Positions 1-40,312 of a DNA stretch of 40,312 nt are shown here, piece by piece. This DNA comes from Neoroseomonas soli. GTDB lineage: Bacteria; Pseudomonadota; Alphaproteobacteria; Acetobacterales; Acetobacteraceae. The notes beneath the pieces are model-generated. The model had not been told where the DNA came from and ran no database searches. It saw only the letters and a program-made list of their open reading frames with translations. Both the position numbers and the translations under genes were made by a program. Numbering within the stretch: the stretch's first letter is position 1; the number at the start of each line of letters is the position of its first letter. The stretch is from contig NZ_JAAEDM010000044.1 in NCBI RefSeq assembly GCF_018129065.1, forward strand, positions 1 to 40,312, read 5' to 3'.

Positions 1-1
1 G

Positions 2-799
2 GCGCTGGGGCTGATGCCGCGCGCCGGCGCCGCGCTGGCCGCCGCCGCGGCGGGTGCGCGCCGGCTCTTCGAGACCGCGGATGCGAAGGAGCCCGTGCCT
101 GAGCCGGACGCTCCGGCGGCACTGCCCTCTGGCCATTCCCTGCGCGTTTCCGGCCTTCGCTTCGCCTGGGCGCCGGACCGGCCGCCGGTCTTCGATGGTC
201 TTGACCTGGAGGTCCCCGAGGGCGGGCGCATCGCGCTGCTCGGCCCATCCGGGACGGGCAAATCGACGCTCGCCGCATTGCTGCTGAAGTTCGCCGCGCC
301 GCAGGATGGGCGCATCACGCTCGGGGGCGTGGACATCGTCTCCCTGTCGGCTGCGGACCTGCGCCGGCGGGTCACCTGGCTGACCCAGGATGCCCGGCTG
401 TTCGACGACACGATCGCCGCCAATCTCCGCCTCGCCGAGCCGGGGGCGACGGATGCCGAACTCTGGCGGGCGCTTGACCGGGCGCAGATCGGCGATGTCG
501 TGCGCTCGCTGCCCGAGGGGCTGGAGACGATGTGCGGCGAGGCGGGAATACGCTTCTCGGGGGGGCAGGCACGTCGCCTCGCGCTGGCGCGCACGCTGCT
601 CTCGCCAGCCGCCGTCGTGATCCTGGACGAGCCCGCCGCCGGCCTCGATGCCGATACCGAGCGCGCTTTCCTGCAGACGCTCGACGAGGCCACCGCGGGA
701 CGCAGCGTCATCCTGATCCTGCACCACCTGATCGGCGTGGAGCGGCCGACCCGGATCCTCCGCCTCGCCGGCGGGCGGGCGATCCCCGCCGCCGGCTGA
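2..799 (+). CDS. cydC: CydC-like ABC exporter ATPase domain (5' end outside window)
   Basis: The frame is open to the window edge, so only the C-terminal ATPase half of a fused membrane-ATPase protein is seen; no start is assigned. Counting from the Met at 14: Walker A GPSGTGKST at 77-85, Q-loop Gln125, signature FSGGQ at 181-185, Walker B with LDEP at 204-207, H-loop His at 237-238. CydDC exports cysteine and glutathione to the periplasm and is needed for cytochrome bd assembly. The CydC call rests on the Ala-rich linker, the signature FSGGQARRLALAR and the short tail ending after the H-loop; the permease half and cydD lie outside. Another lipid- or peptide-type exporter ATPase remains possible. 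The gene converges on the hsp20 gene with a 10-base gap. Confidence 0.75.
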   Translation, partial: ALGLMPRAGAALAAAAAGARRLFETADAKEPVPEPDAPAALPSGHSLRVSGLRFAWAPDRPPVFDGLDLEVPEGGRIALLGPSGTGKSTLAALLLKFAAPQDGRITLGGVDIVSLSAADLRRRVTWLTQDARLFDDTIAANLRLAEPGATDAELWRALDRAQIGDVVRSLPEGLETMCGEAGIRFSGGQARRLALARTLLSPAAVVILDEPAAGLDADTERAFLQTLDEATAGRSVILILHHLIGVERPTRILRLAGGRAIPAAG

Positions 800-809
800 G
801 GCCCGCCCG

Positions 810-1277
810 TCAGGGCGCCGGCTTGGCGCCGCCGATCGGGATGCGGTTGGTCCTGGCCTTTGCCTCCGGCGGGCGTTTCAGCGTCACCGTCAGGACGCCC
901 TTGTCGAAGGCGGCGGTCGCCTGTGCCGGGTCGGCCGCCCAGGGCAACGGGATGGTGCGGCTGAAGCTGCCGTAGGAGCGCTCGGAGATGTGCATCCCCG
1001 CCTTTTCCTCGGTGGTCTCCTGCCGCTTCTCGCCCGAGAGCGTCAGCGTATCGCCTTCCAGCGAAACCTCGACGTCCTTTTCCTCGAGCCCCGGGAGTTC
1101 GACGGTGACGGTCAGGCCGTCGTCGGTTTCCTTCATCTCGACCGACGGCGCGAAGCCGGCCAGGGGCGCAGGCCCGCCCCGGAACATTTGGTCGAAGACC
1201 CGATTCACCTCGCGCTGTAACGTCCCGAAGAGATCGGACGAAGACTCCGGACGCGGCATTGGAACACGCGAGACCAT
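810..1277 (-). CDS. Hsp20/alpha-crystallin small heat-shock protein
   Basis: 155 aa. ATP-independent holdase that binds unfolding proteins in the cytoplasm and passes them to DnaK/ClpB; clpB lies 35 kb away in this window. The alpha-crystallin domain spans about residues 45-145. It includes an ELPGLEEKDVEV stretch, a SGEKRQE loop, an ERSYGSFSRTIPLP segment and the GVLTVTLKR strand typical of the family. The ATG at 1277 is chosen because GGAGGG lies just upstream on the minus strand; the reading frame itself stays open far upstream, which is a high-GC artefact. It is divergent from the radical SAM gene across 132 bases. I could not recognise a convincing heat-shock promoter there. Confidence 0.93.
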   Translation of the reverse strand: MVSRVPMPRPESSSDLFGTLQREVNRVFDQMFRGGPAPLAGFAPSVEMKETDDGLTVTVELPGLEEKDVEVSLEGDTLTLSGEKRQETTEEKAGMHISERSYGSFSRTIPLPWAADPAQATAAFDKGVLTVTLKRPPEAKARTNRIPIGGAKPAP

Positions 1278-1318
1278 GACGATTTCCCTCCTTGCGAAAC
1301 GGCCCGGCGGGACACCAC

Positions 1319-1331
1319 CCGGCCAGGCCGG
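1319..1331. repeat. Short perfect palindrome in the hsp20/radical SAM divergent region
   Basis: CCGGCC-A-GGCCGG, 6-bp arms around one base, sits in the 132-base region between the two divergent genes. It could be an operator half-site pair or chance in GC-rich DNA. The rest of this region shows only the two ribosome binding sites (GGAGGG for hsp20, GAGGG for the radical SAM gene). Confidence 0.25.
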
Positions 1332-1409
1332 ACAAAAGGCATCTAGGGCAGGCGACGGGCGCGGTTCTTGTCTTGGATCAATCCCGCAGGCGCGCGAGGG
1401 ATCGGACCG

Positions 1410-2369
1410 ATGAGCCGGCAGGTTCTGGCGCCACCGAGGCCGCTCGACCCCGCGAAGTTCCGCGACCCGGTCACCACAGCCAAGGGGGAACGCCGTGCGA
1501 CGGTGGCGCTCAGGGGGTTGCAGACCTTGTGGGTGAACACCGGAACGCTCTGCAACATCGCCTGCCGCAACTGCTATATCGAGAGCAGCCCGAAGAACGA
1601 CGCGCTCGCCTACATTTCCGCGGCCGAAATCCGCGCCTTCCTGGACGAGGCCGCATCGCTCGGCGCGCCGCTTCGGGAGGTCGGCTTCACCGGCGGCGAG
1701 CCCTTCCTGAACCGCGAATTGCCGGAAATGCTGCGGGACGTGCTGGGCCGCGGCCTGTCCGCACTGGTGCTGACCAATGCGATGAAGCCGATGATGAACC
1801 ACGCAGGGGCGCTGCTGGCACTGCGCGAGGAATTCGGCGATCGGCTGACGATGCGGGTCTCGCTCGACCATCATGAGGCGGCGATGCACGACCTCGAGCG
1901 CGGGGAGGGCAGTTTCGCGAAGACGCTGGAGGGGCTGGTCTGGCTCGCCCGCCACGATTTCCGCATTCATGTCGCCGGCCGGGCAGCGTTCGGTGGTGGC
2001 GACGACGCCGCGATGCGCCAGGGCTACGCCGCGCTCTTTTCCGCCCATCGCATCCCGGTCGATGCGTCGGACCCTGTCGCGCTCATGCTCTTCCCGGAGA
2101 TGGACGCCGCGACCGACGTGCCTGAGATCACGGAGGCCTGCTGGGGCATCCTGGGCAAGTCGCCCGACAGCCTGATGTGCGCGTCGGCCCGCATGGTGGT
2201 GAAGCGGCGCGGCGCCGAAAGGCCCGCGGTGCTCGCCTGCACGCTCCTCGCCTATGATCCGCGTTTCGAACTCGGTGCGACGCTGGCCGAGGCGTCGCGG
2301 CCGGTCGCGCTGAACCATCCCCATTGCGCGACGTTCTGCGTCCTCGGCGGGGCGGCCTGTTCGCGCTGA
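1410..2369 (+). CDS. Radical SAM protein, substrate unknown
   Basis: 319 aa from the ATG at 1410, which has GAGGG nine bases upstream; a TTG further up is less likely. The radical SAM cluster motif is C48-x3-C52-x2-C55, followed by the GGEP motif at 95-98 that binds S-adenosylmethionine. The fold should be a partial TIM barrel that makes a 5'-deoxyadenosyl radical. The C-terminal third carries further cysteines (244, 257, 277, 306, 310, 317), some closely spaced. They could hold an auxiliary Fe-S cluster as in SPASM/Twitch proteins, but I cannot match a named pattern. No precursor peptide or cofactor genes sit beside it, so no pathway can be assigned. It is followed by an OmpA-like lipoprotein and recQ on the same strand. 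Confidence 0.85.
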   Translation: MSRQVLAPPRPLDPAKFRDPVTTAKGERRATVALRGLQTLWVNTGTLCNIACRNCYIESSPKNDALAYISAAEIRAFLDEAASLGAPLREVGFTGGEPFLNRELPEMLRDVLGRGLSALVLTNAMKPMMNHAGALLALREEFGDRLTMRVSLDHHEAAMHDLERGEGSFAKTLEGLVWLARHDFRIHVAGRAAFGGGDDAAMRQGYAALFSAHRIPVDASDPVALMLFPEMDAATDVPEITEACWGILGKSPDSLMCASARMVVKRRGAERPAVLACTLLAYDPRFELGATLAEASRPVALNHPHCATFCVLGGAACSR

Positions 2370-2445
2370 GGGCGCTGCGGGATGATTGACTAAGGGAGCG
2401 GCTTCGCGCGACCAAGGGGCAACCGTGAGCCTCGGAGTCGTCCAG

Positions 2446-2829
2446 ATGCGCCGCCGCCACCTGATCGCCGCCCTGCCTGCCGTTCTGGCAGCGGCCTGCA
2501 CCACTCCAGCCTCCGCGCCGCCGTCCATCACCGTCTTCTTCACCGAGGATTCGGCCAGGCTGGACAGCGAAGCGACGGATGTCGTGCGCCGCGCGGCCCA
2601 GGTCGCCCGTGGCGGCACGGGGCCGGTCACCGTCCTCGGCTTCGCCGGTCCGGCGGGCGGCGCCGCCTACAACCGCGCGCTGTCGGAAGCCCGCGCGCAG
2701 CACGTGGCGGACCTCTTGGCGCAGAACGGCGTGGCACGCGAGCGCGTCCGCATCGTCCCGCGCGGCCCAGTGCCCTTCGAGGCGGTGCCGACGGAAAGCC
2801 GCCGCGTCGAGATCCGAATCGGCAGTTGA
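2446..2829 (+). CDS. OmpA-family lipoprotein
   Basis: 127 aa. The ATG at 2446 is chosen because it gives a lipoprotein signal: positive n-region MRRRH, hydrophobic stretch, lipobox LAAAC with the acylated cysteine at 18. In-frame TTG and GTG codons upstream would bury this signal. The rest is a small OmpA-like, peptidoglycan-associating domain: a [10 protein letters not shown] strand, a helix [17 protein letters not shown] with the family's LSxxRAxxV pattern, and the closing strand ESRRVEIRI. It is expected at the outer membrane facing the periplasm. The domain lacks the usual long NGHTD-type loop (here [10 protein letters not shown]), so peptidoglycan binding is not certain. The stop codon overlaps the recQ start by one base (TGATG). 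Confidence 0.8.
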
Positions 2830-4625
2830 TGCGCACCCCGGAGGACCCGAGGGAGGTCCTTCGCCGCGTCTTCGGCCATGAGGAGTTCCGCGGGCGGCAG
2901 GAGGAGATCGTCCGCCACGCTACCGACGGTGGCTCGGGCCTGGTGCTCATGCCGACGGGCGGGGGCAAGAGCCTCTGCTTCCAGGTTCCGGCGCTGTGCC
3001 GGCCCGGCATCGGGATCGTCGTCTCTCCGCTGATCGCGCTGATGGAGGACCAGGTCGCGGCGCTGCGCCAGCAGGGCGTGGCCGCGGCGGCCCTGCATTC
3101 CGACCTGCCGCCGGAGGAGGCGCGCGCCGTGTTGCGCGACCTGCATGGCGGCCGGCTGAAACTGCTCTACGTCTCCCCGGAACGGCTGACGCTGGACGGG
3201 ACGCTGGCGCGGCTGGACGAACTTCCGATCGCCCTCTTCGCGGTCGACGAGGCACATTGCGTCAGCCAGTGGGGGCACCATTTCCGGCCGGAGTACCGCG
3301 GCCTCGGTGTGCTGGGCGAACGTTTCCCCGGCGTGCCGCGCCTCGCGCTGACCGCGACCGCCGACCCGCGCACCGTGGAGGACATCCGCGTCCAGCTCGG
3401 GCTGACCGAGGCGCCGGTCTTCCGCGCCTCCTTCGACCGGCCGAACATCTTCATCTCCGCCGCGCCGCGCGAAAGCGAGCGGTCCCAGCTGCGCGGGCTG
3501 ATCCGCGAGGCCGGTGGCTGCGGCATCGTCTACTGCGGCAGTCGCGCCAGGACCGAGAGCACCGCCCAATGGCTGTGCGCCGACGGGCACGACGCGCTCG
3601 CCTTCCATGCCGGCATGGATGCCGGCGCGAAGCGGGAGGCGCATCGCCGCTTCGCCCGTGGCGACAACGTCATCATGGCCGCGACCATCGCCTTCGGCAT
3701 GGGCATCGACCGGCCCGATGTGCGCTGGGTCGCCCATCTCGACCTGCCGCGCAGCCCCGAGAGCTGGTACCAGGAGATCGGCCGCGCCGGGCGCGACGGG
3801 CTGCCCGCGCGTGCGCTGCTGCTCTATGGCGCCGGTGACATGGCGTTGGCCCGCCACCGCATCGCCGAGAGCCCGGCCTCCGACGAGCAGAAGCGCGTCG
3901 AGCGGTCGCGCCTGGACGCGATGATCGCTATCGCCGAGGCCGCTTCCTGCCGCCGCGCCCTGCTGTTGCGCTGCTTCGGCGAGGAGCCGGCGGCCGCCGA
4001 ATGCGGCGCCTGCGACGTGTGCCGCACGCCGCCGCGGATGTTCGACGGGACGGTGGCGGCGCAGAAGCTTCTCTCGGCCGTGGTGCGCACCGGGCAGCGG
4101 TTCGGCCTGGGGCACGTGGTCGACGTGCTGCGCGGGCGGCTGACGGACAAGGTGGCGCAGTTCGCACATGACCGCCTGCCGACCTTCGGCGTGGGCAAGG
4201 ACATCTCCGACAGCGTCTGGCGCGGCGTGGCGCGTCAACTGGTGGCGCGCGGCGCGCTCGACGTCGCGGTGGAGAACCACGGCGAGTTGGTCGCGACCGA
4301 GGCGGCACGGCCGGTATTGCGCGGCACCGAGCCGGTGATGCTGCGCCAGGATGCCGTTCAGCCTGGCCCGCGCCGCGCCGCCACCGCCGCCGCGCCTGTC
4401 GGTTCCGGGGATCCGCTGTTCGAGGCTTTGCGCCTGTGGCGCCGGGGCGTCGCGCAGGCCCAGTCGGTGCCGGCCTATGTGGTGGCGGATGACAGGACGC
4501 TCGCCGGCATCGCGTCACGGCGGCCGGCGACCGAGGACGACCTGCTGGAGGTCCCCGGCATGGGCCGTTCCCGCGTGGAGCGCTACGGCGCCGACATCCT
4601 GCGGATCCTCCGCGAGGAGGCGTGA
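2829..4625 (+). CDS. recQ: ATP-dependent DNA helicase RecQ
   Basis: 598 aa, close to the usual RecQ length. It unwinds DNA 3'-to-5' in RecF-pathway recombination and fork repair. Motifs in order: Walker A MPTGGGKS at 41-48, DEAH at 140-143 followed by the RecQ-specific aromatic loop ([11 protein letters not shown]), the second RecA domain with the GRAGRDG motif, the zinc-binding cysteines (CRR...RCF...CGACDVC) and winged helix, then a C-terminal HRDC domain over about the last 67 residues. The ATG at 2829 overlaps the preceding lipoprotein stop (TGATG), suggesting translational coupling with an unrelated gene. A TTG one codon earlier is the alternative start. Confidence 0.96.
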
Positions 4626-4726
4626 CCGCGCGGCGGCGTGCCGCGATCCATGCGGTGTGATGTATTGCATCGCCGGTGTCGCGGACCGGCCGCTATGCTG
4701 CATCATCACGCTGAGGGAATGCCGAC

Positions 4727-5296
4727 ATGCGCCGCTCGATATTGCTTGCCGCCACGCTGATCACCGCCATGGCTGCTGCGCCTGCCCGCGCGGACGATGT
4801 CTCCGACGCCATCGCCGCGGCGCAGCGCGCGTATCAGGGCGGCAAGGTGCAGGACGCGCAGACGGCGCTGCAGGAGGCGCTGCAACTGCTCGCCCAGCGC
4901 GCCGCGGCGGCGCTGGCGGCGGCGCTGCCGAATGCCCTGCCGGGCTGGACGGCGGAGGAGGCTACCTCCAACACCTCCGGGATGACGGGGCTCTTCGGGG
5001 GCTCGACGGCCTCCCGGTCCTACCGGAATGCGCAGGACCAGATGGTCGAGATCCAGGTGATGAGCGACAATCCGCTGATCGCCCAGCTCGCCGCGGTCAT
5101 GGCGAACCCGATGCTGGCCGGGGCGATGGGACGACTGGTGCGCATCGGCGAGCAGCGCGCCATCCAGTCGAATGACGGCAACATCCAGATGCTGGTGGAC
5201 AACCGCATCCTGGTGCAGGTGCAGGGCGATGCGCCGCCGGAAGCGAAGATGGCCTATGCGCGGGCGATCAACGTCGCGCGGCTGAGCGGGCGCTGA
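4727..5296 (+). CDS. Secreted protein of unknown function
   Basis: 189 aa with a clear Sec signal peptide: MRRS, a hydrophobic core, cleavage probably after ARA near residue 22. The mature part starts with an Ala/Gln-rich helical segment (DAIAAAQRAYQGGKVQDAQTAL), which looks like one TPR-like helical pair. After a Gly/Ser-rich turn comes an alpha/beta region with YRNAQDQMVEIQVMSDNP and NIQMLVDNRILVQVQG strands. I recognise no catalytic motif. The ATG has GAGGGA upstream. It follows recQ after 101 bases that hold no other gene, and it converges on grxD. A periplasmic location is the only safe statement. Confidence 0.8.
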   Translation: MRRSILLAATLITAMAAAPARADDVSDAIAAAQRAYQGGKVQDAQTALQEALQLLAQRAAAALAAALPNALPGWTAEEATSNTSGMTGLFGGSTASRSYRNAQDQMVEIQVMSDNPLIAQLAAVMANPMLAGAMGRLVRIGEQRAIQSNDGNIQMLVDNRILVQVQGDAPPEAKMAYARAINVARLSGR

Positions 5297-5339
5297 ACAA
5301 GGGCGGGCGCCGCGTTCCGGACACCGCCGCGCGAAGGGC

Positions 5340-5367
5340 CGGGACCGCGCCGAGTGGCACGGTCCCG
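5340..5367. terminator. Bidirectional hairpin between convergent genes
   Basis: CGGGACCG and CGGTCCCG form an 8-bp perfect stem around a 12-base loop, placed between the convergent 189-aa protein gene and grxD. There is no T-run on either side, so intrinsic termination is inferred from position and stem only. Confidence 0.45.
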
Positions 5368-5375
5368 ACTGTCCC

Positions 5376-5714
5376 TCAGGCCTCGGCCTTGTGCGGGACG
5401 CCCTTCTCGTTGAGCAGGTTGGCCAGCTCACCGGACTGGAACATCTCCATCACGATGTCGCAGCCGCCGACGAACTCGCCCTTCACGTAGAGCTGGGGGA
5501 TGGTCGGCCAGTTGGTGAAGGCCTTGATGCCCTCGCGGATCTCCATGTCCTCGAGCACGTTCACGCCCTTGAAGGGCACGCCCATGTGGGAAAGGATCTG
5601 CACCACGCGGGCGGAGAAGCCGCACTGCGGGAAGACCGGCGTTCCCTTCATGAACAGCACCACGGGGTTTTCCGTGAGGTCGGCCTGGATGCGGTCGAAA
5701 GTCGGGTTGGACAT
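5376..5714 (-). CDS. grxD: Monothiol glutaredoxin, Grx4/GrxD family
   Basis: 112 aa, typical single-domain size. The active site is C31-G-F-S, the CGFS class that binds and passes on [2Fe-2S] clusters rather than reducing disulfides. Also present are Lys23 in FMKG, the conserved [19 protein letters not shown] segment (cis-Pro and glutathione-binding loop) and the MFQSGEL helix. It lies 12 bases downstream of bolA in the same orientation and so is probably co-transcribed with it. CGFS glutaredoxins and BolA proteins form cluster-bridged heterodimers that act in iron sensing and cluster delivery. Confidence 0.96.
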
Positions 5715-5726
5715 CGGGTCGGGGTC

Positions 5727-5959
5727 CTATTCCGGAGCAGAGGTCTGGAGAGCGAGGGCGTGCAGCACGCCCCCCATGCGTCCCTGGAGGGCAGCGTAGA
5801 CGATCTGGTGCTGCTTCACGCGGGAGATGCCGCGGAAGCTTTCGGAGACGACCTTGGCTGCATAGTGATCGCCGTCGCCGGCGAGATCCTCGATGGTCAC
5901 CTCGGCATCGGGGAGCGCTGCCTTGATCAGCGCCTCGATCTCCGCGGGTTGCATCGCCA

Positions 5960-5960
<1 letters not shown>
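5727..5960 (-). CDS. BolA family protein
   Basis: 77 aa, the short BolA form. The fold is recognised from the N-terminal helix IEALIKAALPDAEVTIEDL, the DGDHYAAKVVSESFRGISRVKQHQIVYAAL core with the family's FrG and the conserved His of the R/KQHQ segment, and a Leu-rich last helix. The His, with a loop residue, ligates the shared [2Fe-2S] cluster in BolA-Grx complexes. The start ATG overlaps the purL stop by one base (TAATG), and grxD follows after 12 bases, so the three are likely one transcript. Confidence 0.93.
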
Positions 5961-8194
<2,234 letters not shown>

Positions 8195-8251
8195 GGAGTG
8201 CCTTGTCGGCACGCCGCGCGCCGCTGTCCAGAGGGTTCGCCGCAGGTCTGA

Positions 8252-8821
8252 TCATGACCAGCCGAGACGCAGGGCGCGGGGGATGTGCTTGATGCCGCCG
8301 GCCCTTCGGTGGAGGTGGCGGAGGGTGCGCAGGAGGGCGGTGTAGGGGCCGTGTGCCGCCGTGGCGCGCGGGGGCGGGGGCAGGCGGAGGTTGCGCCGCA
8401 GGTTTTCGGACAAATCGGGGTCCGGGACCTTCGAGGGCGGGCCATTCAGGGCCTGGAGGAAGCCGAGGCGGCGGATGAGGGCGATGAATTTCAGCCCTCG
8501 GAGCCGGATGGCGCGGCGGCAGGCGCGGAAGATGCGGGGGGCGATCTCTCGGAGCGGGTGGTTAGGACCAGCGTCCTTGATGGCTTCGAGAAGCTTTTCC
8601 CACAGGCCGGCATGGGTGAGGCGGCGGAAGTAGCGGGAGACGGTGTCGGGCTTGCCGTGTTCGGGCGGGAGGCAGCGCCAGGGAAGGGTGGTGGAGGCGA
8701 GGTGGAATATGGCGTTCATGCGGGTGCGGAGGTCACCGATCTTGCGGCCGGCGGGGGATCGGGGGAGGATGTAGGGGAGGAGGGCGTGGAACTGGGTGGG
8801 GGTGAGAGGGGTGCAGCGCAT
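8252..8821 (-). CDS. Stand-alone transposase-type HTH protein (DUF4096-like)
   Basis: 189 aa. Residues 5-80 match the N-terminal HTH domain of IS5-type transposases (DUF4096 pattern): LTPTQFHALLPYILPR, RMNAIFHL, LPWRCLPPEHGK, TVSRYFRRL, GLWEKLLEAI. In a full transposase a DDE nuclease domain follows. Here the rest is a basic helical region (about 85-125, RACRRAIRLRGLKFIALIRRL) and a Pro-rich tail with no DDE residues. So it is either a remnant that kept an open frame or a domesticated DNA-binding protein. It is GC-rich like the host genes, unlike the AT-rich DNA upstream of it. I see no terminal inverted repeats around it. It reads toward purL, 57 bases away. Confidence 0.6.
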   Translation of the reverse strand: MRCTPLTPTQFHALLPYILPRSPAGRKIGDLRTRMNAIFHLASTTLPWRCLPPEHGKPDTVSRYFRRLTHAGLWEKLLEAIKDAGPNHPLREIAPRIFRACRRAIRLRGLKFIALIRRLGFLQALNGPPSKVPDPDLSENLRRNLRLPPPPRATAAHGPYTALLRTLRHLHRRAGGIKHIPRALRLGWS

Positions 8822-8850
8822 TACGAATGGCTAGCATGTAGTAATAAAAT

Positions 8851-8992
8851 AGGAAAAAATTCCGTTTTTGCCTTGTTGCGCGGTTCGTCCGTGTGGCAAA
8901 ACCCACTAAGTGCCACCCCGGTTCAACCCCAAGATCGAGTCTGGCGGCCAAATGTACCGCCGGATGCCTCGGTTGCGGCGGAATTTTTTCCT
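8851..8992. repeat. 142-bp element bounded by a 14-bp inverted repeat
   Basis: The arms AGGAAAAAATTCCG (8851-8864) and CGGAATTTTTTCCT (8979-8992) are perfect reverse complements. Between them lie two further potential hairpins: GTGGCA/TGCCAC at 8893-8916 with a 12-base loop, and GGCGG/CCGCC at 8943-8961 with a 9-base loop. No target-site duplication is evident at the ends. It could be a miniature inverted-repeat element, a structured leader or a small RNA belonging to the operon that starts at 9166, or a regulatory loop. It fills most of the 344-base gene-free stretch 8822-9165. The remainder of that stretch (8993-9165) is very AT-rich and probably holds the operon promoter, but no -35/-10 pair is convincing. 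Confidence 0.5.
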
Positions 8993-9165
8993 CAATCGAC
9001 CGGTAAGAAAAAACACACAACTAAAATCTTATTAGAGCTCTCTTCGCGGAAATTTAACGATAATATAGCACCATCATATGTGTCATTTTTCATAAATTTC
9101 AGCGAGTTTGGCCAGAGAAAGAGTTTGCGCATTCATTATGTACGTTAATTGTTGGGGGGGATAAG

Positions 9166-9621
9166 TTGATCACGATAGGCATCAGAGCTGCTCCGTCGGT
9201 CGTGACGTTCGCAGTCTATGATTTCGCCAAGAAGGAGGTGGTAAACGTCGAGCAAATCAGGATACCGGCGGCCTTCTCGATCCCAGATCGCTTGAAGTAC
9301 TTGCGAAGCAACCTTCTAGACGTCTTGCGCGAATTCAAAATCGAAAAAGCGGGTGTCCGCGTGACCGAACCCTTTGCCCGGAATCCAAGCGTCGAACGAA
9401 TTCAGATCGAAGGTGTAATTCAAGAAGCATTCGCAAGTAGCGAATTGAAGGCATACTATGTCGGGCAGATTTCTTCGATTTCTGCCCGCGTGGGAATCGA
9501 AAGAAACGAATTCAAGCCTCTTGTCGAGGGTAAAACCAGTTACGGTGTAGAGAACTGGAAGGGCATGTCCCAAGAGGAGCGCGAGGCCATTCTCTGTGCG
9601 ATGGGAGCAGTCAATGTTTAA
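9166..9621 (+). CDS. Predicted RNase H/RuvC-fold protein, first gene of the kinase operon
   Basis: 151 aa from a TTG at 9166 preceded by a seven-G run and ATAAG; no ATG in the frame would serve, so the start is moderately sure. I know no named family for it. The layout resembles RuvC/RNase H-like proteins: strand ITIGIRAAPSVVTFAVYD, a second strand VVNVEQIRIP, helix DRLKYLRSNLLDVLREF, strand KAGVRV then TEP (Glu68), helix RIQIEGVIQEAF, strand LKAYYV, and a last helix EEREAILCAMGAV. Where RuvC has its first catalytic Asp there is Arg7; Glu68 and Glu140 could match later acidic sites. It may be a non-catalytic nucleic-acid-binding form. It is AT-rich compared with its surroundings, which suggests transfer. 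The stop overlaps the kinase start by 8 bases. Confidence 0.65.
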   Translation: MITIGIRAAPSVVTFAVYDFAKKEVVNVEQIRIPAAFSIPDRLKYLRSNLLDVLREFKIEKAGVRVTEPFARNPSVERIQIEGVIQEAFASSELKAYYVGQISSISARVGIERNEFKPLVEGKTSYGVENWKGMSQEEREAILCAMGAVNV

Positions 9622-10657
9622 GCCGTACAATAAGGCGCAGTTAACATTTGATCTTGTTAAAGAAATTGGCCAGAGCGGACGAAATTCAAAGACGTATATA
9701 TCTCGTGATCATCAGCTTGATGCTGAAATTGTTATTAAGCAAATTGCTAAAAAAGAATTGGCCTCGCCAGAAAATTTCTTCGATGAATCGAAAGCGCTGT
9801 ATGCCAGCGCTCATCCGAACGTCGTTCAAATTCACTATGCTTGCGAGGATGCAGAATCAATATACCTCGCGATGCCTTATTATCGCAGAGGCTCAGTCAA
9901 GGAGATGATCACGGGCAAACACATGACCGTGCGTGAGGTCGTGGCTATTGGGTGTAACGTGTTGACCGGACTACACAACATTCACTCGAAAAAACTCATC
10001 CATTTCGATGTAAAACCCGACAACGTGCTTATCTCAGACCGGGGAGAAGGCCTTCTATCCGATTTTGGTTTAGCGAAGCAGATGAATTTTTCTGGGATCG
10101 CTGGGCAAGATCGCCTTTACACTCCGATGACGCCGCCCGAGGCCACCAGGGGCGACCATTTTGACGTGACTTTCGATATCTACCAAGTCGGACTTACGTT
10201 TTACCGAATGTGCAACGGAAATGATGCTTTCTACGAGCAACTCCAGAAATATCGTCCGCGGACGTCCTTCGATCGCGATGCCTTTCGATTTGATGTTCGC
10301 AACGGCAGATTTCCGGATCGGAAAACTTTCGCGGCGCATGTCCCGTCCAAGCTGCGGAACATTGTAAAGAAGTGCTTAGCCCTGAAGCCGGATGATCGAT
10401 TCCAGTCAGCAATAGATTGTGCCAACGCTTTGGCGCTGGTCGACGGCACGACATTGGACTGGCGCCTCTCGGAAATTAATGGTACCAGGATCTGGAGCAA
10501 GAACGAAAATGGAACATCTTATGAGCTGACGGTGAAGGCGGATGGGGAGGCCACATGCTACAAATCTGTGAACGGCGGGAATCCTCGACGCGTCAGCGAT
10601 GGGTGCGCTTCTGCGATGAGTGAAAAAGAGATCACGAGCTTCCTGGCTTCCTATTGA
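9614..10657 (+). CDS. Eukaryotic-type Ser/Thr protein kinase with extra C-terminal domain
   Basis: 347 aa from the ATG at 9614, with GGGAG six bases upstream; a GTG at 9596 is possible. Kinase landmarks are all present: glycine loop EIGQSGRNSKTY (18-28, loose), Lys42 in IVIKQI, helix-C Glu58, catalytic HFD at 130-132 (Phe for the usual Arg), Asn137, DFG at 150-152, PPE at 174-176 and Asp188 in the FDIY helix. It should therefore be active. HFD rather than HRD suggests no phosphorylation-dependent activation loop. After about residue 280 comes a 65-residue region, probably beta-rich (LDWRLSEINGTRIW, SYELTVKADGEATCYK), of unknown function. There is no membrane segment or PASTA repeat, so it is cytoplasmic. 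Codon use is AT-rich, unlike the flanking host genes. The 8-base overlap with the upstream gene indicates coupling. Confidence 0.88.
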   Translation: MFKPYNKAQLTFDLVKEIGQSGRNSKTYISRDHQLDAEIVIKQIAKKELASPENFFDESKALYASAHPNVVQIHYACEDAESIYLAMPYYRRGSVKEMITGKHMTVREVVAIGCNVLTGLHNIHSKKLIHFDVKPDNVLISDRGEGLLSDFGLAKQMNFSGIAGQDRLYTPMTPPEATRGDHFDVTFDIYQVGLTFYRMCNGNDAFYEQLQKYRPRTSFDRDAFRFDVRNGRFPDRKTFAAHVPSKLRNIVKKCLALKPDDRFQSAIDCANALALVDGTTLDWRLSEINGTRIWSKNENGTSYELTVKADGEATCYKSVNGGNPRRVSDGCASAMSEKEITSFLASY

Positions 10658-10851
10658 TGCAGAGGATTGGAAACAATTCGGGTAAGTACGTGAAGCGTTC
10701 GTCCCTGGTGACGCGTCCAAATGACGGTGAGAAGCTGGCTCAGTTACGCCCCTCCGCCGAGCGAGAGCGGGAATTCATGACCGCTCCGATCGACGACAGT
10801 TTCTACATGAAATTTCGTTCCATTAGTGGCCGGAGCCGCACTAAGAGCTGA
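10657..10851 (+). CDS. Possible small protein coupled to the kinase gene
   Basis: 64 aa. Its ATG overlaps the kinase stop (TGATG), which is the main reason to consider it real. The product is basic and polar (GKYVKRSSLVTRP, EREREF, MKFRSISGRSRTKS) with no signal peptide, membrane segment or motif I recognise. Base composition is intermediate between the kinase and the host DNA. It may be a genuine third gene of the operon or a chance frame; there is no independent evidence of translation. Confidence 0.35.
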   Translation: MQRIGNNSGKYVKRSSLVTRPNDGEKLAQLRPSAEREREFMTAPIDDSFYMKFRSISGRSRTKS

Positions 10852-11312
10852 GTAGTGTCAATTGGTGACCGTTTCGTCTGCCTTCCCAACGGCGTGATTT
10901 GCCCGTGCCAATTTGCACTATGCCCTACAGACTGACGGGTGACGTGCTGTGCGTTCAACCGGTCGTATTCTCGGTGTTCCATGTCTCGCCCTGGACGTCT
11001 GGCATGGTCGCGGAGTCGCCACCTTGGGCGCTTCGATCCCGTCCGCGGGACGAACTGACAGATCGAAGGTGCAGGAAACTAAGTTTCCTGCCGGGGTGCA
11101 GGGGCAGCGCCCCTGCGAAGCGCCCTCCGCGCCCGGCGGCACTCTCGCCGGGCCATGGCACCCTTGCCGAAGCGAGCGCGTCCGCCGGGCGTTCGAACAT
11201 CGGCGGGCCATCCCCCCATCGCCCTACCGGGCTACACTCCCCACATGGGGCGCAGCGATGCTCCGAAGGGTCACGCCTCCCGTGCCGGGGCTGGCTGAGA
11301 AGGGCCTCTGTC
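10852..11312. other. 461-base gene-free region at the right edge of the accessory segment
   Basis: Composition returns from AT-rich to host-like GC across this stretch. I see no credible gene in any frame; the frame running into pcm from about 10899 codes for a low-complexity Arg/Pro/Ser-rich product typical of non-coding GC-rich DNA. The recognisable contents are the three consecutive palindromes at 11071-11153, described separately. No direct repeat matching the left edge of the segment was found by eye. Confidence 0.6.
11071..11153. repeat. Cluster of three perfect palindromes (REP-like)
   Basis: Three hairpins follow one another. GCAGGAAACT-A-AGTTTCCTGC lies at 11071-11091 (10-bp arms). 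GCAGGGGC-AGC-GCCCCTGC lies at 11098-11116 (8-bp arms). GCCCGGCG and CGCCGGGC lie at 11131-11153 (8-bp arms, 7-base loop). Dense serial palindromes in an intergenic region are typical of REP/BIME-type interspersed repeats, and they may also stop transcription leaving the kinase operon. Whether this cluster recurs in the genome cannot be seen from one window. Confidence 0.55.
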
Positions 11313-11990
11313 ATGAAGCCGATGGACGAGCGCCATTTCGCGATCCTTCGCCGCCACATGGTGGAGGTGATCGCGATCCATGTGGATCTGCTGGGCGACG
11401 AACTCCGCACCGACGCCCTCGACCCGCGCGTGATGGAGGCGATGCTGCGGGTGCCGCGGCATCTCTTCGTGCCGCTGCCGCTGGTGCCGCACGCCTATCA
11501 GGATGGGCCGCTGCCGATCGGCTTCGACAAGACGATCTCGCAGCCCTTCATCTGCGCGCTGCTGGCGCATCTGCTCGCCCTGGAGCCGGATCATGAGGTG
11601 CTCGAGATCGGCACCGGGCTCGGGTATCTGGCGGCGATCCTCTCGGAGTTGGCGCGGCAGGTCTGGTCCGTCGAGATCGTCGAGGAGTTCGCGACCGAGG
11701 CCGAACTGCGGCTAGGGCAGCTTGGCTATGCGAACGTCTCGGTCCGCGCCGGCGATGGCGCTCGCGGCTGGGCGGAGCATGCGCCCTTCGACCGCATCGT
11801 CATGTCGGCGGGCGCGGAGAAGGTGCCGCCGGCGCTGCTCGAACAACTCCGGCCGGGCGGGCTTATCGTCCTGCCCATGGGGCCGCCGGATGAGCAGCGG
11901 CTGGTCGTGCTGGAGAAGCGGGAGGCCGGGGCGCCGGGGAAGACCGAGTCGATCCCCGTGCGCTTTGGCCTGCTCGAGACAGTGATCTGA
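11313..11990 (+). CDS. Protein-L-isoaspartate O-methyltransferase family protein
   Basis: 225 aa from the ATG at 11313. Family features are the N-terminal helix ending with RVPRHLFVP, the PLPIGFDKTISQPF substrate-loop motif, SAM-binding motif I EVLEIGTGLGYLAAIL, and the post-II DRIVMSAGAEKVPPALLEQL segment with GGLIVLPMG. Pcm methylates isoaspartyl residues as a repair step. Many alphaproteobacterial members differ in the loop residues that read isoaspartate, so activity on that substrate is not assured. It is GC-rich and host-like, convergent with purQ, and lies between purQ and the accessory operon. Confidence 0.88.
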   Translation: MKPMDERHFAILRRHMVEVIAIHVDLLGDELRTDALDPRVMEAMLRVPRHLFVPLPLVPHAYQDGPLPIGFDKTISQPFICALLAHLLALEPDHEVLEIGTGLGYLAAILSELARQVWSVEIVEEFATEAELRLGQLGYANVSVRAGDGARGWAEHAPFDRIVMSAGAEKVPPALLEQLRPGGLIVLPMGPPDEQRLVVLEKREAGAPGKTESIPVRFGLLETVI

Positions 11991-12015
11991 CGGGCGGGGG
12001 CCGGCGGGCGCCCGT
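11990..12015. terminator. Hairpin between convergent pcm-family gene and purQ
   Basis: ACGGGCG and CGCCCGT form a 7-bp stem around a 12-base GC-rich loop, starting at the last base of the pcm-family stop codon and ending 12 bases before the purQ stop. There is no T-run. A two-way terminator is inferred from its position. Confidence 0.35.
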
Positions 12016-12027
12016 GGCTCCGCCGCT

Positions 12028-12723
12028 TCAGGCGGCGACGAACGCGTCTGCCAGGCTCTCGAACATGGGCAGCCCGTCCGTCCCGCCCATCAGCGGGTCC
12101 ACCAGGTCTTCCGGGTGCGGCATCAGGCCGCAGATCCGCAGGTTTGGCGAAAGGATGCCGGCGATGTTGCGCGCGCTGCCGTTGCGGTTGGCGGCCTCGG
12201 TGACGGTGCCGTTCTCGTCGGTGTAGCGGAAGGCGACGAGGCCTTCGCCTTCCAGGCGGTCGAGCGTCGCGTCGTCGGCGAAATAGTTGCCGTCGCCGTG
12301 GGCCATGGGGGCGCGGAAGATGGCGCCCTTCTGCCAGCGGGAGGTGAATGCCGTGCCGGCGCGCTCGACGCGCATGTGGCAGTCCATCGAGAGGAAGCGG
12401 AGGGAGGCGTTGCGCAGCAGGCCGCCGGGCAGCAGGCCGGCCTCGATCAGGATCTGGAAGCCGTTGCAGACGCCGAGGATGTGGCCACCCTTCGCGGCGA
12501 AATCCTTCACGTCCCGCATGATGGGGGACTGTGCGGCCATGGCGCCGCAGCGCAGGTAGTCGCCATAGGAGAAGCCGCCGGCGAGCACCACCAGGTCGAG
12601 ATCCTTCGGCAATTCTTCCCGGTGGAAGAGCATCAGCGGGTCGCGGCCGGTCACGCGCTTCAGCGCAGTGCGCATGTCGCGTTCGCGGTTGGTGCCCGGG
12701 AAGACGATAACGGCGGATTTCAT
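12028..12723 (-). CDS. purQ: Phosphoribosylformylglycinamidine synthase subunit PurQ (glutaminase)
   Basis: 231 aa, the usual length. Class I glutamine amidotransferase that supplies ammonia to PurL. The nucleophile is Cys86 in GVCNGFQ; His203 and Glu205 of the PHPED motif complete the triad. [13 protein letters not shown] forms the oxyanion region, and the N-terminus has the FPGTNRE motif. It follows the small membrane-protein gene after 41 bases and is the last gene of a purC-purS-x-purQ run. Its partner purL is 3.8 kb away beyond the accessory segment, in the same orientation. Confidence 0.97.
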
Positions 12724-12764
12724 GGCGTGGTCCCTGCGGCGGGTCGTTGGTCGTCGGACAGCGG

Positions 12765-12992
12765 TCAGCCGATGGCAAGGCGGAGCCAGTGGATCCCGCC
12801 GAGCACGATCATGGTCGCGGCGGCGGCGATCGCCGCGGCGGTGACCCAGCGGTTCGCCGTGCGCTTGCCGCGTTCGACGAGCCCGAGGCGGGGGCCTCGC
12901 TGGGTGGCGGCGAGGCGATCCTCCCGCCAGCGCAGCCCCATCGCGATGAGGACTGTGAGGACCATCATCGCAATGAGGCTGGCCTTCACCAC
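12765..12992 (-). CDS. Small two-helix membrane protein within the purine cluster
   Basis: 75 aa starting with GTG (GTGGTG; either could serve), one base after the purS stop. Two transmembrane helices are evident: residues about 4-19 ([17 protein letters not shown]) and about 50-70 ([20 protein letters not shown]). A basic loop lies between them ([23 protein letters not shown]), presumably on the cytoplasmic side. The architecture resembles the twin-transmembrane DUF2909-type proteins, but I cannot confirm the family. Its tight packing between purS and purQ means it is co-transcribed; a role in purine synthesis is not implied by sequence. Confidence 0.7.
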
Positions 12993-12993
12993 G

Positions 12994-13233
12994 TCAGGCG
13001 ATCTCCACCCGGAAGGATTCGATCACCGTGTTCGCGAGCAGCTTGCGGGCCATGTCCTCGGCCGCGGCCTTGGCCTTGGCGGCGTCGGTCTCGGCCAGGT
13101 CGAGCTCGATGACCTTGCCCGCGCGCACGTCGCTGACGCCGGCGAAGCCGAGGCCCTCGAGCGCGTGGCCGATCGCCTTGCCCTGCGGGTCGAGGACGCC
13201 GGCCTTGGGCATGACGTAAACCCGCGCCTTCAC
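12994..13233 (-). CDS. purS: Phosphoribosylformylglycinamidine synthase subunit PurS
   Basis: 79 aa. Small dimeric subunit that bridges PurL and PurQ and helps channel ammonia. The start is a GTG whose first four bases are shared with the purC stop (GTGA), which excludes the longer open frame upstream. Typical features are [20 protein letters not shown] at the N-terminus, [20 protein letters not shown] in the middle, and the C-terminal helix with [14 protein letters not shown]. Confidence 0.95.
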
Positions 13234-13994
13234 TGCATGCTCTCCGGGCCGGACATGTCGCGCGGGCCAGCCTCGGGCAGGATGCCGAGGCGGCGGGCGA
13301 CTTCCTGGTAGCCTTCCTCGACCTTGCCGAGGTCGCGGCGGAAGCGGTCCTTGTCCATCTTCTCGCCGGTCTTGGCGTCCCACAGGCGGCAATTGTCGGG
13401 GGAGATCTCGTCGGCGAGGACGATGCGCATCTCCTCGTTCTCCCACAGCCGGCCGAATTCCAGCTTGAAGTCGACGAGGGTGATGCCGACGCCTAGGAAG
13501 AGGCCGGTGAGGAAGTCGTTCACCCGCAGCGTCAGCGCGACGATGTCGTCGAGGTCCTGGGTGGCGGCCCAGCCGAAGCAGGTGATGTGCTCCTCGGCGA
13601 CCATCGGGTCACCGAGCTGGTCGTTCTTGTAATAGTACTCGATGATCGAGCGCGGCAGCCGCTGGCCCTCGGGGATGCCGAGGCGCGTGGCGAGCGAGCC
13701 GGCCGCGACATTGCGGACCACCACCTCGAGGGGGATGATCTCGACCTCGCGGATCAGTTGCTCGCGCATGTTGAGGCGGCGGATGAAGTGGGTGGGCACG
13801 CCGATCTCGGTCAACCGCGTCATCAGGTATTCGCTGATGCGGTTGTTCAGCACGCCCTTGCCGGTGATGGTGCCCTTCTTCTTCGCGTTGAAGGCGGTAG
13901 CGTCGTCCTTGAAATACTGGACGAGCGTGCCGGGCTCCGGCCCCTCGAACAGGATCTTGGCCTTGCCCTCGTAGAGTTGTCGGCGTCGCGCCAT
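13230..13994 (-). CDS. purC: Phosphoribosylaminoimidazole-succinocarboxamide synthase
   Basis: 254 aa. SAICAR synthetase joins aspartate to CAIR using ATP. Motifs include [13 protein letters not shown] at the N-terminus, [23 protein letters not shown], the conserved [18 protein letters not shown], and LVDFKLEFG with the [13 protein letters not shown] segment. The ATG at 13994 has GAGGA ten bases upstream; earlier in-frame starts give a non-conserved Arg/Pro leader. It is first in purC-purS-x-purQ. A TATA-like -10 (GCTATA on the minus strand, 14051-14056) lies 57 bases upstream, without a clear -35. Confidence 0.97.
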
Positions 13995-14123
13995 GTCGCA
14001 GGAATCCTCGTGGCCGCCTGGCCGGGGGGGCAAGCGGGTTGCCGCCGCGGTATAGCAACTGCGGTGCCGGGTGACCATGAGGCTCCCGGGACGCAGGGCT
14101 GACGTGGCGGCGGGGCTCGGCCG

Positions 14124-14885
14124 TCAGGGTGCCGCGGCGGCCGGAAGCGGAAGCCTCACGGGGCTGAAGGGAGAAGTGCCAGGCCGGCCGGCGCAGAAGC
14201 GCCAGGTCGCGGCGCCGCTACCCCCAAGGGCAAGGAGGCTCGACGAGACGGTCCCGAATCCGCCGACGGGCGGGACGTTCAGCGTGCTCGCGAGGCCGGT
14301 CTCGGGATCCTGTCCGTCATCCGAGAGCAGGGTGGCCCAGCCGGACCAATCGTCGAGGCCGGGTTCCGGCGGGGGTGCCGCGCGGAAGCGCGGCAGGTGA
14401 CGCCGGGTGCGCGGGCTGTTGAGGTCATTGGGGTCGTGGGCGGTAACCATGGAGACGCCCTCCGGCAGTTCCACGACGTCCGCCTGGCCGGTGCCAAGAC
14501 CGCGCAGGAAGAAGGCGCCGGCCGAATCGGCGATGACCAGGTTGAAGGGGCGCCATTCGCCGGCGGGCAGGGCAGCGATGCGGGCGGCGGCGGCGGCGGC
14601 GCTTGCCGCGGTCGCGGCGAGGAGGGGGAGTTCCCCGCGGGAGCGCTTCCCCGACGCAGGCCCCAGGCTGCCGGGCCGGTTCAGCGCGGCGGCGACGACC
14701 CCCGAGGCGCCGAACGCCATCCAGGTCCCACCCGCAGTGCGGTCGCGCCCGCCTACGACGCCGGGGCGGTCGGGCCACCAGGCGCCGGGCGGGTCCCAGG
14801 CCCGGTCGAGCCGTTCGTCGCGATTCGCAGCCATGACGAGAGGCCAGGCATGGCCGGGTCGCCGGAGGACGATGACGGTGCACAT
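14124..14885 (-). CDS. NRDE (TANGO2-like) family protein
   Basis: 253 aa. The defining N-terminus is present: MCTVIVLRRPGHAWPLVMAANRDE with the NRDE box, followed by WWPDRPGVVGGRDRTAGGTWMAF and an ALNRPGSLGP segment. An N-terminal cysteine directly after Met, as here, recalls Ntn-hydrolase-like proteins, but the family's biochemical role is unsettled; TANGO2 in eukaryotes has been linked to haem and lipid handling. The ATG at 14885 is chosen because the family begins with MC. The gene ends 129 bases before the purC start; that gap holds the purC leader only. Confidence 0.88.
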   Translation of the reverse strand: MCTVIVLRRPGHAWPLVMAANRDERLDRAWDPPGAWWPDRPGVVGGRDRTAGGTWMAFGASGVVAAALNRPGSLGPASGKRSRGELPLLAATAASAAAAAARIAALPAGEWRPFNLVIADSAGAFFLRGLGTGQADVVELPEGVSMVTAHDPNDLNSPRTRRHLPRFRAAPPPEPGLDDWSGWATLLSDDGQDPETGLASTLNVPPVGGFGTVSSSLLALGGSGAATWRFCAGRPGTSPFSPVRLPLPAAAAP

Positions 14886-14940
14886 GCCGGTCAGGCTGCG
14901 GGCGGCCGGCGCCGGGCGCAAGGCGCCCGGCCCGAGCCGC

Positions 14941-15237
14941 TCAGAAGCGGAAGTTCAGCGAGACGCCGGGCGGGCCGTAATAGACCGGCGGCGCGTAGTA
15001 CACCGGCGGCGGCGGCGCATAGTACACGCGCGGCGGCGGAGCGTAGTAGACGGGCGGCGGCGCGTAATACACGCGCGGCGGCGGCGGCGCGTAGTAGTAG
15101 GCGCGCGGCGGCGGCCCCCAGCCGCGGCCGGGATGGCCGCGCCAATGGCGGTCGCCGGCAACGGCCTCGCCGCCCGGCACCGCCATGGCGGTGATCGCAA
15201 CCGCGGCGCCCATGGCAATCATGCGAAGCGTACGCAT
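14941..15237 (-). CDS. Secreted Tyr/Pro-repeat protein
   Basis: 98 aa with a strong ribosome binding site (AAGGAGGG) and a signal peptide (MRTLRMIAMGAAVAITAMAV..., cleavage near AVAG, residue 28). The mature protein has a His/Arg/Gly-rich start (GDRHWRGHPGRGWGPPP). A run of YYAPPP-type repeats follows, with variants RVYYAPPP and PVYYAPPP over about residues 46-88, and the end GVSLNFRF. Tails closing on Phe after alternating hydrophobic residues resemble outer-membrane insertion signals, but here there is no barrel. Such short YAPPP proteins are common in this bacterial group and of unknown function, perhaps wall- or surface-associated. It lies downstream of purB on the same strand. Confidence 0.8.
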   Translation of the reverse strand: MRTLRMIAMGAAVAITAMAVPGGEAVAGDRHWRGHPGRGWGPPPRAYYYAPPPPRVYYAPPPVYYAPPPRVYYAPPPPVYYAPPVYYGPPGVSLNFRF

Positions 15238-15260
15238 GGTTCGAGCCCTCCTTACATTCC

Positions 15261-15273
15261 AGCCATGATGGCT
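15261..15273. repeat. Palindrome upstream of the Tyr/Pro-repeat gene
   Basis: AGCCAT-G-ATGGCT, 6-bp arms around one base, lies 24 bases before the start codon of the secreted repeat protein on the minus strand. That places it in the probable leader or promoter, where it could act as an operator. Chance is not excluded. Confidence 0.25.
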
Positions 15274-15331
15274 CGGGCCTGGGGCAGAATCACGGCAATC
15301 CTTGCCACGCTCTGGCCCCGCGGCCGGATCG

Positions 15332-16669
15332 TCACGCCTCGCCGAAAACCCGGCGGAAGATCGTATCGACATGGGCGAAGTCCCGCCGCGGGTCCATTGC
15401 CGCGTCGAGGGCCTCGCCACTCAGCCTGGCTGCCACCTCGGCATCTTCCAGCAGGTTGGCCCGGAAGGTCCGGCCCTGCGGGGTGCCGAGGGCCTGCCAG
15501 GTCGCCATCGCCGCGCGCTGGACGGCGGCGTAGGCATCCTCCCGGCTCATGCCGGCCTGGGTGAGTGCGAGCAGCACCTTCTGGCTGTGCACCACGCCGC
15601 CCAGGGCGTCGAGGTTGGCCTGCATCCGCGCCGGATAGATGGTCAACTTCTCCATCATCCCGGCCAGCCGCATCAGGGCAAAGTCGAGGGCGATCGTCGC
15701 ATCCGGCGCGATCACGCGCTCCACGCTGGAATGGCTGATGTCGCGCTCGTGCCAGAGGGCGACGTTCTCCAGGGCAGGCGTCGCGTAGCCGCGCACCAGG
15801 CGGGCGAGCCCGGTGAGGTTCTCGCTCAGCACCGGGTTGCGCTTGTGGGGCATCGCGGAGGAGCCCTTCTGGCCGGGATGGAAGAACTCCTCGGCTTCGC
15901 GCACCTCGCTGCGCTGGAGGTGGCGGACCTCGGTCGCCAGCCGCTCGATGCCGCTCGCCACCACGGCCAGCGCGCAGAAGAAGGCGGCGTGCCGGTCGCG
16001 CGGGATCACCTGGGTGGAGACCGGCTCGACCGCGAGGCCGAGCTTTTCCGCCACGAATGCTTCGACCCGCGGATCGACGCTCGCGAAGGTCCCGACCGGG
16101 CCGGAGATGGCGCAGGTCGCGATCTCCCGCCGCGCCGCGACCAGGCGTTCCCGGCCGCGGGCAAATTCCGCGTAATGGCCGGCGAGCGTCAGGCCGAAGG
16201 TGGTGGGCTCGGCATGGATGCCGTGGCTGCGACCGACGGTCGGGGTGTGCCGGTGCTCCAGCGCCCGCGACTTCAGTGCCGCCAGCACCGCGTCCACGTC
16301 GGCGATCAGGAGGTCCGCGGCGCGCGTCATCTGCACCGCAAGGCAGGTGTCCAGCACGTCGGAGGAGGTCATGCCCTGGTGCATGAACCGCGCCTCGGGC
16401 CCGATCCCCTCGGCCATGAAGGTCAGGAAGGCGATGACGTCGTGGCGGGTGACGCGCTCGATCTCGTCGATGCGCGCGACCTCGGCGTCACCGATCGCGG
16501 CCGCGCGGGGCTCACCCTTCTCGCGGATGACGCGGGCGGCCTCGGCCGGGATGGTGCCGAGCCCGGCCATCGCCTCGGCGGCCAGGGCCTCGATCTCGAA
16601 CCAGATCCGGTAGCGCGCGGCGGGCGACCAGATCGCCTCCATCTGCGGGCGGGAATAGCGCGGGACCAT
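15332..16669 (-). CDS. purB: Adenylosuccinate lyase
   Basis: 445 aa, the length of the compact PurB class. It removes fumarate from SAICAR and from adenylosuccinate, so it acts in the step after PurC and in AMP formation. The fumarate-lyase signature SSAMPHKRNP is present, along with GMTSSDVLDT, the TVGRSHGIHAEPTTFG segment holding the catalytic His, and ERDISHSSVERVI. The ATG at 16669 begins the conserved MVPRYSRPQMEAIW; the frame is open further upstream but codes for a low-complexity leader. It is divergent from terC across 161 bases. Confidence 0.97.
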   Translation of the reverse strand: MVPRYSRPQMEAIWSPAARYRIWFEIEALAAEAMAGLGTIPAEAARVIREKGEPRAAAIGDAEVARIDEIERVTRHDVIAFLTFMAEGIGPEARFMHQGMTSSDVLDTCLAVQMTRAADLLIADVDAVLAALKSRALEHRHTPTVGRSHGIHAEPTTFGLTLAGHYAEFARGRERLVAARREIATCAISGPVGTFASVDPRVEAFVAEKLGLAVEPVSTQVIPRDRHAAFFCALAVVASGIERLATEVRHLQRSEVREAEEFFHPGQKGSSAMPHKRNPVLSENLTGLARLVRGYATPALENVALWHERDISHSSVERVIAPDATIALDFALMRLAGMMEKLTIYPARMQANLDALGGVVHSQKVLLALTQAGMSREDAYAAVQRAAMATWQALGTPQGRTFRANLLEDAEVAARLSGEALDAAMDPRRDFAHVDTIFRRVFGEA

Positions 16670-16830
16670 GCGGTAAAGTCTCCGGGTTGGCGGCGCCGCG
16701 GGTTTGGCCCCTGGCGCCGCGTGGCGCAAGCCGTGATGGCCCGGGACCGCGTTCGGGGTTGCCGGAAGATGTCCAGAACGTTATCTCCGCCGCCTCGGAT
16801 CGGCCCCAATCTGCCAAGGACCTTCCAAAG

Positions 16831-17649
16831 ATGTTGGAAATGCTGCCCGAATGGCTCCAGCCGCTGGCGATGGTGCTGTTCATCGACGTGGTCCTCGCGG
16901 GCGACAATGCCATCGTCGTCGGCATGGCGGCCGCGGGCCTGCCGGCCGACCAGCGCCGGAAGGCCATCTTCTGGGGCATCATCGCCGCAACGGTCATGCG
17001 TATCGCCTTCGCATCGATCACCGTGCAGCTCCTCAATGTCGTCGGCATCGTCCTCGCTGGCGGCGTCCTGCTGCTCTGGGTCTGCTGGAAGATGTACCGG
17101 GAACTCCGCGACGGCGGCGGCCATGACCACCCGGACGTGACGGAGCAGCGCGAAGGCGTCGAGGCCCTTCAGGGCACGGAGCCCGGCGCACCGCGCAAGA
17201 CGCTCGGCCAAGCCATCACGCAGATCCTGGTCGCGGACATCTCCATGAGCCTCGACAACGTGCTGGCGGTGGCCGGCGCGGCGAAGGACCACCCCTACAT
17301 CCTGATTGTCGGCCTTGCCGTCTCCGTCGTCCTGATGGGTGTCGCGGCGACGCTGATCGCGCGGCTGCTCGACAAGCACCGCTGGATCGCCTGGATCGGC
17401 CTGCTCGTCATCCTCTACGTCGCCTTCCAGATGATCTACGAGGGCACCCACCAGGTGACCGAGGCGGTGCCGGAGGCCTATGCCTACCTCTTCCTGCCGC
17501 TCGGCTTCCTCGTTCCGGCCATTGCGGGAGTGTTCCCGGTGTGGCTATGGGTCGGCGCGACGCTCATGCAGATGATTCTCTACTCCGCCGTCATCACCCT
17601 GGTCGCCGGTGCGGTGCGCGACTACAGCCGCCCGCGCGCGAGTGCCTGA
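16831..17649 (+). CDS. TerC family integral membrane protein
   Basis: 272 aa with about seven transmembrane helices. The two family signatures are D25-N-A-I-V-V-G and D142-N-V-L-A-V, acidic-polar pairs within helices that suit a metal path; the inverted repeat of the two halves is evident. A His/Asp/Glu-rich cytoplasmic loop (about 92-120, with GGHDHPD) joins them. Related proteins export Mn2+ or are tied to tellurite resistance, and some load metal onto secreted enzymes. The ATG at 16831 has AAGGA ten bases before it. I looked for a Mn2+-sensing yybP-ykoY riboswitch in the 161-base leader and did not find its conserved core. Confidence 0.92.
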   Translation: MLEMLPEWLQPLAMVLFIDVVLAGDNAIVVGMAAAGLPADQRRKAIFWGIIAATVMRIAFASITVQLLNVVGIVLAGGVLLLWVCWKMYRELRDGGGHDHPDVTEQREGVEALQGTEPGAPRKTLGQAITQILVADISMSLDNVLAVAGAAKDHPYILIVGLAVSVVLMGVAATLIARLLDKHRWIAWIGLLVILYVAFQMIYEGTHQVTEAVPEAYAYLFLPLGFLVPAIAGVFPVWLWVGATLMQMILYSAVITLVAGAVRDYSRPRASA

Positions 17650-17740
17650 GGGCGCGCGCCCCGTGCCGGCACGGCCGCGCCAGGGCACCAGGGCCCGGCG
17701 CGGGTCCGTCGGCGCGGGCTGCGCGGATGATGCCGGCGCC

Positions 17741-18307
17741 GTGCGGCTCTGCCGCGCCCGCGGCGCCTTCGCGGCGGGCCTGCTGCTCGCTCTCGGCGCC
17801 TGCGCGGCCCTGGACGAATCGGGCAGGGCGCCACTCGGGACCGTGGCCACGCAGATGCCGGCCGAGATCGCCGGCTTCATGCTCGGTGAGGTCGCCGAGC
17901 GCCCCGGCCCGGTCCTTTCCCTCGACTACGCCACGCCCAACCGCGCGGCCGTCGCTACCGTCCTGGTCTATGGCACCGGCGGCCGCGCCGTCCCGAGCGA
18001 CCCGGCCGCGCCTGAGATCGATCGCGAGCTGACCTCGGCAGTGACCGAGCTGACCGAGGCGCCATCGGGCCGGACCGGCCGGCGCCTGACCGAGCAGGAA
18101 CGCCTCACGGTTGCCGACCCCGGCTTGCGATGTGCCCTGATGAGCGGTGCCTTCGGCCGTGCCCCAGTGACGCGGCACGTCTGCATCGGCGGTGCCCAGG
18201 GGCGCTTCGTGAAGGTGCAGGTCACCATGGGCAGTGCCGGGGCGCGTGGCGCCGCCGATCCCATCGCCTTTGCCGCCGGGGCGCTCCGCGCGGTACGCGG
18301 CACCTGA
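17741..18307 (+). CDS. Putative lipoprotein of unknown function
   Basis: 188 aa starting at GTG 17741. That start gives a compact lipoprotein signal: MRLCRARGAF, hydrophobic core, lipobox LGAC with Cys21. Upstream in-frame starts would put more than 40 Arg/Gly-rich residues before it and are unlikely. The mature part has alternating strand-like segments (FMLGEVAERPG, VLSLDYATPN, ATVLVYGTG, FVKVQVTMGS) and two cysteines (LRCALMSG, RHVCIGG) that could pair. No family is recognised. The location is probably inner or outer membrane facing the periplasm. It converges on the secreted protease gene. Confidence 0.65.
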   Translation: MRLCRARGAFAAGLLLALGACAALDESGRAPLGTVATQMPAEIAGFMLGEVAERPGPVLSLDYATPNRAAVATVLVYGTGGRAVPSDPAAPEIDRELTSAVTELTEAPSGRTGRRLTEQERLTVADPGLRCALMSGAFGRAPVTRHVCIGGAQGRFVKVQVTMGSAGARGAADPIAFAAGALRAVRGT

Positions 18308-18331
18308 TAGCCGACGGGCCCGGCGGCCCGT

Positions 18332-19195
18332 TCAGCGCAGGCAGCGCAGGAAGACGGTGGAAGCGTGGGCGATCTCGCCCACCTCGGCTGCCGTGCGCGG
18401 CGCACCGCCTTCCTCGAGCTGCGGCTGCACGCCGTGCTCCCGCATGAAGTCGACTGCTTCCGTGTGCTTCACGGCGAAGTTCACGTTCTGCGGGATGTCG
18501 CCGGTCGCCTGCGCGATCCGCTGTGCGTTCAGCTTCGAGACGATGACGCCCACCACATGGCCGCGCAGGTCGAGCAGCGGTCCGCCCGAATTTCCCTGCT
18601 GAACCGGCGCGCTGATCTGGATCTGGCGGGCGTTATCGCCGAGCCCGGCCAGGGCGGAGACGTCGCCCGTCGTCAGGGTCGGACCTGAGGAGAGCAATCC
18701 GGCGAGAGGGAAGCCGTAGGTCACCACCGACTCGCCGCGCCGCACCTCGGCTGCGCGGCGGAAGGGCAGGACCGGGCCCGGGTCGCTCTCGGTCCGCAGC
18801 AGGGCGAGGTCGCGTTGCTGGTCGGCGGCGATCACCGTCGCCGGGATCTCCTGCCCGCCGGCCAGGCGCGCGGTCATTGCCGCGCAGCCCTCCGCGACGT
18901 GGTGGTTGGTCATGATCTGGCGCGGCGCGACGACGAACCCGGTTCCCGAGGAGACCGCCTGGCGGCCACCGGGCGATGCGCCGGGCCGCCCCGGGGCCGA
19001 GGCGCCGAGGGGCGGCGGCTTGTCGCGCGGCAGCGCCATCTGCGGCCCGGGCGCCGGCCGGGCCGGACCCGGCCCGAGATTCGGCTGCTGTGGCGGAGGC
19101 GGGGGCAGGTTGCCGAGCGAGCCGGGCTTCTGCGCTGCCGCGGGAACGGCGGCGAGCGCGCAGGCCAGCGCGAGGGCGGTCGGAGCGAAACGCAT
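18332..19195 (-). CDS. Secreted trypsin-like serine protease (S1/HtrA-type catalytic domain)
   Basis: 287 aa. The signal peptide is MRFAPTALALACALAAVPAAAQ. A long Pro/Gly-rich linker follows (about 25-80, with PPPPPQQP), then the protease domain. The triad is His99 in TNHHVAEG, Asp129 in QRDLALL and Ser203 in GNSGGP. No PDZ domain follows, unlike DegP/HtrA, so it is a single-domain periplasmic or exported protease. Two cysteines (104, and one near the C-terminus in LRCLR) might pair. The Pro-rich linker suggests the catalytic domain is held away from a surface. Substrate is unknown. It lies downstream of radC on the minus strand after 76 bases. Confidence 0.88.
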   Translation of the reverse strand: MRFAPTALALACALAAVPAAAQKPGSLGNLPPPPPQQPNLGPGPARPAPGPQMALPRDKPPPLGASAPGRPGASPGGRQAVSSGTGFVVAPRQIMTNHHVAEGCAAMTARLAGGQEIPATVIAADQQRDLALLRTESDPGPVLPFRRAAEVRRGESVVTYGFPLAGLLSSGPTLTTGDVSALAGLGDNARQIQISAPVQQGNSGGPLLDLRGHVVGVIVSKLNAQRIAQATGDIPQNVNFAVKHTEAVDFMREHGVQPQLEEGGAPRTAAEVGEIAHASTVFLRCLR

Positions 19196-19271
19196 GACGG
19201 AAGGGTGAGGCTATGCCGCCGCGCCGGTCAACGGCCGCAGGGGCGTCACGGCGCAGATCGCGCGAAGCGCT

Positions 19272-20018
19272 TCACAGCAGACCTTCGCGGCGGAAGGAGA
19301 GGTGGCGGCCATTGCCCACGATGAGGTGGTCGTGCAGCACGATGCCGAGGATGCCGGCGGCCGCCTTGACCTCCTGCGTCATCTCGAGGTCGGCGCGCGA
19401 CGGCGTCGGATCGCCCGAGGGGTGGTTGTGCACGAGGATGAGCGCGGTCGCCTGCAGCTCGAGCGCGCGCTTGACCACCTCCCGCGGGTAGACCGGCGTG
19501 TGGTTCACGGTGCCGCGCGCCTGGGCCTCGTCGGCGATCAGCCGGTTGCGGGTGTCGAGGAAGAGGACGCGGAACTGCTCGACCCTCTCGCGCGTCAGCG
19601 CCGCCGAGAGATAGGCGAGCAACCGGTCCCAGTTGTTCAGCACCGGCTGTTCCATGACCTCGGCGCGGGCGAGGCGGAGGGCCGCGGCCTGCACCGTGCG
19701 CAGCGCCGCCGCGCCGGCCTCGCCGAGGCCATCGACCTCGCGCAGTTCATGCAGCGGCGCCGCGAGGGCGCCGGCGAAGGAGCCGAAGCGCGCCAGCAGG
19801 GCACGCGCGATCGGCTTGGTGTCGCGCCGGGGGAGGGCGAGGAACAGCACCATCTCGAGCAGTTCGTGGTCGAGCAGGGCGTCGGGGCCGGCCGTCAGCA
19901 GCCTGGTCCGCATGCGCGCGCGATGGCCGAGATGGCCCGGCGCCTCCGCCTCCGCGGGGCCTTCGATGACGGTGAGGAGGCCGGGCATCGCCTCGGCCAG
20001 GCCGGTCTTCCTGCGCAT
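19272..20018 (-). CDS. radC: RadC family JAB-domain protein
   Basis: 248 aa from the ATG at 20018; a GTG four codons earlier is an alternative. An N-terminal helix-hairpin-helix-like region (HELLEMVLFLALPRRDTKPIA, VDGLGEAGAAAL) precedes the JAMM metal-site motif H197-N-H199-P-S-G-D with TPSRAD (Asp210). The family was named for DNA repair, but that role in E. coli was withdrawn. JAB-domain chemistry suggests a metallo-hydrolase of unknown substrate. It follows map (methionine aminopeptidase) on the same strand after a short gap. Confidence 0.93.
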   Translation of the reverse strand: MRRKTGLAEAMPGLLTVIEGPAEAEAPGHLGHRARMRTRLLTAGPDALLDHELLEMVLFLALPRRDTKPIARALLARFGSFAGALAAPLHELREVDGLGEAGAAALRTVQAAALRLARAEVMEQPVLNNWDRLLAYLSAALTRERVEQFRVLFLDTRNRLIADEAQARGTVNHTPVYPREVVKRALELQATALILVHNHPSGDPTPSRADLEMTQEVKAAAGILGIVLHDHLIVGNGRHLSFRREGLL

Positions 20019-20096
20019 GAGCCTCGCCACCGGCGAAGGGCGCCGGTGCGCGATGAATCCTATCAGGAATCCACTCGAGGTTGAAGCGCGCTTCGC

Positions 20097-20903
20097 TCAG
20101 TCGCGGCGATAGGGGCGGTGCAGACCGGCGGGGGATATGGTGAAGATCTCCACCCCCGTCTCCGTGATGCCGACCATGTGCTCGAACTGGGCCGAGAGGG
20201 AACGGTCGCGCGTCACCGCGGTCCAGCCGTCGTCGAGGATCTTCACCTCGGGCCGGCCGGCATTCACCATCGGCTCGATGGTGAAGAACATCCCCGGCTT
20301 CAGCCGCGGTCCCTCGCCGGGGCGGCCGTAATGCAGGACGTTGGGCGGCTCATGGAAGTGCCGGCCGATGCCGTGGCCGCAGAAGTCCCGCACCACGCTG
20401 AAGCGGTGCTTCTCGACGAAGGTCTGGATGGCGTGGCCGATGTCGCCCAGGGTCGCGCCCGGCTTGACGGCGGCGATGCCCTTCATCAGTGACTCGTAAG
20501 TCACGTCCATGAGCAGCCGCGCCTTGGTGGAGGGCTGGCCCGCCACGTACATCCGGCTGGTGTCGCCGTACCAGCCATCGAGGATGACGGTCACGTCGAT
20601 GTTGACGATGTCGCCCTCCGCCAGGACGCGCTCGCCCGGGATGCCGTGGCAGACGACGTGGTTGACCGATACGCAGGTGGACTTGGTGTAGCCGCGATAG
20701 CCGAGCGTCGCCGGCACGGCGCCGTGCTCGACCATGAAGTCGTGGCAAAGCCGGTCGATCTCGCCCGTGGTGACGCCGGGGCGGATATGGGCCGCGATCA
20801 TGTCCAGCGTCTCGGCGGCCAGGCGGCCAGCCTTGCGCATGCCCTCGAAGTCCTCGGGGCGGTGGATCGTGATGCGACGGGGTTCGCCGCCGTGCTGCTC
20901 CAT
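20097..20903 (-). CDS. map: Type I methionine aminopeptidase
   Basis: 268 aa. It removes the initiator Met from nascent proteins. All five metal ligands are visible: Asp103, Asp114, His177, Glu210 and Glu241, with the catalytic His in VNHVVCHG. The ATG at 20903 starts MEQHGG; an alternative ten codons upstream adds MKPRRNLEPT. The 75 bases before the start contain a T-rich tract on the minus strand, but I could not define a promoter. radC follows in the same direction. Confidence 0.97.
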   Translation of the reverse strand: MEQHGGEPRRITIHRPEDFEGMRKAGRLAAETLDMIAAHIRPGVTTGEIDRLCHDFMVEHGAVPATLGYRGYTKSTCVSVNHVVCHGIPGERVLAEGDIVNIDVTVILDGWYGDTSRMYVAGQPSTKARLLMDVTYESLMKGIAAVKPGATLGDIGHAIQTFVEKHRFSVVRDFCGHGIGRHFHEPPNVLHYGRPGEGPRLKPGMFFTIEPMVNAGRPEVKILDDGWTAVTRDRSLSAQFEHMVGITETGVEIFTISPAGLHRPYRRD

Positions 20904-20978
20904 GGTGGGTTCCAGATTGCGGCGTGGTTTCAAAACAAAAAGATGCGCCCCGACACCCCCACTTGCAAGCAGGGCGGG

Positions 20979-21866
20979 TCACATGGCTGGTTTCTCGCCG
21001 GCGGGGTGCTCGATGGTGCCGAGCGCATCGGCCAGGCGCGCCGTGGCGCTGCCCGGCCGCGCCGGGCGTGGCTGGGTCGCGGAAGGCGCCCACCCGGTCA
21101 GGATCAGCAAACGGCAGGTCGCGGGGATGCCGTCGGCCTCCTGCGGCAGCCGCGAGGAGGCCAGCGGGAAGAGCGCACGGGGCGGCGTGCGCCGGTCCCG
21201 CGCCAGGGTCGCATTGCCTTCTCCCGCCGCGCGCAGGTCGGCGAGCAGCCCCAGCGGGCTGCGGTAGCGAAGGCGGATGTCCTCGGCATCCGCGACGGGC
21301 AGGGCGAAGCCCGCGCGCTGCAGCAGCGCGGCGCCGTCCCGCAGTTCGGGGAAGGGGGAGACGCGGGGGGAGATGCCGCCGCGCAACTCGGTCTCGGCCT
21401 CGGCCAGGGCGGTGCGGAGTTCCTGCAGCGTCGGCAGGCCGGGCAGGGAGGCGAGGAACAGTCCGTCCGGTGCCAAGGCCCGCCGGATCTGCACCAGCGC
21501 GCCCGGCAGGTCGTTCACCCAGTGCAGCGAAAGGGAGGCGACCACCAGGTCGAAGGCGCCTTCCGCGAAGGGCAGCCATTCCTCGTCGGCGACGACCGGG
21601 ATGCCGCCGGCCCGCGCCGCCATGCGGTGCGAAAGGTCGGCAGAGACCACGAAGGGAATCCCGCGCGCCGCGAGACGTTCGGCCACCTGCCCGCGCCCGC
21701 CGAGGTCGAGGGCGCGGGTGAAGCGGTGCGTCGTGTCGTCCAGCCGGTCGATCAGACGGTCGGCCGCTTCGGCGAGGATGGGGGCGACGCGGTCCACCGT
21801 GCCGGCGGCGCGGTCCCGGCGGCGGCGAAGGAGGGCGCGGTCGAAGACCTGCACGGGATCGCTCAT
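20979..21866 (-). CDS. SAM-dependent methyltransferase-fold protein, NDUFAF5-like
   Basis: 295 aa. The N-terminus (VQVFDRALLRRRRDRAA) matches NDUFAF5/BioC-like proteins; the SAM region is ALDLGGRGQVAERLAARG with Gly-rich motif I, then LPFAEGAFDLVVASLSLHWVNDLP with the family's LHWVND box. NDUFAF5 hydroxylates an arginine of a complex I subunit during assembly, despite its methyltransferase fold. The bacterial gene typically neighbours comF and grxC, as here, though it is divergent from them. BioC is the main alternative, but no other biotin gene is near. The start regions of this gene and the rhodanese gene are 97 bases apart. Confidence 0.8.
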   Translation of the reverse strand: MSDPVQVFDRALLRRRRDRAAGTVDRVAPILAEAADRLIDRLDDTTHRFTRALDLGGRGQVAERLAARGIPFVVSADLSHRMAARAGGIPVVADEEWLPFAEGAFDLVVASLSLHWVNDLPGALVQIRRALAPDGLFLASLPGLPTLQELRTALAEAETELRGGISPRVSPFPELRDGAALLQRAGFALPVADAEDIRLRYRSPLGLLADLRAAGEGNATLARDRRTPPRALFPLASSRLPQEADGIPATCRLLILTGWAPSATQPRPARPGSATARLADALGTIEHPAGEKPAM

Positions 21867-21963
21867 GTGGCGCCAGATGCCCCTGGTTCCGCCTCACCGC
21901 AAGGCGGAGTAGAGCAGGACGGGCGCCGGGTCATCGCGGCGGTTCGAACGGGAGGGGGAACGC

Positions 21964-23553
21964 ATGGCCGGGCAGATCGACGCCGCCACGCTCAAGGGCT
22001 GGATCGCTGAGGGGCGGGAACTCGCCATCCTCGACGCGCGCGAGGAAGGGGAGTTCGGCAAGTCCCACCTCTTCTGGGCCGTGCCTTGCCCGCTGTCGAA
22101 GATGGAGATGCGCGCCCGCACCCTGCTGCCGCGCCGCGACGTGCAGGTGGTCTGCACCGATGGCGGGGAGGGCTATGCCGCCCGCCTGGCCGCCTACCTC
22201 GAGGGCATCGGCTGCACGAAGGTCGCGGTCCTCGCCGGCGGCACGCCGGCCTGGGTGGCGGCGGGCTACGTCGCCTTCTCGGGCGTCAACGTGCCGTCCA
22301 AGGCCTTCGGCGAATGGGTGGAGCACCATTACCACACGCCCTCGGTCGATCCGGCCGAGCTCAAGGCGATGATGGATGCCGGGACGGACATGGTGGTGCT
22401 CGACAGCCGGCCGATCGACGAGTTCCGCCGCATGTCGATCCCGACCGGCGTGAACGTCCCCGGCGGCGAACTGGTCTATCGCATCGGCGAACTGGTGAAG
22501 CGGCCGGAGACCACCATCGTCGTGAACTGCGCCGGGCGGACGCGGTCCATCCTGGGCGCCGAATCGCTGCGGAGCGCGGGGGTGCCGAACAAGGTGGTGG
22601 CGCTGCGCAACGGCACGATGGGCTGGGAACTGGCCGGCTTCTCCTGCGACCGCGGCCGCGCCGACCGCTACCCCGAGGGCACGCCCGCCACCGCGGCCGA
22701 GGCCTTCGACCGTGCCGACCGCTTCGCCCGCAAGCATGGGGTGAAGGTGGCGACACGGGCGGACCTCGCTGCGATGCAGGCCGATGCGTCGCGGACGACC
22801 TACCTGCTCGACGTGCGCGACCCGGCGGAATTCGCCGCGGGCCACCTCATCGGCAGCCGTTCGGCCCCCGGCGGGCAGTTGGTGCAGGCGACCGACCAAT
22901 GGGTGGCCGTGCGCGGGGCGCGCATCGTGCTGGTGGACGACACCGGCGTCCGTGCCCGCATGACGGGCGGGTGGCTGCGGCAACTCGGGGGCTGGGATGT
23001 CCATGTGCTCGCGGACGGGCTCGATGGGCGCCTGGAAGAAGGCGCCTGGGCGCCCGAATGCCCCGAGGCGGCGGCGCTGAAGGTGCCGCATGTCAGCCCG
23101 GCCGAACTGGCGGCGCTGGCGGGGGAGGGCGCGGTGCAGGTTGTCGATCTCGCGCGCTCCATCGACTTCCGGGATGGCCATGTCCCCGGCGCGATGTGGG
23201 GCATCCGCAGCCGCCTCGACCGTTTGGCGCCGCGCCTGACCGGCGACCGGCAGATCGTCGTGGCGGCGCCGGAGGAGGCGCAGGCGCGCCTCGCCGCCGA
23301 GGAGTTGCGGGGCTTCGCCAAGGCGCCGGTGAAGATCCTCGCCGGCGGCACGCGCGCCTGGCAGGCAGCGGGCTTCCCGCTCGCCGCCGACAGGCGTGAC
23401 CCGCCCGATGCGGAATGCGTCGACTTCTACCTGCGCCCCTACGACCGGAACGAGGGCGTCGAGGCGGCGATGCACGAATACCTTTCCTGGGAGATCGACC
23501 TCGTGAACGAGGTCGCCAAGGACGGCGACGCGCCCTTCGGTCTTTGGGTCTGA
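21964..23553 (+). CDS. Four-domain rhodanese-like protein
   Basis: 529 aa with four successive rhodanese-type units: about 1-105, 128-235, 262-365 and 375-472. They are recognised by LDAREEGEF, LDSRPIDEF, LDVRDPAEFAAGHLIGS and VDLARSIDFRDGHVPGA strands, each followed by a GG(T)xAW-type closing motif in units 1 and 4 and related turns elsewhere. Only units 1 (Cys64 in VVCTDGGEG) and 2 (Cys189 in VNCAGRTRS) keep an active-site cysteine; units 3 (VDDTGVRA) and 4 (AAPEEAQ) have none. It is probably a cytoplasmic persulfide carrier or sulfurtransferase acting on thiols. The start ATG follows GGAGGG. comF begins four bases after its stop. Confidence 0.9.
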   Translation: MAGQIDAATLKGWIAEGRELAILDAREEGEFGKSHLFWAVPCPLSKMEMRARTLLPRRDVQVVCTDGGEGYAARLAAYLEGIGCTKVAVLAGGTPAWVAAGYVAFSGVNVPSKAFGEWVEHHYHTPSVDPAELKAMMDAGTDMVVLDSRPIDEFRRMSIPTGVNVPGGELVYRIGELVKRPETTIVVNCAGRTRSILGAESLRSAGVPNKVVALRNGTMGWELAGFSCDRGRADRYPEGTPATAAEAFDRADRFARKHGVKVATRADLAAMQADASRTTYLLDVRDPAEFAAGHLIGSRSAPGGQLVQATDQWVAVRGARIVLVDDTGVRARMTGGWLRQLGGWDVHVLADGLDGRLEEGAWAPECPEAAALKVPHVSPAELAALAGEGAVQVVDLARSIDFRDGHVPGAMWGIRSRLDRLAPRLTGDRQIVVAAPEEAQARLAAEELRGFAKAPVKILAGGTRAWQAAGFPLAADRRDPPDAECVDFYLRPYDRNEGVEAAMHEYLSWEIDLVNEVAKDGDAPFGLWV

Positions 23554-23557
23554 GGGC

Positions 23558-24349
23558 TTGGCGGGCCAGCAGGCCCTGCGGCGGCTGACCGGCGGGGTCC
23601 GTCGGGCCTCGCGGCATCTGCTGGACGTCCTGTTGCCGCCGCGCTGCCTCGCCTGCGAGGGCGAGGTGCAGACCCAGGGGGCGCTCTGCCCGGCCTGCTT
23701 TGCCGGGCTGACGCCGATCACCGCCCCCTTCTGCGGTCGCTGCGGCGTGCCCTTCACCCATGACGGCCAGGCGCAGGCGAGCGAGGCCGCCGGCCTCTGC
23801 CCGCGCTGCAGCCGGGACCTGCCGTCCTTTCTCTCCGCTCGGGCAGCGTTCCGCTACGACGCGGGGGCGAAGCGGCTGATCCTGCCGTTCAAGCATGCCG
23901 ACCGGACCGACCTTGCCCTGCCGCTGGCGCGCCACATGGCCCGGGCCGGCGCGCCGCTGCTGGCCCGGGCGGACATGATCGTGCCGGTCCCCGCCCATTG
24001 GCGGCGGCTGCTGCGCCGGCGCTACGACCAGGCGGCGCTGCTCGCGAAGGCGCTTGGCGCCCTGTCCGGCCGCCAGGTGCTGCCCGACCTGCTGCGTCGC
24101 GTCCGGCCCACGCCGCCCCTCGCCGACAAGGGGGCGGCTGAGCGCGCCGTCACCGTGGACGGCGCCTTCGCCCTCTCCCGGCGCGGCGGCGCGGCGGTCG
24201 TGGGGAGGCACGTCCTTCTGGTGGACGATGTGATGACCTCGGGCGCCACGGCGGAGGCCTGCGCCAGGATCCTGCTCGGGGCGGGGGCTGCGGCGGTCGA
24301 GGTGCTTGCCGCCGCCCGCGTGCCCGACCCTCGGCTGCGTGACGCCTGA
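23558..24349 (+). CDS. ComF family phosphoribosyltransferase-like protein
   Basis: 263 aa from a TTG four bases after the rhodanese stop; the start is the least certain part. The N-terminus carries four CxxC pairs that should bind zinc (Cys30/33, 44/47, 59/62, 81/84). The rest is a type I phosphoribosyltransferase domain with the PRPP loop LLVDDVMTSGAT at 220-231 and the family's RRRYDQAALLAKAL segment. ComF/GntX-type proteins support DNA uptake or use of DNA as nutrient in some bacteria; the biochemical role is unknown. It sits upstream of grxC on the same strand. Confidence 0.92.
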   Translation: MAGQQALRRLTGGVRRASRHLLDVLLPPRCLACEGEVQTQGALCPACFAGLTPITAPFCGRCGVPFTHDGQAQASEAAGLCPRCSRDLPSFLSARAAFRYDAGAKRLILPFKHADRTDLALPLARHMARAGAPLLARADMIVPVPAHWRRLLRRRYDQAALLAKALGALSGRQVLPDLLRRVRPTPPLADKGAAERAVTVDGAFALSRRGGAAVVGRHVLLVDDVMTSGATAEACARILLGAGAAAVEVLAAARVPDPRLRDA

Positions 24350-24453
24350 TCGGGCGCTCCGCGCCGCCGATGGCGCGCTGCCATGCCGCTCGGGCATGGC
24401 CCGCCGCCAAGCCATGACTTGACCCTGTGCGGAACGGCGCCAAATTTCACGCC

Positions 24454-24711
24454 ATGGCAAAGATCGAGATCTATACCACGGACTTCTGCCCGTATTGCGC
24501 GCGCGCCAAGGCGCTGCTCGAGCGGAAGGGCGCGGCCTACGAGGAGTTCAACGCGCCCAATGGCTCCGAGGCCCGGCGCCAGGCGATCGCGCGCTCCGGC
24601 GGGCGAACGACCGTCCCGCAGGTCTTCATCAACGACCAGGCCATCGGAGGGTCCGACGAACTTCATGCCCTGGAGCGCGCAGGGCGCCTGGACGCACTCC
24701 TGGCCGCGTGA
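24454..24711 (+). CDS. grxC: Glutaredoxin 3 (dithiol)
   Basis: 85 aa, normal for GrxC. The active site is C12-P-Y-C15, the dithiol class that reduces disulfides and glutathione adducts with GSH. The TTVPQVFINDQAIGGSDEL segment supplies the cis-Pro and GSH-binding residues. The ATG at 24454 begins the conserved MAKIEIYTTDFCPYC. It contrasts with the CGFS-type GrxD elsewhere in the window, which is an Fe-S protein. Confidence 0.97.
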   Translation: MAKIEIYTTDFCPYCARAKALLERKGAAYEEFNAPNGSEARRQAIARSGGRTTVPQVFINDQAIGGSDELHALERAGRLDALLAA

Positions 24712-24720
24712 TCCTTCCCC

Positions 24721-24745
24721 TGGCACTCTTGTCATCGGAGTGCCA
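24721..24745 (+). terminator. Hairpin between grxC and the DUF1178 gene
   Basis: TGGCACTC and GAGTGCCA make an 8-bp perfect stem with a nine-base loop, ten bases after the grxC stop. The sequence after it is only partly T-rich (ATGGTTGTTGTG), so it may terminate weakly or protect the upstream mRNA end. Confidence 0.45.
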
Positions 24746-24799
24746 AATGGTTGTTGTGCGGTTCGCCGCGGGACTGGGCGGGCCGAGGATGGCGGAGCG

Positions 24800-25297
24800 A
24801 TGATCCACTACGATTTGCGCTGCATGAGCACGGGTGAGGAACACGCCTTCGACGGCTGGTACAAGGACAGCGCCGCCTTCGATGCCCTCGTGAAGGCGAG
24901 GCTGGTGGAATGCCCCCTTTGTGGCGGCACTGATGTCTCCCGCGCCCTGATGGCCCCGGCGATCCCGAAGAAGGGGCGCCCCGCGCGCAATGCCGTGGTC
25001 CCGGCGCCTGCCGCTGCCCCTGTTCCGGCCGAGGCCGCCGCCGTACCGACCGTTCCGGCCACCGCCGGGCCCATGCCGGCCCAGCTGCGCGCGATGCTGC
25101 AGAAGCTCCGCACCGAGGTCGAACGCAGCTGCGACTACGTCGGCGCCGATTTCGCCGAGGAGGCGCGCCGGATGCACCGCGGCGAATCCGACCGCCGCGG
25201 CATATTCGGCGAGACCAGCGACGCCGAGGCCGAATCCCTTCGCGACGAGGGCATCGAGGTTGCCCGCATCCCCTGGGTGCCGCCGGCCGACGGCTGA
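24800..25297 (+). CDS. DUF1178 family protein
   Basis: 165 aa. The family's N-terminus is clear: MIHYDLRC, GHEFDGWF-like EHAFDGWYKDSAAFD, then CPLCGG, which with the earlier cysteine suggests a small zinc site. An Ala/Pro-rich linker (about 65-92) precedes the conserved C-terminal half (ERSCDYVGADFAEEARRMH, GIFGETSDAEAESLRDEGIE, PWVPPADG). The function is unknown. The ATG at 24800 has GGAG close upstream. It converges on ubiG; the 96 bases between hold a CGGCCGGCCG palindrome near 25313 and no gene. Confidence 0.93.
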   Translation: MIHYDLRCMSTGEEHAFDGWYKDSAAFDALVKARLVECPLCGGTDVSRALMAPAIPKKGRPARNAVVPAPAAAPVPAEAAAVPTVPATAGPMPAQLRAMLQKLRTEVERSCDYVGADFAEEARRMHRGESDRRGIFGETSDAEAESLRDEGIEVARIPWVPPADG

Positions 25298-25393
25298 TAC
25301 AGGTCAGCCTTTCGGCCGGCCGGTATCAGCGTTCATGTTTCGCGCGCGGCCGCCCCACCAGTCCAGGGCGCCATATCACCGGGCCGGCGCGCG

Positions 25394-26128
25394 TCAGGGC
25401 GCCTCGGCCATCACCAGGTAGTTGACGCCGACATCCCGTGCGGCGTGCCAGCGGCCGGAGAGCGGGTCCATCCGCATGCCGGTGATGTCGGCGACGTGCA
25501 GCCCCGCCGCGCGCAGGCCCGCGCCCAACTCGCCCGGGGTGACGAACATCCGCCAGTCATGGGTGCCCACCGGCAGCAGCCGCAGGAGGTATTCCGCCCC
25601 GACCTTCGCCATCAGGAAGGAGCGCGGCGTGCGGTTCAGCGTCGAGAGGAAGACCAGCCCCCCGGGCTTCACCGCGCGCGCCAGGGCGGCAAGGAAGGCG
25701 GCCCGGTCGGCGACGTGCTCGATGACTTCAAGGGCGATGACGGCGTCGTAGGTCTCGCCCTCCGGCAGATCCTCCGGCACGCCCTCCCGATAGGTGACGT
25801 GCAGGCCGGCCGCCGCCGCATGGGCGCGCGCGGCCTCCAGCGCCTCGCCCGCGGCGTCGAGGCCGGTGACTGCCGCGCCGCGCCGGGCCAGCGCCTCCGA
25901 AGCCAGCCCCGCGCCGCAGCCGACGTCGAGGACGGCAAGCCCCGCGAGCGCTTCCGCCACCGCGGGATCCCGGCCGTGGCGCCGCGCCAGGCGCTCGGCG
26001 ATCCAGCCGGTGCGGAGCGGGTTCATCGCGTGCAGCGGCCGCATCGGCCCGTTCGGGTCCCACCATCGGGACGCGAGCGAATCGAACTTCGCGACCTCGG
26101 CGTCAAGCCTGGTGCCTGCCCGCTGCAT
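25394..26128 (-). CDS. ubiG: Bifunctional ubiquinone O-methyltransferase UbiG
   Basis: 244 aa. It carries out both O-methylations of the ubiquinone ring at the membrane. Features are the N-terminal FDSLASRWWDPNGPMRPLHAMNP box, which is diagnostic, SAM motif I VLDVGCGAGLASEALAR, EVIEHVAD, and STLNRTPRSFLMAKVGAEYLL. The C-terminus DVGVNYLVMAE is also typical. It is divergent from lysC across 145 bases; that order is common in alphaproteobacteria. Confidence 0.97.
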   Translation of the reverse strand: MQRAGTRLDAEVAKFDSLASRWWDPNGPMRPLHAMNPLRTGWIAERLARRHGRDPAVAEALAGLAVLDVGCGAGLASEALARRGAAVTGLDAAGEALEAARAHAAAAGLHVTYREGVPEDLPEGETYDAVIALEVIEHVADRAAFLAALARAVKPGGLVFLSTLNRTPRSFLMAKVGAEYLLRLLPVGTHDWRMFVTPGELGAGLRAAGLHVADITGMRMDPLSGRWHAARDVGVNYLVMAEAP

Positions 26129-26273
26129 GGATGGTCCTTTCCCCGGCCAGGATGGCCCGTCGACGGCGCGGGTTGCACGTCCCTCGCCCGATCGTTATCT
26201 GTCCCGGCCCGCCGTCCGGCGCAACCGCCGGCGCGACCTTTTCCGCCCGGCTCCAGGAACCAGACACCCGCCG

Positions 26274-27497
26274 ATGGCTCGTATCGTCATGAAGTTCGGC
26301 GGCACCTCCGTCGCCGATCTCGATCGTATCCGTAACGTCGCCGCTCGCGTGAAGCGGGAGGTGGACGCCGGCAACCAGGTCGCCGTCGTGGTCTCGGCCA
26401 TGTCCGGCGTGACCAACCAATTGGTGAAATGGTGCCAGGACCTCTCGCCGCTGCACGATGCGCGCGAGTACGACACCGTCGTCGCGACCGGTGAGCAGGT
26501 GACGACCGGCCTGACCGCGATCGCGCTGCAGACCATCGGCGTCGATGCGCGGTCCTGGCAGGGCTGGCAGGTGCCGATCGTGACCGATGACGCGCACGGC
26601 AAGGCGCGCGTCGAGGGCATCGACGGCGCCGTGCTGATCGAGCGGATGGAGGCGGGCCAGGTGCCCGTGATCACCGGTTTCCAGGGGATCGAGACGCACC
26701 GTCACCGCATCACGACCCTCGGCCGCGGCGGCTCGGACCTTTCGGCCGTTGCCGTTGCGGCGGCGGTGAAGGCGGATCGCTGCGACATCTATACCGACGT
26801 GGACGGCATCTACACGACCGACCCGCGCATCGTGCCCCGCGCGCGCAAGCTCGAGCGCATCTCCTTCGAGGAGATGCTGGAACTCGCGTCCGTGGGTGCC
26901 AAGGTGCTCCAGACGCGCTCGGTCGAACTGGCAATGAAACTCGGCGTGCGCGTCCAGGTCGTCTCGAGCTTCGAGGACAAGCCCGGCTCGCTCGTGGTGG
27001 ATGAGGACGAGATCGTGGAACAGCCCGTGGTTTCCGGCATCGCGTATTCCCGCGACGATGCCAAGGTGACGCTGCGTCGCGTGCCGGACCGGCCGGGCGT
27101 GGCGGCGAACGTGTTCGGCGCGCTGGCCAAGGCCAGCGTCAACGTCGACATGATCGTGCAGAACATCGGCGCCGACGGCACCACCGACATGACCTTCACG
27201 GTCGGCAAGGCGGAACTCGTGCGCGCGAAGGACGTGCTCGAGAAGGCGCGCGCCGAGGTCGGCTTCGAGGCGCTGCTCGCCGACCCCGAGGTCGCCAAGA
27301 TCAGCGTCGTCGGCATCGGCATGCGCAGCCATGCGGGCGTGGCGAACACCATGTTCAGGGCGCTGGCCGAGAAGGGGATCAACATCCAGGTGATCTCCAC
27401 CTCCGAGATCAAGGTCAGCGTGCTGGTCGCGGCCGACTACACCGAGCTCGCGGTGCGCGCGCTGCACACCGCCTACGGCCTGGACGCGCCCGCGTGA
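26274..27497 (+). CDS. lysC: Aspartate kinase (lysine-sensitive type)
   Basis: 407 aa. It phosphorylates aspartate as the first step toward lysine, threonine, methionine and diaminopimelate. The KFGGTS motif is at 7-12; TTLGRGGSDLSAVAVA and the DVDGIYTTDPRI nucleotide region follow. Two ACT domains occupy about 265-335 and 345-407 (RVPDRPGVAANVFGALA, GMRSHAGVANTMFRALA), so feedback by lysine and threonine is expected. The ATG at 26274 begins the conserved MARIVMKFGG. The stop is shared with the GTG start of the next gene (GTGA). Confidence 0.97.
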   Translation: MARIVMKFGGTSVADLDRIRNVAARVKREVDAGNQVAVVVSAMSGVTNQLVKWCQDLSPLHDAREYDTVVATGEQVTTGLTAIALQTIGVDARSWQGWQVPIVTDDAHGKARVEGIDGAVLIERMEAGQVPVITGFQGIETHRHRITTLGRGGSDLSAVAVAAAVKADRCDIYTDVDGIYTTDPRIVPRARKLERISFEEMLELASVGAKVLQTRSVELAMKLGVRVQVVSSFEDKPGSLVVDEDEIVEQPVVSGIAYSRDDAKVTLRRVPDRPGVAANVFGALAKASVNVDMIVQNIGADGTTDMTFTVGKAELVRAKDVLEKARAEVGFEALLADPEVAKISVVGIGMRSHAGVANTMFRALAEKGINIQVISTSEIKVSVLVAADYTELAVRALHTAYGLDAPA

Positions 27498-28540
27498 GCG
27501 AAGCAGCCGCGACGCCCGACCGGGCCTTCGCCGAGCTCGACCGCCTGATGGCCCGCGGTGCCGCCTTCTTCGGCACCCGCTACGCCATCATGGGCGGGGC
27601 GATGTCCTGGGTGAGCGAGCGGCATCTCGTCGCCGCCCTGTCCAATGCCGGCGCCTTCGGCGTGATCGCCTGCGGGGCGATGGAGCCGCCGCGGCTCGCC
27701 GAGGAGATTGCCGGGACCCAGGCGCTGACGGACAGGCCCTTCGGCGTGAACCTGATCACGATGCATCCGCGGCTCGATCAGCTCGTGGATGTCTGCCTCG
27801 CGGCCGGGGTCGGGCACATCGTCTTCGCGGGGGGCATCCCGCCCGGATCGGCGATCAAGAAGGCGAAGGACGGCGGGGCGAAGGTGGTCTGCTTCGCCCC
27901 GGCCCTCGTCCTCGCGAAGCGGCTGATCCGCAGCGGCGCCGATGCGCTGGTGATCGAGGGCTCCGAGGCAGGCGGCCATATCGGTCCGGTCTCACTGAAC
28001 GTCCTGGCGCAGGAGATCCTGCCCCATGTCACCGATGTGCCGGTCTTCGTCGCCGGCGGCATCGGGCGCGGGGAGGCGATTCTCTCGTATCTCGAGATGG
28101 GTGCCGCGGGCGCGCAGATCGGCACGCGCTTCGTCTGCGCGACGGAGTGCATCGCTCACCCCGCCTTCAAGAAGGCCTTCATCCGCGGCCAGGCGCGCGA
28201 CGCGATTCCGACCGTGCAACTGGACGAAACCTTCCCGGTCATCCCGGTGCGCGCCCTGCAGAATGCGGGAACGAAGCGGTTCCTCGAGCACCAGGCCGAG
28301 ACGATCCGTCGCTTCAGGGCGGGTGAACTCGACAAGGAGGCTGCGCAACTCGACATCGAGCATTTCTGGGCCGGCGCCCTGCGGCGCGCGGTGATCGACG
28401 GCGATGTCGAGAACGGATCCCTCATGGCCGGCCAGTCGGTCGGCATGGTCACCAGGGAGCAGCCTGCCGCCGAGATCATTGCGGAGCTGGTCGGACAGGC
28501 CGCCGCGGCCATCGCCGCGCGGCAGCAGAGCGCGGCCTGA
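27494..28540 (+). CDS. Nitronate monooxygenase family flavoprotein
   Basis: 348 aa, starting with a GTG that overlaps the lysC stop by four bases. It is a TIM barrel of the 2-nitropropane dioxygenase/nitronate monooxygenase group. It has IMGGAMSWVSERHLVAALSNAGAFGVI at the N-terminus, FGVNLITMHP, the EGSEAGGHIGP flavin-loop motif, VFVAGGIGRGEAI and GAAGAQIGTRFV phosphate-binding strands. It would bind FMN and oxidise nitronates or a related substrate; enoyl-ACP reductase FabK is a distant relative. The coupling to lysC is structural and does not reveal a shared pathway. Confidence 0.9.
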   Translation: MSEAAATPDRAFAELDRLMARGAAFFGTRYAIMGGAMSWVSERHLVAALSNAGAFGVIACGAMEPPRLAEEIAGTQALTDRPFGVNLITMHPRLDQLVDVCLAAGVGHIVFAGGIPPGSAIKKAKDGGAKVVCFAPALVLAKRLIRSGADALVIEGSEAGGHIGPVSLNVLAQEILPHVTDVPVFVAGGIGRGEAILSYLEMGAAGAQIGTRFVCATECIAHPAFKKAFIRGQARDAIPTVQLDETFPVIPVRALQNAGTKRFLEHQAETIRRFRAGELDKEAAQLDIEHFWAGALRRAVIDGDVENGSLMAGQSVGMVTREQPAAEIIAELVGQAAAAIAARQQSAA

Positions 28541-28564
28541 CCTGTCGGCCGGCGTGAATGGCCT

Positions 28565-28583
28565 TTGCGGGGCTGCCCCGCAA
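28565..28583 (+). terminator. Hairpin after the nitronate monooxygenase gene
   Basis: TTGCGGGGC-T-GCCCCGCAA is a perfect palindrome with 9-bp arms, 25 bases after the flavoprotein stop and 33 bases before the RodZ-like start. It lacks a T-run. It could end the lysC-NMO transcript or mark the leader of the next gene. Confidence 0.45.
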
Positions 28584-28615
28584 GGCTAGAAGCCGCCCGT
28601 CGACCCTGGACCCCC

Positions 28616-29614
28616 ATGAAGCGCACCCAACGCCCCGACATAACCGCCGCCGAAGCCGCCCGCGTGGGCGAGGAACTGCGCGAAGCCCGCCTGACGCTCG
28701 GGGCGAGCGTCGAGGACATGGCGGAACGCCTGCGTATCAACCGGCGCTACATCCACGCGCTGGAGGAAGGGCGGGTGAAGGACCTGCCCGGGGCGGCCTA
28801 TGCCGTCGGCTTCGTGCGGTCCTACGCGGCGGCGCTCGGGCTCGATCCGGACGAGGCGGTGCGCCGGTTCCGGGACGTGACCGGCGGAGCCGCCGCCAGG
28901 CCGGGCGAACTGGTCTTCCCGGAGCCCGTCCCGTCACGCGGGATGCCGGCCGGCGCGCTGGTGGCCGTCGGCGTGGTGCTGGCCATCGGCGCCTATGTCG
29001 CCTGGTTCAACTGGAGCGGCTCCGGCAATCGTGTGGTCGATGCGGTCCCGCCGGTGCCGGCGCGGCTGGACTCGGCGGTGCGGGACGAACAGCGCCCGCG
29101 CGAAACCGCGGGCATGCCCGCCCAGCCCGCCACGACGCCGACCCAGGCCGCCGCGGCGGTCGCCCCGCCGGCCCCCGCGCCGGTCGCTGCACCCGCGTCG
29201 CCACAGCCGCCCGCGATCCCCATGCCGGATGGCATCCGGGTGCTGATCCGCGCGCGAGGCGAATCCTGGATCCAGGTCCGCGACGGGAGGGCCAACCAGG
29301 TCCTGATCGACCGCGTGCTGCGGACAGGCGATACCTTCCAGGTGCCGAACCGTGACGGGGTGGTGCTGACGACCGGCAAGGCCGAGAACCTCGAGATCGT
29401 GGTGGACGGCCAGCCCGCGCCTGTCCTCGTGGGCGCTACGGGGGTCCGCCGCGGAATCTCGCTGGATGTCGAGCGGCTGCGAGCGGCGCCGGAGGGCGCG
29501 GCGGCGGCAGCGCCCGCCAGGCCCGCGGCGCCGGTCCAGGCCCAGCCGACACCGGTGCAGGCGCCCGCCACCGCCGGGCAACGCCCTGCCGACTCTCCGT
29601 CGGCGAGGCCCTGA
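28616..29614 (+). CDS. RodZ-like membrane protein with HTH and DUF4115 domains
   Basis: 332 aa. Residues 15-85 form a Cro/CI-type HTH ([54 protein letters not shown]), followed by one transmembrane helix at about 112-131. Then come a Pro/Ala-rich periplasmic linker (about 150-205) and a C-terminal DUF4115 beta domain (206-285, [28 protein letters not shown]). The tail after 290 is again Ala/Pro/Gln-rich. In RodZ the HTH binds MreB rather than DNA and shapes the cell. The gene commonly lies just upstream of ispG in alphaproteobacteria, as here. It has no DNA-binding role that can be claimed. Confidence 0.9.
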
Positions 29615-29718
29615 CCCGCGCGAGGGGCGCCCCGGCTTCGCTCGCCCAGCCTTCCGGCGCGGCCCTTCGCCCGCCATATTGGTGTCGGCGCCGAGCCCAG
29701 AGATCGGGAACCCTTCGC

Positions 29719-30858
29719 ATGGCCTATCGCCCCTACCAGCAGATCCTGCGCCGCCGATCGAGGGAGATCGGCGTCGGGAAGGTGCGCGTCGGCGGGGATG
29801 CGCCGATCACGGTCCAGACCATGACCAACACGCCCACCGAGGACGCGCAGGCGACGATCGAGCAGATCCGCCGCTGCGAACTCGCGGGCGTGGACATCGT
29901 CCGCGTCTCCTGCCCGACCGAGGAGAGCACCGCCGCCCTCGCCGAGATCGTGCGCGAGGTGAACGTTCCGATCGTCGCCGATATCCACTTCCACTACCGC
30001 CGCGCCATCGAGGCCGCGAAGGCCGGCGCCGCCTGCCTGCGCATCAACCCGGGCAACATCGGCTCCAAGGAGCGGGTGAAGGAGGTGGTGAAGGCCGCGC
30101 GCGACCATGGCTGCTCGATCCGCATCGGGGTGAATGCGGGCAGCCTGGAGAAGCACCTGCTGGAGAAATACGGGGAGCCGAACCCGGAGGCCCTGGTGGA
30201 AAGCGCGCTGTGGCACGCCGACCATCTGCTCCAGGAAGGCTTCGACGAGTTCAAGATCAGCGTGAAGGCGTCGGACGTCTTCCTCGCTGTCGCGGCGTAT
30301 CAGCAACTCGCCGAGGTCTGCGACCACCCGCTGCACATCGGCATCACCGAGGCTGGCAGCAAGCGGGCCGGCACGGTGAAGAGCGCGATCGGGCTCGGGT
30401 CCCTGCTCTGGGCCGGTGTCGGCGACACGCTGCGCGTCTCGCTCTCCGCCGAGCCGGAGGAAGAAGTCTCCGTCGGCTGGGAGATGCTGAAGTCGCTGCA
30501 CCTGCGGCATCGCGGGGTGAAGATCGTCTCCTGCCCGTCCTGCGCGCGGCAGGGCTTCGACGTGATCCGCACCGTCGAGAAGCTGGAGGAACGGCTGGCC
30601 CACATCCAGCAGCCGATCACGCTCTCGATCATCGGCTGCGTGGTGAACGGGCCGGGCGAGGCGCTGATGACCGATATCGGCCTGACCGGCGGCGGGGCCG
30701 GGACGCACATGGTCTATTCCGCCGGCCGGACCGACCACACGGTGCGGACGGAGGAGATGGTGGACCACATCGTCTCGCTCGTGACCGCGAAGGCGGACGC
30801 GATGGCTGCCGAAGCGCGTGCGGCGGCCGAGGCAACGGCGAGGCAGGCCGCGGAATGA
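29719..30858 (+). CDS. ispG: 4-hydroxy-3-methylbut-2-enyl diphosphate synthase
   Basis: 379 aa, the two-domain bacterial form. It converts MEcPP to HMBPP in the MEP isoprenoid pathway, supplying ubiquinone and carotenoid precursors. The [4Fe-4S] ligands are Cys272 and Cys275 ([11 protein letters not shown]), Cys307 and Glu314 ([10 protein letters not shown]). The TIM-barrel half has [19 protein letters not shown] and RINPGNIG. The ATG at 29719 starts the conserved MAYRPYQQI. The stop overlaps the next start (ATGA). Confidence 0.97.
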
Positions 30859-31334
30859 CGACGCGGCGGGTGGCCGGGGCGAAGCGGGCGGGCGGCGCGG
30901 CGGCGGTGCTGCTCGCCGGCATGCTCGGGGCGGTTCCGGCGCGCGGGCAGTCGGACACGCCCGAGGTCGCCGGCGGCGGGAACGGGGCGGCCACGTCCAT
31001 CCCCTGCACCGAGATCAACAACCGCGCGATGGAGGCGACGCTGGTGATCCGCCAACACGCCAGCGCGCTCTCGGTCGGCTTCGAGCCCGAGGCGCGGCCG
31101 CAGGCGATCCAGATGCTTGCCTGGCTCGACCAATGGGCAGGGCGGCTGCGCGGTTTCGTCGAACTCGGCGAGTACTCGATGTGCCTTGATGACGGGGACA
31201 CCGAGACCTACCGCCGCGCACTCGTTTCGGCGCAGCGCATCGCCAACCAGGCGCGCGACGATCTTCTCCGCCCGGTCCGCGCGCCGCAGCAGCAACAGCA
31301 ACAGCAACAACAGCAGCGCCCGCGCCGGCCCTGA
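30855..31334 (+). CDS. Secreted protein with C-terminal polyglutamine tract
   Basis: 159 aa. The ATG overlaps the ispG stop (ATGA). A long basic n-region ([14 protein letters not shown]) and hydrophobic core lead to a probable Sec cleavage near ARG-Q, residue 31. The mature part is helical and carries two cysteines ([11 protein letters not shown] and SMCLDDGD) that may pair. It ends in PQ(10)RPRRP, encoded by mixed CAG/CAA codons. No family is recognised. It sits between ispG and hisS, 25 bases before the latter, and so is probably translated from the same message. Confidence 0.7.
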
Positions 31335-31359
31335 CAACGGCACACTGGACAGACTTCGC

Positions 31360-32598
31360 ATGACAGCCCTTCAGCCCGTCCGCGGCACGCGCGACCTCAT
31401 CGGCGAGGATTTCCGTCGCCACCACGCCGTCGTGGAGACGGCGCGGCGGATCAGCGCGCTCTATGGCTTCGAGGAATGGGCGACGCCGATCTTCGAGGAT
31501 ACGCGCGTCTTCTCGCGTGGCCTCGGCGACACCTCGGACGTCGTCTCGAAGGAGATGTATTCCTTCGAGGACCGCGGCGGGGAAAGCCTGACCCTCCGGC
31601 CGGAATATACCGCCGGGCTGTGCCGGGCGCTGGTGAGCAACGGGCTGACGCAGACCAACCTGCCGCGCAAGGTCTTCGCCACGGGGCCGATGTTCCGTTA
31701 CGAGCGGCCGCAGAAGGGGCGCTACCGCCAGTTCCACCAGATCGACCTGGAAGTGCTGGGCGCGGCGGAACCGCTCGCGGATGCCGAGGTGATCGCCTGC
31801 GGGTGGGACATCCTCTGCGCGCTCGGCGTCTCGGATGGCACGATCCTCGAGATCAACACGCTCGGCGATGCGGAGAGCCGCGCGGCCTATCGCGCTGCGC
31901 TGGTGGAATATTTCTCCGCGCACAAGGACGCGCTGAGCCATGACAGCCGCGTGCGGCTGGAGAAGAACCCGCTGCGCATCCTCGACAGCAAGGACGAGAC
32001 CGACCGCGCCATCGTCGCCGGCGCGCCGGTGATCGGCGACCACCTGACGGAGGCGGCTTCGTCCTTCTACGCCGCGGTGAAGGCGCACCTGACGCGGTTC
32101 GGCGTGCCGTTCCGCGAGAATCCGCGCATCGTCCGCGGCCTCGACTACTACAGCCACACGGCCTTCGAGTTCGTCACCGACCGGCTCGGTGCGCAGGGCA
32201 CGGTGATGGCTGGCGGCCGCTACAACGGCCTGGTCGAGGAGATGGGTGGCCCGGCGACGCCCTCCGTCGGCTGGGCGGCGGGCATCGAGCGGCTGTCTAT
32301 GCTGCTGCCGCAGGCGCCGGCCGCACCGCGCCCCGTCGCCGTGATCCCGGTGGGCGATGCGGCCGAGGGTGCCGCGCTCGACATGCTGCAGTCGCTGCGG
32401 CGCGCGGGCGTGGTGGCGGAGATCGCCTATCGCGGCAACCTCAAGCGCCGCATGGAACGCGCCAATCGCATCGGCGCCCGCGCCGCCGTCATCCTGGGGG
32501 ATGACGAGATCGCGGCCGGGATGGCGCAGTTGCGCGACCTCGATGCCGGCACGCAGGAGAAGGTGCCTCTCGTGGAGGTGCCGGGGCGGCTCGCATGA
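31360..32598 (+). CDS. hisS: Histidyl-tRNA synthetase
   Basis: 412 aa, class II synthetase. Motif 1 region is [14 protein letters not shown]; motif 2 [19 protein letters not shown]; the two histidyl-specific loops [14 protein letters not shown] and [13 protein letters not shown] are present, then motif 3 ([12 protein letters not shown]). The C-terminal anticodon-binding domain (about 325-412) has VIPVGDAA and [13 protein letters not shown]. The ATG at 31360 starts the conserved [12 protein letters not shown]. The stop overlaps the prfA start by four bases (ATGA). Confidence 0.97.
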
Positions 32599-33650
32599 GC
32601 CTGCCCGCCCGGCTCGATCGTTTGCTCGCGCGGGCGGAGGAGGTCCGTCACATCCTCTCGACCGCGCCGGGTGCCGAGATCGGCGCGCTGTCGAAGGAAC
32701 TTTCCGAGCTCGAGCCGCTGGTCGAGAAGTTCGCGGAATACCGCGCGGCGGAGAAAGCGCGCGACGAGGCCGAGGCCATGATGGCCGACCCCGAGATGCG
32801 CGACCTGGCCGAGGCCGAATGGCTCGAGCAGAAGCAGCGCGTCCCGGCGCTGGAGCGCGAGATCCGCGTCATGCTGCTGCCGCGCGACGCGGCCGATGAG
32901 CGCAGCGCGATCCTGGAAGTGCGCCCCGCGGCGGGCGGGGACGAGGCGGGCCTCTTCGCCGCCGAGCTCTTCCGCGCGTACCAGCGCTACGCCGAATCCC
33001 GCGGCTGGCGTTTCGAGGTGCTGGACTACGACGAGAGCGACCTGGGCGGCATCAAGGGCGCGAGCGCGGAGATCGCCGGGCGCGGCGTCTTTGCGCGCCT
33101 GAAGTACGAGAGCGGCGTGCACCGCGTGCAGCGCGTGCCGGCGACCGAGACGCAGGGACGCATCCACACCTCGACTGTCACTGTCGCCGTGCTGCCGGAG
33201 GCGGAGGAGGTGGACGTGCAGATCAACGACGGCGAGCTGCGCATCGACACCTACCGCGCGAGCGGCGCCGGCGGGCAGCACGTCAACAAGACCGATTCCG
33301 CCGTGCGCATCACCCATCTTCCGACCGGCATCGTCGTGGCGATGCAGGAGGAGAAGAGCCAGCACAAGAACCGCGCCAAGGCGATGAAGGTGCTGCGCGC
33401 GAGGCTCTATGACGCGCAGCGTTCGGCCGTGGACAGCGCGCGGGCGGCGGACCGGAGGTCGCAGGTCGGCACCGGGGATCGCTCCGAACGCATCCGTACC
33501 TACAACTTCCCGCAGGGGCGCGTGACCGACCATCGCATCGGGCTCACGCTGCACAAGATCGACCGCGTCATGCTCGGTGAGTTCGACGACATCTTCGATG
33601 TCCTGATCGCAGAAGACCAGGCGGCACGGCTGGCCGCCGAGGCGGCCTGA
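32595..33650 (+). CDS. prfA: Peptide chain release factor 1
   Basis: 351 aa. It recognises UAA and UAG through the tripeptide P182-A-T184 (RVPATETQG) and triggers hydrolysis through G226-G-Q228 ([16 protein letters not shown]). Domain order is helical domain 1 (1-100), then the codon-reading and catalytic domains, ending with [10 protein letters not shown]. The glutamine of GGQ is methylated by PrmC, whose gene follows with a one-base stop/start overlap (TGATG). The hisS-prfA-prmC run therefore seems translationally coupled. Confidence 0.97.
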
Positions 33651-34522
33651 TGTCCGGCTGCGCCGACCCTGGCGGGTCGGTTGGGGCATGGCTGTGCCAG
33701 GCCGGGCAGGTGCTGCGGGCGGCGGGGATCGAGCAACCGCGGCTCGAAGCGCGCTGGCTGCTGGCCCATGTCCTCGGCTGCCGGGAGGAGGACCTGCTGC
33801 GCGACCCGCGCGCGCCAGTACCGGCAGGGAAGGGCAGGGCCTTCGCGGAGTTGTTGCGGCGACGCACCGCGCGGGAACCGCTGGCGCATCTGGTCGGACA
33901 TGTGGGCTTCTGGACGCTCGACCTCGCGGTCTCGGATGCCACCCTGGTGCCGCGGCCGGACACCGAGGCGGTGGTGGAGGCAGCGCTGGCGGCCTTCCCG
34001 GACCGCTCGCAAGTCCGGCGGGTGCTGGATCTCGGCACGGGGACGGGTGCGTTGTTGTTGGCGGTGCTGGCGGAATGCCCCGGAGCCTGGGGGCTGGGGA
34101 TCGATGTCGCCCCGGCAGCGGCGGCGTTGGCCGCGCGCAATGCCGCCGCGAACGGGCTCGCGGCCCGCGCCGGCTTCGTCGCGGGCGACTGGGATGCGCC
34201 GCTTGCGGGCCGCTTCGACCTGGTGCTGTCGAATCCGCCCTACATCGAGAGCGGGGCGATCGCGGACCTCATGCCGGAGGTGGCGCTGCACGAGCCGCGA
34301 CTCGCGCTCGACGGCGGTCTGGACGGGCTCGACGCCTATCGCCGGATCCTCCGGCGCGCGCCTTTCCTGCTCGCGCCGGGCGGCCGGCTGGTCCTCGAGA
34401 TCGGCGCAGGCCAGCGCCCAGGGGTTGAGGCCATCGCGCGACGGGAGGGCCTTGCCTTGCTGGCCGCCGACCGCGACCTGGGGGGCGTCGAGCGGGCCCT
34501 GGTCTTCGGCCTTGCGGCGTGA
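33650..34522 (+). CDS. prmC: Release factor glutamine N5-methyltransferase
   Basis: 290 aa. It methylates the GGQ glutamine of RF1 and RF2. The N-terminal helical domain (1-80) has LEARWLLAHVLG; the catalytic part has PRPDTE at 101-106, motif I VLDLGTGTGALLLA and the substrate-binding NPPY at 195-198. The C-terminus shows GGLDGLDAYRRIL and LVLEIGAGQ. The ATG overlaps the prfA stop (TGATG). Confidence 0.96.
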   Translation: MSGCADPGGSVGAWLCQAGQVLRAAGIEQPRLEARWLLAHVLGCREEDLLRDPRAPVPAGKGRAFAELLRRRTAREPLAHLVGHVGFWTLDLAVSDATLVPRPDTEAVVEAALAAFPDRSQVRRVLDLGTGTGALLLAVLAECPGAWGLGIDVAPAAAALAARNAAANGLAARAGFVAGDWDAPLAGRFDLVLSNPPYIESGAIADLMPEVALHEPRLALDGGLDGLDAYRRILRRAPFLLAPGGRLVLEIGAGQRPGVEAIARREGLALLAADRDLGGVERALVFGLAA

Positions 34523-34764
34523 GTGGGCCCGTCCGGGCAAAAAACCGTTTGGCGCCCCGGCTGGCGACGGCTAGGTTGCTGTTGCGGCCGGGGCAGGCAG
34601 CTTCTTCCTCTGACCTGGTTGATGCAGGTGGCGGGTACGTCCCGCCGGCATGGCCCGGGGCCGCTTGGATGAACGATACCGGCGATCTGCCGCGCGCGGC
34701 GGGCCCCAAAGGGCTCGGCCCAGTCCGGCGCGGAGCCGATGCGGGACAGCGAAACACGATAGCT

Positions 34765-35229
34765 ATGAACATGAAGCGCATGCGCGGCCGCGGCGGCCAT
34801 CGCCACGGGGGCGGCGGCCAGTTCCGCCACGGAGGCGGCGGCAGCGGCGGAGGGGGCGGCGGCGACCGGCAGCCCCTCAACCGGAACCACGTCTTCGACT
34901 CGAATGGACCCGACATGCGCCTGCGCGGCACCGCGCAGCAGCTGTTCGAGAAGTACCTGCAGCTCGGCCGCGACGCGACGAGCGGCGGGGACCGGGTGAT
35001 GGCGGAATCCTACTTCCAGCATGCGGAGCACTATTTCCGCATCCTGAACGCCATGAACCAGGCAGCTGCGCAGCACCAGCAGACGCAGCAGCGGCGCTTC
35101 CAGTCGGCCGAATCCGGCGAGGGCGAGGCGTCCGAGGCTGCCGAGATCAACGGTCAGTCCGCCCAGGATTACGACGACGGCGAGGCCGTCCCCGGCGAAT
35201 CCGCCGGCGAGGCGCGCGAACCGGTCTGA
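34765..35229 (+). CDS. DUF4167 domain protein with Gly/His-rich N-terminus
   Basis: 154 aa. Residues 1-38 are basic and low-complexity (MKRMRGRGGHRHGGGG, GSGGGGGG). The DUF4167 domain covers about 40-95: NRNHVFDSNGPDMRLRGTAQ, FEKYLQLGRDA, VMAESYFQHAEHYFRILNAM, as usual for this family. A Gln-rich stretch and an acidic tail (EGEASEAAEINGQ, DYDDGEAV) follow. The basic/Gly-rich N-terminus suggests nucleic-acid binding; the function is unknown. The ATG at 34765 is chosen because upstream in-frame codons give a non-conserved leader. The 242 bases after prmC hold a GC hairpin (GCCCG/CGGGC near 34525) and no gene. Confidence 0.9.
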   Translation: MNMKRMRGRGGHRHGGGGQFRHGGGGSGGGGGGDRQPLNRNHVFDSNGPDMRLRGTAQQLFEKYLQLGRDATSGGDRVMAESYFQHAEHYFRILNAMNQAAAQHQQTQQRRFQSAESGEGEASEAAEINGQSAQDYDDGEAVPGESAGEAREPV

Positions 35230-35242
35230 CGCTGGCGGCCGG

Positions 35243-36007
35243 TCAATCGACCGGATCGGTGACCTGGAGCGAGTCGCCGACGGAGATGCGGCCGCCCTCC
35301 AGCACCTCCGCATAGACGCCGAGTTCGGCATGGCCGAAATGTTCCCGGAGCCAGCGCGGCGGATCGGCGTCGCGCTGGCCGGTCAAGGGATTCACCTCGG
35401 TCGCCGGGCAGCGGACGATGCGCTTCACGACGCGCAGCCGCGCCTGCCCCAGCAGGATCTCACGCCCAACGAGATCGAACTCGGCCCAGGGCGCCCCCCC
35501 GGACACATAGACATTGGCGCGGAAGCGCAGCGGATCGAGGCTGGCGCCGGCCGCCTGCTCCAGCGCATGCAGGCTCGACAGCCCGATAATGGAGACGACC
35601 TTCTTCGACACGTCGGAGAAGGTGTGCCCCGGTGATTCCACGAAGCGGGGCGCGCCGCGGGCCTCCTCGCCGAGGAAGCCGGTCAGCAGGGTGGCGATGG
35701 CGGCGCGGCCTTCGGGTGTGCGCGTGTTGCCGACGAAGGGGGACATGCCTGGCAGCCGGATGACGAGCTCGCCGGTCCGGGCATCGAAGGCCGTATGGGC
35801 GAGCGTCAGGCGCGCATTCACCATCAGGCAGGCGAAGTTCCGCTTGGGGAGCCAGGCGGGCGCCGCCGGGTCGAAGGGCGCATCCCCCTGCGCCAGGGCG
35901 AAGCGCCGGTCGTGCGGCAGGGGTTCGCCGGAGCTTAGAGTCACTTCCTCCAGGGCTTCCGCGGTCAGGCCCTTCACCGGGTAGCGGTAGATCGTCTCGA
36001 TGCGCAT
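35243..36007 (-). CDS. MOSC domain protein (mARC-like)
   Basis: 254 aa. An N-terminal beta-barrel domain ([22 protein letters not shown]) precedes a MOSC domain, about 115-250. Cys200 in [16 protein letters not shown] is at the position that ligates molybdenum in mARC proteins; [15 protein letters not shown] and the closing [11 protein letters not shown] are typical. It probably binds molybdenum cofactor and might reduce N-hydroxylated compounds. The ATG at 36007 begins the conserved segment. It converges on the DUF4167 gene with a 13-base gap and is divergent from clpB. Confidence 0.9.
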
Positions 36008-36015
36008 GGCGGCCC

Positions 36016-36040
36016 CTTGAACCAGATCAAGGACGCTTAC
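36016..36040 (+). promoter_or_regulatory. Candidate heat-shock (RpoH) promoter of clpB
   Basis: CCCCTTGAA at 36013-36021 matches the heat-shock -35. Sixteen bases after its CTTG (36016-36019) comes CTTAC (36036-36040), close to the alphaproteobacterial RpoH -10 pattern CYTAT. It lies about 80 bases before the clpB start, in the 110-base region shared with the divergent MOSC gene. The -10 match is imperfect. Confidence 0.4.
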
Positions 36041-36117
36041 CACATGCCTGGGCGATCAAGGCGTGCCTGTCGCCCATCCGGGGACGGGGATCGCCTGTCC
36101 GCTCAGGAGAGGGACGC

Positions 36118-38703
36118 ATGGACATCGAGAAGTTTACCGACCGGGCCCGCGGTTTCCTGCAGGCCGCCCAGACCATCGCCATCCGGGAATATCACCAGCA
36201 GGTGAGCCCGGCGCATCTCGCCAAGGCGCTGCTGGACGACGCCGAGGGGGCCGCCAGCGGGCTGATCCGTGCCGCGGGGTCCGATCCCGCGAAGGTGAAG
36301 CAGGCGCTGGAGGCGAGCCTCGCGAAGCTGCCGAAGGTTTCAGGCGGCGGGGCGGGGCAGCCGCAGTTCACCCCCGACATCGTGCGCGTGCTGGATGCCG
36401 CGCAGCAGCAGGCGACCAAGGCGGGCGACCAGTTCGTCGCGCAGGACCGTCTGCTCGTTGCGCTCGCCGCCAGCGAGGGCGAGACGGGGCGCGCCTTCCG
36501 CGACGCGGGCGCCGATCCGCAGCGGCTGGAGAAGGCCGTCGCCGACCTGCGCAAGGGCCGCACGGTCGGCAGCCAGAACGCCGAGGAGTCGTTCGACGCG
36601 CTGAAGAAGTACGCGCGCGACATCACCGAAGCTGCGCGGCAGGGCAAGCTCGACCCGGTGATCGGGCGCGACGAGGAGATTCGTCGCTCCATCCAGGTTC
36701 TGGCCCGACGCACCAAGAACAACCCGGTGCTGATCGGCGAGCCCGGCGTCGGCAAGACGGCGATCGTCGAGGGCCTGGCACTGCGCATCGTGAAGGGCGA
36801 CGTGCCGGAGGCACTGAAGGACAAGAAGGTGATGGCGCTCGACCTCGGCGCCATGGTCGCGGGTGCGAAATACCGCGGCGAATTCGAGGAGCGCCTGAAG
36901 GGCGTGCTCCAGGAAGTGGAGCAGGCCGAGGGCGACATCATCCTCTTCATCGACGAGATGCACACGCTGGTGGGTGCCGGCAAGGCGGATGGGGCGATGG
37001 ACGCCTCCAACCTGCTGAAGCCGGCGCTGGCGCGCGGCGAGTTGCACTGCATCGGCGCGACGACTCTCGACGAGTACCGCAAGCATGTCGAGAAGGACGC
37101 GGCGCTGGCGCGGCGCTTCCAGCCGGTCTTCGTGGGCGAGCCGAGCGTCGAGGACACCATCTCGATCCTGCGCGGCATCAAGGAGAAGTACGAGCTGCAC
37201 CACGGCGTCCGCATCACGGACAGCGCGCTGGTGGCGGCGGCGACGCTGTCGAACCGCTACATCACCGACCGTTTCCTGCCGGACAAGGCGATCGACCTGA
37301 TCGACGAGGCGTCCTCCCGCCTGCGGATGCAGGTGGATTCGAAGCCCGAGGAGCTCGACGCGATCGACCGCGACCTGATGCGGCTGAAGATCGAGCGTGA
37401 GGCGCTGAAGAAGGAGCAGGACGCGGCTTCGAAGGACCGGCTGCAGAAGCTCGAGAAGGAACTCGCCGACCTCGAGGAGCGCTCGCGCGAGATGACGCAG
37501 CGCTGGGAGGCCGAGAAGGGCAAGGTCGTCGAGAGCCAGAAGCTGAAGGAGCAGCTCGACAAGGCGCGGACCGAAGTGGAGCTGGCGCAGCGCAAGGGCG
37601 ACCTGACCAAGGCGTCGGAGCTGCTCTACGCCACCATTCCGCAGATAGAGAAGAAGCTTGCCGAGACCGGCGACGACGATGCGCGGCTGGTGAACGAAGC
37701 AGTGACCGAGGAAGGCATCGCGGCGGTCGTCTCGCGCTGGACCGGCGTGCCGGTCGAGAAGATGCTCGAGGGCGAGCGCGCCAAGCTGCTGCGCATGGAG
37801 GACGAGCTGCGCAAGCGCGTCGTGGGCCAGGAGGAGGCGCTGGAAGCCGTCTCCAAGGCCGTGCGGCGGGCGAGGGCGGGGCTGCAGGATCCGGGCCGTC
37901 CGATCGGGTCGTTCCTGTTCCTGGGTCCCACCGGCGTCGGCAAGACCGAGCTCGTGAAGGCGCTGGCGCAGTACCTGTTCGACGACGAGCGGGCGATGAC
38001 GCGCATCGACATGTCCGAGTACATGGAGAAGCACGCCGTCTCCCGCCTGATCGGCGCGCCCCCGGGCTATGTCGGCTATGACGAGGGCGGTGCGCTGACG
38101 GAGGCGGTGCGGCGCCGGCCCTACCAGGTCATCCTGTTCGACGAGGTCGAGAAGGCGCACGAGGATGTGTTCAACATCCTGCTGCAGGTGCTCGACGACG
38201 GGCGGCTGACGGACGGGCAGGGGCGGACGGTCGACTTCCGCAACACGATCATCGTGCTGACCTCCAACCTCGGCAGCCAGGCGATCGCGGAGTTGCCGGA
38301 GAATGCGGAGATCGATGCGGCGCGGCCGGCGGTGATGCGGGCGGTGCGCGAGCGCTTCCGGCCGGAGTTCCTGAACCGGCTGGACGAGATCGTGCTGTTC
38401 CGTCGCCTCGCGCGCGGGGACATGGCCTCGATCGTGGACATCCAGTTGCAGCGGCTGCTGAAGCTGCTCGAGGACCGCAAGGTGAAGCTGGAACTCGACG
38501 ACAAGGCGCGGGAGTGGCTGGCAGAGGCGGGATACGATCCGATCTATGGCGCACGGCCGCTCAAGCGGGTGATCCAGCGGAACCTGCAGGACCGGCTGGC
38601 CGGGCTGCTGCTCGAAGGCAGCGTCAAGGACGGCGACGTGGTGCGCGTGACCGCCTCGCAGGACGGGCTCGAGGTGCGGCCGAGCCTGGCCGAAGCGGCG
38701 TGA
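36118..38703 (+). CDS. clpB: ATP-dependent disaggregase ClpB
   Basis: 861 aa, full length. It pulls proteins out of aggregates with DnaK. The N-domain is at 1-145; the first AAA module has Walker A GEPGVGKT at 207-214 and Walker B LFIDEMHT. The coiled-coil middle domain, about 400-530, is Lys/Glu-rich ([18 protein letters not shown]) and marks ClpB rather than ClpA/ClpC. The second AAA module has GPTGVGKT near 603-610, and the C-terminal domain ends in LAEAA. The ATG follows GGAGAGGG. A possible heat-shock promoter lies upstream. Confidence 0.98.
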
Positions 38704-38708
38704 GTGTG

Positions 38709-38737
38709 GCGGCCGGCGGGATCCCCCCGCCGGCCGC
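38709..38737. terminator. Strong hairpin between convergent clpB and M23 peptidase genes
   Basis: GCGGCCGGCGGG and CCCGCCGGCCGC form a perfect 12-bp stem around the five-base loop ATCCC, between two convergent stop codons (43-base gap). It lacks a T-run but is the most stable short hairpin noticed in the window, and it could serve both strands. Confidence 0.6.
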
Positions 38738-38746
38738 GGCTTCGCC

Positions 38747-39997
38747 TCAGTCGGCGGCCATCGCCACTTCCTCGCGCGCGCCGAGGCGCGCAAGGAGGCG
38801 GTCGAGTTGCCGCTGGCCCGTGCGGAAGGCCGCGAGGTCCTGTCCGGCGAGGCGAACGGTCTGCTGCACGTGGCGCGCGGGGTTCACGGGGCGGCCACTG
38901 GCGATGACCTCGTAGTGCAGGTGCGGGCCGGTCGAGAGGCCGGTCGAACCGACCGCGCCGATGACGTCGCCCTGGCGGACGCGGCGCCCGCTGGTGATGC
39001 CGCGGCCGAAGCGGGACATGTGCGCATAGCGCGTCTCGACGCCGCTGGCATGGCGGAGGCGGACCATGAGGCCATAGCCGCCTTCCCGCTTCGCCGAGAC
39101 GACGACCCCATCCGCTGCCGCATAGATGGGGGTGCCCGTCGGGGCGCCGAAGTCGATGCCCTGGTGCATGCGGTTGAACCCGAGTGCCGGGTGGCTGCGC
39201 ATGCCGAAGCGGGAGGTGACGCGCGCCCCGTCGAGTGGGGTGCGGAGGAAGGTGCGGCGCAGGCTTCGCCCTTCCGAATCATACCAATCAGTGTGGCCAC
39301 GCCCGTCCTTGTGCCGCCAGACGGCCAGGGTGCGGCCGGAGAGGGTGAACTCGGCCCTGAGGATCTGGCCGTGGCCGAGGATGTCGCCATCGCCGTCGCG
39401 GTAGCGTTCGAACAGGATCGCGAAGCGGTCGCCTGGCTGCAGGTCTCGCTGGAAATCCACCTGATGGCCGAGCACCCGGATAAGGGAGAGTGCGAGGCCC
39501 CCCGGAAGCCCCGCCCGCGTCATGGCGGGAAACAGTCCACCATCGACGGTACCGCCCGCACGGACGACGAAGCGCTGGCGCGGCGTGAGGGATTCCTCTG
39601 CGTGCCAGCCCCGGCCTTCCCGAGGAAGGACCCGGACGGTCCGGCCGGGCTGGGGCTCGAGTTCGATCTCAAGAAGGGTGGGGGTCTCGTCGGTGCTGAG
39701 GCGGATGCCGACCTCGTCACCGGGGCGCAGGGCGCTGGGAGGGAATAGCGGCGCCAGGGCCGTCAGGGCGGCGTGAGCCTCGCCGGCATCGACGCCGGCG
39801 CTGGCGAGCAGGCCTCCAAGGGTGTCCCCGCGCCGAACCAGGAGGACCCGTTCGTGGAAGCGCGGGGCCTGTTCCGCCGGTTCGGCGTCCTCGGCCACTG
39901 CTGCCGGCGGCTCCAGGGCGGGCTGGGAGCGCGCCGAGCCAGCCGCGAGGAACAGCGCAGAGATGGGAAGAATGGCCAGGGCCAGGCGGAACGGCAT
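38747..39997 (-). CDS. M23 family metallopeptidase (peptidoglycan hydrolase or activator)
   Basis: 416 aa from the ATG at 39997, which gives a standard signal peptide (MPFRLALAILPISALFLAAG, cleavage near SARS). A GTG/ATG further up (40063) would add a 22-residue basic extension. Residues about 45-100 look LysM/OapA-like (VLLVRRGDTLGGLLASAG). A beta-rich domain follows, then LytM/M23 at about 255-370 with the zinc ligands His278 and Asp282 (HQGIDFG) and His361 (GPHLHYE), plus His326 (RYAHMS). All are intact, so it should be an active cell-wall endopeptidase in the periplasm. The architecture matches MepM/YebA-type enzymes. Confidence 0.93.
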   Translation of the reverse strand: MPFRLALAILPISALFLAAGSARSQPALEPPAAVAEDAEPAEQAPRFHERVLLVRRGDTLGGLLASAGVDAGEAHAALTALAPLFPPSALRPGDEVGIRLSTDETPTLLEIELEPQPGRTVRVLPREGRGWHAEESLTPRQRFVVRAGGTVDGGLFPAMTRAGLPGGLALSLIRVLGHQVDFQRDLQPGDRFAILFERYRDGDGDILGHGQILRAEFTLSGRTLAVWRHKDGRGHTDWYDSEGRSLRRTFLRTPLDGARVTSRFGMRSHPALGFNRMHQGIDFGAPTGTPIYAAADGVVVSAKREGGYGLMVRLRHASGVETRYAHMSRFGRGITSGRRVRQGDVIGAVGSTGLSTGPHLHYEVIASGRPVNPARHVQQTVRLAGQDLAAFRTGQRQLDRLLARLGAREEVAMAAD

Positions 39998-40180
39998 GAG
40001 GGCGATGTGCCTCCGAATCTGCTTGGGACGCGAGGAACGAGCGGCCTTCCATCGGGCGCACATTAAAGCCCGTCAATCTTCTCTCGCTGGCTCACGACGA
40101 TTCGATGAAATCGGGATCAAGAGACTAAGCCATGCGTCCTGCGCATATCGTGCAGAAGGGTGCCCCAGCACGAAACCCGT

Positions 40181-40209
40181 TTGACACACACCGGGGAGGC
40201 CCGTAGAAA
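40181..40209 (+). promoter_or_regulatory. Near-consensus sigma-70-type promoter at the right edge
   Basis: A perfect -35 TTGACA (40181-40186) is followed after exactly 17 bases by TAGAAA (40204-40209), four of six matches to TATAAT. Downstream, a GC-rich leader continues to the window end with a hairpin CCCGC/GGCGGG-type stem (40270-40287) followed by TTT. Such a strong promoter with a long leader would suit a stable-RNA operon or a highly expressed gene beyond the window. What it drives cannot be seen. The DNA from 40064 to 40180 holds no gene. Confidence 0.5.
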
Positions 40210-40312
40210 CCCCCCACGCCGCTGATGCGGGGTCTTGATCTTCCCGGGTTGATCCGGTAAGTTCTTCGGCCCGCTGAGGCAGGCGGGTTTCGCTGGATAG
40301 GCGATGTGGTGA

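What the first reader, a model, noticed from the sequence alone, without database searches (positions are those of the whole stretch)
9166..10851. Candidate undescribed system: RNase H-like protein plus active Ser/Thr kinase, possibly with a third small protein
Seen: an AT-rich operon in GC-rich DNA, with gene 1 overlapping the kinase gene by 8 bases and a 64-aa frame overlapping the kinase stop. Family knowledge: the kinase keeps its Lys, Asp, Asn and DFG residues, and kinases of this type occur in bacterial abortive-infection and signalling systems. Inference: the pair is a transferred two- or three-gene module in which the kinase regulates, or responds to, a nucleic-acid-binding RNase H-fold partner; phage defence or mobile-element control would fit. 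I know of no named system with this composition.
Basis: partly seen in the sequence, partly recalled or inferred. Interest (0 to 1): 0.85.

Follow-up and report, generated by a model that had tools for sequence, protein, structure and literature searches.

The report
Dead-resolvase, kinase and small-protein operon
Three small bacterial genes travel together: a DNA-junction protein that has lost cutting residues, a protein kinase related to one that a prophage uses to abort infection by a rival phage, and a tiny conserved third protein; the set is probably a phage-defence switch.

Summary
Window 9166-10851 (GC 0.50 against 0.71) is a three-gene operon. Gene 1 (151 aa) has a confidently predicted RuvC fold, but the two catalytic acids that could be aligned are arginines (R7, R65), identical in 50 of 50 aligned relatives, so it is probably a dead nuclease. 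Gene 2 is a complete Hanks-type kinase with an invariant activation-loop tyrosine. Gene 3, the 64-aa frame, is real: 37 of 42 loci keep an N-x4-[YH]-x2-R motif just behind the kinase. Genes 1 and 2 stay together in Pseudomonadota, one cyanobacterial and one Cytophagales MAG, plasmids, and phages of E. coli and Bacillus, whether the search starts from gene 1 or from the kinase.

It is not wholly undescribed. The kinase is a full-length homologue of Stk of 933W-type lambdoid phages, which carry the same pair; papers state that 933W Stk aborts HK97 infection. I found no print on the dead-RuvC partner or the third gene (open-licence library only). In the window's genus the module sits in a purL-purQ hotspot where relatives carry other cargo. 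Best reading: an abortive-infection switch; gene 1 as sensor and gene 3 as kinase partner are inferred.

The parts
9166..9621 (+). Gene 1: RuvC-fold protein, 151 aa, probable pseudo-nuclease (R7 and R65 in place of two catalytic acids)
9614..10657 (+). Gene 2: Hanks-type protein kinase of the 933W Stk family, 347 aa, with a small C-terminal beta-beta-beta-beta-alpha domain (284-347)
   Evidence: Pfam Pkinase E 6.6e-38; phrog_2361 E 4.5e-68; AF2 pLDDT 89.7; residues
10657..10851 (+). Gene 3: small protein of 64 aa with motif N-x4-Y-x2-R and a C-terminal FYxxF-like motif
   Evidence: tblastn at the same place in other genera; motif in 37 of 42 loci; codon-position pattern
8822..9165 (.). AT-rich stretch ahead of the operon; presumably holds the promoter
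   Evidence: position only; promoter-like sites do not exceed shuffles
8252..8821 (-). Context: DUF4096 (IS4/5 transposase-like) frame at the left edge of the hotspot
   Evidence: Pfam E 2.3e-14; homology with relatives ends here
11060..11115 (+). Context: short repeat at the right edge, also found beside purQ or inside the spot in relatives

Best explanation
A horizontally moved three-gene phage-exclusion (abortive-infection) module built round an Stk-family kinase. Seen in the sequence: a RuvC-fold protein with arginines where two catalytic acids belong, a kinase with all catalytic residues, and a small basic protein with conserved motifs, encoded head to tail with overlapping ends. Inferred: gene 1 no longer cuts but still recognises a recombination intermediate or a phage recombination protein; on infection it activates or releases the kinase, which autophosphorylates (Y169 is the obvious site) and phosphorylates cell proteins, stopping cell and phage. 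Gene 3 is inferred to be the kinase's partner, substrate-adaptor or brake, docking through its Tyr/Arg motif.
For: The homologous phage kinase is reported to abort HK97 infection (PMC3564112 passage; PMC3681748 passage; PMC6356687 passage) and its phages carry the same gene 1 directly upstream. Pair linkage from both directions: 34 gene-1 loci, 32 with a full or near full-length kinase behind; 7 of 7 kinase-first viral contigs; the five best plasmid kinase hits. Rare, patchy presence: 1 of 35 genomes of the genus, that one being the window's own. Different cargo at the same spot in 5 of 9 fetched relatives. DarTG directly upstream in two loci. R7/R65 invariant; gene 3 conserved; distances of genes 1 and 2 correlate, r 0.861.
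Against: No function was tested. The original Stk papers could not be read. Eight of ten neighbours examined singly had no PADLOC match, and neighbours also include ordinary genes such as LysR regulators, so most loci are not shown to be defence islands. The phage copies from E. coli and Bacillus lack the gene-3 motif, so gene 3 may not be essential. The residue match of gene 1 to RuvC rests on a weak local alignment (E 0.053). Correlated distances show joint descent, not contact.
Confidence: 0.6

Rival explanations
1. Toxin-antitoxin-like arrangement: the kinase is the toxin and gene 1 and/or gene 3 keeps it silent by binding it; a phage protein, or loss of the partner, releases it. Gene 1 then senses no DNA.
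For: Tight overlap of the genes and invariant non-catalytic surface residues would fit a bound inhibitor. Gene 1 is present beside a cut or apparently broken kinase in three places (L017; L061; one Klebsiella plasmid, kinase match in three pieces), as expected if only the kinase is costly.
Against: One would expect less constraint on a pure inhibitor: gene 1 is as conserved as, or more than, the kinase. The RuvC fold needs no keeping for inhibition alone.
Confidence: 0.22
2. Lysogeny or mobile-element control: the module regulates its prophage or element and only secondarily affects other phages.
For: In Stx-type phages the pair lies behind cI and before N; in a Providencia plasmid it lies in a phage-like region behind a LexA-type regulator.
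Against: The window copy has no phage gene beside it: neighbours are purL, a DUF4096 frame, a PCMT gene and purQ. Most loci were found in chromosome contigs, though I did not screen each for prophages.
Confidence: 0.08
3. Gene 1 is an active Holliday-junction or related nuclease switched by the kinase.
For: RuvC fold; four invariant glutamates E68, E82, E87, E140 could in principle form another metal site.
Against: The catalytic Asp of the GxD motif and the beta-4 Glu align with R7 and R65, identical in 50 of 50.
Confidence: 0.05

Closest known systems
Stk of 933W-type lambdoid phages (exclusion of HK97)
   Same: Full-length homologous kinase, same upstream RuvC-like gene with overlapping ends (7 bases there, 8 here), a small frame behind the kinase. 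I compared with phi24B, P27 and others annotated stk or 'similar to bacteriophage 933W', not with the 933W record itself.
   Different: Phage copies stand behind cI; the window copy is chromosomal with no repressor beside it. The 54-aa frame of the phage lacks the gene-3 motif. In the phi24B record gene 1 is not annotated.
RuvC Holliday-junction resolvase
   Different: Arginines in place of two catalytic acids; the host has its own ordinary RuvC
Stk2 of staphylococci and KKP of Pf prophages
   Same: Protein kinases reported in phage defence (PMC11341870, passages)
   Different: That passage calls Stk2 a single locus; KKP is kinase-kinase-phosphatase (abstract start). Neither is described with a RuvC-fold partner in what I saw.
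CapK/CapS
   Same: Kinase acting in bacterial immunity, switched by single-stranded DNA (PMC13373217, abstract and passages)
   Different: CapK resembles anti-sigma kinases (GHKL domain), its substrate is a repressor; 'RuvC' and 'RNase H' do not occur in that text

Membership tests
Kinase family of 933W-type phage Stk | Homologous kinase over the full length | tested here: met
   36.6% identity over residues 1-332; phrog_2361 E 4.5e-68
Kinase family of 933W-type phage Stk | RuvC-like gene directly upstream with overlapping or near-touching ends | tested here: met
Kinase family of 933W-type phage Stk | Tyrosine kinase activity, triggered by infection, that excludes HK97 | not testable with these tools
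   Reported for 933W Stk in passages; invariant Y169 is only suggestive
Prophage immunity-region stk operon (cI-stk) | Gene order behind a phage repressor | tested here: not met
   No repressor frame next to the window module; the window copy is therefore filed with the kinase family, not with the prophage operon
RuvC resolvase | RuvC fold | tested here: met
RuvC resolvase | Catalytic Asp of GxD and beta-4 Glu | tested here: not met
   R7 and R65 at these places (local alignment with 18 RuvC proteins, E 0.053), 50 of 50
Hanks-type protein kinase | Lys, alpha-C Glu, HxD, Asn, DFG, PE of the APE motif | tested here: met
   37 of 37; HFD in 36, HLD in 1, so non-RD
MADS6 kinase (methylation-associated defence) | NCBIfam NF047741 cut-off 460 bits | tested here: not met
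   109.8 bits
PD-T4-6 kinase | Membership beyond the shared kinase domain | tested here: inconclusive
   PADLOC E 1.7e-39, kinase domain only, no cut-off given
KKP | Two kinases and a phosphatase | tested here: not met
   One kinase; no phosphatase family among the three proteins

The most novel reading that the evidence does not exclude
A three-part bacterial immune relay working by tyrosine phosphorylation: a RuvC turned into a non-cutting detector of phage recombination (junctions, or the single-strand annealing protein itself) switches on a non-RD kinase, which signals through the conserved Tyr of the small third protein. HK97 gp41, which I recall as the Stk trigger (no call confirms it), is by my reading of the gene order in the HK97 record the Erf-like annealing protein, which would make a recombination sensor the natural partner.
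Probability: 0.25. Interest if true: 0.82.

Novelty: new variant of a known kind. Interest (0 to 1): 0.58.

Why it matters
A prophage kinase reported to abort infection turns out to be one form of a module found in chromosomes, plasmids and phages of several phyla, with a dead RuvC and often a third small protein. These are concrete candidates for the missing sensor and partner of Stk, testable by removing one gene at a time. PADLOC 2.0 has no match for genes 1 and 3, so the unit is at present not recognised as such by that catalogue.

Tried and rejected
Third frame as chance: rejected. A protein-database search with its alignment gave only 19 hits. Genes 1 and 3: no Pfam, PADLOC or NCBIfam family over a cut-off, and none of any library at E 1 or better for gene 3. 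No PDB sequence match to the gene-1 profile up to E 1. No Rfam family in 8000-12100; promoter- and terminator-like sites not above shuffles; no direct repeats of 14 bases or more in 8600-11300, so the way of insertion is open. Global hhalign of gene 1 against RuvC failed; the local one covers residues 3-72 only; that E140 stands for a third acid was not shown. In one search the rows span the kinase domain; the C-terminal domain was barely tested. CapK/CapS considered and set aside.

Limits of the counts. Neighbour test: 31 of 34 loci (L009, L010, L025 left out as near duplicates), the two nearest predicted frames a side of at most 900 aa, 108 proteins; per-protein hits are not shown by the tool, and several models can hit one protein. 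Its control is 108 of 128 frames from 17 stretches of relatives (20 asked, 3 absent), not from the same hosts. Trio table: 45 loci given, L017, L034 and L061 dropped for cut, missing or broken kinase, 42 left. Distance test: four near-identical loci (L009, L010, L019, L058) dropped, 38 left. Alignment A5 holds 28 of the 41 small proteins and leaves out the four present but motif-less ones (L030, L038, L039, L060), so its invariance is by selection stronger than in the whole set. Codon test: 12 chosen pairs, some sharing a member.

Full report
OBSERVATION. The three frames lie at 9166-9621, 9614-10657 and 10657-10851 on the + strand. The first two overlap by 8 bases; the last two meet as TGATG. 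Module GC is 0.501 against 0.710 for the rest of the window (profile). In the contig collection the first two genes are lower in GC than their flanks by more than 0.03 in 30 of 34 loci, as for DNA that moves between genomes.

GENE 2. A complete Hanks-type kinase, AF2 pLDDT 89.7, with a beta4-alpha domain at 284-347. The catalytic loop reads HFD in 36 of 37 and HLD in one (non-RD type), and Y169 in the activation segment is identical in 37 of 37. PADLOC and NCBIfam matches are to the kinase domain in general.

GENE 3. tblastn with the window protein finds it directly behind the kinase in several other genera, best E 3.9e-11. By position, 41 of 42 loci have a small frame behind the kinase, and 37 of 42 keep N-x4-[YH]-x2-R near its start, against 0.85% of shuffled sequences. 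In the 28 that I aligned, chosen without the motif-less ones, N6 and R14 are identical in 28 and Y11 is Tyr in 27. Substitutions fall 171/140/291 on codon positions 1/2/3 over 735 codons, a coding pattern but weaker than that of genes 1 (232/146/709 of 1811) and 2 (556/441/1646 of 4155). The five without the motif are L030 (kinase end altered), L037 (no small frame found), and the phage copies L038, L039 and L060.

CO-OCCURRENCE. A gene-1 scan of one genome per species gave 34 loci: mostly Alphaproteobacteria, three Betaproteobacteria, one cyanobacterial MAG and one Cytophagales MAG (MAG assignments may be wrong). In 32 a full or near full-length kinase follows; in L017 it is cut short; L034 ends at the contig edge. 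Kinase-first: 7 of 7 viral contigs found with the kinase alignment have gene 1 directly upstream (in L061 the kinase frame is broken). Of 420 plasmid records with any kinase match, the five best-ranked are the same five that hold gene 1; the other listed ones (12 of 420 listed) are at 25-29% identity. Distances of genes 1 and 2 correlate at r 0.861 over 38 loci, 0 of 2000 permutations reaching it, and 0.738 without the five most distant. The family is rare: 2 of 385 genomes of the class, 2 of 398 of the phylum, 1 of 35 of the genus, each count including the window's own genome; the other two carry the kinase as well.

KNOWN RELATIVE. Stx-type lambdoid phages carry cI, a small gene, the gene-1 homologue (annotated hypothetical or RuvC-like), stk, a 54-aa frame and N. 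In the phi24B immunity-region record gene 1 is not annotated. 221 of 5426 complete E. coli genomes hold at least 80% of this region, on chromosomes. Two SPbeta-type Bacillus phages carry the pair too. Papers state that the 933W kinase is co-transcribed with cI and aborts HK97 infection (PMC3564112, passage), is activated upon HK97 infection (PMC3681748, passage), and blocks HK97 (PMC6356687, passage). The original, Friedman et al. 2011, is not held. That HK97 gp41 is the trigger is recalled; in the HK97 record the gene between those noted Gp40 and (after two overlapping recombinase frames) Gp43 is the Erf-like annealing protein.

CONTEXT. Nine same-genus stretches were compared. In six, homology on the purL side runs through a DUF4096 frame and ends near window 8806-8822. 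Five of these six have different AT-rich frames next to that point (L066, L067, L068, L069, L070); the sixth (L072) has only the frame and the short repeat before purQ. In L073 the matched purL and purQ blocks are 55 bases apart; L065 has a GC-rich frame between; L071 shows no purQ in the stretch. Of the five cargoes, two are ATPases that match defence models (L067 best E 4.6e-37, L069 best E 1.4e-24) and three have no PADLOC match. Such ATPase models are generic: mad3 alone matches 5 of 108 control proteins. So it is a hotspot of foreign genes, part of them possibly defence. Elsewhere the module lies directly behind DarTG-type genes in a Mesorhizobium plasmid (DUF4433 and macro-domain proteins; no third gene is listed there, the table being incomplete) and in a Hyphomicrobiales MAG (DarG E 1.3e-104, DarT E 7.5e-37).

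NEIGHBOURS. Among 108 neighbours of 31 loci, 22 of the 25 PADLOC families shown (of 124) have best E of 1e-60 or better, among them CBASS effector/SAVED (two proteins), SduA (two), DarG, and DNA methyltransferase models, many of which probably hit one protein. In 108 control proteins 6 families match, best E 1e-36. Against: of ten neighbours looked at singly only the DarT and DarG of one locus matched, and Pfam shows many ordinary genes (LysR, TauD, MFS). Defence genes are thus enriched near some loci, not the rule.

MECHANISM. Shown: composition, order, overlap, loss of catalytic residues (by alignment), kinase integrity, conserved third gene, patchy spread. Reported for the relative: phage-triggered kinase and aborted infection. 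Inferred: gene 1 as detector, gene 3 as kinase partner, tyrosine as target. The detector reading is favoured by the fold and by the recalled trigger; a paper also says that a staphylococcal Abi system, citing the kinase paper of Depardieu et al. 2016, targets phage recombinases (PMC11846896, passage). The antitoxin reading stays open (rival 1).

NOVELTY. Searches for print: (open-licence PMC only; listings, and passages of the papers named). None that I saw names a RuvC-like partner of Stk. The kinase and its exclusion are known; the three-gene, widespread unit with a dead RuvC appears not to be described there. Hence a new variant of a known kind.

Noticed in passing
window 8213-12027 (between purL and purQ): Insertion hotspot in this genus beside a DUF4096 frame; five of nine fetched relatives carry different AT-rich genes there.
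   Followed up: partly
window 11060-11115: Short repeat with a palindromic stem, also at the edge of the hotspot in most of the fetched relatives and at three further partial places in the own genome.
   Followed up: partly
own genome C167 and C100 (L001, L003): Two further Hanks-type kinases besides the one of the window.
   Followed up: no
L074:6227-9492 and L036:6074-9486: The module stands directly behind DarT/DarG-type genes in two hosts.
   Followed up: partly
L017:8449-8700, L061:6001-7036, plasmid NZ_CP103421.1: Gene 1 present beside a kinase that is cut short, frame-broken or matched in three pieces.
   Followed up: no
window 11418-11987: A PCMT (protein-L-isoaspartate O-methyltransferase) domain gene between the module and purQ, with no DNA match at that place in the fetched relatives.
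   Followed up: no
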